Part shown: piece after piece, positions 1 to 64,000 of the stretch
How positions within the stretch are numbered: position 1 is the stretch's first letter
How the letters are laid out: the number at the start of each line of letters is the position of its first letter
Notes under the pieces: generated by a model
What the model saw: the letters and a program-made list of their open reading frames with translations, nothing else
The model's database searches: none
Told to the model about the DNA's origin: nothing
Made by a program: the position numbers and the translations under genes
NCBI RefSeq assembly: GCF_015291745.1
Contig: NZ_CP030059.1
Coordinates: 3,437,501 to 3,501,500 of the forward strand
From: Bradyrhizobium sp. CCBAU 53351
GTDB lineage: Bacteria; Pseudomonadota; Alphaproteobacteria; Rhizobiales; Xanthobacteraceae
Length of the DNA stretch: 64,000 nucleotides
Direction of reading: 5' to 3'

Positions 1-81
1 CAATGGTTCAAGGAAATCATCGCGGTGGAGCGTCTGGTACGCGACAGCAAGGCCGATGCGAAGGACGAGGGACGGGAATGA
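1..81 (+). CDS. lpxD: LpxD C-terminus (partial, cut by window edge)
   Basis: Only the last 26 codons are present (begins [12 protein letters not shown], ends DEGRE, TGA at 79-81). The end of UDP-3-O-acylglucosamine N-acyltransferase is inferred mainly from position: lpxD normally lies directly before fabZ and lpxA in alphaproteobacteria. The Trp-Phe-Lys near the end is typical of LpxD C-termini. The stop overlaps the fabZ start in an ATGA, so the two are probably translationally coupled. The acyltransferase domain lies outside the window. Confidence 0.75.
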
Positions 82-539
82 CGGCGGAATCACCTGTGAA
101 GTTCGAGCTGGTGGACATCAATGCGATCCTCCAGACCCTGCCGCACCGCTTTCCGATGCTGCTGATCGACCGCGTGATCAACATCCGCGCCGATTACAGC
201 GGCATCGGCATCAAGAACGTCACCTTCAACGAGCCGGCCTTCCAGGGGCATTTCCCGGAGCGCCCGGTCTATCCCGGCGTCATGATGATCGAGGCGATGG
301 CGCAGACGGCGGGCGTGATCGGCATCAAGTCGGTCGAAGGCACCGAGAAACCCCGCGCGGTGTATTTCCTCACCATCGACAAGTGCAAGTTCCGCAAGCC
401 CGTGCTGCCCGGCGATACCATCGAGTACCACATGCGCTCGCTTGGCCGCCGCAAGGCCATGTGGTGGTTTCACGGCGATGCCAAGGTCAACGGCCAGGTG
501 GTTGCGGAAGCCGATGTCGGCGCCATGCTGACGGACTGA
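78..539 (+). CDS. fabZ: 3-hydroxyacyl-ACP dehydratase FabZ
   Basis: Encodes 153 aa, normal for FabZ. The enzyme dehydrates 3-hydroxyacyl-ACP in fatty acid elongation in the cytoplasm. A single hot-dog domain carries the catalytic pair: His58 in [12 protein letters not shown] and Glu72 in MMIEAMAQ. An in-frame ATG at position 3 would add 25 residues that are really antisense to nothing but out-of-frame lpxD codons; I chose ATG 78 because it forms an ATGA overlap with lpxD and gives the family's normal N-terminus. FabZ competes with LpxA for 3-hydroxyacyl-ACP, which fits its place in the lipid A run. The next gene is inverted, so lpxA is not directly downstream as it usually is. Confidence 0.97.
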
Positions 540-564
540 GGCGGCTTCGGCGGCAAGCTGGGCC

Positions 565-888
565 TCACGCGCTGCAATCGTAGCGGCCGCCGGCGGCCTC
601 GCGCCTGATCTGCCGGTTGAAGAACTGGCCCATGGACGGCGCGCCCAGAAGGCTGTCGACCGTCTCGGCCGCGACGCCGCAATAGCGCGCATAGGAGCCG
701 CCGGTCGCAACGACGAGGTCATGCTGTGCGCGGTCATAGCAGACGCGTTGAAGCACCGTGCTGCGACTGATGTCGCGGCATTCGAATGTCGCAAGGTCGA
801 TGGGCCGGCGATCGACGGTCTCGACGGTTTCCGAGACGATCGGCGCGGTTGCAAGCTGTGCAAGCAGAAGTGCCAAGGCCCTGACCAC
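565..888 (-). CDS. KTSC-domain-like small secreted protein
   Basis: 107 aa starting at GTG 888. Residues 1-19 (VVRALALLLAQLATAPIVS) look like a cleavable signal peptide, so the product is probably periplasmic. The rest resembles the KTSC domain: an 'AxYDRAQHDLVV...GSYARYCGV' strand pair followed by 'LLGAPSMGQFFNRQIR', the family's conserved small-residue/FFN segment. It also has Cys pairs (FECRD, RVCYD, RYCGV, RYDC) that could form disulfides. Molecular function is unknown. It lies tail-to-tail with fabZ (26 bp apart) and divergent from lpxA, interrupting the usual fabZ-lpxA junction. Family call moderate; coding status likely. Confidence 0.7.
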   Translation of the reverse strand: MVRALALLLAQLATAPIVSETVETVDRRPIDLATFECRDISRSTVLQRVCYDRAQHDLVVATGGSYARYCGVAAETVDSLLGAPSMGQFFNRQIRREAAGGRYDCSA

Positions 889-1063
889 GAGTGTTGAAGC
901 TCCGCATGAACGTGTTGACGGACCGGGACGGCTGCCTCATCCGATACTTGAAACAGGCAGAGATGATACGTCACTGGACAGATCGGGCATAGACGCGCTA
1001 ACCACCGGAAAACCGAGCGACTTCAATACATAATCAGAGCTTCCTAACGAGTAAGATTGCTTG

Positions 1064-1855
1064 ATGAGCAAGATTGATCCCACCGCACGGGTCGCGGACG
1101 GCGCCGTGATCGGCGTGGGCACCGAGATCGGGCCCTATTGCATCATCGGCCCGAACGTCGTGATCGGCGCGAACTGCAAGCTGATCGGGCATGTGCATGT
1201 CACAGCGCAGACGACCGTCGGCGATGATTGCACCATCTACCCGTTCGCCTCGCTCGGCACGCCGCCGCAGTCGCTCAGCTACCGTGGCGAGCTGACGAAG
1301 CTCACGATCGGATCGGGATGCACCATCCGGGAATCCGTGACGATGAACGCCGGCACGGTCGCCGGCGGCGGCATCACCACGGTCGGCGATCGCGGCTACT
1401 TCATGAATTGCAGCCATGTCGGCCATGACTGCCATGTCGGCAATGACGTGATCTTCGCGACCTCGGCGACGCTCGGCGGTCACGCCGAGATCGGCGACTT
1501 CGTCTTCATCGGCGGCCTGTCCGCGGTGCACCAGTTTACCCGCATCGGACCGCAGGTCATGGTCGGCGGCGTCTGCGGCGTGCGCGACGACATCATCCCG
1601 TTCGGTCTCGTCAACGGCCAATACGCGGTGCTCGAGGGCCTCAACATCATCGGCATGAAGCGGCGCAAGTTCACCAAGCAGCGGCTGGCGACGGTGCGCG
1701 GATTCTACCAAAAGCTCTTCCATGGCCCCGGCACCTTCGCCGAGCGGCTGGAGGCATCCCGGCCGCTCGCGGGCGAAGATCCGGCGATCGCCGAAATCCT
1801 CGACTTCATCGGCAAGGGCAAACGCCCGCTCTGCCTTCCCGCCATCGCGAAGTGA
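1064..1855 (+). CDS. lpxA: UDP-N-acetylglucosamine acyltransferase LpxA
   Basis: 263 aa. Transfers a 3-hydroxyacyl chain from ACP to UDP-GlcNAc, the first step of lipid A synthesis. The N-terminal two thirds are left-handed beta-helix hexapeptide repeats (VIGVGTEIGPYCIIGPNVVIG and on). The catalytic His is His121 in the GHDCHVGN motif, with the family's 'GGLSAVHQFTRIG' turn after it. A TTG at 1061 directly precedes ATG 1064 in frame; I prefer the ATG. Unusually for the cluster, lpxA is separated from fabZ by a minus-strand gene, so it probably has its own promoter within 889-1063. LpxI follows 7 bp after the stop. Confidence 0.97.
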   Translation: MSKIDPTARVADGAVIGVGTEIGPYCIIGPNVVIGANCKLIGHVHVTAQTTVGDDCTIYPFASLGTPPQSLSYRGELTKLTIGSGCTIRESVTMNAGTVAGGGITTVGDRGYFMNCSHVGHDCHVGNDVIFATSATLGGHAEIGDFVFIGGLSAVHQFTRIGPQVMVGGVCGVRDDIIPFGLVNGQYAVLEGLNIIGMKRRKFTKQRLATVRGFYQKLFHGPGTFAERLEASRPLAGEDPAIAEILDFIGKGKRPLCLPAIAK

Positions 1856-1862
1856 TTTTGGG

Positions 1863-2732
1863 ATGGCCGCGGGCATGACATCGGCGGCTGCGGAGATCGC
1901 ATCGCCGGTCGGCATCGTCGCCGGCGGCGGCGCGATGCCGTTCGCGGTCGCCGACTCGCTTGCCGCCCGCGGCATCACGCCGGTGCTGTTTCCGCTGCGG
2001 GGGGCCTGCGATCCGGCGCGGCTTGAGAAATTCCGTCACCGCTGGATTTCGGTCGGCCAGCTCGGCCGCGCAATGCGGCTGTTTCGCGAGGAAGGCTGCC
2101 GCGACCTGATCTTCATCGGCACATTGGTGCGGCCCTCGCTCTCGGAGATCCGGTTCGACGTCAAGACGCTGCGCCTGCTCGGCAACGTGATCCGCGCCTT
2201 TCGCGGCGGCGACGATCATCTGTTGTCCGGCGTCGGCCGCATCCTCGAGCAGGACGGCTTCCGCATGGTCGGCATCAAGGACGTCGCACCCGACCTGCTG
2301 ATGCCCGAGGGCTGCATCAGCCGCGCCTGGCCGAACGACAACAGCAAGACAGACATCGAGCGCGGCCGTGCGGTGCTGGCCGCGCTCGGCCCGTTCGACA
2401 TCGGCCAGGCTGCTGTCGTGATCGACGGCCATGTGGTCGCGGTCGAGGACATCGAGGGCACCGACGCGCTGCTGGCGCGCGTCGCGCGGCTGCGCGAGGA
2501 GGGGCGCATTCGCGCAGCTAGGGGCCGCGGCGTGCTGGTGAAGGCGCCGAAGAGCAACCAGGATCTGCGCTTCGACCTGCCGACGATCGGCCCGCGCACG
2601 CTCGAAGGTGTCGCCGCCGCGGGCCTCGCCGGCATCGCCGTCATTGCCGGCAACACCATCGCGGCCGAGCCGCAGGCGATGATCACGCTCGCCGATGCCA
2701 AATACCTCTTCGTCATCGGCCTGCCGGCGTGA
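1863..2732 (+). CDS. lpxI: UDP-2,3-diacylglucosamine pyrophosphatase LpxI
   Basis: 289 aa, DUF1009 family. LpxI hydrolyses UDP-2,3-diacylglucosamine to lipid X plus UMP, replacing LpxH in most alphaproteobacteria. Visible family features: N-terminal 'VGIVAGGGAMPFAVADSLAARG', the central 'VGRILEQDGFRMVGI', and C-terminal 'GRGVLVKAPKSNQDLRFDLPTIGPRTLE', which holds the conserved Lys/Asp region. The reading frame is open upstream into lpxA, but ATG 1863 gives the family's normal start; ATG 1875 is an alternative. The stop TGA overlaps the lpxB start. Its position between lpxA and lpxB supports the call. Confidence 0.95.
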   Translation: MAAGMTSAAAEIASPVGIVAGGGAMPFAVADSLAARGITPVLFPLRGACDPARLEKFRHRWISVGQLGRAMRLFREEGCRDLIFIGTLVRPSLSEIRFDVKTLRLLGNVIRAFRGGDDHLLSGVGRILEQDGFRMVGIKDVAPDLLMPEGCISRAWPNDNSKTDIERGRAVLAALGPFDIGQAAVVIDGHVVAVEDIEGTDALLARVARLREEGRIRAARGRGVLVKAPKSNQDLRFDLPTIGPRTLEGVAAAGLAGIAVIAGNTIAAEPQAMITLADAKYLFVIGLPA

Positions 2733-3913
2733 TGCAATCCCGCGATCCCAAGCGCAGGATCTTCCTGATCGCCACCGAGGAATCCGGTGACCGGCTCGGC
2801 AGCGCCTTGATGAAGGTGCTGCGCCAGCGCCTCGGCGACGGCGTCGAGTTCGCAGGCGTCGGCGGCCGCACCATGGCGCGCGAAGGGCTGGAATCGCTGT
2901 TTCCGATCGAGGAGCTGTCGATCGTCGGCTTCGCCGCAGTGGTGCAGCAATTGCCGAAGATCCTGCGGTTGATCCGCGACACCGCGGACGCCGTGCTCGA
3001 AGCTGCGCCGGACGCGCTCGTCATCATCGACAGTCCCGATTTCACCCATCGCGTCGCCCGCCGCGTGCGCGCGAAGAATTCCGCGATTCCGGTGGTCGAT
3101 TACGTCTCGCCGCAGCTCTGGGCGTGGCGGCCGGGGCGGGCGCGGACCATGCTCGGCTATGTCGACCACGTTCTCGGCCTGCTGCCGTTCGAGCCGGAGG
3201 AATACCGCAAGCTCGGCGGGCCGCCATGCAGCTATGTCGGCCATCCCCTGGTCGAGCAATTGTCCTCGCTGCGGCCGAACGCGGACGAGCAGGCACGCCG
3301 CGACGGCGAGCCGCCGGTGCTGCTGGTGCTGCCCGGCAGCCGCCGCAGCGAGGTCAGGCACCATCTCGACGTGTTCGGCGCAACGCTCGGCCGCCTGCAG
3401 GCGGAAGGCCACACCTTCGAGCTGGTGCTGCCGACCATGCCGCATCTGGAAGCCACCATCCGCGAAGGCATCGCGAGCTGGCCGGTCAAACCGAGGATCG
3501 TGACCGGGGAGAACGAGAAGCGCGCCGTATTCCGCATCGCGCGTGCAGCGCTGGCCAAATCCGGTACGGTGACGCTAGAGCTCGCGTTGTCGGGCATTCC
3601 GATGGTGACTGCCTATCGCGTCGGCGCGGTCGAGGCCTTCATCCTGCGCCGCGCGATCCGCGTCTCCTCGGTGATCCTCGCCAATCTCGTGATCGGTGAG
3701 GACGTCATTCCCGAGTATCTGCAGGAGGACTGCACGCCGGAGAAGCTGGCGCCGGCGCTTCGCGATGTGCTGACGGATTCCCCGCTGCGCCGGCGGCAGG
3801 TCGAGGCCTTTGCCCAGCTCGACCGGATCATGTCGACCGGCAACAGGTCACCGAGCGTGCTTGCGGCCGACATCGTGCTCGCTACGATGCGCAAGGGCGG
3901 CAGACTAAGCTAG
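2732..3913 (+). CDS. lpxB: Lipid-A-disaccharide synthase LpxB
   Basis: 393 aa. A GT-B (GT19) glycosyltransferase that joins UDP-diacylglucosamine and lipid X into the lipid A disaccharide at the inner membrane. Family markers are the N-terminal 'IFLIATEESGDRLG' loop, 'PDFTHRVARRVR', 'YVSPQLWAWRPGRA' and 'LPGSRRSEV', and the C-terminal 'AKSGTVTLELAL...PMVTAYRVG' nucleotide-binding segment. ATG 2732 overlaps the lpxI stop (TGATG); a GTG three bases earlier is also possible. It is the last gene of the lpx run. In relatives gltA tends to follow; here about 10 kb of accessory genes intervene. Confidence 0.97.
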   Translation: MQSRDPKRRIFLIATEESGDRLGSALMKVLRQRLGDGVEFAGVGGRTMAREGLESLFPIEELSIVGFAAVVQQLPKILRLIRDTADAVLEAAPDALVIIDSPDFTHRVARRVRAKNSAIPVVDYVSPQLWAWRPGRARTMLGYVDHVLGLLPFEPEEYRKLGGPPCSYVGHPLVEQLSSLRPNADEQARRDGEPPVLLVLPGSRRSEVRHHLDVFGATLGRLQAEGHTFELVLPTMPHLEATIREGIASWPVKPRIVTGENEKRAVFRIARAALAKSGTVTLELALSGIPMVTAYRVGAVEAFILRRAIRVSSVILANLVIGEDVIPEYLQEDCTPEKLAPALRDVLTDSPLRRRQVEAFAQLDRIMSTGNRSPSVLAADIVLATMRKGGRLS

Positions 3914-4061
3914 GCGCATTGCAAGCGTCGGCTGGCAGCGGCCGAGCGGAAATCGCTTGGTTTGAGCGCAATTGGCGGCTTTTGACTCGAAGCGGAAATC
4001 CGCAACAGACCAGCGTCGTCTTCGCTATCCCCCAGCAGCATCATGGCAACGGGAGTCTCTT

Positions 4062-5078
4062 CTAGTTCTCTCCTTTTCTGAATTGAATGAGACTGAATAT
4101 GCCAATGTCCTTCGTCCCGATGAACGTGAAGTCGGCCGATGCGGCCAGTTTGCGATACTCGGCTTCGGTGCGCTCGCGGCCGCCTGGTCCCCGCAGCATA
4201 TTGAGGTCGCTCATGGCGCAAGATCGGTTCTCCGGTCTGGCTGTGACGCGCTCCGGCATGATCCGTTCGATCACGATCAAGGTCCCGCTGGCAGGCAATG
4301 CATCCCTACAATTGCGTAGAATTGTTTCGCAACGATCGTCTTTCCAGTTGTGAAGTATGCTTTTCATCAAGATCGTATCGGCTCCTCTCGGAATTGTTTC
4401 GAAGAAATTGCCAGCGACGAATCGGCCGCGACCGGCGATACCGAGCTGTTCGAAACGCGCTCGCGCCTGTGCTTCGCAGCGCACTAGATCGAACGCAACA
4501 CCTTCAAGATGCGGGGTGTGCTGAAGCAACCCGCCGATCAACTCGCCGGTGCCGCCGCCGACATCCATCACTATGTGGGCGGGCGCGAAATCATGGGACG
4601 CGATGATCTTTGGAACAATTGACCGCGTGAGGCTCACCATTGCTGCGTTGAACTGGCGTGTCCATTCGGGTGGAACGCCGGCTGCCGCATAGCGATCGTC
4701 GCCATCGCCACGCAATTGCGTCGCAGTCGCGCCGGTGCGGACCGAGTCAAGCAAACCGCTCCAGGACCGCATGAGCATTTCGCCCTCGAAGATAACCCAG
4801 TCCTTGAAAGACGGATCGCCATCCCGGTCGAGCTGCCGACCGAGATCGGTGATGGCAAACCTGTCAAGGCTTTCTTGCCTACAGATACCAAGCGTTGTCA
4901 GGGCGATGAGCAGCCTGCGTAACGCGCTCTCATTGGCGGATACCAGGCTCGCGAGTTCGGCCACCGATTTCGCCTCCCCGCCGGTGGCTTCGGCGAGATT
5001 GAGCTTTGCCGCCGCATAGATCACCGCAGTGATGCGATGCGACTGCACGAGATCATGGATGGATTCTGATCGCCTCAT
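4062..5078 (-). CDS. SAM-dependent O-methyltransferase (Methyltransf_2 type)
   Basis: 338 aa from ATG 5078, preceded by GTGGGAATAC with a purine-rich GGGA. A GTG at 5174 would give 370 aa and overlap the upstream gene's stop. The N-terminal winged-helix dimerisation domain (about 1-85: HRITAVIYAAAKLNLAE...VSANESALRRLLIAL) is followed by a class I methyltransferase domain. That domain has the SAM loop DVGGGTGELIGG, the acidic 'FDLV' end of strand 2, and 'ILHNWKDDRCETIL', where family members carry the catalytic His. Members methylate hydroxyls of small aromatic or polyketide/carotenoid substrates; the substrate here is unknown. Same strand as and 88 bp after the TctC gene. Noticeably less GC-rich than the lpx genes, suggesting acquisition. 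Confidence 0.85.
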   Translation of the reverse strand: MRRSESIHDLVQSHRITAVIYAAAKLNLAEATGGEAKSVAELASLVSANESALRRLLIALTTLGICRQESLDRFAITDLGRQLDRDGDPSFKDWVIFEGEMLMRSWSGLLDSVRTGATATQLRGDGDDRYAAAGVPPEWTRQFNAAMVSLTRSIVPKIIASHDFAPAHIVMDVGGGTGELIGGLLQHTPHLEGVAFDLVRCEAQARARFEQLGIAGRGRFVAGNFFETIPRGADTILMKSILHNWKDDRCETILRNCRDALPASGTLIVIERIMPERVTARPENRSCAMSDLNMLRGPGGRERTEAEYRKLAASADFTFIGTKDIGIFSLIQFRKGEN

Positions 5079-5166
5079 GTATTCCCACGATTGCTGTGAA
5101 CTGGAGCAGGTCGGTACGTCGGCCTCGGAAGTACAGATAGATTGCCGCTTGCGGCTTCTCGGCTCT

Positions 5167-6144
5167 TCAATCACTCGGCAAGAACCCGCTTGCTTGTACG
5201 ATTGTTTTCCAGCGTTCGGATTCGGACGCGATCAGTTGAGCAAAGTCACTCATGGAGATCGCGTCGAGTTCAAGAGCTAATTTGATCATGCCGGATCTAA
5301 CTTCATTACTACGCAGCGCCGCCTGGATAGAAGCATTGAGCTTTTCGACGATGGTTGCCGGCGTCGCCGCGGGAACGAAGAACCCATACCAAGTGAGATC
5401 CTCGAGCGACGGATAGCCAGCCTCCCTCATCGTCGGCACCGCCGGAACAAACGGGCTGCGACGCGGGCCCGTAGTCGCCAGCGCGCGAATTTCTCCGGAT
5501 TGGACGAGGCCCAGTGAGCTTGCGATTGGCATAAAAGCGGATGAAATCTCGCCCTTCAGGAGATCTTGAATCGCGCCATTGCCCTGATAAGGCACGTGAA
5601 GGAAATTGAACTTAGCGGTGCGCCCTAGCGTTGTGCCGAGGAAATGCAGCGTGGTCCCGGCACCGGGCGTGCCGAATGTGGACTGATTTGGATTAGCCCG
5701 GCACCAGGCGACGAAATCGTCGAGGGTCTTCACCTCACCTGGTACCTTCGGACCTATCGTCAGCAATGTGGGGGTCGAGGCGACGGTCGACACCGCGGTA
5801 AAATCTCGCGGCTCGTATCTGAGCTTCTTGTAGACGTGTGGAAAGAACATTATGAATCCGAGCGGCGCGATCAGCATGACCGATCCGTCGGCATCAGCCG
5901 TCTTCAATGCCTCGACTGCGACACGACCGCCTGCTCCTGGCCGGGTCTCGACCACGATCGTTTCAGCATAGTCCTTCATCTGGCCTGCGACGAGCCGCGC
6001 CAAGGCATCGAGCAGCCCGGGCGTGAAGCCCGTCAGGATGTGCACGGTTTTTTTGAGCGGTTGTGCGACCGCCCGGGGAAGACCAGCAACCGAGATCGCG
6101 ACGCCAGCCGCCGATACGGTCAACAAGTCACGGCGCGTAATCAT
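5167..6144 (-). CDS. TctC/Bug-family periplasmic solute-binding protein
   Basis: 325 aa. Residues 1-27 form an export signal with an Arg-Arg (MITRRDLLTVSAAGVAISVAGL...AVAQ), possibly Tat-type. The mature part matches the tripartite tricarboxylate transporter receptor family: 'VHILTGFTPGLLDALARLVAG', 'VVETRPGAGGRVAVEALK', 'STFGTPGAGTTLHFLG', 'VPYQGNGAIQDLL'. These bind carboxylates in the periplasm and pass them to TctA/TctB, neither of which is nearby, so it is an orphan receptor as is common in this family. Probably co-transcribed with the downstream methyltransferase and divergent from the winged-helix/TPR regulator. Confidence 0.9.
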   Translation of the reverse strand: MITRRDLLTVSAAGVAISVAGLPRAVAQPLKKTVHILTGFTPGLLDALARLVAGQMKDYAETIVVETRPGAGGRVAVEALKTADADGSVMLIAPLGFIMFFPHVYKKLRYEPRDFTAVSTVASTPTLLTIGPKVPGEVKTLDDFVAWCRANPNQSTFGTPGAGTTLHFLGTTLGRTAKFNFLHVPYQGNGAIQDLLKGEISSAFMPIASSLGLVQSGEIRALATTGPRRSPFVPAVPTMREAGYPSLEDLTWYGFFVPAATPATIVEKLNASIQAALRSNEVRSGMIKLALELDAISMSDFAQLIASESERWKTIVQASGFLPSD

Positions 6145-6302
6145 CGACGGTTTCCTGAACTCATCTGGATGTTCCGCACAGACTTTACTTCGGATCTGGC
6201 TCCTCGCCTGATCTCCGGCTTACTTTTTCCTTACCATCCGCCTACTATTGGCGTCCGATGCGGTCTCAGGTCAGTGACGATTGAAGCGGTGCGGGGATTG
6301 CC

Positions 6303-7874
6303 TTGCGCTATCTCTTTGATGATTATGTATTTGACACCGACCGGCGCGAGCTGCGTCTCGGAGCCGAGATGATCGCTATCGCGCCGAAGGTGTTCGACTT
6401 GCTCGACTACCTGATCGGCAATCGGGAACGTGTCGTCAGCAAGGACGACATCATAACCGCCGTCTGGGATAGCCGTGTCGTTTCGGATGAAGCACTCACC
6501 ACCCGCGTGAATGCGGCGCGGAAGGCGATTGGAGATTCCGGAGATGAACAGCGCCTCATCAAGACCCTTCCGCGAAAGGGGTTTCGTTTCGTCGGCACGG
6601 TGCGTGAAATACACGAGCCGCCGAGCGCGGCCGCGGCGAGCATCGTACTAAGATCCGCCCTCCACGCGCCTGAAAAGCCCTCGCTTGTCGTCCTGCCGTT
6701 CGCCAATTTGAGTCCTGATCCCAAACAGGAATATTTTGTCGACGGCGTTACCGAGAGCCTGACAACGGATCTATCGCGAATGGCCGGTATCTTCGTGATA
6801 GGCCGCAATACGGCCTTCACCTTCAAGGGAAAGCAGATCGATCTGGAGCAGATCGGCAGGGAACTCGGCGTTCGCTATGTGCTCAACGGCTCCGTTCAGC
6901 GTGGTGGGGACCGCATGCGGATCAACGTCCAATTGATCGATGCAGAAACCGGTAATCATCTGTGGGCGGACCGATTCGACAAACCGATTGGCGATCTCTT
7001 CGACATGCAGGATGAGATTGGCTCGCGTCTTGCCGGTGAGCTTGGTACAGAGTTGGTAACTGCGGAGGCGCGGCGCGCGGCGCGGGCGCCCCATCCGGCG
7101 TCGATGGACCTCTATTTCCAAGGCATGGCGTATGCGAACCGGGGGTCGGATCCCACAAGTCTGTCGCAAGCGCGCCCGTTCTTCGAACAGGCTATCCGCC
7201 TCGATCCCGGGAACGTTGAAGCCATGATCGGTATGGCGTTCGTCGACGCCATGAGGGGGACCTCCGTGATGACCGGCGACCGAACCGCGCGCCTGTTGGC
7301 AGTCGAGGCGTCCTTGATCAAGATACTTGTACAAACGCCAAATCATGCGATGGCCCATTGCTTAATGGGTGTGACCCAGATCTTCACCAACCGCGCCGAC
7401 CGGGGTATCGCCGAATGCGAGCGCGGACTGGCGCTGGATCGAAATCTGGCCGCCGCCCACGCGTGGATTGGACTTGGCAAATGCTATCTCGGCCGGGCCG
7501 AGGAAACCGAGGCTTGCATTATGAATGCATTCCGGCTCTCGCCCCGAGACAACCGCGCCTCCAGCTGGATGAATACTGCAGGAATCGCGCAGTCATATCT
7601 TGCAGCCGACGAAGCGGCGGCTAACTGGTTCAAGCGGTCGATCGAGACGAACCGAAATGTCGCGGCGTTCGTTCACTTCTATCTGGCGGCGGCACTGGCT
7701 CATCTCGGGCGGATCGAGGAGGCACGGGATTCGATGCAGGCAGGACTGGTCCTCGATCCGAACTTCACTCTCTCCCAATTCCACGCAAGCTCACCAACAG
7801 CCCATCCAACCTGCCTCAGACAGCGGATGCGTATTGCCGAAGGCTTGCGCAAGGCCGGACTGTCGGAAGACTAA
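6303..7874 (+). CDS. CadC/OmpR-type winged-helix regulator with TolB-like and TPR regions
   Basis: 523 aa from TTG 6303. The frame is closed by TGA at 6282 and no ATG fits; GGGG lies 5-8 bases upstream. Residues 1-100 are an OmpR/PhoB-like DNA-binding domain (FDDYVFDTDRRELRLG... TRVNAARKAIGDSG...IKTLPRKGFRFVG). Residues about 120-260 form the FlgO/TolB-like segment (PSLVVLPFANLSPDPKQEYF... YVLNGSVQRGGDRMRINVQL). The rest is TPR-like helices. No receiver domain, membrane segment or cyclase catalytic residues are seen, although such proteins are often labelled adenylate cyclase. It is divergent from the TctC-methyltransferase pair and is its likely regulator (inference from context). Confidence 0.88.
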   Translation: MRYLFDDYVFDTDRRELRLGAEMIAIAPKVFDLLDYLIGNRERVVSKDDIITAVWDSRVVSDEALTTRVNAARKAIGDSGDEQRLIKTLPRKGFRFVGTVREIHEPPSAAAASIVLRSALHAPEKPSLVVLPFANLSPDPKQEYFVDGVTESLTTDLSRMAGIFVIGRNTAFTFKGKQIDLEQIGRELGVRYVLNGSVQRGGDRMRINVQLIDAETGNHLWADRFDKPIGDLFDMQDEIGSRLAGELGTELVTAEARRAARAPHPASMDLYFQGMAYANRGSDPTSLSQARPFFEQAIRLDPGNVEAMIGMAFVDAMRGTSVMTGDRTARLLAVEASLIKILVQTPNHAMAHCLMGVTQIFTNRADRGIAECERGLALDRNLAAAHAWIGLGKCYLGRAEETEACIMNAFRLSPRDNRASSWMNTAGIAQSYLAADEAAANWFKRSIETNRNVAAFVHFYLAAALAHLGRIEEARDSMQAGLVLDPNFTLSQFHASSPTAHPTCLRQRMRIAEGLRKAGLSED

Positions 7875-8152
7875 GTGGCGAGCGGGCATTCCTGGTTGTC
7901 TTTTCCCCGAGGGATATCCAATCGCCTCGTCCTCCCGCACATCGCGACCAAACACCAGCGGCGGGCAAGGGAAGAATGCTTGTGCGAGCTGGCTGTCGGC
8001 CATAATCGTGCCTTATCCTCGGCCGCAGTCCAAATCGCGAAGCGACGCGCGGTTTAAGACGAGGCCCTTTTGGCCCAAGGACGACTTGCGTCAACATACG
8101 CTTCACGTCCGCTTCGAAGAATAAAGCGGACCCGACACAATTTGCTGCGATC

Positions 8153-8920
8153 CTACGCCAATCCCGCATCGACCCGAAAACATTGTCCAGTGATGCGCTG
8201 GCTGTCATCTGAGGCGAGGAATAGCGCCATGCTGGCAATGTCCTCGGGCGTGACCGCATCGGGAATGGCCTGGCGCGCGCGCATCTCGGTGATGACCTGC
8301 TCGTCCGGATACCACAGCCGGCGCTGGCGTTCGGTGACGACCATGCCGGGGGCGATCGCGTTGACGCGGATGCGGTCGGGGCCGACCGAACGGGCCAGCG
8401 AATTAGTGAAGCCGACGATCGCGGCTTTTGCCCCGGCATAGACCGGCAACGCCGGGGCGCCGCGCATCCAGGCGATCGAGGACATGTTGATGATCGAGCC
8501 GCCGCCGCGCGCCTGCATCTGCGGCACCACCGCTTGCGCGGCGAAGAAGACGTGCTTGAAATTGACGCCGACCATCCAGTCGAACTCGGCGGGCGTCACC
8601 TCCGCCAGCACCTGGCGCTGGTCGTTGGCGGCGTTGTTGACGAGCACTGCGGCGTTGCCGAGCGCGCGCTGGATCTCTGCCATGCCGGCGCGCAAGGCTT
8701 CGATGTCCAGGAGATCGCAGGGCACGAACAGCGGCGCTGCGCCGGACGCTGCGGCAACCTCGTCGACCAGGGCCTTGCCCGCCGCCTCGTCGATATCGAG
8801 GAGCGCGACGCGGGCGCCTTGAGCGGCGAAGGCGCGCACGAAGGCGGCACCGATGCCGCTGGCGCCGCCGGTGATCAGCACCACGCGGTCCGCGAGGCCG
8901 GCATAGCTCGTCTTGGTCAT
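8153..8920 (-). CDS. SDR-family NAD(P)-dependent dehydrogenase
   Basis: 255 aa from ATG 8920, which overlaps the stop of the upstream ATPase gene as ATGA. Classical SDR: cofactor loop TGGASGIG at 17-24, 'NNAAND' (NNAG variant), catalytic Ser in 'INMSSIAWM', and YAGAK (Tyr/Lys pair). It ends 'ITGQCFRVDAGLA'. As the last gene of the ROK-SBP-permease-permease-ATPase operon it probably oxidises or reduces the imported sugar or polyol; substrate not deducible. A longer in-frame ORF runs back into the ATPase gene but reads as low-complexity Arg-rich sequence and is not used. Confidence 0.93.
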   Translation of the reverse strand: MTKTSYAGLADRVVLITGGASGIGAAFVRAFAAQGARVALLDIDEAAGKALVDEVAAASGAAPLFVPCDLLDIEALRAGMAEIQRALGNAAVLVNNAANDQRQVLAEVTPAEFDWMVGVNFKHVFFAAQAVVPQMQARGGGSIINMSSIAWMRGAPALPVYAGAKAAIVGFTNSLARSVGPDRIRVNAIAPGMVVTERQRRLWYPDEQVITEMRARQAIPDAVTPEDIASMALFLASDDSQRITGQCFRVDAGLA

Positions 8921-10026
8921 GCGATCAGTCGCTCCGTCTCGGGGTCGAACAGGCAAATGCGGCGGGTGTCGAGCGCGAAGGACGCGGTCGCGCCCGGCGC
9001 GGGCCGGATATCGGGCGAGATGCGCGCCATCGCGGGCTCGCCCCCGAGGCGCAGCGACACCATGGTCTCGGCGCCGGTCGGCTCGACCATGTCCACGGGC
9101 GCGTCGACGAGGACGGGGGCGTCTGTCGAAAACGCGCGGCTGCCCTCGGCAATGCATTCAGGCCTGATCCCGAACACCACGTCGCGCCCGACAAAGGGCG
9201 CTGCGCCGGCATAATCTTTCAGGCGGAGGCGGATCTCGTCCGGCCGGCCCGCGCCGATCACGACCACCAGCCCGTCATTTTCGGCCTCGAGCCGTGCCGG
9301 GATGGTGTTCATCGGCGGCGAGCCCATGAAGCGCGCGACGAACAGATTGGCGGGATAGCGGTACACGGTATCGGGGTCGGCGAATTGCTGGACGCGGCCC
9401 TGATGCATCACGGCGATCCGCGTTGCCATCGTCATCGCCTCGATCTGGTCGTGGGTGACATAGACGATGGTGGCGCCGATGCGCTGGTGCAGGCGCTTGA
9501 TCTCCATCCGCATTTCGACGCGCAGCTTGGCGTCGAGATTGGAGAGCGGCTCGTCGAACAGGAAGAGCAGGGGATCGCGCACCAAGGCGCGCCCCATCGC
9601 GACGCGCTGGCGCTGGCCGCCGGAGAGCTGCGACGGTTTGCGGCCAAGCAGCGTCTCGATCTGCAGCAGCTTTGCGACATTGGCGACCGCCTTGTCCTGC
9701 TCGGCCTTGGGCACGTGACGGCATTCCATGCCGAAGGTGATGTTCTGCCGCACCGTCATCGACGGATAGAGCGCGTAGGACTGGAACACCATCGCGATGT
9801 CGCGGTCTTTCGGCGCGACGTCGTTGACGACGCGCCCGCCGATCTCGATCGTCCCGGCACTCGGGTGGTCGAGCCCGGCGACGATGTTGAGCAGCGTGGA
9901 CTTGCCGCAGCCGGACGGTCCGACCAGCACGGTGAATTCGCCGCTTTCGATGTCGAGCGCGATGTCCTTCAGCACCTCCAGATTGGCGTAGCGCTTGGAC
10001 AGCGCGCGGATGCTCAGTGCTGCCAT
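8917..10026 (-). CDS. Sugar ABC transporter ATP-binding protein (UgpC/MsmX type)
   Basis: 369 aa. Walker A GPSGCGKST at 36-44, signature LSGGQRQRVAMGRAL, Walker B LFLFDEPLSNLDA and a switch His in VTHDQIEAMT. A C-terminal MOP/TOBE regulatory region follows from about residue 235. This architecture is typical of the CUT1 family that energises carbohydrate import. It follows the second permease by 10 bp, and its stop overlaps the SDR start. Complete operon context (binding protein, two permeases) supports a dedicated importer. Confidence 0.96.
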   Translation of the reverse strand: MAALSIRALSKRYANLEVLKDIALDIESGEFTVLVGPSGCGKSTLLNIVAGLDHPSAGTIEIGGRVVNDVAPKDRDIAMVFQSYALYPSMTVRQNITFGMECRHVPKAEQDKAVANVAKLLQIETLLGRKPSQLSGGQRQRVAMGRALVRDPLLFLFDEPLSNLDAKLRVEMRMEIKRLHQRIGATIVYVTHDQIEAMTMATRIAVMHQGRVQQFADPDTVYRYPANLFVARFMGSPPMNTIPARLEAENDGLVVVIGAGRPDEIRLRLKDYAGAAPFVGRDVVFGIRPECIAEGSRAFSTDAPVLVDAPVDMVEPTGAETMVSLRLGGEPAMARISPDIRPAPGATASFALDTRRICLFDPETERLIA

Positions 10027-10036
10027 GACGTCTCCA

Positions 10037-10894
10037 TCATTTCACGGCCCCGGCAGTCAGGCCGCGGACGAAGTACTTGCCGCCGAGGAGGTAGATCAGC
10101 AGCGTCGGCAGCGCGGCGATAATCACCGCCGCGCTCTGCACGCCATGCTGCGGGATATCGGCGACCGCGGCGGAAAGCGCGATCAGAGCGGCCGTAACGG
10201 GCTGCTGCTGGCCGGTGGTGAACGTCACGCCATAGAGGAATTCGTTCCAGATATGGGTGAACTGCCAGATCACCGTGACGATCAGGATCGGCCCGGACAG
10301 CGGCAGGATGATGCGCCAGAAGATGCGGAAGAAGCCGGCGCCGTCGATCCGCGCGGCCCTGATCAATTCATGGGGAATGGCGACATAATAGTTGCGGCAG
10401 AACAGCGTGGTGAAGGAGAGCCCCTGGATGGTGTGGATCAGCACGAGGCCGGCCAGCGTGTTGATGAGACCGATGTCGCGCAGCACGATGGTCCAGGGCA
10501 ACAGGCGCATCTGTTGGGGCAGGAAAAGGCCGAGGGTCACGATCCCGTAGATCCAGGTGTCGCCGCGAAAGCGCCAGAGCGATATGGCGTAACCGGCGAT
10601 CGCGCCGAGCAGCGTCGAGAAGATTGTCGCAGGGATCGTGACCAGCGCGGAGTTCAGCATGTAGGGCCGGATGCCGGCGCAGGTCTCGGCGACGCAGAAG
10701 CCGCTCCAGGCCGCTGCGTAGTTGGCCCAGGCGAGGTGTTGCGGCCAGCCGATCATCGAGCCCTGCGCGATCTCCTCGTTGGTGCGGAGCGAGTTCAGGA
10801 CGACGACGGCGAGCGGCGCGAGCCAGGCCACAGCGATCAGTGAAACGGCGAGATAGATCAAGATCCGGCTTGGGGTGAAGCTGCGCTCACGCAT
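10037..10894 (-). CDS. Carbohydrate ABC transporter permease (MalG-like)
   Basis: 285 aa from ATG 10894, which lies 8 bases inside the end of the preceding permease gene. An in-frame GTG-type start at 10933 would add 13 residues. About six membrane segments are seen, beginning LIYLAVSLIAVAWLAPLAVVVL. The EAA loop that contacts the ATPase is 'ELIRAARIDGAGFFRIFWRIILPLSGP' (EAA-x3-G-x9-I-x-LP pattern). It is the second of two permeases in the importer. The MalG-type position is inferred from the order MalF-like then MalG-like and from the large periplasmic loop after segment 1. Confidence 0.95.
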   Translation of the reverse strand: MRERSFTPSRILIYLAVSLIAVAWLAPLAVVVLNSLRTNEEIAQGSMIGWPQHLAWANYAAAWSGFCVAETCAGIRPYMLNSALVTIPATIFSTLLGAIAGYAISLWRFRGDTWIYGIVTLGLFLPQQMRLLPWTIVLRDIGLINTLAGLVLIHTIQGLSFTTLFCRNYYVAIPHELIRAARIDGAGFFRIFWRIILPLSGPILIVTVIWQFTHIWNEFLYGVTFTTGQQQPVTAALIALSAAVADIPQHGVQSAAVIIAALPTLLIYLLGGKYFVRGLTAGAVK

Positions 10895-11810
10895 AGGCGG
10901 CCCGCCGTCGCTGGGCGTATCGCCACGCCGCATAGGGCAGCAGCACCGCCAGAAGAATGAGCAGCATCAGGACTGCTGCGGCAGCGCCCCGGCCGAGCAG
11001 GCTGCGCTGGAACATCAGGTCGTAGACGACGAGGGCGGGCAGCTGGGTCGCAATTCCCGGCCCGCCATTGGTGAGCGCGCGGACGAGGTCGAATGTCGAA
11101 ATCGCGAACTGCAGCTGGATCACGACGACGGTGATGGTGATCGGCCAGAGCGAGGGTAGGATGATGCGCCGGTAGATGCGGACGGGTCCGGCGCCGTCGA
11201 TCTGCGCGGCCTTGATGATGTCGGCGTCGACGGACCTGAGGCCGGCAAGGAAGAGCGCCATGGCAAAGCCGGAGGATTGCCAGATCGCCGCGATGACGAT
11301 GGTCCAGATCGCCATGTCGCGGTCGATCAGCCAATCGAACCTGAAGGAAGTCCAGCCGAGATCATGGACCAGCTTCTGGATCCCGAGGCCGGGATTGAGC
11401 AGCCAGCTCCAGACCGTGCCGGTGACCACGAACGACACCGCGAGGGGATAGAGGAAGATTGATCGCAGCACGTTTTCGCCGCGAATGCGCTGATCGAGCA
11501 GGATTGCAAGAATGAGGCCGGTCGCCGCGCTCAACACCACGAAAGCACTGCCGAACAGCAGCAGATTGTCGAAGGCGATCTGCCAGTTTCGCGAGGCCGC
11601 GACCGCGGAATAGTTGCGCAAGCCGACCCAGCCCGTAACAGGGATCAGCGTGGACGGCGTGAACGAGATCCAGATCGTCCACAGCGAGAACGACACGAGA
11701 TGCGCGGCGGAGAGCAGCAGCGGCACCCAGATCATCAGATATTCGGGCAGCCGGCGCACCCATTCGGGAAGCGCCGGCCGGGCCGGTCTCATCGCGGCGG
11801 CATTGCTCAA
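10887..11810 (-). CDS. Carbohydrate ABC transporter permease (MalF-like)
   Basis: 307 aa if started at TTG 11810, whose last base pair overlap with the binding-protein stop reads TTGA. ATG 11792 (MRPARPALPEW) is the alternative and is equally plausible. Six predicted membrane segments begin YLMIWVPLLLSAAHLVSFSLW. The EAA loop is 'DIIKAAQIDGAGPVRIYRRIILPSLWP'. It pairs with the next permease to form the CUT1 channel. Gene overlaps on both sides show that the importer is one translationally coupled unit. Confidence 0.94.
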   Translation of the reverse strand: MSNAAAMRPARPALPEWVRRLPEYLMIWVPLLLSAAHLVSFSLWTIWISFTPSTLIPVTGWVGLRNYSAVAASRNWQIAFDNLLLFGSAFVVLSAATGLILAILLDQRIRGENVLRSIFLYPLAVSFVVTGTVWSWLLNPGLGIQKLVHDLGWTSFRFDWLIDRDMAIWTIVIAAIWQSSGFAMALFLAGLRSVDADIIKAAQIDGAGPVRIYRRIILPSLWPITITVVVIQLQFAISTFDLVRALTNGGPGIATQLPALVVYDLMFQRSLLGRGAAAAVLMLLILLAVLLPYAAWRYAQRRRAAYA

Positions 11811-13093
11811 CGCGCGCCCTCGACCGCCTCGGCGAGGCGGGTCGCCGCCTGCTCGGGCTTGATCGTCTTGTTCTTCACATACTCGGTGATGACGTCGATC
11901 ATCGCAGCCGTCATGCCGTTTTCCTGCGCCATGTTGTGCGCCATGCTGAGGACGGCCTGGTTGCTGGCAATGGCGTCCTTCAGCGCCTTTGCGGTGGTGC
12001 GCTGACCGTCCGACCAGCCTTCGCCGGACAGATCGACATCGGTGCGCACGGGGATCGATCCCGTGATCTGCGAGTACATGGTCTGGATGGCGGGATCCAT
12101 GACGAGCTGGGCCATCAGCGTCTGGCCGGCTTGCAGGTCAGCCTCCTTGCGCTGCCAGAAGATGAAGGCATCGGCATTGAGCAGGAACACCGGCTTGCCG
12201 TTGTCGCTGGGGCCCGGCGCAATCGTAAAATCCTCGAACTTGAAGCCGGCGTTGCGCAACACGCCCTGCGCCCAGCCGCCCATGATCATCATGCCCATGT
12301 CGCCGTCGACGAAGCGCTTCAAATTGGTCGAGAAGTGCTGGGCGCCGACATTGGGGTCCATCCAGTCGGCGATCTTGCGCACCTGCGCGAACGCAGCCTT
12401 GATCTCGGGACCCTCCAGGGCCTTCTTCTCGAGATTCATGATGGCCGCGCGGTAGGCGAGGGGACTGATGCCGGCGAGAGCGGCCTCGAATTTCTGCCCG
12501 TCGTCCGGCCGCGTTCCGCCGTTGGCGATGGGAAAGGCGACGCCGCCCGCCTTCATCTTTTCGGCGAGGTCGTTGAACTCCGCCCATGTGACCGGGATCT
12601 TATCGGCCTTGGCCTTGTCCATGGCGCGCTTGGACAGGAACAGCATGTTGGTGCTGTAGATCTGCAGCGGCAGTGCGATCCATTTGCCGCCGGGCTTGTG
12701 CAGTTTCGCAAGGTCCGGCGCCACGACCTTCTCGTAACCGGCGGCCGCGACGACGGCGTCGAGATCGACGGTCGGGGCGATCTTCGACCAGGCCGCAATC
12801 TCGGGACCCTTGAGTTGCGAGCAGGCCGGGGGATCGCCGGCCATGATCTGGGCGCGCAACTTGTTCATCATCTCGGTGGTGAAGCCTGGGACTGGCGAAT
12901 GCTGCCAGACGCCGCCCTTCTCCTCGAATTTCTTGCCGAGCGCCGTGATGGCTGCGCCGTCGCTGCCCGCGGACCATTGCGAGATCGCGGTCAGGCGCGG
13001 CTTGACCGCGCCTTGCGCGCGGGCAAAGGCCGGAAACGCGAGCGTGGCAACGGATCCAGCGAGCAGACGACGCCTTGTTGTTGTGATCGGCAT
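11807..13093 (-). CDS. ABC transporter extracellular sugar-binding protein (family 1)
   Basis: 428 aa. The N-terminus MPITTTRRRLLAGSVATLAFPAFARAQG is a Tat-like or Sec signal with Arg-Arg-Arg-Leu-Leu and an Ala-Arg-Ala cleavage region. The mature protein has the SBP_bac_1 layout: 'LTAISQWSAGSDGAAITALGKKFEE', 'VPGFTTEMMNKLRAQIMAGDPP', 'DMGMMIMGGWAQGVL'. It captures a carbohydrate in the periplasm; these motifs recall glucose/mannose or oligosaccharide binders, but the ligand is not certain. It is the first transport gene after the ROK regulator, 58 bp downstream of it. Confidence 0.94.
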   Translation of the reverse strand: MPITTTRRRLLAGSVATLAFPAFARAQGAVKPRLTAISQWSAGSDGAAITALGKKFEEKGGVWQHSPVPGFTTEMMNKLRAQIMAGDPPACSQLKGPEIAAWSKIAPTVDLDAVVAAAGYEKVVAPDLAKLHKPGGKWIALPLQIYSTNMLFLSKRAMDKAKADKIPVTWAEFNDLAEKMKAGGVAFPIANGGTRPDDGQKFEAALAGISPLAYRAAIMNLEKKALEGPEIKAAFAQVRKIADWMDPNVGAQHFSTNLKRFVDGDMGMMIMGGWAQGVLRNAGFKFEDFTIAPGPSDNGKPVFLLNADAFIFWQRKEADLQAGQTLMAQLVMDPAIQTMYSQITGSIPVRTDVDLSGEGWSDGQRTTAKALKDAIASNQAVLSMAHNMAQENGMTAAMIDVITEYVKNKTIKPEQAATRLAEAVEGAR

Positions 13094-13151
13094 TTCAGTT
13101 CCTCCCGGTGTGAAGTCTCGGCGCGTGTGGGACGTGCAGGCTCAGGTCATC

Positions 13152-14342
13152 TCAGGCCGCCTCCGTCGATGCCGCCGGCATGCCGCCACGGCTGGCGAGA
13201 CAAAAGCCGGCAAAGGCAAGCGCGGCCTGCGGATCGTTGCCGGTCGACGGCGGCACGAAGGCGAGGGACACCTGCGCCAATTTCCGTCCACCCAGCAGGC
13301 AGGCGTCGATCCCTTCGATCACGGCGTTGCGATCGTCCTCGGCGAGAAGCGACGGCCAGCCGCTGATGGCAACGCCGCCACATGGCTTCACGTTCAGCGT
13401 GTTGCCGATCGCAAGGCCGAGCCGGAACAGCCGCCGGCGCAGCTCCTGCCGCACGCGCGACGAGATCGAAATCGCGTTCACCCATTCGTTGCCGAGCTGG
13501 AGCAGCTCGGTCTCGGAAACACCGAGAAGCTCGGCGAGCGCCGGAATCGACGCATAGGCCTCGACGCAGCCGTGATGTCCGCAGCGGCAGCGCGGTCCCT
13601 CGGGCCCGAACACCATGTGGCCGAGCTCGATCGGTTGCAGGGCATCGGCCTTTGCCGGGTCGTCCATCCAGGCGCCGGCAACGCCATGGCTGACCAGCAC
13701 GAACAGATGCGGGTCACCAAACGGATAGTTCTCGGTGCGGCAGCGGTGAAAGGTGGCGTGGGCGACCACCGAATTGGTGATTTCAAGCGCCACGTCCGCG
13801 AACATCTCGCCGAACATGTCGCTGAGGCGCCCGACGTCGCAGGGAATGATCGGATTGGCCGATATGCTGAGACGGCCAAGGCCGGGAATGGAGACGCCGA
13901 TCTGGGAAAGCGTGATGCGGCGGCGTCGCGTCCAGTCGCGCAATAACGTCATGGCTTCGCGAAACGCCCGGCCGACGGCCTCGGCGGTCGGCATCTTCGG
14001 CAGCTTCACACGCTCGGTGTAATGGAGTTCACCGGACAGGCCACCGACACCGACGCTGAGATGCTGCGTGGTCAGCTCGAAGGCCGCCAGCGCCACCGAT
14101 CCATCGAGCGACACGAGGCCCGTCGGGCCGCCGACATAGGGGGCAGGGCGCCGCACCTCCTCGATCAGGCCTTCGGCCTTCAGGTCGAACAGGATGCGCG
14201 ACAGGCTCGCTTCCGACAGCCGCACGGCCTTGGCCAGAGGCGGACGAAACGAGCCGCCCGACTGAAGCAGATGGGTCAAAATGGCAGCGCGCGTCTGCCG
14301 CCGACTTCGCGGCTGCTCCGGCATGTCCATCCCTGTCGTCAT
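13152..14342 (-). CDS. ROK-family transcriptional repressor
   Basis: 396 aa. Residues 1-75 are a MarR-like winged helix (RQTRAAILTHLLQSGGSFRPPLAKAVRLSEASLSRILFDLKAEGLI). The rest is a ROK/ASKHA domain with the zinc-binding cluster 'CRCGHHGCVEAYAS' preceded by 'LGHMVFGPEGP'. ROK repressors such as NagC and Mlc respond to sugars or sugar phosphates. It is the first gene of the ABC operon, so it likely represses both itself and the transporter. A perfect inverted repeat overlaps its start codon, a strong autoregulatory sign. Confidence 0.93.
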   Translation of the reverse strand: MTTGMDMPEQPRSRRQTRAAILTHLLQSGGSFRPPLAKAVRLSEASLSRILFDLKAEGLIEEVRRPAPYVGGPTGLVSLDGSVALAAFELTTQHLSVGVGGLSGELHYTERVKLPKMPTAEAVGRAFREAMTLLRDWTRRRRITLSQIGVSIPGLGRLSISANPIIPCDVGRLSDMFGEMFADVALEITNSVVAHATFHRCRTENYPFGDPHLFVLVSHGVAGAWMDDPAKADALQPIELGHMVFGPEGPRCRCGHHGCVEAYASIPALAELLGVSETELLQLGNEWVNAISISSRVRQELRRRLFRLGLAIGNTLNVKPCGGVAISGWPSLLAEDDRNAVIEGIDACLLGGRKLAQVSLAFVPPSTGNDPQAALAFAGFCLASRGGMPAASTEAA

Positions 14343-14362
14343 TCTTACTTAGTGTAAGAATG
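14340..14362. promoter_or_regulatory. Candidate ROK operator (9-bp inverted repeat over start codon)
   Basis: Arms CATTCTTAC (14340-14348) and GTAAGAATG (14354-14362) are perfect complements separated by 5 nt. The left arm contains the reverse complement of the ROK gene's ATG. It is AT-rich in a GC-rich setting. The position would let the ROK protein block its own operon. Binding is inferred, not shown. Confidence 0.65.
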
Positions 14363-14449
14363 CGCGCGGAGCGTTTCGGCTGTCAAGCGTCCGGCGGCGC
14401 GATGTGACGACTTGTTGTTGTGCGTGGCAGCACGCCGGGGCGATTGGTC

Positions 14450-14515
14450 TCGTGGGTTTACGCTCTGCGGATGCGCAAAGCGCATCGGCAGGGCGCGACC
14501 CACCCTACGGCATCT
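14450..14515. repeat. Dispersed palindromic repeat-like element
   Basis: Contains the perfect 7-bp hairpin GATGCGC-AAA-GCGCATC (14470-14486), followed by GGGCGCGACCCACCCTACGG. This intergenic wording is one I associate with repeats scattered through Bradyrhizobium genomes. It lies between the gltA terminator and the ROK start region. A genome-wide count would be needed to confirm repetition. Confidence 0.4.
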
Positions 14516-14520
14516 GCGCC

Positions 14521-14552
14521 AAACGAAAACGGCGCCATCCTGCGATGGCGCC
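14521..14552 (-). terminator. Rho-independent terminator of gltA
   Basis: Read on the minus strand, a perfect 9-bp stem (GGCGCCATC at 14531-14539 against GATGGCGCC at 14544-14552, 4-nt loop) is followed by GTTTTCGTTT. It begins 30 bases after the gltA stop. Confidence 0.8.
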
Positions 14553-14581
14553 GCTTCTTCAAAAGCCCTGAGGCCCGATCT

Positions 14582-15886
14582 TTACTTGCGATCCTTGATC
14601 GCGACGTAGTCGCGCTTGGTGACGCCGGTGTAGAGCTGGCGGGGACGACCGATCTTCTGCTGCGGATCCTCGATCATCTCGCTCCACTGGCTGATCCAGC
14701 CGACGGTGCGGGCGACCGCGAACAGCACGGTGAACATCGAGACCGGGAAGCCCATCGCCTTCAGCGTGATGCCCGAATAGAAGTCGACGTTCGGGTAGAG
14801 CTTGCGGTCGATGAAGTACTGGTCGCTGAGCGCGATCTTCTCGAGCTCGAGCGCCACCTTCAGCATCGGATCGTCGCCATGGCCGGTCTCCTTGAGCACG
14901 GCGTGACACATCTTCTGCATGATCTTGGCGCGCGGATCGTAGTTCTTGTAGACGCGGTGACCGAAGCCCATCAGGCGGACTTCGGAGTTCTTGTCCTTCA
15001 CCTTGGCGATGAATTCGGGAATCTTGTCCACGGTGCCGATCTCGGCGAGCATCGCGAGCGCGGCTTCGTTGGCGCCACCATGCGCCGGACCCCACAGGCA
15101 GGCGATGCCGGCGGCGATGCAGGCGAACGGGTTGGCGCCGGACGAGCCGGCGATGCGCACCGTCGAGGTCGAGGCGTTCTGCTCGTGGTCGGCGTGTAGG
15201 ATGAAGATCTTGTCCAGCGCGTCAGCGAGCACCGGGTTGATCTTGTAGTCCTCGCACGGCACGGCGAAGCACATGTTGAGGAAGTTCTCGGCGAAGGTCA
15301 GCGAGTTCTTCGGATACACGAAGGGCTGGCCGACCGTGTACTTGTAGGCCATCGCCGCCAGCGTCGGGATCTTCGCGATCATACGCATGGAAGCGATCAT
15401 GCGCTGCTTCGGATCGTTGATGTCGGTGGAGTCGTGATAGAACGCGGCGAGCGCGCCGACGGAAGCCACCATCACGGCCATCGGATGGGCGTCGCGGCGG
15501 AAGCCCTGGAAGAAGCGGGCCATCTGCTCGTGAACCATCGTGTGACGGGTCACGCGGTCGTCGAAATCCTTCTTCTGCGCGGCAGTCGGCAGGTTCCCGT
15601 ACAGCAGGAGATAGCAGGTCTCGAGGAAGTCACCGTTCTCGGCGAGCTGTTCGATGGGGTAGCCGCGGTATTCCAGGACGCCCGCGTCGCCGTCGATATA
15701 GGTGATCTTGGACTGGCAGCTTGCGGTCGAGGTGAAGCCGGGATCGTAGGTGAACAGGCCCGACTGGCCGTACAGCTTGCCGATATCGATGACATCAGGC
15801 CCGACGCTGCCGCTGTGGATCGGGAGATCGTAGTTCTTGTTTCCGACCGTCAGCGTAGCGGTCTTTGGGCTTGGTTTTGCGTCCAT
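14582..15886 (-). CDS. gltA: Citrate synthase (type II)
   Basis: 434 aa, normal for the hexameric type II enzyme of Gram-negative bacteria. Condenses acetyl-CoA and oxaloacetate at entry to the TCA cycle. Catalytic region motifs are '[21 protein letters not shown]' (His-Glu pair), '[12 protein letters not shown]' and '[14 protein letters not shown]', plus the C-terminal '[13 protein letters not shown]'. It reads in the same direction as gltX, which lies 147 bp upstream. A possible promoter and a clear terminator bracket it, so it is probably monocistronic. Confidence 0.98.
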
Positions 15887-15984
15887 CAGAGGTCCCCGAT
15901 GTATGGTGAAACGGGCCGGAGCCGGAGCCCCCTAAGACGATCATGGGGGGCACGCCGGATGTTCCAGAAGGTACGGGGGAGATG

Positions 15985-16012
15985 GGTATATTATTGCTAT
16001 GTGCGCTGCAAG
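15985..16012 (-). promoter_or_regulatory. Possible gltA promoter
   Basis: On the minus strand CTTGCA (16012-16007) and TATACC (15990-15985) are separated by 16 nt within an unusually AT-rich patch between gltX and gltA. The match to alphaproteobacterial -35/-10 elements is modest. The start site would lie about 90 bp before the gltA ATG. Confidence 0.35.
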
Positions 16013-16033
16013 ATCGCCGCACGCATGGTCGAC

Positions 16034-17461
16034 TTACGTCGTAGACTGGTCCTTAAGCCGGGCGAGGCTTTCCTGCCGTCCCAGGACGTCCAAAACCTCA
16101 AATATACCAGGCGACGTCGTCCGTCCGGTCAGCGCCGCCCGCAAGGGCTGGGCGACCGCGCCGAGCTTGAGACTATTTTCCTCGGCAAACGCGCGCAACG
16201 CGGCTTCGGTGCTGGCGCCGCTCCACGTCTCGACTTTCTCCAGCGCGGAATGAAGCTGGCCGATCAGCTTGCGGTTCTCCGGCGTCAGCAGCGCCTGCGC
16301 CTTGGGATCGAGCTCCAGCGGCCGGTCGGCGAAGATGAAATAGGCGCCGTCGATCAGCTCGATCAGCGTCTTGGCGCGCTCCTTCAGGGCCGGCATGGCC
16401 TTCACGAGCTGCGCGCGCGTGGTGTCGTTTAACTTGGCCTTAAGCTCGTTGCGGCTGGGTACGAGATGGTCGAGCACGTCCTCGAACATCTTCACGAGCG
16501 ATTGATCGTCGGCGTGGCGGATGTAGTGGCCGTTGAGGTTTTCCAGCTTGGCGAAATCGAAGCGCGCGGCGGCGCGGCCGACGCTGCCGAGATCGAAAGC
16601 GGCGATCATCTCCTCGGTCGAGAAGATCTCCTGGTCGCCATGGCTCCAGCCGAGCCGGACGAGGTAATTGCGCAGCGCCGCCGGGAGGTATCCCATGGCG
16701 CGGTAGGCATCGACCCCCAGCGCGCCGTGGCGCTTCGAGAGTTTTGAGCCGTCCGGACCATGGATCAGGGGAATATGGGACATGTTCGGCAGCGTCCAGC
16801 CCATCGCATCGTAGATCTGCTTCTGGCGGGCGGCGTTGATCAGATGGTCGTCGCCGCGGATCACATGGGTGACGCCCATGTCGTGGTCGTCGACCACCAC
16901 CGCGAGCATGTAGGTCGGGTTGCCATCGCCGCGCAGCAGGACGAGGTCGTCGAGGTTCTCGTTCTGCCAGACCACGCGGCCCTGAACCTGATCCTCGATC
17001 ACGGTCTCGCCGGTCTGCGGCGCGCGCAGGCGGATGGTCGGCTTCACGTCGCTCGGGGCGGTCGCGGGATCGCGGTCGCGCCACATGCCGTCGTAGAGGC
17101 GGGTGCGCCCCTCGGCGCGCGCCTTCTCGCGCATGGCGGCGAGCTCCTCCGCGGTGGCGTAACAGCGATAGGCCTTGCCGTCGGCGAGCAGCTGCTCGGC
17201 GACCTCGCGGTGACGCGCGGCGCGGCTGAACTGGTAGATGACGTCGCCATCCCAGCCGAGCTCTAGCCATTTGAGACCGTCGAGGATGGCGCCGATCGCA
17301 GCCTCGGTGGAGCGCTCCCGGTCAGTGTCCTCGATCCGCAGCAGCATCTTGCCGCCGTGCTTCTTTGCATAGAGCCAATTGAACAGCGCCGTGCGGGCGC
17401 CGCCGATATGGAGGAAGCCGGTCGGCGAGGGGGCGAAGCGGGTGACGACGGAATCGGTCAT
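16034..17461 (-). CDS. gltX: Glutamyl-tRNA synthetase
   Basis: 475 aa class I aminoacyl-tRNA synthetase. It has the HIGH signature as '[23 protein letters not shown]', the '[12 protein letters not shown]' specificity loop and KMSKS as '[11 protein letters not shown]'. A bacterial alpha-helical anticodon-binding domain follows. It charges tRNA-Glu; the window also carries glnS, so it is probably discriminating rather than misacylating tRNA-Gln (inference). It is divergent from glnS across 167 bp. Confidence 0.98.
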
Positions 17462-17628
17462 TCTTGGCAGGGCCTATGCATTGGAGGCGGTGGTATATAG
17501 CAGGACCGGGACATAACTAAAGCCCGTCGGCGGACCTGCCGGGCCTTGCTTGCGGCTGTGCTTAAGCTCTTGGCTCAGCCTCCCGAATTTGGCAGAAGGA
17601 CCGCTGATTTCCCGACAGGATTATCGTA

Positions 17629-19305
<1,677 letters not shown>

Positions 19306-19315
19306 GGATTGAGGC

Positions 19316-19702
19316 ATGAGCAGTGAAGCCGACGCCATCGTTTCCGCCATCATCGCGAAATGGTGCGCCGGCTTCGCCAGCCTCGATGCGGCCGCGCTCT
19401 CGTCGCTGTATTCGAGGAACGCGTTCTTCTTCGGCTCCAACCCGAAACTGTATCGGGGCAGGGCCGGCGTCGCCGACTATTTCAACGGCCTGCCGCGCTG
19501 GCGGAGGCCAAGCGCCGTGTTCTCCGATGTGAACGCAGCGCAAGCCGGCCCCGATCTGATCAACATGGCCGCGACAATCTCGTTCGACCTCGCCGGCGAG
19601 CGGGATGATCTCGTCGTCAAGATGAGCTGGGTCATCATCCGCGAGGACGGCGACTGGAAGATCGTCAATCACCACGCCTCGTCGCAGGCGCCGTTGATCT
19701 GA
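19316..19702 (+). CDS. NTF2-like/SnoaL-type protein of unknown function
   Basis: 128 aa. It has the cone-shaped NTF2 fold pattern: N-terminal helices 'IVSAIIAKWCAGFASLDAAALSSLYSRNAFFFGSNPK', then 'YRGRAGVADYFNGLPR', then strands ending 'MSWVIIREDGDWKIVNHHAS'. Family members serve as small enzymes, carriers or ligand binders, and nothing here identifies the ligand. It starts 10 bp after glnS with GAGG upstream, so it is likely co-transcribed with it. Confidence 0.85.
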   Translation: MSSEADAIVSAIIAKWCAGFASLDAAALSSLYSRNAFFFGSNPKLYRGRAGVADYFNGLPRWRRPSAVFSDVNAAQAGPDLINMAATISFDLAGERDDLVVKMSWVIIREDGDWKIVNHHASSQAPLI

Positions 19703-19788
19703 CGGCCATCGTACACGGCATCGTCATTCCCGAGAGCCAGAACGAACGTCGTTTCTGTGCGTTGGGTGGGTTCAACAAGGAACTCACC

Positions 19789-20022
19789 ATGCAGAACATC
19801 GCAGAGCATATGGAAGTCATCGGCGCCGACGGCGTTCATATCGGCACGGTCGACAAGGTCGAAGGCAACCGCATCAAGCTGACCAAGAAGGACAGCGGTG
19901 AGGGCAGCCACAAGGGCCATCATCATTTCATCGACAAGGGCCTCGTTGCCGATGTCGAAGGCAACAAGGTGCGGCTGTCGGCCAAGGCATCGGTGGCCGT
20001 GACCATGGAAGAGGAAAAGTAG
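19789..20022 (+). CDS. DUF2171 family protein
   Basis: 77 aa from ATG 19789, preceded by AAGGA at the right distance; a longer frame from 19762 lacks a site. The sequence fits the PRC-barrel-like DUF2171 family: 'IAEHMEVIGADGVHIGTVDKVEGNRIKLTKKD' then 'GHHHFIDKGLVADVEGNKVRLSAKA'. Such proteins are common in rhizobia, often near stress genes, and have no proven role. The GHHHF run could bind metal (speculative). Confidence 0.88.
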   Translation: MQNIAEHMEVIGADGVHIGTVDKVEGNRIKLTKKDSGEGSHKGHHHFIDKGLVADVEGNKVRLSAKASVAVTMEEEK

Positions 20023-20118
20023 GGCACCTCCGCGCCCGTTCCTGATTTGTACCGCTATTCGCCCGGCCGCACGTTCCGGTAGCCTCGGCGCCCATCGCGT
20101 CGCGTAGGATGCAGGGAC

Positions 20119-22398
20119 ATGGCGGAGCCGGGCCGGCCAATACGGTCCCAAGGTGTTGCCGGGACGTGGCCGGTCGGCCGCGCTTCGCCCGCTGGCGGCA
20201 TTGTTCCGGCGGGCTTCGGCATCTGGCCGGCGATCGTCGAAACAATCCGCGGATGGGCTCGGGCCGAGGCCGGCCCCGGGCGCCTGCTGCCGTGGGTGCC
20301 GGTCGCCTTCGGCGGCGGCATCGCGCTCTATTTTGCCGCCGATCATGAGCCGGTGCTGTGGATTGTCGCCGCGACGGCGATCGCGCTGCTGCTCGGCGCG
20401 GCCCTGTTGCGGCGGAGCCGGCTGTTCGCGCCGGCGATCATGATCGCAGCGGTCGCGGCGGGCTTTGCCGTGGCGACCTGGAAGACCGCGCGCATTGCCC
20501 ACACCGTACTCGCAAAACCACTCTATTCGGCGTCGCTGTCGGGCTTCGTCGAGACGCGCGACATCCGCGAGCGCACCGATCGCTTCGTGCTGCGTGTCAC
20601 CGCGATGGAGGCGCAGCGCAGCGACGTCAAGCTCGACCGCGTCCGCCTCTCCGTGCGCAAGGGCACCGCGCCCGAGGTCGGCAGCTTCGTTCAATTGAAG
20701 GCGCGGCTGATGCCGCCGCTCACGCCGGTCCGCCCCGGCAGCTACGACTTTTCACGCGACATGTTCTTCCAGGGCATCGGCGCCTCCGGCTTCGTGATGG
20801 GCGCAATTACGGCTGCAATCCCGCCTGATGCCGGCGGCCTGCGGCTGCGCTATGCCGCCTTCATGCAGGGCCTGCGCGATGCGATCGACGCCCGCATCCG
20901 CGCAACGCTCGAGGGCGACAACCGCGCGATCGCAACTGCACTACTCACCGGGCGGCGCGATGCGATTTCCGCCCCTGTCAACGATGCGATGTTCATCTCC
21001 GGGCTTGGACACGTTCTCTCGATCTCCGGCTATCACATGGCGGTGGTCGCCGGCGTCGTCTTCTTCGCGGTGCGCGCGCTGCTGGCGTTGATCCCGGGCC
21101 TGACGGCCGGCTTCGCCATCAAGAAATGGTCGGCGGCTGCAGCATTCGTCGCGGCTGCGTTCTATCTGCTGCTCTCGGGCGCCGAGGTCGCAACCCAACG
21201 GTCGTTCTTCATGACGGCGGTGGTGCTGATCGCGGTGATGGTCGATCGCCGCGCCATCACCTTCCGCACGCTGGCGGTGGCGGCGCTGATCGTGCTTGCT
21301 GTCGCGCCGGAGGCGCTGGTGCATCCGAGCTTCCAGATGTCGTTTGCGGCAACGCTCGGGCTGGTGGCGCTGGTGCAGATCGGCATGCCGAACCTGCTGG
21401 CCTCACCCGATCATTCGGCCACCGCGCGCGTCGCGCTGTGGGGCGGGCGCGAGATCGCGATGCTGTTCCTGGCCTCGCTGATCGCGGGGCTTGCGACCAC
21501 GCCCTATGCCGCCTTCCACTTCCATCGCGTCACGCCCTATGGCGTGCTCGCCAATCTCGGTGCGATGCCGGTGGTCTCGGCGCTGGTGATGCCGGCGGGG
21601 CTGCTGGGATTGCTGGCCGCGCCCTTCGGGCTCGATGGCGTCTTCTGGTGGCTGATGGGCCTCGGCATCGACTGGATGGTCGCGGTCTCGCGCTGGGTGG
21701 CGGCCTTGCCGGGCGCGGTCGGCCGCATCCCGGCGTTCGGGATCGCGCCGCTGATCGCCGCGAGCCTCGGCATCATCGTGATGGGCCTGTTGCGCACGCC
21801 CTTGCGCTGGTGCGGTGCCGTGGTGCTGCTGGCGTCCATCGCGTGGGGCCTGTCGGTGCGGCAGCCCGATATCCTGATCGCCGGGGACGGCGCGAGCGTC
21901 GCGGTGCGGGGCGGGGACGGGCGCCTGCACCTGATCAGGACGGGCAAGGACAATTTCATGCTGAAGGAGTGGCTGGCGGCCGACGCCGATCCGCGCGATG
22001 CCGGCAGCAGCGCGCTGGCCGAGGGGGTGTCGTGCGACGAGGCCGGCTGCGTCACGCCGCTTGCCGACGGGCGCCTGGTTGCGTTGGCCTCGCGCATCGA
22101 TGCGCTCGCGGACGATTGCAGCCGTGCCGCACTGGTCGTGACGTCACGGCCCGCACCGCCCGATTGCGCGGCGATGGTGGTGGATCGGCAGCGGCTCGTT
22201 CGCCAGGGCGCGCTGGCGTTGACACGGCGTGGCGACGGATTTGCAGTTCAGGCGGTGAGGGCGAGGGGCACGAACCGTCCCTGGTCGCCGGCGGCCGCCG
22301 GCGAGGGAGATTTCGAAGGAGCCCTCATGCCGAGGGCGGCGGCTCCGCGCGCCAAGGATGCGACCCCGTCGGAGGCCGATCTTCAGGCGGAGGACTGA
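20119..22398 (+). CDS. comEC: ComEC/Rec2-family membrane channel protein
   Basis: 759 aa integral membrane protein. Residues about 50-230 hold the N-terminal membrane/OB part (DUF4131), and about 250-590 the ComEC 'Competence' core with many membrane segments and 'GLGHVLSISGYHMAVVAGVVFF', the family hallmark. ComEC imports single-stranded DNA across the inner membrane in transformable bacteria. The C-terminal 160 residues sit where other ComEC proteins have a metallo-beta-lactamase domain, but no HxHxDH motif is present, so nuclease activity there is unlikely. The gene commonly lies near gltX and lexA in alphaproteobacteria. Confidence 0.93.
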   Translation: MAEPGRPIRSQGVAGTWPVGRASPAGGIVPAGFGIWPAIVETIRGWARAEAGPGRLLPWVPVAFGGGIALYFAADHEPVLWIVAATAIALLLGAALLRRSRLFAPAIMIAAVAAGFAVATWKTARIAHTVLAKPLYSASLSGFVETRDIRERTDRFVLRVTAMEAQRSDVKLDRVRLSVRKGTAPEVGSFVQLKARLMPPLTPVRPGSYDFSRDMFFQGIGASGFVMGAITAAIPPDAGGLRLRYAAFMQGLRDAIDARIRATLEGDNRAIATALLTGRRDAISAPVNDAMFISGLGHVLSISGYHMAVVAGVVFFAVRALLALIPGLTAGFAIKKWSAAAAFVAAAFYLLLSGAEVATQRSFFMTAVVLIAVMVDRRAITFRTLAVAALIVLAVAPEALVHPSFQMSFAATLGLVALVQIGMPNLLASPDHSATARVALWGGREIAMLFLASLIAGLATTPYAAFHFHRVTPYGVLANLGAMPVVSALVMPAGLLGLLAAPFGLDGVFWWLMGLGIDWMVAVSRWVAALPGAVGRIPAFGIAPLIAASLGIIVMGLLRTPLRWCGAVVLLASIAWGLSVRQPDILIAGDGASVAVRGGDGRLHLIRTGKDNFMLKEWLAADADPRDAGSSALAEGVSCDEAGCVTPLADGRLVALASRIDALADDCSRAALVVTSRPAPPDCAAMVVDRQRLVRQGALALTRRGDGFAVQAVRARGTNRPWSPAAAGEGDFEGALMPRAAAPRAKDATPSEADLQAED

Positions 22399-22405
22399 GC
22401 CTCGG

Positions 22406-22840
22406 TCAGCCCAGCGGCAGCGGTGTGACGGGCGAACGGCTATCGGCGATGATCTCAGGCTTGTGCTCGCGCTCGCCGACCGGTTGGGTCACGGGCAATT
22501 GCAGCACGGTTGCGCGCTGGCCTTCGACGAGCTGAGTCACCAGCACGTATTTGCCATCAGGGAATTCGATCGCATCGTGATGGCGATCGGGAATGTGCGG
22601 ATCGATCTTGCCGAACTTGCCGACGCGGGAGTTGACGGTGCGCGTCCAGATCCAGCGGTTGTCGTAACGGACGTTGTCTGCGAAGGCGAGCTCCGTTCCC
22701 GGCAGCAGGCAGATCGCAACGGAGAGGTCGGCTTCGGAGGCGAAGCCGCGCGTCGAGGTGCCGCGGAAGGTTGTCGTGACGATGGTCTCGCCGACTTCTG
22801 CGGGGCGCGTCGCGACGGCATGCAGGCTATAGTCACACAT
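22406..22840 (-). CDS. Conserved hypothetical protein (MCDYSLHAVATRPAEVGE family)
   Basis: 144 aa, convergent with comEC (7 bp apart). GAGGAG lies just before the ATG. I recall close homologues in Bradyrhizobium and related rhizobia but no assigned function. No signal peptide or membrane segment is seen. Composition is that of a compact cytoplasmic beta-rich protein with conserved 'GFASEADLSVAICLLPGTELAF' and 'FPDGKYVLVTQLVEGQRATVLQLP'. Coding status is supported by codon pattern and recognised N-terminus. Confidence 0.75.
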   Translation of the reverse strand: MCDYSLHAVATRPAEVGETIVTTTFRGTSTRGFASEADLSVAICLLPGTELAFADNVRYDNRWIWTRTVNSRVGKFGKIDPHIPDRHHDAIEFPDGKYVLVTQLVEGQRATVLQLPVTQPVGEREHKPEIIADSRSPVTPLPLG

Positions 22841-23347
22841 CGGGTGCTCCTCATGTGAAGATAGCGACCCGCGCCTCTCGGAGGCACAGGCCTCTGTCAG
22901 AGTTTAAACACCAACGTTGTGCTTGGTTGTAGGCAAATCTGCGGCTGGGATCCGCACCCCGCGATCACTTTAACTTTCCCGAATTCGCCAGGAACAAAGC
23001 TGGCTGCGGTGCATTACGCCGGCGCCTGTCACGACACTTCGCATTGCCGGCGCGATCGCGGCGCTGCGCAATTGGGTGTTGCGGACATGGCAATGCGATG
23101 GCGCGGCAACGGCCCCGTGCCCCGACCGCTGCCCAAACGATCTGGTCTTCCGAACGCGAAACGCCGTGACGCGATGTTGCTGCGGTCCGCCGAAGATGGC
23201 CGTGGAGGAGGGGCCGGATAATCTGTGCAGAACCAGAATGATCATCCAGCCGGAGCGGACATTCATCCGCTCCAATCTCAGATCGGCGACGCCGACCGAA
23301 GGCGCACGCAGGCGCCAAAACTACTTTCGGACTGAGTCCTTCCGGAC
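22841..23347. other. Gene-free stretch between hypothetical gene and lexA
   Basis: 507 bp. Short ORFs on both strands have no family resemblance and poor start sites. It must hold the promoter of the minus-strand hypothetical gene at its left end. The lexA 3' hairpin lies at the right edge. I see no other structure. Confidence 0.5.
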
Positions 23348-23352
23348 TCAGT
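23331..23352 (-). terminator. Hairpin at the lexA 3' end
   Basis: Arms ACTGAGTCC (23331-23339) and GGACTCAGT (23344-23352) form a perfect 9-bp stem with a 4-nt loop that includes the lexA stop codon. Downstream on the minus strand is GAAAGTAGTTTT, a weak U tract. Probably a terminator. Confidence 0.55.
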
Positions 23353-24049
23353 ACTTCCGGTAAAGCCCAATCAGCTTGCCCTGAATCTTCACCCGGTTCG
23401 GCGGCAGGATACGCACCTCATAGGCGGCATTGGCAGGCTCGAGCGCGATCGACGCGCCGCGGCGGCGGAAGCGCTTGAGCGTAGCCTCCTCGTCGTCGAT
23501 CAGCGCCACCACGATGTCGCCGGTGTCGGCGCTCTCGTTGCGCTGGATCAGCGCCATGTCGCCGTCCAGGATACCGGCCTCGACCATGGAATCACCGCGC
23601 ACCTCGAGAGCGTAATGCTCGCCCGAGCCGAGCATGTCGGGCGGCACGCTGATGGTGTGGCTACGGGTCTGCAATGCCTCGATCGGCGTGCCGGCCGCGA
23701 TCCGGCCCATCACGGGCACCGCAACGGGCCGCTCGCCCTCGTCCACGGGCGGGCTGGAGCTCGCGCGGATCTTGCCGAGATTGCCCTCGATGACGCTTGG
23801 CGTGAAGCCGCGCCGGGCGCCGGCGGCAGCCTGGAGCTCCGGCAGCTTGATCACTTCGATGGCGCGGGCGCGGTTGGGCAGCCGGCGAATGAAGCCGCGC
23901 TCCTCGAGCGCGGTGATCAGGCGGTGGATGCCCGACTTCGAGCGCAGGTCGAGCGCATCCTTCATCTCGTCGAAGGAGGGCGGCACGCCGCTTTCCTTCA
24001 AACGCTCGCTGATGAACCGCAGAAGCTCGTATTGTTTGCGCGTTAACAT
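23348..24049 (-). CDS. lexA: LexA repressor
   Basis: 233 aa from ATG 24049 ([10 protein letters not shown]); GTG-type extension to 24058 is possible. N-terminal winged helix at 1-65 binds SOS boxes. The C-terminal S24 peptidase domain has the Ala119-Gly120 self-cleavage site in [11 protein letters not shown], the nucleophile Ser154 in [14 protein letters not shown] and general base Lys192 in EEATLKRF. RecA-ssDNA filaments trigger self-cleavage. An alphaproteobacterial SOS box lies about 100 bp upstream, so it is autoregulated. Confidence 0.98.
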
Positions 24050-24149
24050 CTCGACCAAAGTCCCCCGGTTGATGTCGTTCGATTCCGAGACGATGAGTTC
24101 AGCGATAAGCCGCTACATCCTCGAAACAAATCATGAACGGACACTATAT

Positions 24150-24164
24150 GTTCGATACATGTTC
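24150..24164. promoter_or_regulatory. SOS box GTTC-N7-GTTC upstream of lexA
   Basis: GTTC at 24150-24153 and GTTC at 24161-24164 are separated by GATACAT, exactly the direct-repeat LexA site known from alphaproteobacteria. It lies in the 175-bp gap between moeA and lexA, 101 bp before the lexA start. Confidence 0.85.
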
Positions 24165-24224
24165 CGCAACTGCTTAATTTACCGTGAACGAAGCGCGGTT
24201 CGCGGAATGCGTGTGGCCGTGCAC

Positions 24225-25436
24225 TCAGACGGGGAGCCGCAGCACCTCGCAGGGGCTGCCGGCCTCGGCCTTCGGTGCGAACGGTGGGCGCACGAGAAGT
24301 ACCTGTGCCGCAGCAAGATTCGCAAGCAGAGAGGAATCCTGATGGCTGACGGGAAGCGCGACCGGCGTGCCGTCGTCGCGCAGCTCGAGGGTCGCGCGCA
24401 AGTAATCCTCGCGCTGGTCGTTGGCACCGAGATCGCAGGCGAGCACGGCGCGTTCGCGACGATGATGAATCACCGAGCGGCCCGACAAGGCGCGAATCAG
24501 CGGCACCATGAACAGGAAGGCGCACACATAGGACGACACGGGATTGCCGGGCAGGCCGATCACGCGCATGGCGCCCAGCCGGCCATGCATCATCGGCTTG
24601 CCCGGCCGCATGGCGATCTTCCAGAACGCCATCGCGATGCCTTCGTCCCTGAGTGCCTGCTGGACCAGGTCGTGGTCGCCGACCGACGCGCCGCCGGTCG
24701 TGATCAGGATATCGGCACCGCTCTCGCGGGCGCGGCGGATGCCTGATGTGGTGGCCTCCAGCGTGTCGGCGGCGACGCCGAGGTCGACGGTCTCGGCGCC
24801 CTCGCTGCGGGCGAGCGCGTGCAGGGCGTAGCCGTTGGAGTAGACGATCTGGCCGTGCCCGGGCGCTGAGCCCGGCATCACCAGTTCGTCACCGGTGGCG
24901 AGGATCGCGACCTTGGGACGGCGGCAGACGGCGAGCTGCGGGTAATTCATTCCGGCAGCGAGCGCGAGGTCACGCTCGGTCAGACGCGTGCCCTTGCGGA
25001 GGAGGACGTCACCCTCACGGAAGTCGACGCCGGCCGGGCGGATGTGCCGTCCGGTGATCGCGGCTTCCTTGATCGTGACGCTGTTGCCGTCCGCGACGGT
25101 GTCCTCCTGGATCACGACCGCGTCCGCACCGTCGGGAACGACGCCCCCGGTGAAGATCCGCACGGCTTCGCCGGTGCCGACCGCTCTCGCGAAAGGACGG
25201 CCGGCGGCGACCTCGCCAATCACCGTCAGCCGGGAATCGATCGCTGCCGCGTCGGCCGCGCGCACCGCATAGCCGTCCATCGCCGACATGGCTTGCGGCG
25301 GCTGCGTGCGCCGCGCCGCGACATCAAGTGCCAGCACGCGGTGATAGGCCTCGTCGAGGGCAACCATCTGTTCAGGCAGCGGCTCTGCACCTGCCAGCAC
25401 CGCGGCAAGGGCGTCGGAAACCGGCATCAGGGCCAC
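24225..25436 (-). CDS. moeA: Molybdopterin molybdotransferase MoeA
   Basis: 403 aa from GTG 25436, which has AGGAG 8 bases upstream. A TTG at 25466 gives 10 extra residues, and ATG 25427 is 3 codons inside. MoeA inserts molybdate into adenylylated molybdopterin in the cytoplasm. Motifs: 'QAMSAMDGYAVRA', 'VGEVAAGRPFARAVGTGEAVRIFTGGVVPDGADAVVIQED', 'GDELVMPG', 'DILITTGGASVGDHDLV' and 'MRPGKPMMHG', 'GLPGNPVSSYV'. In other alphaproteobacteria moaC and trpC lie directly upstream; here about 12 kb separates them. Confidence 0.97.
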   Translation of the reverse strand: MALMPVSDALAAVLAGAEPLPEQMVALDEAYHRVLALDVAARRTQPPQAMSAMDGYAVRAADAAAIDSRLTVIGEVAAGRPFARAVGTGEAVRIFTGGVVPDGADAVVIQEDTVADGNSVTIKEAAITGRHIRPAGVDFREGDVLLRKGTRLTERDLALAAGMNYPQLAVCRRPKVAILATGDELVMPGSAPGHGQIVYSNGYALHALARSEGAETVDLGVAADTLEATTSGIRRARESGADILITTGGASVGDHDLVQQALRDEGIAMAFWKIAMRPGKPMMHGRLGAMRVIGLPGNPVSSYVCAFLFMVPLIRALSGRSVIHHRRERAVLACDLGANDQREDYLRATLELRDDGTPVALPVSHQDSSLLANLAAAQVLLVRPPFAPKAEAGSPCEVLRLPV

Positions 25437-25637
25437 GGGCAAAACTCCTGCTCGCACATCGTTCAATGGGGCGGCGAGAGTTCTAGCCGACCGCAGGCGC
25501 GAGGCAAAGCAGCGCGCGGGATGATCTATCCTGCGTGATCTCCGTGGTGGAGGAGTGCAAGTTCGTCAGGGCATGATCAGGAAGCCGAGACAGCGCGCCT
25601 TGAAGGACGAGAATCACGAGCGCCAACACCGATACGG

Positions 25638-25844
25638 TCACCGTGCCGCCGGATCGTCCGGACTGATCTCAAATGCGACGTCGGGCGCTTTGGGCCCTTG
25701 ATCCTTGTCGGGGAGCGGATCGGCCTGCGATTTCAGGTCGGCGGCCTTGCTGATCAGCTTGGCGGAAAGGTCAGAATCCGAGGTGTTTCTTGCGAATTCA
25801 AGCAGGAGAGAGGCTTGCTTGGTGAGATAGGTTTTGCCCAGCAC
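25638..25844 (-). CDS. Small hypothetical protein (rhizobial small-protein type)
   Basis: 68 aa from GTG 25844. The frame remains open about 11 codons upstream with no better start. 'YLTKQASLLLEFARNTSDSDLSAKLISKAADLKSQ' is one amphipathic helical stretch of a kind I recognise from many small Bradyrhizobium proteins, followed by a Pro/Asp-rich tail 'APDVAFEISPDDPAAR'. No function known. A perfect 7-bp palindrome lies 29 bp upstream. Confidence 0.55.
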   Translation of the reverse strand: MLGKTYLTKQASLLLEFARNTSDSDLSAKLISKAADLKSQADPLPDKDQGPKAPDVAFEISPDDPAAR

Positions 25845-25872
25845 GTCGATCAGTCCGATGTAGAAGTCCCAA

Positions 25873-25888
25873 CGGACTCAAGAGTCCG
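25873..25888. promoter_or_regulatory. Palindrome upstream of small hypothetical gene
   Basis: CGGACTC (25873-25879), AA, GAGTCCG (25882-25888): a perfect 7-bp inverted repeat. It lies between the small gene's start and the AT-rich TATAAAAATG at 25918-25927, so it could be an operator or a 5' hairpin. Function inferred only. Confidence 0.35.
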
Positions 25889-26014
25889 AAGGGCGGTATT
25901 CCGTTCCCGGAACTCTGTATAAAAATGCACAAAGTGATCAGGTTCCAAAATTCCAGCAGATTTAGTTCCGGAAGATGTCGCTGCCGGGAGGCCGGGTGGC
26001 ACTCGCGGCTGGCG

Positions 26015-26644
26015 TCAGATGCCCAATGCTTTCAAGGCCTTCCCGACGTCGCGCGGCGAGGTCACATGCACGGCCGTCAGGCCGCGGGCTCGCGCGCCTT
26101 CGATGTTCTCAGCGAGGTCGTCGAAGAACACGATGCGCTCGGCGGGAACGCCGATCGCGGCGACGACATGGTCGAAAGCCTCCGCATCCGGTTTGCGCAG
26201 GCCGATGCTCGATGACAGGTACAGCTCGCGGAAATGGCCGAGCAGATCGGCATATTCCTTCGAGAAATAATCGACATGCGGCCGGTTGGTGTTGGAGAAG
26301 GCGTAGAGCGGCATCTGTTTCGCCGCCCGCGGCAACAACTCGGCGATATCAGGCATCTCGCCGGCGAAGATCGCGTTCCAGCCCTCCAGGAACTGGGCAT
26401 CCGAAATGCCGATCCCCAGCGAAGCGCGTAGCGAGGCGAAATAATCCTCGTCGCTGATCTTGCCCATCTCGTGCAGCCGGTAGGCCTCGTCGCGCACATA
26501 GCGCGCGACGATGCTTTCGGGCTGGCAGCCGGCATGTCCCGCCCAGCAAGCGATCGCCTTGGAAAAGTCGATGTCGAGCACCACGCGCCCGAGATCGAAC
26601 AGAAGCGCATCCGCGCTGCCGGGAGAGAGCGATGTCACCTGCAA
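26015..26644 (-). CDS. HAD-family phosphatase (YihX-like)
   Basis: 209 aa. HAD motif I reads FDLGRVVLDID, where the usual second Asp (DxD) is Gly. The same DxG is seen in the E. coli sugar-phosphatase YihX subfamily, which this protein also matches in 'SNTNRPHVDYF' (motif II Ser/Thr), 'GLRKPDAEAFDHV' (motif III Lys) and 'FFDDLAENIEGARARG' (motif IV). Likely a small-molecule, possibly sugar-phosphate, phosphatase. Starts 9 bp after the FMN oxidase stop, so co-transcribed with it. Confidence 0.9.
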   Translation of the reverse strand: MQVTSLSPGSADALLFDLGRVVLDIDFSKAIACWAGHAGCQPESIVARYVRDEAYRLHEMGKISDEDYFASLRASLGIGISDAQFLEGWNAIFAGEMPDIAELLPRAAKQMPLYAFSNTNRPHVDYFSKEYADLLGHFRELYLSSSIGLRKPDAEAFDHVVAAIGVPAERIVFFDDLAENIEGARARGLTAVHVTSPRDVGKALKALGI

Positions 26645-26653
26645 TCCTCTTAC

Positions 26654-27787
26654 TCAGTACCGATAAGGTTCGTGGTCGAACAGCGGAAACGCGCTGAACA
26701 CGCTCGGCGCGTTGGTGGCGGTCGCCGGATGCAGGCAGGATTTGTCGACCTCGGCAAACGACGTGGCGCCGAGCAGGCCGAGGCAGCGCAGCACCTCGTC
26801 TTCGAGCAGCTCCAGCATCCGCGTGATGCCGGCTTCGCCGGCCGCCGCCAGCGCCCAGCATTGCAGCCGGCCGATGCCGACGAGATCTGCCCCTGCCGCG
26901 ATCGCCTTGACGATGTCGGTGCCGCGACAGATGCCGCCGTCGACCATGATCTTGGCGCGGCCCTTCACGGCCTCGACGATTTCGGGCAGCACATGCATGG
27001 CACCGCGGCCATGGTCGAGCTGGCGGCCGCCGTGATTGGAGACGTAGATCCATTCGACGCCGTGATCGACCGCGATCAGCGCGTCCTCGGCGGTGGCGAT
27101 GCCCTTCAGGATCAGCGGGATCTTGAACTTGTCCTTGATCATCTTCACGGTCCGCCACTCCAGGCCCTTCTGGAAATCGCCGCCGGTGGCGCGCAGGCGA
27201 CTCTCGCGAACGTAGCGCTTGGCGATGTCACGTTCGCGACGGCTGTAATGGGCGGTGTCGACGGTCAGGCAGAAGGCGGCATAGCCGTTCTTCTCGCTTC
27301 GGCTGACGACATCCGCGACGAAGGAATCGTCGCCGCGGACATAGAGCTGGTAGAGCCGGAGCGCATCGGGCGCCATCTCGGCGGTCTTCTCCAGGCCCGG
27401 CTCGGACACCGAGCTCAGCATGTGCGCCGCACCGAAGGTGCCGGCACCGCGCGCGACGCTCGCCGCGCCGTCCGGATCGAAGATTTCGAGCGCGCCGACG
27501 GGCGCCAGCACCACCGGAAGGCGCATCTTGCGGCCAAATTGCTGAACCGCGCCGTCGACCTTGCGGACGTCGCGCAGCACGCGCGGGCGGAAGGCGATCT
27601 CGTCCAGCGCCATGCGGTTGCGGCGCATCGTGGTTTCGGTCTCGGCGGCGCCGACGATGTAGTCCCAGGCGTTCTGGTTGAGGTTGGCCCGCGCTTTCCG
27701 GATGAATTCGTGCAGATTCTGGAACGGCTCGTTGCTGGCGCCGAGCTCGACGTTCCGTTCCGGCCGGATGCGGGGTGCTTCGTTCAT
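26654..27787 (-). CDS. FMN-dependent alpha-hydroxy-acid oxidase/dehydrogenase
   Basis: 377 aa TIM-barrel flavoprotein of the lactate dehydrogenase/glycolate oxidase family (LldD-like). Active-site motif SNHGGRQLDHG carries the catalytic His and substrate-binding Arg, followed by 'IMVDGGICRGTDIVKAIAAGADLVGIGR' for FMN phosphate binding. The upstream 'LAPVGALEIFDPDGAASVARGAGTFG' and 'YQLYVRGD' are family-typical. It oxidises a 2-hydroxy acid to a 2-oxo acid; electron acceptor and substrate cannot be told. No signal peptide. Confidence 0.93.
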   Translation of the reverse strand: MNEAPRIRPERNVELGASNEPFQNLHEFIRKARANLNQNAWDYIVGAAETETTMRRNRMALDEIAFRPRVLRDVRKVDGAVQQFGRKMRLPVVLAPVGALEIFDPDGAASVARGAGTFGAAHMLSSVSEPGLEKTAEMAPDALRLYQLYVRGDDSFVADVVSRSEKNGYAAFCLTVDTAHYSRRERDIAKRYVRESRLRATGGDFQKGLEWRTVKMIKDKFKIPLILKGIATAEDALIAVDHGVEWIYVSNHGGRQLDHGRGAMHVLPEIVEAVKGRAKIMVDGGICRGTDIVKAIAAGADLVGIGRLQCWALAAAGEAGITRMLELLEDEVLRCLGLLGATSFAEVDKSCLHPATATNAPSVFSAFPLFDHEPYRY

Positions 27788-28134
27788 TGTTATCCTCCCG
27801 AGAATTTGAAGCCTTATGTCATCGCCTAACCCGTCCAGGCCTCCAAAACTATCCTAAAATCGCATAGCAGCAGGGCGTGGACCGGCCGATGATTCCCCTT
27901 GCGGGCTGGCCAGTCCTGCAACGTTGCCAAAAGTTTAGGTCCGGGCGAAGCGATTTCTGCGGTGCACCCGTCGGCGTGGCATCCCGGCCTTGAAGAAACC
28001 AGAATGGTATTGTGAGAAGCAGACTGGATCGCCAATTGCATGGCGCCTCCCAAGTCTTGAAAGACAAGTCCCGAAAGACAAGTCTCGAGAGACAAGCTTA
28101 AAGCGAACCGCCCAGCGAAAAGGCCAGCCCATCC
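27788..28134. other. Divergent intergenic region between FMN oxidase and ctpA
   Basis: 347 bp with no convincing gene on either strand. It should contain both promoters. Its main visible feature is a 14-bp tandem repeat near the ctpA start (annotated separately). Confidence 0.5.
28061..28102 (+). repeat. Three imperfect 14-bp tandem repeats upstream of ctpA
   Basis: Units AAGACAAGTCCCGA (28061-28074), AAGACAAGTCTCGA (28075-28088) and GAGACAAGCTTAAA (28089-28102). The first two differ at one base and the third is degenerate. They end 32 bp before the ctpA ATG, within the probable leader. Confidence 0.7.
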
Positions 28135-29472
28135 ATGCGGAAATCCCTGCTGTTCCCTCTGGGCACGCTCACCGGAGCGTGTCTCACCCTTCTGGTAGCC
28201 AGCCCGCACGGCGGCGTATGGGCGGCGCGGGCGGCAGCAAACGCGAATGATGCCTATTCCCAGCTCAACCTGTTCGGCGAAGTGTTCGAGCGCGTGAAGG
28301 CGAGCTATGTCGAGAAGCCCGACAATGCCAAGCTGGTTGAAGGCGCGATCACCGGCATGGTGACCTCGCTCGATCCGCATTCGCGCTACATGAACGCGAA
28401 GGCCTGGACCGAGATGCAGGAGACCACCTCCGGTGAGTTCGGCGGCCTCGGCATCGAGGTCACGATGGAGGACGGCCTCGTCAAGGTCGTCTCGCCGATC
28501 GACGATACGCCCGCCTCGAAGGCCGGCCTGATGTCCGGCGACCTCATCAGCAAGATCGACGGCGAGGCCGTGCAGGGCATGACGCTCGAGCAGGCGGTCA
28601 ACAAGATGAAGGGCCCGGTCGATACCCAGACCAAGCTCACCATCGTGCGCAAGGGCGCCGACGCGCCGCTCGACGTCGCGATCAAGCGCGAGATCATTCA
28701 TGTGCGCCCGGTGCGCTTCCATGTCGAGAACGGCGACATCGGCTATGTCCGCATCACCTCGTTCAACGAGCAGACCACCGACGGCCTGAAGAAGGCGATC
28801 GCCTCGATCACCAAGGACGTCGCGCAGGAGAAGCTCGTCGGTTACGTGGTGGACCTGCGCAACAATCCGGGCGGTCTGCTCGACCAGGCCGTGTCGGTGT
28901 CGAGCGCCTTCCTGCAGCGCGGCGAGGTCGTTTCGACCCGCGGCCGCAACCCGGAGGAGACCCAGCGCTTCACCGCGCATGGCGGCGATCTCACCAAGGG
29001 CAAGCCGCTGGTGGTGCTCGTCAATGGCGGCTCGGCCTCGGCCTCGGAGATCGTCGCCGGCGCGTTGCACGACCACAAGCGCGCGACGATCATCGGCACG
29101 CGCTCGTTCGGCAAGGGTTCGGTGCAGACGATCATTCCGCTCGGCGCCGGCAATGGCGCACTGGCGCTGACCACTGCGCGCTACTACACGCCGTCGGGCC
29201 GCTCGATCCAGGCCCAGGGCATCGCGCCCGACATCGAGATCCTGCAGGACGTGCCGCCGGAGCTGAAGGGCCGCATGGACACCATGGCGGAGTCCCAGAT
29301 GCGCGGGCATCTGTCGGCGGGCGAGGGTGGCGAGCAGACGGGGTCACAGTCCTACGTGCCGCCCAAGGAGGAAGACGACAAGGCCTTGCATGCGGCTTAC
29401 GACTTCCTGCACGGCGTCACCGCGAACGCGGTTGCGGCCAAGCCTGCCTCGAAAGGCGCGGTGCCGAACTAA
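28135..29472 (+). CDS. ctpA: S41-family C-terminal processing protease (CtpA-like)
   Basis: 445 aa. N-terminal signal/anchor at 1-31 (MRKSLLFPLGTLTGACLTLLVA...VWA) places it in the periplasm. Domains in order: N-terminal helical region, PDZ at about 90-180 (GGLGIEVTMEDGLVKVVSPIDDTPASKAGLMSGDLI), then the S41 core with 'VDLRNNPGGLLDQAV', nucleophile Ser in 'NGGSASASEIVAGAL' (about 300) and catalytic Lys in 'RSFGKGSVQTI' (about 327). It trims or degrades envelope proteins. A low-complexity tail ends KPASKGAVPN. CtpA-type genes are normally elsewhere, so this may be one of several paralogues. Confidence 0.95.
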   Translation: MRKSLLFPLGTLTGACLTLLVASPHGGVWAARAAANANDAYSQLNLFGEVFERVKASYVEKPDNAKLVEGAITGMVTSLDPHSRYMNAKAWTEMQETTSGEFGGLGIEVTMEDGLVKVVSPIDDTPASKAGLMSGDLISKIDGEAVQGMTLEQAVNKMKGPVDTQTKLTIVRKGADAPLDVAIKREIIHVRPVRFHVENGDIGYVRITSFNEQTTDGLKKAIASITKDVAQEKLVGYVVDLRNNPGGLLDQAVSVSSAFLQRGEVVSTRGRNPEETQRFTAHGGDLTKGKPLVVLVNGGSASASEIVAGALHDHKRATIIGTRSFGKGSVQTIIPLGAGNGALALTTARYYTPSGRSIQAQGIAPDIEILQDVPPELKGRMDTMAESQMRGHLSAGEGGEQTGSQSYVPPKEEDDKALHAAYDFLHGVTANAVAAKPASKGAVPN

Positions 29473-29547
29473 ATTCTGCGACTCCCAGTCTACGGATCGC
29501 CCGGAAGCGGATAGCCGCGTCCGGCCGAATTCGTCTGGAACGTCGCC

Positions 29548-30303
29548 TCAGCTTAGATTCATGGCCGCAAAGGTCGCCTCGTAGCGGCCATCGCGCTCGG
29601 CCCAGCGGCGGGCGCGGTCACGCTCCACCAGCACCTCGTCGCGGGGGTGAAGCCGGAGCTCCAGCAATTGCATGACCTCCGCGATGTAAGCGGCCAGCGG
29701 CATGGCGCGCGCGTCGCAGGCCTGCTGCGCGCCGGTCAGCCCGGTCTGCACATAAGGCGGCGCGAGCTCCAGCACCTCGACGGGAATCCTGCGGAGCTGG
29801 TGCCGCAGCGACTGCAGCCAGGAGTGCAGGAACGCCTTGCTGGCGCAGTAGGTCGGGAAATCGGCACGCGGCACGAAAGCGAGGTTCGAGCTGGTCGCGA
29901 TGATCGTCGCGTCCGGTTGCCTCTTCAGGATCGGCAGGAACGCCGCCGTAGCGCGCAGCACGCCGAGAATGTTGGTCTCGACGATGGCTTCCGCATCCGA
30001 GGCATCCCAGCCTTCCGCCGCCAGGTCCTCCGGCCGCGAGATGCCGGCATTGGCGATCAGAACGTTGAGCCCGGGAAAGCCTGCCTGAATATCGGCCGAC
30101 AAGCGCGACAGCGACGCGGGATCGTCAAGGTCGAGCGGCAGGCCGATCACGCCAGGCCGCTCGGCCGCGATTTGCTCGAGCAGGGCCGGCCGCCGGCCGG
30201 TGACGATGACGCGATTGCCGCGATCGTGAAAAGCCTCGGCCAGCGCGCGGCCGATGCCGCTGGTGCCGCCGGTGACGAGGATCGTATTGCCAGTCATCTT
30301 CAT
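29548..30303 (-). CDS. SDR-family oxidoreductase (DltE-like)
   Basis: 251 aa. Cofactor loop TGGTSGIGRALAEAF at 11-25, 'LIANAGISR' (NAG), catalytic Ser in 'IIATSSNLAFV' and Tyr-x3-Lys in 'YCASKAFLHSW'. The C-terminal 'ELAPPYVQTGLTG' and 'LLELRLHPRDEVLVER' resemble DltE-annotated SDRs. Substrate unknown. Convergent with ctpA. Confidence 0.9.
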   Translation of the reverse strand: MKMTGNTILVTGGTSGIGRALAEAFHDRGNRVIVTGRRPALLEQIAAERPGVIGLPLDLDDPASLSRLSADIQAGFPGLNVLIANAGISRPEDLAAEGWDASDAEAIVETNILGVLRATAAFLPILKRQPDATIIATSSNLAFVPRADFPTYCASKAFLHSWLQSLRHQLRRIPVEVLELAPPYVQTGLTGAQQACDARAMPLAAYIAEVMQLLELRLHPRDEVLVERDRARRWAERDGRYEATFAAMNLS

Positions 30304-30612
30304 GGGGTCGCCTTTCGGTTGGGAAAGGCCACGGCAACCTCGCGAATCCTCATGGCGAGCGATCCGGCAAGACGGCCGGCAGCACGGCGCTTGCGCGCCT
30401 GCCTAAGCGTCTTGAACGGGTGAGCATCCGCTGACAGGAAAAGTGATGGCATGACCGTGGCGTCTCGTGAATCGAGAACTCCCTGCTGGGATCCTCTCGA
30501 CAAAGGACGCGTTGGATGACGGTAACGCCTACGGCAGCGCCGTCTCGGCAGCTGCATGTCGGGGAATACTTTGGCCGGTCGTGATCGTCAAGCCTGACGG
30601 GACGGACGAATT
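30304..30612. other. Gene-free stretch
   Basis: 309 bp between the SDR start and the GGDEF-EAL gene stop, both minus strand. I see no coding pattern and no strong terminator. The SDR promoter must lie here. Confidence 0.5.
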
Positions 30613-33333
30613 TTAACCCGCCTCGCGGCGGCGGCCGCCGTTGCCTTCGCGCTGGGCGAGCCGGCTGCGATGCAGCGCGAACAGCTCCAGCACCTTGTCG
30701 GCGGGCTTGGCGGCGCTGAACAGATAGCCCTGCATTTCCGAGCAACCGAGCGCACGCAGCAGGCGCTGCTGCTCCTCGGTCTCGACGCCCTCGGCCGTGG
30801 TGGTCATGCGGCGCGCCGCCGCCAGGTTGACGACGGCCTGGACGATGCTGGCGGAGCCGTCGGGACCGGCGATGTCGTCGACGAAGCAGCGGTCGATCTT
30901 GATCTTGTCGAACGGGAAGCGGTGCAGATAGCTCAGCGAGGAGTAGCCGGTGCCGAAATCGTCGAGCGCGATGCGCACGCCGATGGCACGGAGCTGGTGC
31001 AGGATCGTGAGCGCGGCATCGTCGTCGCGGATCAGCACCGCCTCGGTGATCTCGAGTTCCAGACGGCTTGCCGGCAGGTTCGAAGCAGCGAGCGCCGCCA
31101 TGATCTTCAGCGCCAGCGTGCCGCTCTTGAATTGCACCGGAGAGACGTTGACCGCGAGGCGGATGTCGTCGGGCCAGTTCGCAGCGTCCCGGCAGGCGGT
31201 CGCCAGCACCCATTCGCCGATCTCGTTGATCAGGCCTGTGTCTTCGGCGATCGGGATGAACTCCGCCGGCGAAACCATGCCGCGCTCGGGATGGCGCCAG
31301 CGCACCAGGGCCTCGCAGCCGGTGATGCGATCATCCTTCAGGCTGAGGCAGGGCTGGTAGTAGACTTCGAGACCCCCTTCGGCGATGGCATGGCGAAGGT
31401 CGCTCTCGAGCAGGCGGCGCTCGCGCACCTTGGCATCCATCTCCGGCTCGAAGAAGCGATAGGTACGGCGTCCGGCCGACTTGGCGGCGTACATCGCCAT
31501 GTCCGCGTTCTTGAGGATCTGGTCGAGCGCCGTGCCGTGCTCCGGCGCGAGTGCGATGCCGATGCTGGCGTCGGTGGTGAGATGATGCCCCATGCAGTCG
31601 AACGGCGCGCGGATGGCCGCGAACACGCGTGCGACCAGCTCATCGACCTGATCACGCGACGTCACTGCGCTCTGGACGATGGCGAATTCATCGCCGCCGA
31701 GCCGCGCGACGAAATCCGCCGGGCCCGCACAGCGACGCAGGCTCGTGGCAACCGATTTCAACAGATCGTCGCCGACGAGGTGGCCGAGCGCGTCGTTGAC
31801 GCCCTTGAATTCGTCGATGTCGATGTAATGCACCGCGATCTCTTCGCCGTTGCCGACGGCGGCGAGCTCCTCGCGCAGATGCTCGTGGAACATTGTGCGG
31901 TTGGGCAGATCGGTCAGCGCGTCGTAATGGGCGAGGTGGGTGATGCGTTCCTCGATGCGGCGGCGCTCGGTGATGTCCTCATGGGTCGCCACCCAGCCGC
32001 CGTCCGCCAGCGGCTCGTTGAGGATGTGGATCGAGCGGCCATCGGAGGTGTCGACCACCATGGAGTTGCGTGCGTGGATGCCCTTCAGCACGCGCGCGAC
32101 ATAGCGGTCGACGTCGCCCGTGAACGAGCCGGTTGCCTTGCGATGGGCGATGATGTCGTGGAAACTGCAGCCGGGCTTCACGATCTCGGCCGACAATCCG
32201 TACATTTCGATGTAGCGCTGGTTGCAGACCACCAGCCGCCGCTCGGCGTCGAACAGCAAGAGACCCTGCGTCATGTTGTTGACGGCGCGGTCGAGCCGCT
32301 GCTTCTCCAGCGTCAGCCGCTGGCGCGAGGCGCGGTGTTGCTCCAGCAGCTTGCGCACGACCGCGATCAGCACGCCTGCGATGGCGAGCGCGGAGGCGGC
32401 GGCGACCGAGATCAGCATGCCGATCTGCTCGCGCCAGTCGCTCAGGGCCGCCGCACGCGTCGTGGTCGCCATCATCAGGATCGGGAAATGGGGCAGTGCG
32501 CGCGAGGAAATCAGCCGGTCTTCGCCGTCGATCGGGCTGGTGAAACGGCCGGCGAAGTGGTCAAGCCCGAAAACCCTCTGTTGTTCGAACGAACCGGTCT
32601 TGAAGTTTCGTCCCATCAATTCGCCCGAGTGCGGATAACGGGCGAGCAGCGTGCCGTCCCGATGCAGCATCGAGATCGTCGCGCTTTCGCCGAGCGCGAC
32701 GGTGGCGAAGAACTTCTCGAAGTTGGCGGGCTCGATGCCGCGTCCGACGACACCCAGGAACTCGCCGTTGGGCCCGACGATCTTGCGCACGATCAGGACG
32801 GTCCAGGCACCCGAGATGCGGCTGTGCAGCGGCTCGATCAGGACTTCAGGCGAATTGGGGTCGTACTTGAAAGTGCGAAAATAGGCGCGGTCGGCCATGT
32901 TGACCTTTGGGACCGGCCACGCCGTCGACGAATTGATCAGATTGCCGTCGGCATCAATGATGTTGACGCCGCCGATATAGGGCAGTGCATCGATCTTCGA
33001 GCGCAGCATCTGGTGGACGCCCTGACCAGAGAGGCGCGTGCGGAAGTCTGCAACGCTGGCAATGCCGATCGTACGCGCGTGATCGACGAAGTCTCGCTGG
33101 ATGACCGCAAAATCCTGCAATTGCTGATCGAAATGATGGGCGAGCAGCAGCACGGTATTTTCCAGCTCGCGGCCCGCGTTGCGCAGCGCCCGTTCGCGGA
33201 AATTCTGCGCCATCAGGACGGAGCCTACGGCGATGGCCGCGATCAGCAGCGTGCCGCCCACCACCAGCCAGCGGATCGGTCCGCTTCGCACGAAGGCCTG
33301 GTCAAAGAGGCGACTGCCGAATCTCGTCATCAT
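30613..33333 (-). CDS. Membrane Cache-PAS-GGDEF-EAL cyclic-di-GMP signalling protein
   Basis: 906 aa. A first membrane helix lies at about 19-42 (IRWLVVGGTLLIAAIAVGSVLM), then a periplasmic double-Cache sensor (about 45-295), and a second helix at about 305-328. A PAS domain (about 350-465; LLLFDAERRLVVCNQRYIEMYG) follows. The GGDEF domain has an intact signature RLGGDEFAI (about 545) and the EAL domain has intact EALVRW (about 674) and LDDFGTGYSSL. Both catalytic sites look complete, so it may make and degrade c-di-GMP under control of an extracellular ligand. Lies next to a Flp pilin gene, and c-di-GMP often governs such surface structures (inference). Confidence 0.95.
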   Translation of the reverse strand: MMTRFGSRLFDQAFVRSGPIRWLVVGGTLLIAAIAVGSVLMAQNFRERALRNAGRELENTVLLLAHHFDQQLQDFAVIQRDFVDHARTIGIASVADFRTRLSGQGVHQMLRSKIDALPYIGGVNIIDADGNLINSSTAWPVPKVNMADRAYFRTFKYDPNSPEVLIEPLHSRISGAWTVLIVRKIVGPNGEFLGVVGRGIEPANFEKFFATVALGESATISMLHRDGTLLARYPHSGELMGRNFKTGSFEQQRVFGLDHFAGRFTSPIDGEDRLISSRALPHFPILMMATTTRAAALSDWREQIGMLISVAAASALAIAGVLIAVVRKLLEQHRASRQRLTLEKQRLDRAVNNMTQGLLLFDAERRLVVCNQRYIEMYGLSAEIVKPGCSFHDIIAHRKATGSFTGDVDRYVARVLKGIHARNSMVVDTSDGRSIHILNEPLADGGWVATHEDITERRRIEERITHLAHYDALTDLPNRTMFHEHLREELAAVGNGEEIAVHYIDIDEFKGVNDALGHLVGDDLLKSVATSLRRCAGPADFVARLGGDEFAIVQSAVTSRDQVDELVARVFAAIRAPFDCMGHHLTTDASIGIALAPEHGTALDQILKNADMAMYAAKSAGRRTYRFFEPEMDAKVRERRLLESDLRHAIAEGGLEVYYQPCLSLKDDRITGCEALVRWRHPERGMVSPAEFIPIAEDTGLINEIGEWVLATACRDAANWPDDIRLAVNVSPVQFKSGTLALKIMAALAASNLPASRLELEITEAVLIRDDDAALTILHQLRAIGVRIALDDFGTGYSSLSYLHRFPFDKIKIDRCFVDDIAGPDGSASIVQAVVNLAAARRMTTTAEGVETEEQQRLLRALGCSEMQGYLFSAAKPADKVLELFALHRSRLAQREGNGGRRREAG

Positions 33334-33649
33334 GCTGGGTCATTGCCGTGCACACGTCGGGGTCAATTCTTGGCCCCGAAAGCATCCGTGGGTTTACGGG
33401 AACGGTATGGAGGCGAAGTTAGGAAGCTCGGTTAATGCGATGTGAACGGCCGCGCATAAAAGCAATCGATGCGCTGGGCGCGAGGACCGGGCAGGAATTG
33501 CCGCCCGCATCCGCAATGCCGGTCAGTTCCTGCCGGCCGCGCCGCGATCAACCAGGGCTTAACCATCTAACGTGTTGGCAGGGCTCGAAAGCGTATTGGC
33601 ACGTGATTTGCGAATTCGTCAGCCACCGACAACAGAGAGGGACGCGATC
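33334..33649. other. Divergent intergenic region with pilin promoter
   Basis: 316 bp between the GGDEF-EAL start and the Flp pilin start. No gene seen. The right half holds the sigma-54 promoter described separately. Confidence 0.6.
33597..33611 (+). promoter_or_regulatory. Sigma-54 (RpoN) promoter for Flp pilin
   Basis: TGGCACG-TGAT-TTGC matches the -24/-12 consensus TGGCACG-N4-TTGC at every fixed position, with GG (33598-33599) and GC (33610-33611) exactly 10 nt apart. Transcription should start near 33623, about 27 bp before the pilin ATG. An enhancer-binding activator would be required; none is adjacent. Confidence 0.8.
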
Positions 33650-33814
33650 ATGACGAACATTGTGAAGAGCTTCATTGCCGACGAGCGTGGTGCGACCGCG
33701 ATCGAATACGGGCTGATCGCCGCCGGCATCGCGCTTGCGATCATCACCGTCGTGAATGGCCTGGGCACCAAGCTCAACGCCAAGTTCACCGCCATCAGCG
33801 CTTCATTGCGCTGA
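33650..33814 (+). CDS. Flp-family type IVb pilin
   Basis: 54 aa prepilin from ATG 33650, with AGAGAGGGA upstream. The leader ends at Gly14. The mature sequence starts ATAIEYGLIAAGIALAIITVV with Glu at +5 and Tyr at +6, the Flp signature recognised by a TadV/CpaA prepilin peptidase, and continues as a single hydrophobic helix. It builds Tad pili used for adhesion. No tad/cpa assembly genes are in the window, so this is an orphan pilin. Its last 20 bp overlap the convergent MFS gene. Confidence 0.95.
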   Translation: MTNIVKSFIADERGATAIEYGLIAAGIALAIITVVNGLGTKLNAKFTAISASLR

Positions 33815-35051
33815 TCCGCGGAGGGCCATTGCGCGCCAGTATCGCCGCCACGACCAGCGCCGCGATGACGTTGGCGGCGGCGCTGACCAGGATCGGCAAC
33901 ACGTAGCTGTGGTTGACGTCGTAGGCGAAACCGGCCGCACTCGGACCGACAAGCGTGCCGAACGCCACGCTGGTGTAGAGGATGCCGATGATTCCACTGA
34001 CGTTGCGTCCGCCGAAATAGTCCATGACCACAGAGGGCAGCACCGCGACCCATCCGCCGTAGAACGCGCCATAGACGAAGGCAAAAGCGGCGAGGGTCCA
34101 GACGTCAGCGGCAATCGCCCAGATCACCATCGCGAACGCCATTCCGATCAGGACCATGATCAGCGAGCGGTCCCGGCCCATCCGGTCGGCCAGCGCGCCG
34201 AGAAAGAAGCGGCCCGCGGTGCTGCCGGCGCCGATCACGCCGAGCAGCAGCACCGCGGAGGACGCCGCGACCCCGTGGTCGCGTGCGTAAGGCACGAGAT
34301 GGACGAACGGGATGAAGGCGCCGAACGAGCAAACCAGGCACGACACATAGAGGCCGGCGAATCGCGTCGACCGGACGGCCTCGCGCACCGATGCGCCGCC
34401 GGCGTTGTTTGCAGCCGCGGCATCGCGGGGCGGATCGCCATCGGGTCCGAGGCCACGGTCCTTCGGATCGTTCTCTATGAGCAGGGACATCCCGCCACCC
34501 AGCACCAGCACGATCGCGCCCAGCACCATATAGGCGCCGCGCCAACCCATCGATGCGATCAGCAATGAGGCGAGCGGCGGCATCGCAAGCGTGCCGATCC
34601 CGATGCCGCTCACCGCGAGCCCGGAGGCAAAGCCGCGGCGCCTCACAAACCAGCGTTGTACCGCGCCGATGGCCGGAACATAGGCGCAACCGACGCCGAG
34701 GCCGATGCCGAGCCCATAGGCGAGATAGACCTCGACCAGGGAGCGTGCAGCGCTCGCGGCCGCAAGTCCGACCGCGACCAGGATCATGCCGGCGACGGCC
34801 AGCGAACGCGAACCGAGCCGGTCGGCGAGGGGGCCGCTGACGAGTCCGAGCGCGAAATACAGAAAGCCCGCAATCGAAAACACCAGCGAGATCGAACCGC
34901 GCGAGGCGCCGAAGTCGCGCTGGAGCGGCTCCAGAAACGCGCTGAACGTGTAGGCGGAGCCGAAGCCGACGAACGTGACGGCAAAGGCTGCCGCGACGAC
35001 GAACCAGCCATGGAAAATGCCTTGCCGGGCGATCGTGGATTGAATGGTCAT
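33795..35051 (-). CDS. MFS transporter (OFA/MCT-like)
   Basis: 418 aa from ATG 35051, which overlaps the amidase stop as ATGA. Twelve membrane segments. It begins 'FHGWFVVAAAFAVTFVGFGSAYTFSAFLEPLQRDFGASRGSIS', the N-terminal wording of monocarboxylate/oxalate-formate antiporter relatives. The conserved MFS loop 2-3 is 'GPLADRLGSRSLAVAG' and its repeat is 'GALADRMGRDRSLIM'. A much longer frame continues upstream but is only the antisense-like shadow of the amidase gene. Coupled translation suggests it imports the amidase substrate or exports its product. Confidence 0.92.
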   Translation of the reverse strand: MTIQSTIARQGIFHGWFVVAAAFAVTFVGFGSAYTFSAFLEPLQRDFGASRGSISLVFSIAGFLYFALGLVSGPLADRLGSRSLAVAGMILVAVGLAAASAARSLVEVYLAYGLGIGLGVGCAYVPAIGAVQRWFVRRRGFASGLAVSGIGIGTLAMPPLASLLIASMGWRGAYMVLGAIVLVLGGGMSLLIENDPKDRGLGPDGDPPRDAAAANNAGGASVREAVRSTRFAGLYVSCLVCSFGAFIPFVHLVPYARDHGVAASSAVLLLGVIGAGSTAGRFFLGALADRMGRDRSLIMVLIGMAFAMVIWAIAADVWTLAAFAFVYGAFYGGWVAVLPSVVMDYFGGRNVSGIIGILYTSVAFGTLVGPSAAGFAYDVNHSYVLPILVSAAANVIAALVVAAILARNGPPRISAMKR

Positions 35052-36463
35052 TGCGGCCTCCGCGAAATGAGGGAAGGACGGCGGCGGTGCCAGGACGTCG
35101 CCCGCTGGAACGCGGCGCCGGCACGCACGAGCGTGGCTTCGTCGAGACGGGCGGCGACCAACTGGAACGCGATGGGCAGTCCGTCCGCCGACGCACCACC
35201 TGGCAGCGTGATCGTGGGATGGCCGGTCATGTCGAACGGGCAGGTGTAGCGCTGCAGCTTTGCGATCAGGTCCGGCTGCTCGCCGAGTGTCTGAATCATG
35301 GCGAGCGTCAGTGGCGGGAATGGCTGCACCGGGGTCAGCAGGAGGTCGATGGTCTCGAACAGCGCGGTCACCCGGCCGCGAAACGCCAGCCGGCGCAGCA
35401 GGATCTTCTGATAGTCGAGGGCGGAGAGCGCGCGCCCCGCCTCGATTACGGAGGCGAGGATCGGACCATACTCGTCCCGGTGGGCAGGATAGGTCGCCTC
35501 GTGCGCGACCGCGGCTTCCACCGCACAATTCGGCGTCCAATCGGCGATCGCCTGCACGACGTCGGGAAATCGGACATCGACGATGTCGGCGCCAAGCGTG
35601 CGGAAAGCATCGATGGCGTCCGCCAACACATGCTGTGTCGTGATGTCGACGTCGTCGCTGTTCCAGGCGGCATCGACGCCGATCCGCAATCCCCGCATGT
35701 CCCGTGCAGCCGCAGCCAGATAGTCGGGCACCGGATCGAACAGCGACGTCGGGTCGTTCGGGTCCTGTCCGGCGATGGCGCCGAGCAGCGCGCCGGCGTC
35801 GGCCGCGCTGCGGCCGATCGGTCCGATATGGTCGAGCGTTGCGGCGAGCTCGAACGCTCCGTGGCGGCTGACGCGGCCCCAGCTCGGCTTCAGTCCGGTC
35901 AAGCCGTTGGCGGCGCAGGGCCAGCGGATCGAGCCGCCGGTATCGGAGCCGAGCGAGCCGTAGCAAAGCCCGGCGGCTGTGGCGACCGCGGAGCCGCTCG
36001 ACGAGATACCCGGCCAGTAACTCGCATTCCAGGGATTCTTCGGCGGCTTCACCCGCGGATGGTGGTCGGCATAGGCGCCTTCGGTGAGTTGCACCTTGCC
36101 GAGGATCACGGCGCCGGCGTCCTTCAGCCGGCGCACGACGGTTGCGTCCTCATCGGGACGGAAGTCGCGATGAAGCGTGGTGCCCGCTGCCGTCGGAATG
36201 CCCTTGGTCCAGAGCAGATCCTTGAGAGCAATCGGCACGCCATGCAGCGGGCCTCGATACCGGCCCTGGGCGATCTCGGCGTCCGCGGCTTTCGCTTCCG
36301 TGACGGCCGTTTCCGCCATCACGTGGACGTAACTACCGAGGTCGCGGTCGATGGCGTCGATGCGGTCGAGTTGCGCGCGCGTCACCTCCAGCGCAGAGAT
36401 TTCGCGCGCCTCGAGCCGCGCGGCGAGCGCAGTGAGTTCAAGATAGTGCAGGGCGTCGGTCAC
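35048..36463 (-). CDS. Amidase-signature hydrolase
   Basis: 471 aa from GTG 36463, with GGAG 9 bases upstream; the frame is open to 36619 but reads as non-coding there. Amidase-signature triad: Lys81 (IALKDLL), cis-Ser155 (GISSSGSAVA) and nucleophile Ser178 (SDTGGSIRWPC). Hydrolyses a carboxamide or related bond to acid and ammonia; GatA-like sequences share the fold, but no gatB/gatC is near and the C-terminus is amidase-type. Forms an operon with the MFS gene and is divergent from the CGNR regulator. Confidence 0.94.
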   Translation of the reverse strand: MTDALHYLELTALAARLEAREISALEVTRAQLDRIDAIDRDLGSYVHVMAETAVTEAKAADAEIAQGRYRGPLHGVPIALKDLLWTKGIPTAAGTTLHRDFRPDEDATVVRRLKDAGAVILGKVQLTEGAYADHHPRVKPPKNPWNASYWPGISSSGSAVATAAGLCYGSLGSDTGGSIRWPCAANGLTGLKPSWGRVSRHGAFELAATLDHIGPIGRSAADAGALLGAIAGQDPNDPTSLFDPVPDYLAAAARDMRGLRIGVDAAWNSDDVDITTQHVLADAIDAFRTLGADIVDVRFPDVVQAIADWTPNCAVEAAVAHEATYPAHRDEYGPILASVIEAGRALSALDYQKILLRRLAFRGRVTALFETIDLLLTPVQPFPPLTLAMIQTLGEQPDLIAKLQRYTCPFDMTGHPTITLPGGASADGLPIAFQLVAARLDEATLVRAGAAFQRATSWHRRRPSLISRRPQ

Positions 36464-36539
36464 GGCGCGGTTCTCCAGTGATGAGATCGCAGAGGGACAC
36501 GATCCCCAAGCGACTCTGTAAGCACCATCATAATCATTA

Positions 36540-36586
36540 TACTGGTGTCGCTTGCCGTCAACCGGTAAATCTGTTTTACTGGTGTC
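36540..36586. promoter_or_regulatory. Three related half-sites between amidase and CGNR genes
   Basis: TACTGGTGTC occurs at 36540-36549 and again at 36577-36586. Between them ACCGGTA (36561-36567) is the reverse-strand version of TACYGGT with one change. The 140-bp region is AT-rich. Such an array would suit a dimeric regulator controlling both divergent genes. Confidence 0.55.
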
Positions 36587-36603
36587 TATTTCCGGGTGTT
36601 CCG

Positions 36604-37197
36604 ATGTCGAAAGAGTCACGCAAATTCCAGGTTCCAGACGAGCTCGCGAACCTCTACGACTTCGCCAACACGCTCGATGTTCGTCACTTCACGCATTTCG
36701 GCGTTGAACATCCGGAGAGCGATGAGCTTGGCGGGCCGAAGGAGCTGGCGGACTGGATGCGGGAACGCGGCCTCGGCGTCGAGGGCGGTCGCGTCACGCC
36801 CGCGATGTTCGAGCTTGCGCTAAAGCTGCGGGGCGCTTTGCGTGCCTATCTGCAATGTGAGCCGAGCGAGCGGCTCCGGAACAAAAGCGTTCTCGGCGCG
36901 CTCAATGACGCGCTCGCGCCGTTTCCGTTGCGGGTGGAGGCGCGCGCAGGCCGTGGCGCAACGCTGTCGGCTGCGCGCGAGGATGCGCTCGCCGGCCTGT
37001 CGGCCATCGCGATCGAGCTTCATGATGCAGCGCTCGTGGGAACGCTGGACCGGCTGAAGATGTGCGCGTCGGAGGAATGCCGCCGGGTGTTCTTCGACCG
37101 GTCGAAACCGTCGACGCGGCGCTGGTGCATGTCGACGCTGTGCGGCAACCGAATGAAGACGCGCGCCTATCGCGAGCGGCAGCGCGAGGCGAAATAG
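36604..37197 (+). CDS. CGNR zinc-finger (ABATE domain) regulator
   Basis: 197 aa from ATG 36604; upstream frame to 36478 lacks a site and reads as non-coding. Residues 1-140 are the ABATE N-terminal domain, proposed to sense a small ligand. The C-terminal zinc ribbon is 'MCASEECRRVFFDRSKPSTRRWCMSTLCGNRMKTRAYR' with four Cys and the CGNR motif. Members are thought to be transcription regulators beside metabolic genes, which fits its divergent placement to the amidase-MFS operon. Confidence 0.92.
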   Translation: MSKESRKFQVPDELANLYDFANTLDVRHFTHFGVEHPESDELGGPKELADWMRERGLGVEGGRVTPAMFELALKLRGALRAYLQCEPSERLRNKSVLGALNDALAPFPLRVEARAGRGATLSAAREDALAGLSAIAIELHDAALVGTLDRLKMCASEECRRVFFDRSKPSTRRWCMSTLCGNRMKTRAYRERQREAK

Positions 37198-37211
37198 ACC
37201 GGACCGCGCGA

Positions 37212-37727
37212 TCAGGCGCGGTAGTGGCCGGATTTGCCGCCGAGCTTCTCGACGAGGTGAATGCCTTCGATACGCACGCCGCGCTCGACCGCCTTGATCA
37301 TGTCGTAGATGGTGAGGCAGGCGACGGACACCGCGGTGAGGGCCTCCATCTCGACGCCGGTCGGTCCCGTCACTTTGACGCTGGCGCGTACCACACAGCC
37401 CGGCAGCTTTGCGTCGGGCTCGATGTCGACGATGACCTTTGACAGCGCCAGCGGATGGCAGAGCGGGATCAGCTCCGAGGTGCGTTTGGCGGCCATGATG
37501 CCGGCGATGCGGGCGGTGCCCAGCACGTCGCCCTTCTTGGCGTTGCCTGACACGATGAGATCGAGCGTCGCCTTGGTCATGATGACGCGGCCTTCCGCGA
37601 CCGCGAGCCGCTCGGTCGCCGGCTTGTCCGACACGTCGACCATGCGGGCCTCGCCGGAGGCGCCGATATGGGTAAGGGCGGGGACGGCCTTCTTGGACGG
37701 CTTGCGCGCCATATTTTTGCGCGCCAT
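37212..37727 (-). CDS. moaC: Cyclic pyranopterin monophosphate synthase MoaC
   Basis: 171 aa. Second step of molybdenum cofactor synthesis, in the cytoplasm. Motifs: '[18 protein letters not shown]', '[29 protein letters not shown]' (conserved Lys and His), and '[26 protein letters not shown]'. ATG 37727 starts one base after the trpC stop; ATG 37712 (MARKPSKK) is an alternative that gives a length closer to the family. Part of trpD-trpC-moaC; moeA, its usual next neighbour, lies about 12 kb away. Confidence 0.97.
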
Positions 37728-37728
37728 G

Positions 37729-38550
37729 TCAGCGCGTACCCGTGGCGCGCGTTGCGCCTTCGCGCGCGAGCAGCGTGCGCGTGGCCGCGGTCACGTCGGC
37801 CTGCCGCATCAGGCTCTCGCCGACCAGGAAGGTCGACATGCCCACGCGCTCGAGCCGGGCGAGATCAGCCGGCGTGAAGATGCCGCTTTCGCCGACCATC
37901 AGCCGGTCCGCAGGAATCAGCGGCGCCAGGGCCTCGCTGGTCGCGAGCGTGGTTTCGAAAGTGCGGAGATTGCGGTTGTTGACGCCGATCATCGGCGAAC
38001 GAAGTTTCAGCGCCCGGTCGAGCTCGGCGCGGTCGTGGATCTCGATCAGCACGTCCATGCCGTAGGCCATCGCGGCGTCTTCGAGATCCCGGGCGGTGGC
38101 ATCATCGAGTGCCGCCATGATGATCAGGATGCAATCGGCGCCGTGCGCGCGGGCCTCGACCACCTGGTAGGTGTCGAACATGAAATCCTTGCGCAGCACC
38201 GGCAGCGATGTTGCCGCGCGCGCCGCCACCATGAAGTCGAGATGGCCCTGGAACGAGGGCGTGTCCGTCAGCACCGACAAACAAGCCGCGCCGCCTGCCT
38301 CATAGGCTTTCCCGAGGGCCGGCGGATCGAAATCCGCGCGGATCAGGCCCTTGGACGGGGAAGCCTTCTTCACCTCCGCGATCAGCGCGTAGTCGCCATG
38401 GACGTGCTTGGCCTTGATCGCGCGCACGAAGCCGCGCGGGGCCCCTTGCGCCTTGGCCTGCGCCTCGACCGCCGCGAGCGGCTGCGCGCGCTTGGCGGCT
38501 GCGATCTCCTCGCGCTTGTAGGCTTCGATCTTGGTCAGGATGTCCGACAT
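37729..38550 (-). CDS. trpC: Indole-3-glycerol phosphate synthase
   Basis: 273 aa TIM barrel. Converts CdRP to indole-3-glycerol phosphate in tryptophan synthesis. Active-site segments are '[21 protein letters not shown]', '[29 protein letters not shown]', '[15 protein letters not shown]', '[12 protein letters not shown]' and '[12 protein letters not shown]'. Monofunctional (no fused PRA isomerase). Lies 7 bp after trpD and is coupled to moaC. Confidence 0.98.
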
Positions 38551-38557
38551 GTCAGGC

Positions 38558-39571
38558 TCAGCCGTTCGAGATCGCGATCAGGTGCTTCAGCTTCGCGTTG
38601 GCCGCGCCGCTGTCGATCGACTTCATGCCGATCGCGACGCCTTCCTTGAGGTCCTTGGCGCGGCCGGCGACGATCAACGCGGCCGCGGCGTTCATCAGGG
38701 CGACATCGCGGTAGGCACTCGGCTTGCCGTCGAGCACGCTTTGCAGTGCGATCGCATTGGCATCGGCGTCACCGCCCCTCAGCGCGCCCGCGTCGCAACG
38801 CGGCAGGCCGGCATCTTCCGGCGTCACTTCGAAATTCCGGATCTCGCCATTGTGCAGCGTGGACACGAAAGTCGGGCCGGTGAGGGTGATCTCGTCGAGA
38901 CCATCGGAGCCGTGCACCACCCAGGCGGATTCGGAGCCGAGGTTCTTCAGCACCTGCGCCAGCGGCTGCACCCATTGCCGGGAGAATACGCCGACCATCT
39001 GCCGCTTCACGCCGGCCGGATTGGAGAGAGGGCCGAGCAGATTGAAGATCGTGCGCGTCGCAAGCTCGACCCGGGTCGGGCCGACGTTCTTCATGGCGGG
39101 ATGGTGGGCGGGAGCGAACATGAAGCCGATGCCGCATTCGCGCACGCAGCGGCCGACCTGATCGGGCCTGAGGTCGATCTTGACGCCGAGCGAAGCCAGC
39201 ACGTCGGCGGCGCCCGAGCGCGACGACAGGGCGCGGTTGCCGTGCTTGGCCACGGGCACGCCGGCCCCTGACACGATGAAGGAGGCGCAGGTCGAGACGT
39301 TGACCGAGCCGGAGCCGTCGCCGCCGGTGCCGACGATGTCGACGGCATCAGGCGGTGCCGTCACGGTCAGCATCTTGGAGCGCATCGCCGACACCGCGCC
39401 GGTGATCTCGTCCACGGTTTCGCCGCGCACCCTGAGCGCCATCAACAGGCCGCCCATTTGCGAGGGCGTGGCCTCGCCACTCATCATGGCGTCGAAGGCG
39501 GAGGCGGCCTCGTCACGCGACAGGCTGGCGCCGGTCGCCACTTTTCCAATGATCGATTTCAGGTCGTCCAT
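38558..39571 (-). CDS. trpD: Anthranilate phosphoribosyltransferase
   Basis: 337 aa. Transfers phosphoribose from PRPP to anthranilate. The glycine-rich PRPP loop is '[17 protein letters not shown]', followed by '[21 protein letters not shown]' and '[29 protein letters not shown]'. No trpG precedes it, consistent with the fused TrpE(G) found elsewhere in rhizobial genomes (known for the group, not visible here). It follows the PpiD-like gene by 14 bp. Confidence 0.98.
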
Positions 39572-39585
39572 CGCGTGCTTTCAAC

Positions 39586-41487
39586 TTACTGCTGGTTCGC
39601 GCCGGTCACCTGCGCGAAGGCGGCCTGATTAATGGTGGTCCCGATGTCGGTTTCAAGCTTGTTGACGTAGGAGGCGACCTGCTCCTCGGTCTGGGCGCGG
39701 TCGAGGCTCTCCTTCAGCTTCTTGACCGCGTCGGAGGCAACGTCGACCGCGGGATCGACGATGTCGGTGACGCGGAAGACGATGACCTCGGTGCCCCCGG
39801 TCACCGGCGTCTGTCCGACGCCATCCTTGGCGGCGCGGAAGGCGGCGGCGACGACCGCTGCAGGCACGCTGGCGGGCGTATCGTCGCGCTTGAAGCCGGT
39901 CGCGGTCTCGACCTTGGCGCCGATGGCGGAGGCTTCATCGGCGAGCTTGCCGCCCGCTTCGAGCTTCTGCACCATCTCGGTCGCCTTGGCCTTGAGCTTG
40001 GTCGCGATCTGGTCCTGGCGCCAGCGCGCCTCGACCTGGTCGCGGACCTCGTCGAGATTGCGGTCGCGGGAGGGCGTGATGGCGAGCACGTCGTACCAGA
40101 CATAGCCGCCCTTGAACGAGATCGAGTCGTTGTCGACGCCGACATCGGTGTTGAAGGCCTGCGACACCACGTCGAGGCCCTGCGGGATGTTGGCGACCTG
40201 CTGGCCGTCCGGGGCGCGGCCGGAGCGGTCGACGGCATCGATGGTTACGGCGGTGAGGCCGAGCTTCTGCGCTGCGTCGATCACGCTGGCGCCGCCGCCA
40301 CGCTCGTCTTCCATCTTGTCGCGGAGATCGTTGACCTTGACGCGCGCGCGCTCGGTCGCGATCTCGCGCTTGATGTCGCCGGCAAGCTTCGCATAGTCGG
40401 CCTCGGCACCCGGCTCGATCTTGTCGACCTTGACGATGGACGTGCCGAGCGCGCCCTGGATCGGCTGGCTGATCTCGCCGGCGGGAAGCGCGAAGGCGGC
40501 TTCGCCGACCACAGCATCCAGCGAGGATTTGGTGACGAGGCCAAGATCGACGTCGGAGGCGCTCAGTCCGCGCTCCTTGCCGAGGTCCTCGAACGACATG
40601 CCGCCCACAAGGCGCTCCCGGGCGGCCTGCGCTTCAGCTGCGTTGGGGAAGACGATCTGCTGGATCTGGCGCTTCTCCGGCGTGCCGAGCCGGTCCTTGC
40701 GCTGCTCGAACACCTTCTTGGCGTCCTCGTCCGAGACTTCGCTCCATTTTCCGATTTCCTCCGGCGAGACCACCACGAAGGAGATCTTGCGATATTCGGG
40801 CGCGCGGAACTGGACCTTGTGATCCTCGAAATAGGCCGCGAGCGCCTCGGGCGAAGGCGCGTCGATCTGGCCTGCCTGGGCAGCGTCGAGCCTGACGAAT
40901 TCAATGGCGCGCTGCTCGTTCTGGAAGCGCGTCAGCGCGTCGATCATGGCCTTCGGCGGCTCGAGGCCGGCCCCGATCGTGCCGGTGATCTGCCGGCGCA
41001 GCGACACCTTGCGCTGCTCGGCGACGTAGCGCTGCTCGGTATAGCCGAAATTGCGGATCATGGCCTGGAAGCGGTTCGCATCGAAATTGCCGCCGACGCC
41101 CTTGAAGTTGGGGTCGTTCATGATGACTTGGCGGATCTGGTCATCGGACTGACCAAGCCCGAGCCGGCGCGCCTCCTCGTCGAGGGCCGCTTCCGCGATG
41201 GTCTGCTGCAGCACCTGGCGGTCGAGGCCGAAGGCGCGGGCCTGGTCCGGCGTCAGCGGACGGCCGAACTGGCGGCTGATCTGCTGCAGGCGGTCGGTAT
41301 AGATCTGGCGGAACTCGTTCAGCGAAATCTCGGTGCGGCCGATCTTGGCCACCGTGGACTGCCCGAAGCCCTTGAAGATATCGGCGATGCCCCAAATGCC
41401 GAAACTGATGATCAACACGCCCATCACCACGGCCATAATGGTCTTGCCGAGCCAGTTTGATGAGGCCTTGCGCATTCCTCGAAGCAT
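39586..41487 (-). CDS. PpiD-like periplasmic foldase (SurA_N, parvulin-like)
   Basis: 633 aa from ATG 41487; TTG 41496 and ATG 41475 are alternatives and no strong ribosome site decides. One N-terminal membrane helix (about 15-37, TIMAVVMGVLIISFGIWGIADIF) anchors it in the inner membrane facing the periplasm. A SurA-type chaperone domain (about 45-170) follows. The parvulin region is near 260-360 (EKRQIQQIVFPNAAEAQAARERL... FEDLGKERGLSASDVDLGLVTKSSL) but is divergent from active parvulins. It chaperones exported proteins. The gene order trpD, this gene, tpiA is conserved in alphaproteobacteria. Confidence 0.92.
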   Translation of the reverse strand: MLRGMRKASSNWLGKTIMAVVMGVLIISFGIWGIADIFKGFGQSTVAKIGRTEISLNEFRQIYTDRLQQISRQFGRPLTPDQARAFGLDRQVLQQTIAEAALDEEARRLGLGQSDDQIRQVIMNDPNFKGVGGNFDANRFQAMIRNFGYTEQRYVAEQRKVSLRRQITGTIGAGLEPPKAMIDALTRFQNEQRAIEFVRLDAAQAGQIDAPSPEALAAYFEDHKVQFRAPEYRKISFVVVSPEEIGKWSEVSDEDAKKVFEQRKDRLGTPEKRQIQQIVFPNAAEAQAARERLVGGMSFEDLGKERGLSASDVDLGLVTKSSLDAVVGEAAFALPAGEISQPIQGALGTSIVKVDKIEPGAEADYAKLAGDIKREIATERARVKVNDLRDKMEDERGGGASVIDAAQKLGLTAVTIDAVDRSGRAPDGQQVANIPQGLDVVSQAFNTDVGVDNDSISFKGGYVWYDVLAITPSRDRNLDEVRDQVEARWRQDQIATKLKAKATEMVQKLEAGGKLADEASAIGAKVETATGFKRDDTPASVPAAVVAAAFRAAKDGVGQTPVTGGTEVIVFRVTDIVDPAVDVASDAVKKLKESLDRAQTEEQVASYVNKLETDIGTTINQAAFAQVTGANQQ

Positions 41488-41710
41488 TTGGTCCAACTTG
41501 TCTGAGCAGGAGGGGAACGGGAGCGCGTCTTAATGCAGATTCCGCAAAAGCGCGTCACCAAATTGATCAATCATCATAAAGTGGCGGCTTTCCCCCCGCA
41601 ACCTCAGGCCCAGTGACCGCTGGAGACTGCGGTTAAAGGCCTCTGGTCTCTGGAACTGCCGCGGCAGCTCTGCTAGCGCATGCGCAAACCTCATTTTGCT
41701 GGAAGTTGAC

Positions 41711-42466
41711 ATGACCGACGCCATCCGCCCCCTGATCGCCGGCAATTGGAAAATGAACGGCCTGAAGGCCCAGGCTGCCGAGTTCGACGCCATGCTCACC
41801 GGCGCGGCAGATGTGGCCGCAAAAGCCGATCTGCTGGTCTGCCCGCCGGTCACCCTGATCGCAGCCTTTGCCGAGAAGGCGCGTGGTAAGACGGTCGCGG
41901 TCGGGGCCCAGGATTGCCATCCCAAGGCCTCCGGAGCCCATACCGGCGATGTCTCTGCCGAAATGCTGGTGGATGCCGGGGCCGGCGCCATCATTGTCGG
42001 CCATTCCGAGCGCCGCGCCGACCATGGCGAGGGCGATGGCCTGATCCGCCAGAAGGCGGAAGCGGCCTGGCGCGCCGGCGCGACCGCGATCGTCTGCATC
42101 GGCGAGACGCAGGGCCAGCGCGACGCCGGCCAGACCCTGGACATTCTGCGCGGGCAGCTCGCTGGCTCGCTTCCCGATGGCTCGACCGCCGCGAATCTCA
42201 TCGTAGCCTATGAGCCGGTCTGGGCGATCGGCACCGGCCTCACCCCCACGTCCCAGGATGTCGAGCAGATTCATGGGTTTATCCGGGAACTCCTGACCGC
42301 CAAGTTCAAGGCCGAGGGTAGCCGGATGCGCATTCTCTACGGCGGCTCGGTCAAGCCCTCGAACGCGGCCGAATTGATGGCCGTGAAGAACGTCAACGGG
42401 GCACTGGTCGGCGGCGCCAGCCTGAAGGCGGCCGATTTCCTTGCGATTGCCAAGGGCTGCCCCTAA
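41711..42466 (+). CDS. tpiA: Triosephosphate isomerase
   Basis: 251 aa from ATG 41711 (an in-frame upstream TTG-type start adds 5 codons). Interconverts glyceraldehyde-3-phosphate and dihydroxyacetone phosphate. Asn-x-Lys in AGNWKMNG, catalytic His in VGHSERR, catalytic Glu in [10 protein letters not shown] and phosphate loop [10 protein letters not shown]. Divergent from the foldase gene across 223 bp. Confidence 0.98.
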
Positions 42467-42492
42467 CTCATTCAAACCGTTGGTTCGGAGCC

Positions 42493-42521
42493 GATCGGGG
42501 GTGGCAATGCCCCCTCCGATC
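42493..42521 (+). terminator. Stem-loop after tpiA
   Basis: GATCGG-GGG pairs with CCC-CC-T-CCGATC around a short loop, with one bulged T. There is no U tract, so it may be a 3' stabilising hairpin rather than an efficient terminator. Confidence 0.4.
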
Positions 42522-42605
42522 GTGTAACACCGCGCAACTTCAGGAAAACCCGCGAAGCGCGATCGGCCGCCGTCAGGCGCCGCCCGCTTGTGACGGAAGG
42601 GCACT

Positions 42606-42992
42606 ATGCAGACCGTTGTCATCGTCATTCACCTCATGATCGTCGCCGTCATGATCGGCGCCGTCCTGCTCCAGAAGTCGGAAGGCGGCGGCCTCGGCAT
42701 GGGGGGCGGCGCGGGCTTCATGTCGAGCCGGGGCACCGCGAACCTGTTGACGCGGACCACCGCGATCCTCGCCGCGGGCTTCTTCCTCACGAGCATGTTC
42801 CTGTCCTGGCACGCCGGCTACAGCCGCGCGCCGTCGTCGATCATCGGCACGCCGGCGTCGCAGGGCCAACCGGCCGGCGGCTCGCCAATCGCGCCGCCGA
42901 CCTCGGGCGGCATCCTGGATTCGCTCAAGAAGGCCGACGAGCAGCAGCAGGCGCCGGCTCCGACCGGTCCGCAGGTGCCGCGTTCGCAATAA
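42606..42992 (+). CDS. secG: Preprotein translocase subunit SecG
   Basis: 128 aa. Two membrane helices (about 2-21 and 54-73) flank the conserved cytoplasmic loop 'VLLQKSEGGGLGMGGGAGFMSSRGTANLLTRTT'. Part of the SecYEG channel. The C-terminal 45 residues are a Pro/Gln/Ala-rich tail typical of alphaproteobacterial SecG. A weak hairpin (ATGCAGG/CCTGCAT at 43005-43032) follows before pyrG. Confidence 0.96.
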   Translation: MQTVVIVIHLMIVAVMIGAVLLQKSEGGGLGMGGGAGFMSSRGTANLLTRTTAILAAGFFLTSMFLSWHAGYSRAPSSIIGTPASQGQPAGGSPIAPPTSGGILDSLKKADEQQQAPAPTGPQVPRSQ

Positions 42993-43147
42993 AGCAGGGG
43001 GGCCATGCAGGGCGATAGCTACCGTCCTGCATCAACAATCCCCATCAAGGCACTGTCACCACTCTTAGTTTTGGCTCACCCACAGGCCCGCAGAATCTTT
43101 TGGGGCGGAATACGAATCGCTTTGGCGAATCGAATTCGAGGGATTAG

Positions 43148-44791
<1,644 letters not shown>

Positions 44792-44795
44792 CAGC

Positions 44796-45458
44796 TCAGC
44801 GCGCGGCGGAGTCCTCGCGCGCATGATGCATCGGCGTCAACGCGACCCGCGCTGATGGTTCGGGCGCAAGCGATCCAGTGATCAGCTTCATCTGCGGCCG
44901 CCGCGTCAGCCTGTAGACCGCGGCGGGCGGCACGTTCAGCAGGGCGCGGTCCACCAGCTTTGCGCGCAGGCCGAGCCGGTCGAGCACCGGCCGCGGCACC
45001 GGGCAGCTCATGCCGTAGGTGAACTGGTAGAAGGCGCCGCCGGGACGGACATAGCTGAACGCGCCGCTGAGGATCGAGATCACCTTGCGCCTGCTCATGT
45101 TCAGCAGCGGCAGGCCGCTCACGACCGCACCGACGGGGGCGCCCTCATAGAGGCGCTCGGTCGCGAGTCGGCCTGCGTCCATCCACAGCACGCGCGAGCC
45201 GGGAAAGCGCATCTGCAGGACTTTCATGAAGTCGGAGCCGTATTCGATCAGCGTGAGGTCCTGCGGCCGCACGCCGCGTTTGAGCAGCTTGTAGGTGAAC
45301 GCGCCGGTGCCGGGACCGAGCTCGAGGATCGGTCCCGTCGTTGCACTGATCTCGCGCGTGATGAGATCAGCAAGCGCCGCACCCGATGGTGCGATCGCGC
45401 CGACCCGCCGCGGGGACGACATCCAGGACAGGAAGAACGAAAGAAAATCGTTGGGCAT
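44796..45458 (-). CDS. PmtA-like phospholipid N-methyltransferase
   Basis: 220 aa from ATG 45458, which has CGGAG 6 bases upstream (GTG 45464 also possible). Class I SAM methyltransferase: motif I 'ILELGPGTGAFTYKLLKRGV', motif II acid 'LIEYGSDF', and 'VVSGLPLLNMSRRKVISIL', a signature of rhizobial PmtA proteins that turn phosphatidylethanolamine into methylated forms on the way to phosphatidylcholine. Bradyrhizobia carry several Pmt paralogues, so step specificity is unclear. A tandem CATTGCG box 65-82 bp upstream matches one before the neighbouring response regulator. Confidence 0.82.
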   Translation of the reverse strand: MPNDFLSFFLSWMSSPRRVGAIAPSGAALADLITREISATTGPILELGPGTGAFTYKLLKRGVRPQDLTLIEYGSDFMKVLQMRFPGSRVLWMDAGRLATERLYEGAPVGAVVSGLPLLNMSRRKVISILSGAFSYVRPGGAFYQFTYGMSCPVPRPVLDRLGLRAKLVDRALLNVPPAAVYRLTRRPQMKLITGSLAPEPSARVALTPMHHAREDSAAR

Positions 45459-45522
45459 GCGCACTCCGGGATCTTGCTTTGCACCTCAATGGAGGTGCGG
45501 CGCATGCAGTGTCGCGGGAGCG

Positions 45523-45540
45523 CATTGCGACAGCATTGCG
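45523..45540 (-). promoter_or_regulatory. Tandem CATTGCG box upstream of phospholipid methyltransferase gene
   Basis: CATTGCG at 45523-45529 and 45534-45540, separated by ACAG (period 11 bp). One base differs from the box before the response regulator at 47668. Spacing and tandem layout fit an OmpR/PhoB-type regulator dimer. It lies between the kinase stop and the methyltransferase start. Confidence 0.65.
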
Positions 45541-45565
45541 CTGTCGGACGCGAATACCAATTGAA

Positions 45566-46951
45566 TCAGCTCTGCCGGACCGGCGGCAGCGTCATCCGGA
45601 AGCAGGCGCCGCCGTCTGCTCCGTCCGCGACTGAGACGTGGCCGCCATGCAGCTGGACGATCTCGCGCACCATGTTGAGACCGAGGCCGGCACCGCGATC
45701 GAGCGGCGTCAGCCGATAGAACGGCTCGAAGATCTGCTCGCGCTGATCGGCGGGAATACCGGCGCCTTGATCCGTGACTTCGATGCTCGCGGGCTTGCTG
45801 ACGCGAATCCCGATCGTGCCGCGGCGCGGGCCGTGCTGGATCGCATTCTGCACGAGATTGGTCAGCGCACGCTCCAGCGCGGCCGCATCGCCGATCGTTT
45901 CGACGGGTGTCGCCGGCGCATCGAGCGCCAGCTCGTAGCCGGCCGCGATCGCCAGCGGCGCGAGGTCGGCGGCAACACTTTGTGCGACCGCGACGAGGTT
46001 GATGCGCGCGAAGGGATGGCTGCAGCGGTCGAGCCGCTGGATGTCGAGCAATTGCTCGGCAAGCGTCGCCAGCCGCGCGGTATCCTCCAGCAGGCGTGTC
46101 TTGTCCGGCCCCGGGGCCAGTGACTCCAGGCGCGTGTTCAGGATTGCGATGGGCGTGCGCAGCTCGTGCGCGGCGTCGGCGACGAAGCGCTTGTGGCGTG
46201 CATAGCCCTGGTCGAGCCGCGCCAGCGCGTCGTTGATCGCGGTCACCAGCGGCACGACCTCGAGCGGGATGCGCTCCAGCGGAAGCCGCGCGCCGCGCTG
46301 GTGGATGTCGATGCGCCGGGCCTCGTTCGCCGCGGAATCGAGGCCCCTGAACGCGCGTCGCACGATCATCGGCGTCGCGATGAACGTCGCCGTTCCCATC
46401 AGCAGCAGGCCGGGCAGGGCGATGCCGAGAAACGCGAGCGAGGTCATGACCAGCGCTTTCGCACCCGTCAGCCGCCCTTGCGTTGCCGTGATAACCTGCA
46501 CATTGCCGGCATCGGTGTCGACCCGCTTCAGCCGCGCCGCGGGCTTGTGGGGGTCGTCCTCGAACAGCTGCCAGCCGAGCCGGGCCTGGCTGATCTGGTC
46601 GAGGCCGTTGCCGATCGCGGCGAATTCCGCCGGCACGGTGCCTTCACTGAGGACGCGGCCCTGCCGGTCGCGCACCAGGAACCAGAGGTCGGGCGTCTCG
46701 CTGCGCAATTGCTGCAGCTCGGCCGTCGGCCGCAACGCCAGTCCGCCTTGCGGCTCGCGCGTGAGCGCGCGCTGGACGACATCGATAACGCGGTCCTCAT
46801 CGCGCTCGGCGAGCACGAAGCCGGAGGCGCAAAGCCCGGCGAGGACGATGGCAAGCAGCGCGACCAGGATCGCGGCCTGGAGCGACAGCAGGCGCCAGCT
46901 CAGCCGCGAGCGCAGGCAATAAGGATCGTCGCGGAGGCTGATCGTGCTCAT
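45566..46951 (-). CDS. Sensor histidine kinase
   Basis: 461 aa. Membrane helix about 22-45, periplasmic sensor about 48-165, second helix about 166-192, HAMP-like linker (PMIVRRAFRGLDSAANEARRID), HisKA with phospho-acceptor His262 in 'FVADAAHELRTPIA', and HATPase with 'NLVQNAIQHGP', 'VTDQGAGIP' and 'GAGLGLNMVREIVQLHGG'. Overall QseC/PmrB-like. Starts in an ATGA overlap with the response regulator stop. Likely ligand unknown; the adjacent phospholipid methyltransferase suggests an envelope signal (inference). Confidence 0.95.
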   Translation of the reverse strand: MSTISLRDDPYCLRSRLSWRLLSLQAAILVALLAIVLAGLCASGFVLAERDEDRVIDVVQRALTREPQGGLALRPTAELQQLRSETPDLWFLVRDRQGRVLSEGTVPAEFAAIGNGLDQISQARLGWQLFEDDPHKPAARLKRVDTDAGNVQVITATQGRLTGAKALVMTSLAFLGIALPGLLLMGTATFIATPMIVRRAFRGLDSAANEARRIDIHQRGARLPLERIPLEVVPLVTAINDALARLDQGYARHKRFVADAAHELRTPIAILNTRLESLAPGPDKTRLLEDTARLATLAEQLLDIQRLDRCSHPFARINLVAVAQSVAADLAPLAIAAGYELALDAPATPVETIGDAAALERALTNLVQNAIQHGPRRGTIGIRVSKPASIEVTDQGAGIPADQREQIFEPFYRLTPLDRGAGLGLNMVREIVQLHGGHVSVADGADGGACFRMTLPPVRQS

Positions 46952-47622
46952 GGCAGCCTCTTCAGGAGATAGCCGACGCCGCGGATGCCGTGGATCTCGA
47001 TCCCGGCGTCGGCGTCCGCAAGCTTCCGCCTGAGACGCGAGACATGCGTGTCGAGAGCGTTCGACTGGATCTCGTCGTCAAAATTGTAAACCGCCTCTTC
47101 CAGCGCCGAGCGCAGCACGGTCCGGCCGATGCGGCGGACCAGTTTTTCGAGCACCAGCAGCTCGCGGCGGGGCAGCTCGAACGGGGTGCCGTCGATGCTG
47201 GCCTCGCGATGACTGAGGTCGAAGGCAAGCCGGCCGGCATGAATGATTTCGGGAGAGAGCCCCGCCGGCCGCCGCAGCACGGCGCGCAGCCGCGCCAGCA
47301 ACTCCTCGACTGCAAACGGTTTTGCCAGATAATCGTCGGCGCCGCCGTCGAGTCCGGCGATGCGATCGGCGAGTTCGCCGCGCGCAGTCAGGACAATGAT
47401 CGGCACACCCTCGGCGCGCGCGCGGAGTTTTGGGATCAAAGCGAGGCCGTCGCCGTCGGGAAGCTGGCGGTCGAGCAGGACGGCGGCATGGACGTCGGCC
47501 GAAATGGCTTCCTCCGCCTCGGCCAGCGTCCGGGCATGATCCACCACCATGTCGTAGCGCTTCAGCGCTGATGCTAGCGCGCAGGCCATTTCCGCTTCAT
47601 CCTCGACCAGCAAAATCCGCAT
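46948..47622 (-). CDS. OmpR/PhoB-type response regulator
   Basis: 224 aa from ATG 47622. Receiver domain at 1-115 with acidic pocket (EDE 7-9), phospho-acceptor Asp51 in 'VLLDRQLPDGDG', Thr in 'VLTARGE' and Lys in 'DDYLAKPFAVEEL'. The C-terminal winged helix runs from about 125 to 222 (LPRRELLVLEKLVRRIGRTVLRSALEEAVYNFDDEIQSNALDTHVSRLRRKL... GIRGVGYLLKRLP). Transcribed with the kinase. A tandem CATTGCG box lies 46-63 bp upstream of its start, suggesting autoregulation. Confidence 0.96.
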   Translation of the reverse strand: MRILLVEDEAEMACALASALKRYDMVVDHARTLAEAEEAISADVHAAVLLDRQLPDGDGLALIPKLRARAEGVPIIVLTARGELADRIAGLDGGADDYLAKPFAVEELLARLRAVLRRPAGLSPEIIHAGRLAFDLSHREASIDGTPFELPRRELLVLEKLVRRIGRTVLRSALEEAVYNFDDEIQSNALDTHVSRLRRKLADADAGIEIHGIRGVGYLLKRLP

Positions 47623-47667
47623 CTGACAGGCACCTGAACCGCAACTGAGCCTTTCTAGCGGCCCGAT

Positions 47668-47685
47668 CATTGCGGCAGCATTGCG
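47668..47685 (-). promoter_or_regulatory. Tandem CATTGCG box upstream of the response regulator
   Basis: CATTGCG at 47668-47674 and 47679-47685, separated by GCAG (period 11 bp), between the response regulator and the divergent NIPSNAP gene. 17 of 18 bases match the box before the phospholipid methyltransferase gene. Confidence 0.65.
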
Positions 47686-47807
47686 GGATCCGGCAGTGGC
47701 TCGAGCTCAAGCCATGCGCAGAGCGCCATATGGGGCGGCCGGGCGGGCTCAAGACACCGTCGGGCCCGGCCGCTATAACCGCCGGACCTGATCAGGGAGG
47801 AACATGA

Positions 47808-48134
47808 ATGATCTACGAAATGCGCGTCTATCGCTGCGTGCCCGGCCGCCTGCCGGCGCTGCTGAAGCGGTTCGAGACCGCTACGCTGAAGATCTGGGAG
47901 AAGCACGGAATCAAGCAGGCCGGCTTCTTCACGACCGTGATCGGTGAATCCAACCAGGAGCTGACCTATTTCCTGGCCTGGGAGTCGCTCGCCGAGCGCG
48001 AGAAGAAGTGGGGCGCGTTCATGACCGATCCCGACTGGATGAAGGCGCGAGCCGAGAGCGAAGCCGACGGCCAGATCGTCGGCAACATCGTTAGTCAACT
48101 GCTGATGCCGACCGCGTTCTCCTCGGTCAAGTAA
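47808..48134 (+). CDS. NIPSNAP-family protein
   Basis: 108 aa. A dimeric alpha-beta barrel NIPSNAP domain covers the whole protein: 'MIYEMRVYRCVPGRLPALLKRFE', 'GIKQAGFFTTVIGESNQELTYFLAWESLAEREKKWGAFMTDPDWM'. AGGGAGG lies 8 bases before ATG 47808. Function in bacteria is unknown. Divergent from the response regulator, and might share its control box. Confidence 0.92.
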   Translation: MIYEMRVYRCVPGRLPALLKRFETATLKIWEKHGIKQAGFFTTVIGESNQELTYFLAWESLAEREKKWGAFMTDPDWMKARAESEADGQIVGNIVSQLLMPTAFSSVK

Positions 48135-48259
48135 CCGCGGTCCTGCAAGGGGGCGCGCCGGGCCCCCCGGCGCAACCCTGATATTCTGACCGTCCGGGCC
48201 GAATAGGGTTGATCCGACCCTCATCGCGGCTATGGTCGCGCCGAAACGAGGGATTTGCA

Positions 48260-49108
48260 TTGAGCTCTTCGCATTCAGCGGCGCCGGTCGTCACCATTGG
48301 CAGCGTCAAATTCGGCAATGATCTGCCGATCTCGATCATTGCCGGACCCTGCCAGCTCGAAAGCCGTCAGCACGCGCTGGAGGTCGCTTCCGCGCTGAAG
48401 GAGATCGCGGCGCGGCTGAACATCGGCCTCGTCTACAAGACCTCGTTCGACAAGGCCAACCGCACCAGCGCGTCGGCGGCGCGCGGGCTCGGCCTGTCGC
48501 AGTCGCTGCCGATCTTCGCCGAGATCCGCTCCTCGCTCGGCCTGCCTGTCCTGACCGACGTGCACGAGGCCACGCAATGCGCCGAGGTGGCGCAGGCCGT
48601 GGACATCCTGCAGATCCCGGCCTTCCTGTGCCGGCAGACCGATCTGCTGCTGGCGGCTGCCGCGACCGGCAAGGTCGTCAACGTCAAGAAGGGCCAGTTC
48701 CTGGCGCCCTGGGACATGGCGAATGTCGTCACCAAGATCACCAGTGCTGACAATCCCAACGTGCTCGTCACCGAGCGCGGGGTGTCGTTCGGCTACAACA
48801 CGCTGGTCTCCGACATGCGCGCGCTGCCGATCCTGGCGCGCACCACCGGCGCGCCCGTGATCTTCGACGCCACCCATTCGGTGCAGCAGCCGGGCGGGAA
48901 GGGGACTTCGTCGGGCGGCGAGCGCGAATTCGTGCCGGTGCTGGCGCGCGCCGCCGTCGCGGTCGGCGTCGCCGGCGTCTTCATCGAGACCCATCCCGAT
49001 CCTGATCGCGCCCCCTCCGACGGGCCCAACATGGTGCCGCTGCACGAGTTCGAGGCATTGATCGCGAGATTGATGGCGTTCGACGCGCTGGCAAAGAACC
49101 CGCGCTGA
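48260..49108 (+). CDS. kdsA: 3-deoxy-D-manno-octulosonate 8-phosphate synthase
   Basis: 282 aa from TTG 48260, which has GAGGG at proper spacing; a TTG at 48209 in the same frame has none. Makes Kdo-8-phosphate from arabinose-5-phosphate and PEP for the LPS inner core. Motifs: '[19 protein letters not shown]', '[12 protein letters not shown]', '[17 protein letters not shown]', '[14 protein letters not shown]', '[14 protein letters not shown]' and '[12 protein letters not shown]'. The stop overlaps the next gene's start. Confidence 0.97.
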
Positions 49109-50316
49109 TGCAGAAGAGCGAGGCGCGGCCGCACGATCACGGTCTGCCGACGGCGCTCTACGTCATCTCAGGAGCAAGCTTTGCCGCAGCGCTGTCGGCG
49201 CGCGCGCTCGATCCGGTGCTGCCGCACGTCGCCGAGGATTTCGGCGTCAGCATCGCGACGGCCGCCGGCTTTGCCGCGGTGTTCGCCTTCACCTTCTCGA
49301 TCATCCAGCCCATCGTCGGCGCTGCCGCTGATCTGTTCGGCAAGACGCGGTTGATGATCGGCTGCCTCGCGCTGCTCGGCCTCGCCAACATCCTGGGCGC
49401 GCTCTCGTCCTCATTCTCGGTTCTGTTCGCGACCCGCATCCTCGCCGGCATCGGCTCGGGCGGCGTGTTTCCGGTGGCGCTCAGCCTCACCAGCGATCTG
49501 GTCGGGCCCGAGAAACGCCAGGTCGCGATCAGCCGCACGCTGGCCGGCGCCATGACGGGCAATCTGCTCGGCGCCTCGGCCTCCGGCCTGATCGGCGATC
49601 TGCTCGGCTGGCGCGGCGTGCTCGCAGTGCTCGGCGCGCTCGTCATCGTGGCCTCGATCGCGGTCGCCGCCGGCTTTCGCGGCGCCAAGGTCCAGCATCC
49701 GCCGAAGACGAGCCTGTCGGCACTGAAGGCCGGCTATCGCACCATCTTCACCAATCCGAACGCCTATGTCTGCTATTCGGCGGTGTTCATCGAAGGCTGC
49801 TGCGTGCTCGGCCTGTTTCCCTACATCGCCTCGTTCCTGTTCGAGCTCGGCCAGACCTCGCTCTCGATCGCCGGCATGGTCATCGCGGGCTTTGCGGTCG
49901 GCGGCCTGTTCTACACGCTGACGGTGTCGCGCCTGCTGCCCTGGCTCGGCGTCAAGGGCATGATGATCGCGGGCATGACGCTGGTGGCCTCGCAGCTCAT
50001 TGCCGTCGCCTTCGGCCCGCGCTGGGAAGTGCAGGCGCTGAATCTCATCGTGATGGGATGGGGCTTCTACATCGCCCACGGCTGTCTGCAGGTCTTCGCC
50101 AGCGAGCTCTCGGTCGAAGCGCGCGCCACCGCGCTGTCGCTGCATTCGTTCTTCTTCTTCATGGGGCAGACCGTCGGACCGCTCGCCTACGGCTTCGGGC
50201 TCCAGCATGCCGGCAAGATGCCGACCCTGTTTGCCAGCGCCGCGGTCATGGTGGTGCTGGGCGTCGTCTGTGCCCGGTTGCTCAAGCAGCGTGCGCCGTC
50301 TGATGCGCGGGTCTGA
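49108..50316 (+). CDS. MFS transporter (DHA1-like)
   Basis: 402 aa, twelve membrane segments. N-terminal half begins 'ALYVISGASFAAALSARALDPVLPHVAEDFGVSIATAAGFAAVFAFTFSI'. The MFS loop is 'GAAADLFGKTRLMIGC', and segment 5 has 'GAMTGNLLGASASGLIGDLLGWRGV', the antiporter motif C region, so drug or metabolite efflux is likely. It overlaps kdsA (TGATG), which inserts it between kdsA and eno in the backbone order. Substrate unknown. Confidence 0.93.
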   Translation: MQKSEARPHDHGLPTALYVISGASFAAALSARALDPVLPHVAEDFGVSIATAAGFAAVFAFTFSIIQPIVGAAADLFGKTRLMIGCLALLGLANILGALSSSFSVLFATRILAGIGSGGVFPVALSLTSDLVGPEKRQVAISRTLAGAMTGNLLGASASGLIGDLLGWRGVLAVLGALVIVASIAVAAGFRGAKVQHPPKTSLSALKAGYRTIFTNPNAYVCYSAVFIEGCCVLGLFPYIASFLFELGQTSLSIAGMVIAGFAVGGLFYTLTVSRLLPWLGVKGMMIAGMTLVASQLIAVAFGPRWEVQALNLIVMGWGFYIAHGCLQVFASELSVEARATALSLHSFFFFMGQTVGPLAYGFGLQHAGKMPTLFASAAVMVVLGVVCARLLKQRAPSDARV

Positions 50317-50382
50317 CGAAAGTCGCTCGGGAACCCTGCAACTAAATCGGACGGACTGACCTTCAGCGTGCTACAGCCGGGA

Positions 50383-50610
50383 ATGACAAAGTTTGTAATC
50401 GCCGCGCTGCTCGCCATGCTGCATGCCTTGGCTCCGGTCGCCGCGCAGGCGTCTGAAGCACAGCCCAAGCCGCCCGTGACCGATCGCGAGCAGGTGCAAG
50501 CCGACCGCGCGAAAGCTGCTGCCGAGGAAAAGAACGCGCCGACCACGCGTCCATGGGACAGAGATGCCAACGGCAAACGTCCCTGGGAAAGGTCATCCGT
50601 GACCAAGTAG
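50383..50610 (+). CDS. Small secreted protein with repeated RPW motif
   Basis: 75 aa from ATG 50383. Residues 1-23 are a signal peptide (MTKFVIAALLAMLHALAPVAAQA). The mature 50 residues are charged and likely disordered, with a helical 'DREQVQADRAKAAAEEKNAP' and two copies of an Arg-Pro-Trp motif (TRPWDRDANG, KRPWERSSV) 11 residues apart. Not a family I can name. Periplasmic location is inferred. Confidence 0.7.
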   Translation: MTKFVIAALLAMLHALAPVAAQASEAQPKPPVTDREQVQADRAKAAAEEKNAPTTRPWDRDANGKRPWERSSVTK

Positions 50611-50655
50611 CGCGTCGCGTGTGAGCATATCCACGCGCGTCTGTTCGCGTTGTTC

Positions 50656-51132
50656 TCAGCCTCGTCCGCGATAGGGCGCGACGCCTTGCTCCGGCACCCA
50701 CAGGCCCTTGGGCACGCGGCCGGTCTGCCAGAACACGTCGATCGGAATGCCGCCGCGCGGATACCAATAGCCGCCGATGCGCAGCCATTTCGGTTTGATC
50801 TCGCTGGCGATGCGCTTGCCGATCATCACGGTGCAGTCCTCGTGGAAGGCGCCATGGTTGCGGAAGCTCGCGATGTAGAGTTTTAGCGATTTCGACTCCA
50901 GCAGCCACGGGCCGGGCGCATAGTCGATCATCAGATGCGCGAAATCCGGCTGGCCCGTGACCGGGCAGAGCGAGGTGAATTCCGGCACGGTGAAGCGGAC
51001 GAGATAATCGGTGCCGGCTTGCGGATTGGGCACGCGGTCGAGCTGGGCGTCTTCCGGTGTGTGCGGCCACTCGACCGCGCGGCCGAGCTGTAGGGATTTC
51101 TTCGCCGATGTCTTCGCCGATGTCTTGGCCAT
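50656..51132 (-). CDS. queF: NADPH-dependent 7-cyano-7-deazaguanine reductase QueF
   Basis: 158 aa, unimodular type I QueF of the tunnelling fold. Reduces preQ0 to preQ1 in queuosine synthesis. Thioimide-forming Cys56 in '[14 protein letters not shown]', Asp63, and the family segment '[24 protein letters not shown]'. The N-terminal Lys/Ser/Thr-rich dozen residues are variable. Other que genes are not present in the window. Confidence 0.97.
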
Positions 51133-51184
51133 TGTGTCGTCACATCCTGTTTCGATGCCGGGATGGACGCAAATGCCGCTGTCG

Positions 51185-52162
51185 TCAACCGCTCGCGATG
51201 GTCTGGATCATGACGATCCGGTCGTTGCCGGACTCGCAGCCCCAGAGCTCGCCCGGCCGGCCGTCGAGCTGGCGCACATTGGCATTGGCCTTGTCGCTGG
51301 CGAACACGTTGAACGTCTCTGTCGCAGGACCGAAGCGCACGATGGCGTTCGCGGAGAAGTCGGTCAGCCAGACCTTGTCCTTGTCGTCGACATAGACCGC
51401 GTAGGGGCGGGGACGATTGCCGGGGAGCTTCCACGTCTTCCACGACGCATCGGCGGGATCGTGCACCGAGACGTGGCCACTATTCCACTCGCTGACCCAG
51501 ATCCGGCTCTTCGAATCCGACCATACCCGCCGCGAGCCCTGGTCCGGCGTCGGCGGCTCGACAACGCTGGCGCTGCCCGTCGCCAGATCGATCTTGGCGA
51601 TATGGCTGCCGGCGAGCGAGGCGTACCAGACATCGCCTTGCGGAGTGACAGTGATGCCGTAGGGACCGACGCCTTTGGGTGCCTTGAACACATTCACCTC
51701 GCCCGATCTCGGCGCGAGGCGGCCGTAATAGCCGGACTGGCCGGTGAACCAGTAGGTGCCTTGCTTGTCGAACACGCCGGTGTTGAGATTGGCGGCAGCG
51801 AACTTCTCGGGCAGGCGGAACAGGGTGACCTTGAGATCGGAAGGATCGACCCGTGCGATCGCGTTCTGGCCGCCCTCGGTATTCCAGGGCGCGCCATCCG
51901 GGCCGATGGTCACGCCATGGGGAGCCGCGCCCTGACCGAGGCTGACCGTCTTGAAACCGCCATCCCGGGGATCGAGCCTGCCGAGCAGGCCCTTGCCCTG
52001 TGCGGTGAACCAGACCGAACCGTCAGGGGCGGGCGCCAGATCGTGCAGGCCGATGCCGGCGCTGACCGGGAAGTATTTTGTCCGGAACGGGCCTTCCTGG
52101 GCAAAAGATGGGCGGGCCGCCAACAGGGCGGCGCTCGATGCAAGAAACTGGCGTCGATTCAT
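51185..52162 (-). CDS. Secreted Vgb/SMP-30-like beta-propeller protein
   Basis: 325 aa. Signal [22 protein letters not shown] has the Tat-type RRxFL pattern, so it is probably exported folded. The rest is a beta-propeller with repeating '[19 protein letters not shown]', '[21 protein letters not shown]', '[21 protein letters not shown]', '[18 protein letters not shown]' blades. It resembles virginiamycin B lyase (Vgb)-type proteins; lyase activity is not implied. Substrate unknown. Confidence 0.9.
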
Positions 52163-52318
52163 GGCGTTACCCCGGCTGCTTGAGATTGAGGTTGGACGCG
52201 CAGATCAGTCGGGTTCAAGCTTAGCCCTGGCCGCTTCGCGCGTCAGGCGAAGCCCGCCGTCCAAGCGTTCACATTTGCTTGCGGCCCGTGTAAGACCCGC
52301 GGCACCGATCAGCCCTAA

Positions 52319-53620
<1,302 letters not shown>

Positions 53621-53663
53621 GCCAGCGTCACCGCGCGAAGAACAAGGACAGGGGAGGATCGAC

Positions 53664-54797
53664 ATGAGCGACGGCAAGACCGGACTGCAACTGCGTTCGC
53701 TGCTCAAGAAGAGCGGCGAGCTGGAATTGTCCCTCGTGAATGTCCCCACGCCGGAGCCGGCCGACGACGAGGTCGTGGTTCGCGTCGAGGCGACGCCGAT
53801 CAACCCCTCCGACCTCGGGCTGCTGATCGGGCCGGCCGACATGTCGGCCGCGAAGGCCTCCGGCACCAAGGAGATGCCGGTCATCACCGCGACGATGCCG
53901 GAGGCGGCGATGCGGATGATGGGAGCCCGGCTCGATCAGTCGCTGCCGGTCGGCAACGAGGGCGCCGGCACGGTGATCGGGGCCGGATCGTCGGACGCGG
54001 CGAAAGCGCTGATGGGCAAGACCGTGTCGATGATCGGCGGCGCGATGTACACGCAATACCGCGTGCTGAAGGTCCGCGACGTCATGGAGCTGCCGGCGGG
54101 CACCACGGCCGCCGACGGCGCGTCCTGGTTCGTCAATCCGTTGACCGCGCTCGGCATGACCGAGACGATGCGGCGGGAGAACCACAAGGCGCTGGTGCAC
54201 ACCGCGGCGGCGTCCAATCTCGGCCAGATGCTCAACAAGATCTGCATCAAGGACGGCATCGGGCTCGTCAACATCGTCAGGAGCAAGGAGCAGGCCGACA
54301 TCCTGCACAAGATCGGCGCCAAGCACGTCGTGGATTCCAGCGCGCCCAGCTTCACGGACGATCTCACCAATGCGCTGGTCGAGACCGGCGCCACGATTGC
54401 CTTCGACGCGATCGGCGGTGGCAAGCTGGCGAGCCAGATCCTGACCGCCATGGAAGTTGCGGCCAACAAGACCGCGAAGGAATACAGCCGCTACGGCTCC
54501 AACGTGTACAAGCAGGTCTATATCTACGGCAGCCTGGACAATCGGCCGACCGAATTGAGCCGGTCGTTCGGCCTGACCTGGGGCGTCGGCGGCTGGCTGC
54601 TCACGCCGTTCCTCCAGAAGATCGGTCCGGCCGAGATCGGCCGCCTGCGCCAGCGCGTCGCGTCCGAGCTCAAGACCACCTTCGCCAGCCACTACACCAA
54701 GGTGGTGTCGCTGACCGAGGTGCTCGATCCCGCCAACATCGCGGTGTACGCCAAACGCGCCACCGGCGAAAAATTCCTCATCAACCCAAATAAATAA
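53664..54797 (+). CDS. Zinc-independent MDR-type oxidoreductase (quinone/enoyl reductase-like)
   Basis: 377 aa. N-terminal GroES-like domain with 'VPTPEPADDEVVVRVEATPINPSDLGLLIG' and 'PVGNEGAGTVIGAG'. The Rossmann part has an atypical glycine region 'LVHTAAASNLGQMLNKICIKDGI', then 'ILHKIGAKHVVDSS' and 'IAFDAIGGGKLASQIL'. No zinc-binding Cys/His sets, so a quinone oxidoreductase/2-enoyl reductase type. About 45 residues longer than typical QOR owing to an insertion near 55-90. AGGGGAGG precedes the ATG; 43 bp after eno. Confidence 0.88.
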   Translation: MSDGKTGLQLRSLLKKSGELELSLVNVPTPEPADDEVVVRVEATPINPSDLGLLIGPADMSAAKASGTKEMPVITATMPEAAMRMMGARLDQSLPVGNEGAGTVIGAGSSDAAKALMGKTVSMIGGAMYTQYRVLKVRDVMELPAGTTAADGASWFVNPLTALGMTETMRRENHKALVHTAAASNLGQMLNKICIKDGIGLVNIVRSKEQADILHKIGAKHVVDSSAPSFTDDLTNALVETGATIAFDAIGGGKLASQILTAMEVAANKTAKEYSRYGSNVYKQVYIYGSLDNRPTELSRSFGLTWGVGGWLLTPFLQKIGPAEIGRLRQRVASELKTTFASHYTKVVSLTEVLDPANIAVYAKRATGEKFLINPNK

Positions 54798-54822
54798 TCG
54801 TGATCTGCGACGGCAGGTCACC

Positions 54823-54913
54823 GCAAGAAGGTCTTGCCTTCTGAGCCCAGCGGCGGATTATTCCGCCGCTATCGAATGCGGAAAACCGCAAGGGCTCAGA
54901 AGGGGACATTTCC
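54823..54913 (+). promoter_or_regulatory. Structured leader with mutually exclusive folds (candidate translational RNA switch)
   Basis: P1: CCTTCTGAGCCC (54837-54848) pairs perfectly with GGGCTCAGAAGG (54892-54903). Inside it, P2 is AGCGGCGGA/TCCGCCGCT (54849-54857/54862-54870) and P3 is TGCGG-AAAA-CCGCA (54877-54890), forming a three-way junction. The 3' strand of P1 contains AGAAGG, part of the purine-rich ribosome site 8-16 bases before ATG 54914. The same AGAAGG at 54826-54831 can pair with CCTTCT at 54837-54842 instead, which would free the site. Not a known riboswitch consensus as far as I can tell. Confidence 0.6.
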
Positions 54914-55912
54914 ATGACCGATCTCAATCGCCGTCATCTGCTCGCTGGCGCAGCCGCCCTCGGGGCGGCTGCTGCGACCGGGCTTGGACCGACCACCGCC
55001 AAGGCCGCAGTGCCGCCAGCCGGGACGCAGGCGCCGGGCTTCTATCGCTACAAGGTCGGCGCTTTCGAGTGCACCTCGATCAATGACGGTGCGCGCACCT
55101 TCCCGATGCCGGACAAGTTCGTCGCCAATCTGTCGAAGGACGAAGCGCTGGCGGCGGGCGAGGCGGCCTACATGCCGAAGGGCATGGTCACGGTGCCGTT
55201 CAACCCGCAACTCGTCAACACCGGCTCCAAGCTGGTCCTGATCGACACCGGCAACGGCATTGCGAATTTCGAGGCGAGCAAGGGCGCGGTCGGCCGCACG
55301 CTGCAAAACCTCCAGGCCGCCGGCGTCGATCCGAAGAACATCGACGTGGTTCTGCTCTCGCATCTGCACCCCGATCACACCAACGGCATCCGCCTCGCTG
55401 ACGGCGCGCTCGCATTTTCCAATGCGGAGATCATGGTGCCGGGCAAGGACTGGGAGTTCTGGACCAGCGAGGAGAACGCCGGCAAGGCCGAGTCCAATCC
55501 GATGATGAAGAACTACTTCGCCAACGTGAAGAAGACCTTCGCTGGCCTCGAGTCCAAGGTCACAAAGTACGAATGGGGCAAGGAGGTCGCGCCGGGCATC
55601 ACCTCGATCGCAACCCCGGGCCACACGCCGGGCCACACCTCGTTCGCGGTTGCCTCGGGCGATGCGAAGGTGCTGATCCAGTCCGACGTCACCAACATCC
55701 CGGAATTCTTCCTGCGCAATCCCGACTGGCACGTGATGTTCGATGCCGACGCCGCGCTGGCGCAGGAGACGCGCCACAAGTTCTACGACATGGCGGCCGC
55801 GGAGAAGGCGACCGTGATCGGCTTCCACTTCACGTTCCCGTCGGTCGGCCATGTCGAGAAGGACGGCGCGAAGTATCGCCTGATCCCGTCGGCGTGGAAT
55901 CCGACGATCTGA
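54914..55912 (+). CDS. Exported MBL-fold metallo-hydrolase
   Basis: 332 aa. Tat-type signal at 1-32 (NRRHLLAGAAALGAAAATG...TTAKA). The metallo-beta-lactamase fold has the metal motif SHLHPDHTNG (His150, His152, Asp154, His155), 'TPGHTPGHTSFAV' (third His) and 'IQSDVTNIPEF' (bridging Asp), with the last ligand in 'VIGFHFTFPSVGHVEK'. Two-metal hydrolase in the periplasm; lactonase or other esterase activity is possible, but substrate is not determinable. Its leader carries the structured RNA described above and a strong terminator follows. Confidence 0.93.
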   Translation: MTDLNRRHLLAGAAALGAAAATGLGPTTAKAAVPPAGTQAPGFYRYKVGAFECTSINDGARTFPMPDKFVANLSKDEALAAGEAAYMPKGMVTVPFNPQLVNTGSKLVLIDTGNGIANFEASKGAVGRTLQNLQAAGVDPKNIDVVLLSHLHPDHTNGIRLADGALAFSNAEIMVPGKDWEFWTSEENAGKAESNPMMKNYFANVKKTFAGLESKVTKYEWGKEVAPGITSIATPGHTPGHTSFAVASGDAKVLIQSDVTNIPEFFLRNPDWHVMFDADAALAQETRHKFYDMAAAEKATVIGFHFTFPSVGHVEKDGAKYRLIPSAWNPTI

Positions 55913-55936
55913 GTGACTTCGAGGTCCGCGCGAATG

Positions 55937-55967
55937 TCAGGCCGCCCCAGGGCGGCCTGATTGTTTT
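55937..55967 (+). terminator. Rho-independent terminator of the MBL gene
   Basis: TCAGGCCGCC (55937-55946) and GGCGGCCTGA (55951-55960) form a perfect 10-bp stem with a 4-nt loop, followed by TTGTTTT. It lies 24 bp after the stop. Confidence 0.9.
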
Positions 55968-55974
55968 GGTTCGC

Positions 55975-56005
55975 AGCCCGGAATACGCTTCGCTCCATCC
56001 GGGCT
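55975..56005. repeat. REP-like dispersed palindrome
   Basis: AGCCCGGA (55975-55982) and TCCGGGCT (55998-56005) flank ATACGCTTCGCTCCA. I recognise the wording (AGCCCGGATGGAGCGAAGCG on the other strand) from intergenic repeats in Bradyrhizobium. Confidence 0.6.
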
Positions 56006-56134
56006 ACCGGCCCAACCATTTGCTTTCGCGAAACACAGCGTTTCCAAATCGGGCCGGTGCATGCACTTGCATCCATCGGTCCAGATCGCTTAAGTGCCGA
56101 CGGCACTTCTCCCTCACGGTTTCAAGGACACCTC

Positions 56135-56686
56135 ATGGCCTACAACATCGTCACGATCGCCGGCAGCCTGCGCAAGGAGAGCTTTTCGCTGAAGATCGCC
56201 AACGCGCTCGCCAAGCTTGCGCCTGATACGCTCAAGCTCGAGGTGGTCACGCCGGCGGGCATCTCGTTCTTCAATCAGGACCTCGAGGGTGCGCCGCCCG
56301 CGGACTGGCTGGCCTTCCGCGACAAGCTGCAGAAATCGAACGGCGTCCTGTTCGTCACCCCCGAATACAACCGCTCGACCCCGGGCGTCCTCAAGAACGC
56401 CATCGACGTCGCCTCGCGCCCCTATGGCAAGAGCTCGCTCCTGGGCAAGCCGGTCGGCATCATCTCGAACTCGCCGGGACCGCTCGGCGGCGTCAGCGCG
56501 GCCAAGCACCTGCAGAACATCCTGCCGGGCATTTCCGGTCCGCTGCTGCAGCAGCCGGAAATCTATCTCAACGCCGTCGGCGATGCGTTTGACGCGAACG
56601 GCAACCTGACCAAGGACTCCCTGAAGACGGTGCTGCAGCAGTACATCGACGCCTTCGCCGCGCACGTGGCGAAGAACCAGGGCTGA
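56135..56686 (+). CDS. NADPH-dependent FMN reductase (ChrR/azoreductase-like)
   Basis: 183 aa from ATG 56135. Flavodoxin-like fold: FMN phosphate loop 'IAGSLRKESFSLKIANAL' and family motif 'VLFVTPEYNRSTPGVLKNAIDVASRP', plus 'GKPVGIISNSPGPLGGVSAAKHLQNIL'. Reduces quinones, azo compounds or chromate in related proteins, usually as an antioxidant activity. Longer upstream frame to 55961 crosses the REP-like palindrome and is not coding. Confidence 0.95.
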   Translation: MAYNIVTIAGSLRKESFSLKIANALAKLAPDTLKLEVVTPAGISFFNQDLEGAPPADWLAFRDKLQKSNGVLFVTPEYNRSTPGVLKNAIDVASRPYGKSSLLGKPVGIISNSPGPLGGVSAAKHLQNILPGISGPLLQQPEIYLNAVGDAFDANGNLTKDSLKTVLQQYIDAFAAHVAKNQG

Positions 56687-56700
56687 GGCTCGTGGTGTCG

Positions 56701-56731
56701 TTCCGGGGCGATGCTTCGCATCGCCCCGGAA
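56701..56731. repeat. Perfect 14-bp hairpin, REP-like element
   Basis: TTCCGGGGCGATGC (56701-56714), TTC, GCATCGCCCCGGAA (56718-56731), followed by TGAC. It lies 15 bp after the FMN reductase stop and may end its transcript. The CCGGGGCGATGC wording is typical of dispersed bradyrhizobial palindromes. Confidence 0.6.
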
Positions 56732-56786
56732 TGACTCGCCAACCTGAATTAGCACTCCCTTAACCAACTTGTCCCATCTTCCCAAG

Positions 56787-57104
56787 ATGGTCTCCCGCGC
56801 GCGCCTGAAATCGATCCTGACCGGACTTGCCCTCTACGCGATGGCGGCCGCCATCGTCGGCTATTTCGGCGTCAACGCCTATACCGGCAAATACGGCCTC
56901 AACGCGCGCCAGGAGCTCGACCAGGAAATCATCGCGCTGACCAGCGAGCTGGCCCAGCTCAAGCGCGAGCGCGCCAGGAGCGAGCAGCGGGTGTCGCTGT
57001 TGCGGTCCGAGCGGATCGATCCCGACATGCTGGACGAGCGGGCGCGTTTCCAGCTCGACTATGTCAATCCGCGCGATCTCGTTCGGATGATCCCGGCGAA
57101 GTAG
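56787..57104 (+). CDS. ftsB: FtsB/DivIC-family septum formation initiator
   Basis: 105 aa from ATG 56787; a TTG at 56769 adds 6 residues and no ribosome site settles the start. One membrane helix (about 9-30, LTGLALYAMAAAIVGYFGVNAY) is followed by a periplasmic coiled coil (about 38-75, QELDQEIIALTSELAQLKRERARSEQRVSLL) and 'IDPDMLDERARFQLDYVNPRDLV'. Divisome scaffold with FtsL and FtsQ. Its place between eno and pdhA matches the alphaproteobacterial order. Confidence 0.92.
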   Translation: MVSRARLKSILTGLALYAMAAAIVGYFGVNAYTGKYGLNARQELDQEIIALTSELAQLKRERARSEQRVSLLRSERIDPDMLDERARFQLDYVNPRDLVRMIPAK

Positions 57105-57306
57105 CGCTTTCCGCAAGCTCCGAAACCGACGGCGAAAGAAGCTGCCGAAATCCGGCTCCTCCTTCGAAGGTCGTAATTTCGGAACCGCAAGTTGCCTTGA
57201 CGGCAGCCCGGCGGCGGGCTCATGGCTTCTGCGACGCTCACTGAAGTTGACGAAGATCAAACAGGCGGCGCGGGCACGTCATAGTCTGTCATCGGAGGAA
57301 ACTGTG

Positions 57307-58266
57307 ATGAATGGGTCAATGCCCCGCCATCACGCGGCCCGTGTCGAGGCCGCCATTGCGTCAGGCCAGGCGGCACGATCCGCGCTTGTGGCCTCGTGGC
57401 GCCGTTCGTCCAGATTGCATCATCTCGATCCCGGCGGCCGCACCTCGCCGATCCGGCTGACCGAAGCCGAGCTGCACCAGGCGCGCGAGCGCATCGCGCC
57501 GCTGCTGGCCGCCGCGCAAGGCGCGATGGACCGGCTCTATCAGGCGGTCGGCGCGAGCGGCTGCTGCGTGCTGCTTGCCGACGGCGAGGGCGTGCCGGTC
57601 GATCGTCGCGGCACGCCGGCGGACGACGCAACGTTTCAGTCCTGGGGCCTGTGGACCGGTGCGCTCTGGAGCGAGGAGCACGAGGGCACCAACGGCATCG
57701 GCACCTGCCTTGTGGAGCAGCGTCCGCTCACCATCGACCGCGACCAGCATTTCTTCGCCCGCAACACGCTGTTGAGCTGCTCCGCCGTTCCGATCTACGA
57801 CCACGTGGCGGCGCTGGCGGGCGTGCTCGACGTCTCCTCCTGCCGGGCCGACCGGACCGATGCGTTTTCCAGTCTGATCGCGCTTGCGGCGGGCGAGGCG
57901 GCCAAGCGGATCGAAGCCGATCTGTTCCGCAGGGCCTTCGCCCATGCCCGCATCGTGCTGACGCAAGCTGCGGACGGCCAATGCGGAGGCCTTGTCGCGG
58001 TCGATGCGGACGACCTCGTGATCGGCGCGACCCGCTCCGCCCGGGTGGCGCTCGGAATTGCCCCTGGCCGGGCCTTGCAGCCGGTGCCCGCGGCCGATCT
58101 GCTCGGCGGCGATACCGCGCGCGATCATCTTGCCGGCGGTCAGCGCGGCGTGGTGCAACGGGCGTTGCTCCGTGCCGGCGGCAACGTCTCGGCGGCCGCC
58201 AAGGCTCTCGGCGTCAGCCGGGCCACGCTGCACAGAAAGCTCAAGCGGTTCGAGCTGAACCACTGA
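57307..58266 (+). CDS. AAA-less AcoR-like regulator (GAF plus Fis-type HTH)
   Basis: 319 aa from ATG 57307, with GGAGGA 7 bases upstream (in-frame earlier starts lack a site). The N-terminal region (about 1-50, 'SWRRSSRLHHLDP') and GAF domain (about 60-215, 'GCCVLLADGEGVPVDRRG', 'GTNGIGTCLVEQRPLTI', 'SCSAVPIYD') match AcoR-class activators. The central sigma-54 AAA+ domain is absent, and the chain goes straight to a C-terminal Fis HTH (GNVSAAAKALGVSRATLHRKLKRF). It cannot remodel sigma-54 polymerase, so it likely acts at ordinary promoters. Next to an aldehyde dehydrogenase gene with a palindromic upstream site. Confidence 0.92.
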   Translation: MNGSMPRHHAARVEAAIASGQAARSALVASWRRSSRLHHLDPGGRTSPIRLTEAELHQARERIAPLLAAAQGAMDRLYQAVGASGCCVLLADGEGVPVDRRGTPADDATFQSWGLWTGALWSEEHEGTNGIGTCLVEQRPLTIDRDQHFFARNTLLSCSAVPIYDHVAALAGVLDVSSCRADRTDAFSSLIALAAGEAAKRIEADLFRRAFAHARIVLTQAADGQCGGLVAVDADDLVIGATRSARVALGIAPGRALQPVPAADLLGGDTARDHLAGGQRGVVQRALLRAGGNVSAAAKALGVSRATLHRKLKRFELNH

Positions 58267-58351
58267 GCCTGCTTATCTTCGTCACGGGCTATCTTCCCAA
58301 CAACGCCGTGGAATCTGCGAGCGCTCAATCTCGCCCTGCCTCGCCCCACGA

Positions 58352-58371
58352 CTGTCGCAGAACTGCGACAG
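58352..58371. promoter_or_regulatory. Palindromic operator candidate upstream of aldehyde dehydrogenase
   Basis: CTGTCGCAG (58352-58360), AA, CTGCGACAG (58363-58371): perfect 9-bp arms. It lies 116 bp before the aldehyde dehydrogenase ATG and 86 bp after the regulator stop. Fis-type HTH dimers bind such palindromes. Confidence 0.65.
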
Positions 58372-58486
58372 GTCGGCTCCGCCATCGCTTCCGCCTGGGC
58401 TGACAGAAATCGCCTCCCGGATCATCGTCCGCGCAAGTCGCGACCACGCGACGAATTGCGCAAACAGCAATCAACGGGAGTGATCA

Positions 58487-60004
58487 ATGAACAAGGTCGA
58501 ATTTCTCAGCGTCACCAAAGTTCCCTTTGCCGAACGCTATGACAATTTCATCGGCGGCAAGTTCGTCGCGCCGAAGTCCGGCAAATATTTCGACAATGCC
58601 TCGCCGGTGACCGGCCAGGTCGTCTGCAAGATCGCGCGCTCCGACGCGCAGGACATCGAGGCCGCGCTCGATGCGGCGCATGCGGCCAAGGGCGCCTGGG
58701 GACGGACCAGCGTCGTGGAACGCGCGATCATCCTCAACAAGATCGCCGATCGCATGGAAGAGAACCTCGAGCGTCTCGCCATCGCCGAGACCTGGGACAA
58801 CGGCAAGCCGATCCGTGAGACCCGCGCCGCCGACATCCCGCTCGCCATTGATCACTTCCGCTACTTCGCCGGCGTCGTCCGCGCCCAGGAAGGCTCCATC
58901 GGCGAGATCGACCACGACACCATCGCCTATCATTTCCACGAGCCGCTCGGCGTGGTCGGTCAGATCATCCCCTGGAACTTCCCGCTGCTGATGGCCTGCT
59001 GGAAGCTCGCGCCCGCGCTCGCCGCCGGCAATTGCGTGGTGCTCAAGCCCGCCGAGCAGACTCCGGCCTCGATCATGGTCTGGGCCGAGATCATCGCCGA
59101 CATCCTGCCGCCCGGCGTGCTCAACATCGTCAACGGCTTCGGCCTCGAGGCCGGCAAGCCGCTGGCCTCCAGCCCGCGCATCGCCAAGATCGCCTTCACC
59201 GGCGAGACCTCGACGGGCCGGCTGATCATGCAATATGCCAGCCAGAACCTCATTCCGGTGACGCTGGAGCTCGGCGGCAAGTCGCCGAACATCTTCTTCA
59301 AGGACGTCACAGCCGAGGACGACGACTACTTCGACAAGGCGATCGAAGGCTTCGTCATGTTCGCGCTGAACCAGGGCGAGGTCTGCACCTGCCCGAGCCG
59401 CGCGCTGGTTCACGCCGACATCTATGACCGCTTCATGGAGCGGGCCTTGAAGCGCGTCGCCGCGATCAAGCAGGGCGATCCGCGCGATGCCACCACCATG
59501 ATCGGCGCGCAGGCCTCGGGCGAGCAGCTGGCGAAGATCCTGTCCTACATCGACATCGGCAAACAGGAAGGCGCCAAGTTGCTGGCGGGCGGCGGACGTG
59601 CCGAGCTCGGCGGCGATCTCGCCGGCGGCTTCTACGTCAAGCCGACCGTGTTCGAGGGCCACAACAAGATGCGAATCTTCCAGGAGGAGATCTTCGGGCC
59701 CGTGGTCTCGGTCACGACCTTCAAGAACGACGACGAGGCGCTCGAGATCGCCAACGACACGCTGTACGGCCTCGGGGCCGGCGTCTGGAGCCGCGATGCC
59801 AACCGCTGCTACCGCTTCGGCCGGGCGATCCAGGCCGGCCGGGTCTGGACCAACTGCTACCACGCCTATCCCGCTCACGCGGCGTTCGGCGGCTACAAGC
59901 AGTCAGGCGTCGGTCGCGAGACCCACAAGATGATGCTCGATCATTATCAGCAGACCAAGAATCTCCTGGTCAGCTACAGCCCGAAGAAGCTCGGCTTCTT
60001 CTGA
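58487..60004 (+). CDS. NAD-dependent aldehyde dehydrogenase (ExaC/AcoD-like)
   Basis: 505 aa. Full ALDH domain: '[17 protein letters not shown]', '[13 protein letters not shown]', '[12 protein letters not shown]', general base Glu261 in '[11 protein letters not shown]' and nucleophile Cys300 (with Cys302) in '[11 protein letters not shown]'. Closest to acetaldehyde dehydrogenases of ethanol and acetoin catabolism, where an AcoR-type regulator is usual, matching the upstream gene. GGGAG precedes the ATG. Product would be acetate or another short acid. Confidence 0.96.
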
Positions 60005-60272
60005 TCGGATGGCCGGAGAGGGCGGCGCCATGTCCGGCGCCGTCCGCTCCGACGACCGGGCCAGCATGGTCCATAGTTCTTGATCCGGCCATGAAGCCGC
60101 AGGCACTGCGTCGCGCGTAGATTTGTTGCCCGATCAGCGCCAAAGATTTTCCAATATTTCGACCACGTTGCAGTGCGGCATAATGAAAGTCGCGCCATGT
60201 CGCCGCGGTGCTTTCCAAGGGCGTTTGAGTTGGGTTAGAGAGGGCGTGAGTTTTCTCTGACCCGGAATTCCT

Positions 60273-61295
60273 ATGGCCGCACCCAAGAAAGCCGCCGCAA
60301 ACACTCCACAGGACAAGACCGACGGCGGTTCGCCTCCGGAATTCACCAGGGAGCAGGAGCTCAAGGCGCTCCGCGACATGCTCCTGATCCGGCGGTTCGA
60401 AGAAAAGGCCGGCCAGCTCTACGGCATGGGCGCGATCGGCGGCTTCTGCCATCTCTATATCGGCCAGGAGGCCGTGGTGGTCGGCATGCAGATGGCCCTG
60501 AAGCAGGGCGATCAGGTCATCACCGGCTATCGGGATCACGGCCACATGCTCGCCACCGGCATGGACGCCAACGGCGTCATGGCCGAGCTCACGGGCCGCC
60601 GCGGCGGCTATTCCAAGGGCAAGGGCGGCTCCATGCACATGTTCAGCAAGGAGAAGCACTTTTACGGCGGCCACGGCATCGTCGGCGCCCAGGTCTCGCT
60701 CGGCACCGGTCTCGCCTTCGCCAATCATTACCGCAGCAACGACAATGTCAGCGTCACCTATTTTGGCGACGGTGCGGCCAATCAGGGCCAAGTCTATGAG
60801 AGCTTCAACATGGCGGAGCTCTGGAAGCTGCCGGTGATCTACGTGATCGAGAACAACCGCTACGCCATGGGCACCTCGGTCTCGCGCGCTTCGGCGCAGC
60901 AGGATTTCTCCAAGCGCGGCGTGTCCTTCAACATCCCCGGCAAGCAGGTCGACGGCATGGACGTCCGCGCCGTGAAGGCCGCCGGCGACGAAGCCGCCGC
61001 CTGGTGCCGCGCCGGCAAGGGCCCCTACATCCTGGAGATGCAGACCTACCGCTATCGCGGCCACTCGATGTCCGACCCCGCAAAATATCGCACACGCGAG
61101 GAGGTCGAGAAGGTCCGCCACGATCAGGACCCGATCGAGCAGGTGCGCAACCGCCTCCTGGCCGCGAAGGTCAGCGAGGCCGATCTCAAGGCGATCGACG
61201 CCGAGGTGCGCGACATCGTCAATGCGTCCGCCGATTTCGCCCAGCATGATCCCGAGCCGGATGCCGCCGAGCTCTGGACCGACGTTTACCGCTGA
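60273..61295 (+). CDS. pdhA: Pyruvate dehydrogenase E1 alpha subunit
   Basis: 340 aa. Thiamine-diphosphate-dependent decarboxylation of pyruvate, with PdhB. Motifs: '[35 protein letters not shown]', '[10 protein letters not shown]', TPP motif '[33 protein letters not shown]' and phosphorylatable-loop-like '[17 protein letters not shown]'. The first 25 residues are Ala/Lys-rich and variable. First gene of the pdh operon; 268-bp leader region upstream with no other gene. Confidence 0.98.
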
Positions 61296-61324
61296 ACGCG
61301 CGCAAGCTTTCTCTTGGAGTCGAT

Positions 61325-62707
<1,383 letters not shown>

Positions 62708-62710
62708 GCC

Positions 62711-63013
62711 ATGGCGGGCCCGAAGGAGCAGCCACTGCCGCCCGACGTCATGACCCGCGACGACGCGGTCGAGATCCTGCGCGTGTTCGTGCTGGACGGC
62801 GGGCTGTCGATGGCGTTCCAGCGGGCCTTCGAAGAGCCCGACATGTGGGGCCTGCTGCTCGTCGATCTCGCCCGCCACGCCGCGCGCGCCTATGCGCGCG
62901 AGAGCGAATACACCGAGGAAGACGCGCTCAGCCGGATCCTGGAGATGTTCCAGGCCGAGATCGAGCGTCCCACCGACACCGGCACCACGACGCCGCGCGG
63001 CAAGGGGCACTGA
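62711..63013 (+). CDS. DUF5076 family protein
   Basis: 100 aa starting 3 bp after the pdhB stop, so co-translated with it. Mostly helical: 'MTRDDAVEILRVFVLDGGLSMAFQRAFEEPDMWGLLLVDLARHAARAYARESEY' and an acidic 'EEDALSRILEMFQAEIE'. No known function; found in alphaproteobacterial pdh operons. Its placement between E1 beta and E2 suggests a link to complex assembly or regulation (inference). Confidence 0.88.
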   Translation: MAGPKEQPLPPDVMTRDDAVEILRVFVLDGGLSMAFQRAFEEPDMWGLLLVDLARHAARAYARESEYTEEDALSRILEMFQAEIERPTDTGTTTPRGKGH

Positions 63014-63015
63014 CC

Positions 63016-63468
63016 GTGACAGTCGAAGCCCACCATTTCGATTTCATGCTGGAGGCGATCCGCGAAGCCGAGGCCTCGATCGCGCAGGGCGGCCTGCCGA
63101 TCGGCGCCGTGCTGACGCGCGAGGGCAAGGTCATCGCCCGCGGCCACAACAACCGCGTGCAGGAAAAGAACGTGATCCTGCACGGCGAGATGAGCTGCCT
63201 GCGCGAGGCCGGTGTGATCTCGTTCCACGACACGATCATGTACACCACGCTGTCGCCATGCTCGATGTGTGCCGGCGCGCTCGCTTTGTTCAAGGTCAAG
63301 CTTGTCGTGATCGGGGAATCCGTCACCTTCGAGGGCTCCAAGGATATCCTCGACAAGTTCGGCATCCCCTGGATCGACCTTGCCGACGAGCGCTCCATCG
63401 CCATGATGAAGAATTGGCGTTCCAATCCCGCCAATGAGCGCCTGTGGCAGGGCGACATCGGCAACTAA
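63016..63468 (+). CDS. Cytosine-deaminase-like nucleoside/base deaminase
   Basis: 150 aa from GTG 63016; a longer frame back to 62845 overlaps DUF5076 and is not used. Zinc CDA fold: His56-x-Glu58 (ILHGEMSC), and PCSMC with Cys82 and Cys85. The C-terminal 'WIDLADERSIAMMKNWRSNPANERLWQGDIGN' resembles yeast cytosine deaminase Fcy1 more than tRNA adenosine deaminase TadA. Likely deaminates a free base or related compound. Lies within the pdh operon between pdhB/DUF5076 and pdhC. Confidence 0.92.
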   Translation: MTVEAHHFDFMLEAIREAEASIAQGGLPIGAVLTREGKVIARGHNNRVQEKNVILHGEMSCLREAGVISFHDTIMYTTLSPCSMCAGALALFKVKLVVIGESVTFEGSKDILDKFGIPWIDLADERSIAMMKNWRSNPANERLWQGDIGN

Positions 63469-63531
63469 ACCTGGTCTGTTCGTCTTCGGCTGTCGAAGAT
63501 GAATTTTTGCAAAGTTTGTCTTGAGGTCAGC

Positions 63532-64000
63532 ATGCCCATCAACATCCTGATGCCCGCTCTCTCGCCGACGATGGAGAAGGGCAACCTCGCCAAATGGCTG
63601 AAGAAGGAAGGCGACAAGGTCAAATCCGGCGATGTCATCGCCGAGATCGAGACCGACAAGGCCACCATGGAGGTCGAGGCGATCGACGAGGGCACGATCG
63701 CCAAGATCCTGGTGCCCGAGGGCACGCAGGACGTCCCGGTCAACGACGTGATCGCGGTGCTCGCCGGTGAGGGCGAGGACGTGAAGGCGGCCGGTAGCGC
63801 CAAGCCCAGCGCTTCGGCCGCACCTCCGAAAGCAGAGAAGCCCGCTGAAGCTCCGGCTGCTGCTGCGGCTCCCGCGCCGGCAGCGCCGAAGGCCGCACCG
63901 CCGCCTGCCGCCGCACCCGCGCCCCAGGCGGCTCCGGCCGCGCAGAGCAACGGCCACGCCGGCCGCGTGTTCTCCTCTCCGCTGGCGCGACGTCTCGCCA
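63532..64000 (+). CDS. pdhC: Pyruvate dehydrogenase E2 (dihydrolipoyl acetyltransferase), 5' part
   Basis: 156 codons are present before the window ends. Lipoyl domain at 1-80 with lipoylated Lys43, then a long Ala/Pro-rich swinging linker (about 82-140). At the window end comes '[12 protein letters not shown]', the start of the E1/E3-binding domain. The acetyltransferase domain lies beyond the edge. Closes the pdhA-pdhB-DUF5076-deaminase-pdhC order. The 63-bp gap before ATG 63532 has no clear promoter. Confidence 0.95.

Follow-up and report, generated by a model that had tools for sequence, protein, structure and literature searches.

The leader of a hydrolase gene in Bradyrhizobium sp. CCBAU 53351 contains a long perfect inverted repeat, one half of which carries the ribosome site of the gene. 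This raises the question of what function the resulting RNA stem may have, and in which transcript it could form. The coordinates given below refer to the window, i.e. the whole stretch of 64,000 nucleotides (64 kb) that was analyzed, and the genes and leader elements described are located on its + strand. The stem (P1) is composed of a left arm (54837..54848) and a right arm (54892..54903), which pair perfectly over 12 bp; the ribosome site's AGAAGG is part of the right arm. P1 encloses two hairpins, P2 (54850..54869; 54850-54857 paired with 54862-54869) and P3 (54877..54890; 54877-54881 paired with 54886-54890), the latter with a GCGG-AAAA-CCGC core. A second copy of AGAAGG (54826..54831), located upstream of the stem, is able to pair with the CCTTCT of the left arm (54837-54842). 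A sequence-only reading of this leader had already pointed out these elements, and direct inspection found each of them exactly where it had been placed. The same reading proposed that the leader alternates between two exclusive folds, in the manner of a riboswitch or an RNA thermometer.

Folding of the segment 54810-54930 (121 nt) gave -59.9 kcal/mol (z -5.85), and none of 200 shuffled sequences folded as well. Perfect inverted repeats with arms of 12 bp or longer, and with loops no longer than 60, were found in 3 places in the 64-kb window, while 30 resampled windows contained a mean of 1.1 and a maximum of 5 repeats of this class. A perfect 12-bp inverted repeat alone is not rare; it is the conservation of this one that exceeds chance. 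The two further perfect repeats of at least 12 bp, both with short loops, are located at 34214-34258 and 56701-56731.

The gene downstream of the stem (54914..55912) encodes an MBL-fold hydrolase (Pfam Lactamase_B) with a probable Tat signal, the match to the TAT_signal model being slightly below its cut-off. The AidB lactonase model gave a score of 155.6 bits (its cut-off is 360). The best five PDB matches of the protein include organophosphorus and methyl parathion hydrolases (E 6e-52 to 1e-48), and reconstructed lactonases are also among the nearest solved structures. Judging from these similarities, the hydrolase is a relative of methyl parathion hydrolase and of lactonases. A terminator-like stem-loop 3' of the gene (55936..55961; 11 pairs, 8 of them G-C) suggests that the hydrolase transcript ends there; terminator-like sites were seen 3 times in the region, against 2.2 expected from shuffles. 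The upstream neighbor is a quinone oxidoreductase/ADH-like ORF (53664..54797), with matches to ADH_N/ADH_zinc_N and quinone_pig3, all of which fall below the cut-offs. No + strand terminator-like site (a G+C stem followed by a T-run) was found between the ADH-like and the hydrolase genes, and read-through from the former is therefore plausible, which makes it a candidate source of read-through RNA.

A 9-bp hairpin without a T-run (P0; 54800..54821) adjoins the stop codon of the ADH-like gene on its 3' side. Its covariation is strong and exceeds that of the P1 stem: in the 98 leaders of alignment A1 (see below), 89.7% of its cells are paired and 4 of its 9 pairs have changed on both sides, with pair 54805/54816 being GC in 51 leaders and CG in 32.

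Leaders for comparison were obtained from four sources: (i) the best 80 of 107 confirmed loci from named genomes, (ii) 30 loci from 265 Bradyrhizobium genomes searched with the protein, which matched in 239 of them at E 1e-60, and, as the third and fourth sources, 64 further stretches and a family search. Duplicates were left out, as were loci lacking a usable leader or start (L019, L040, L066, L073, L075-L077 and L195). The final set contains 108 clade leaders, 31 deeper Bradyrhizobium leaders and 10 leaders from outside the genus; two of these 10, L067 and L188, are the same leader. The term clade denotes loci with a protein identity of approximately 84% or more, and is an identity-defined, not a phylogenetically tested group. 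Alignment A1 is comprised of 98 clade leaders; L041 was omitted from A2 and from the element model R1. Rates were counted on the 60 of the 84 tree rows whose leader is included in A1, and the four-fold degenerate sites used as a neutral yardstick were taken from the first 200 codons. The 47 sites of this kind show a mean of 6.1 and a median of 5 changes (60 taxa), and 23% of them have two or fewer. On a quick tree, most deep forks of which remained open, two loci without P1 (L064 and L078) fall within the clade, and the presence of P1 changes at least 6 times, with L005 scored as absent for one mismatch. The hydrolase and leader of L058, a record titled Frankia sp. RB7, are placed inside Bradyrhizobium as the sister of B. 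rifense L039; on this placement, the Frankia title is probably wrong.

The left arm of P1 coincides with a promoter-like element. A predicted -35 element, TTGCCT (54834..54839), overlaps this arm and is separated by a 16-nt spacer from a predicted -10 element, GATTAT (54856..54861), whose position would place the transcription start at 54868..54871. P2 thus overlaps both the -10 element and the region of the presumed start. The pattern TTGC.T-N16-GA..AT is present in 102 of the 108 clade leaders, in 21 of the 31 deeper ones and in none of the 10 non-genus leaders (shuffled means of 0.0, 0.02 and 0.0, respectively). L143, in which the start had been placed too far downstream, is counted among the deeper misses, and several other misses have a different spacing. 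A generic sigma-70 scan of the region did not list TTGCCT/GATTAT, which reaches 8 of 12 matches against a threshold of 9. The published promoters of B. japonicum include the form TTG-N16-18-TATA and one motif with CTTG at -35 (PMC4842269); the GATTAT of the window departs from the TATA core of the -10 element reported there. At the edge of the predicted start, positions 54864-54868 show 0, 0, 0, 0 and 1 changes (60 taxa). With a start at 54868-54871, the mRNA made from this promoter would contain neither the left arm of P1 nor, except for its very end, P2; P3 is common to this RNA and to RNA read through from upstream. A run of 10 or more consecutive P1-type pairs is missing from all 25 deeper leaders that were scored, and the promoter-like element is therefore probably older than the stem.

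We do not claim a promoter regulon: a degenerate form of the pattern (at most 2 mismatches) recovered its own site without mismatch and 5 two-mismatch sites, against 1 control match. Five deeper leaders (L123, L129, L130, L133 and L134) carry a dyad of 8-9 bp, GTTCTCCCG-N4-CGGGAGAAC or similar, within the -35/-10 spacer; it looks like an operator and is absent from the clade of the window.

How well is the stem conserved? At least 10 consecutive P1 pairs form in 80 of the 99 leaders that carry TTGCCTTC; the remaining 19, 3 of which lie outside the clade, have fewer. On the 60-taxon tree, pairs 1-6 show no change in either arm. Since the promoter and the ribosome site alone could hold these six pairs, pairs 7-10 are the most informative. 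Their left-arm positions, located in the promoter spacer (54843-54846), changed 1.0 times on average, compared with 10.5 times for 54847-54848, and their right-arm positions (pairs 10-7) changed 3.25 times on average (60 taxa). Pair 11 is GC in 63, CG in 8 and unpaired in 23 of the 98 leaders, and pair 12 forms in only 14 of the 98. As for the enclosed hairpins, two inner pairs of P2 fail to form, in the register of the window, in 88 and 65 of the 98 leaders, and the four inner pairs of P3 form in 94-95 of the 98, with the outermost pair failing in 72.

Covariation in P1, the check by which the proposed folds were to be judged, turned out to be thin, as compensatory changes are nearly absent apart from L041 and pair 11. 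A tree test of pair 11 yielded two to three supported independent pairs, which is too few events. For the whole structure in A1, 10 pairs have changed on both sides, and two slid controls reach 13 and 15; 84.7% of cells are paired, versus 36-46% in slid and 82.1% in shuffled controls, and the covariation score is 0.097, versus at most 0.046 in slid controls. RNAalifold, applied to 44 leaders, returned a covariation term of 0.04, with 1 of 21 pairs covarying. Such covariation support as P1 has comes mainly from one lineage, L041 (B. guangdongense; L041:1876-2003). On the quick tree, this lineage branches close to the base of the clade, as the sister of L055, in which P1 is eroded. In L041 both arms have been rewritten, and form 12 perfect pairs around a longer insert. 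When the arms of L041 are matched with the opposite arms of other leaders, its left arm makes a mean of 3.4 of the 6 inner pairs and its right arm a mean of 1.3. Over all leaders, own arms form 4.519 of 5 inner pairs versus 4.373 for arms swapped between species, a value reached in none of 2000 shuffles and, when L041 is removed, in 1 of 2000, these statistics ignoring kinship among the leaders. The right arm is eroded in L052-L056, L157-L160, L163, L174 and L180.

The proposal that the stem buries the ribosome site has held up: burial is predicted for RNA that contains both arms, and the core of the stem is conserved. In read-through RNA of the window, the predicted probability that the ribosome site is unpaired is 0.02-0.05 at 15-42 C and 0.07-0.08 at 60 C, compared with 0.58-0.62 in RNA starting at 54868. 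Across 96 clade leaders the predicted medians are 0.058 for read-through RNA and 0.353 for promoter RNA. The read-through RNA is the more closed one in 91 of them (5 exceptions) and the gain exceeds 0.3 in 56, with the value for the promoter RNA being above 0.4 in only 36. The 12 eroded leaders have medians of 0.212 (read-through) and 0.589 (promoter RNA), a similar gain, while in 26 deeper leaders the medians are 0.361 and 0.440, and a single one gains more than 0.3. According to these models, the difference between a closed and an open state would be largely a property of the P1-bearing clade, though the eroded leaders show one too.

The distribution of the element was examined with R1, a model built from 44 leaders, which was used to search 257 genomes of the genus at E 0.01 with stricter filters. 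It matched in 107 of the 257, at one place in each matching genome, and the genome of the window contains one full match. A weaker second match, seen 19 times, is in each case the first place read on the opposite strand, as expected of a palindrome. Compared by eye with the hydrolase places, all but two of the R1 places lie just upstream of a hydrolase match or of its extrapolated start. In the two exceptions (G104 and G105) the contig differs from that of the hydrolase match, which begins at a contig end; in G121 the R1 place adjoins a truncated hydrolase match. With the element found only at the hydrolase gene, in one copy in its own genome and at one place in each of the 107, we rejected the dispersed palindromic repeat that the sequence-only reading had raised as an objection to itself. 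Examination of 600-2000 nt of upstream sequence (for some, only 600 nt) failed to reveal the ADH-like gene in 17 of the 108 clade leaders, and 16 of these 17 keep at least 3 of the 5 inner P1 pairs. P1 therefore goes with the hydrolase gene and not with the gene that precedes it. The ADH-like gene is found upstream in 23 of the 31 deeper leaders.

Five of the 17 leaders (L011, L013, L023, L171 and L174) were viewed individually, and were found to have a different upstream ORF, with a C-terminus that we take to be AraC-type and with last residues resembling the C-terminus of the ADH-like protein. To judge from these sequences, it is as if the ADH-like gene had been swapped by recombination.

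The best explanation for this arrangement, to which we assign a probability of about 0.5, is a promoter-in-stem insulator that blocks the translation of read-through RNA. The hydrolase gene would possess its own sigma-70-type promoter, whose -35 element and spacer double, in RNA, as the left arm of a long-range stem, with the ribosome site carried by the right arm. RNA started at this local promoter would lack the left arm, leaving the ribosome site open. RNA coming from the upstream gene would contain both arms, and P1 would fold over P2 and P3 and hide the ribosome site. Read-through RNA would then be poorly translated, and expression of the hydrolase would depend on the local promoter. We infer both that read-through occurs and that selection favors its silencing.

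One point against such an insulator is the upstream AGAAGG copy, which would pair first in the nascent RNA and could delay the formation of P1. In nascent RNA ending before the right arm, its pairing with CCTTCT is predicted at 0.93-0.999 for the inner five pairs and at 0.79-0.98 for the outermost one. This pairing is possible, G-U included, in 93.7% of cells, versus 49-69% in slid controls; it shows no double changes and no excess over shuffled columns. The copy has been deleted in L026, and it accumulates a mean of 5.0 changes per site, about the neutral rate (6.1 at four-fold sites), which does not favor the anti-sequestering role that had been ascribed to it.

The nascent pairing, together with a three-way junction able to bury the ribosome site, is also what would be expected of a riboswitch, an RNA thermometer or a bistable leader acting within the gene's own mRNA. 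The predicted start at 54868-54871, however, lies downstream of the left arm, and hence downstream of 54837, the position that the sequence-only reading had itself named as the limit for such a design. The two folds are mutually exclusive, as that reading maintained, but they are far from balanced, the alternative reaching at most 2e-4 in the full RNA. Moreover, the competing copy is without visible selection and the linker at the junction (54870-54876) is variable, with a mean of 5.4 changes per site. In ROSE and other rhizobial RNA thermometers the ribosome site lies within a stem. The stem described here differs in being G+C-rich, with no opening predicted from 15 to 60 C, and in having no Rfam match at the gathering threshold. 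The earlier statement that the leader resembles neither a named riboswitch nor ROSE is in agreement with the Rfam search of the element, which included thermometer models and gave six matches up to E 5, all far below gathering; the best of these, PinT (20 bits versus the 60 needed), was taken as a chance match. A new riboswitch or RNA thermometer is thus unlikely, and we regard the whole group of explanations based on switching within the gene's own mRNA as highly improbable. We also rejected a small upstream ORF overlapping the start codon, which is not conserved: a start codon at most 46 nt upstream occurs in its frame in 47 of the 108 leaders, and in the other two frames in 30 and 33 of the 108. 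That the stem has no function, and merely reflects chance complementarity between the ribosome site, with its AGAAGG, and a CCTTCT beside the -35 element, is distinctly improbable. About one perfect repeat as long as this is to be expected in every 64 kb and the deeper leaders have the promoter without the stem, but chance complementarity would leave unexplained the 10 or more consecutive pairs in 80 of the 99 leaders, the rarity of change at 54843-54846 relative to their neighbors, and the concerted alteration of the arms in L041.

The main rival is a DNA operator, because the sequences of the arms are conserved and the covariation is thin. According to this explanation, CCTTCTGAGC at the -35 element and spacer and its inverted copy at the ribosome site bind a regulator, which bends or loops the DNA, and the RNA stem is a by-product; AGAAGG-N5-CCTTCT, lying over the -35 element, is perhaps bound as well. 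The arms are indeed conserved as sequence, beyond the needs of pairing, and the distance between them peaks at 63 bp, i.e. six helical turns (a value shown by 25 of the 83 leaders whose spacing is 60-66; among the 98 leaders examined, 14 are without both motifs and 1 has a spacing of 78). AGAAGG-N5-CCTTCT is present in L062, which is without the P1 core, and the spacer dyad of the five deeper leaders would also suit an operator. On the other hand, the arm spacing is spread over 7 bp, both arms have been altered in concert in L041, and the upstream half-site evolves at a near-neutral rate. We consider the operator unlikely, though it deserves serious attention. An element serving the 3' end of the upstream mRNA, in which P0, P2 and P1 stop exonucleases or aid Rho- or RNase III-dependent ending, is improbable. 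It would account for the position of P0 beside the upstream stop codon and for the strong covariation of this hairpin, but P1 is kept in 16 of the 17 leaders in which no ADH-like gene was found, and none of the 25 deeper leaders scored has 10 consecutive pairs, although the ADH-like gene is present in 23 of the 31. Such a role fits P0 better than P1.

The promoter-in-stem insulator may be extended, more tentatively, to a chromosomal class of such insulators kept by selection, in which the nascent AGAAGG pairing could add a kinetic gate. A polymerase arriving from upstream would transcribe the promoter, whose own sequence, now in RNA, would lock the ribosome site, and the transient AGAAGG pairing might decide which of the read-through RNAs become locked.

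The principle of this arrangement has parallels in known systems. In the fold-back inhibition of IS10, an upstream arm present in read-through transposase RNA hides the ribosome site, and RNA from the transposase's own promoter starts too late to contain that arm. The leader described here is similar in that the read-through RNA is predicted to lock itself and the own-promoter RNA to be open; it differs in that the gene is a chromosomal hydrolase gene, not a transposase gene, and in that the predicted promoter itself constitutes the arm. In phage T4 gene e (lysozyme), the early read-through RNA is closed and a late promoter is located inside the stem. A promoter in the left part of the stem, and two RNAs with opposite translation, are predicted here as well, whereas there is no phage timing switch and no late sigma factor, and the element recurs across a single bacterial genus (107 of 257 genomes). 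A ribosome site hidden by a 5' UTR structure is likewise a feature of the tnp leader of ISPpu9, which is opened by an antisense sRNA; passages on this leader in PMC8450116 describe no promoter inside the arm.

If the promoter-in-stem insulator is correct, it would represent a simple route by which a bacterial gene can ignore read-through from its neighbor, with the promoter and the lock sharing the same bases, and it would explain the presence, in many Bradyrhizobium genomes, of a conserved inverted repeat extending across a promoter and a ribosome site. It would also caution that, where the promoter lies within a stable leader fold, sequestration of the ribosome site does not by itself make that fold a riboswitch. 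Control of the hydrolase may, in turn, have a bearing on the breakdown of signals or pesticides in soil.
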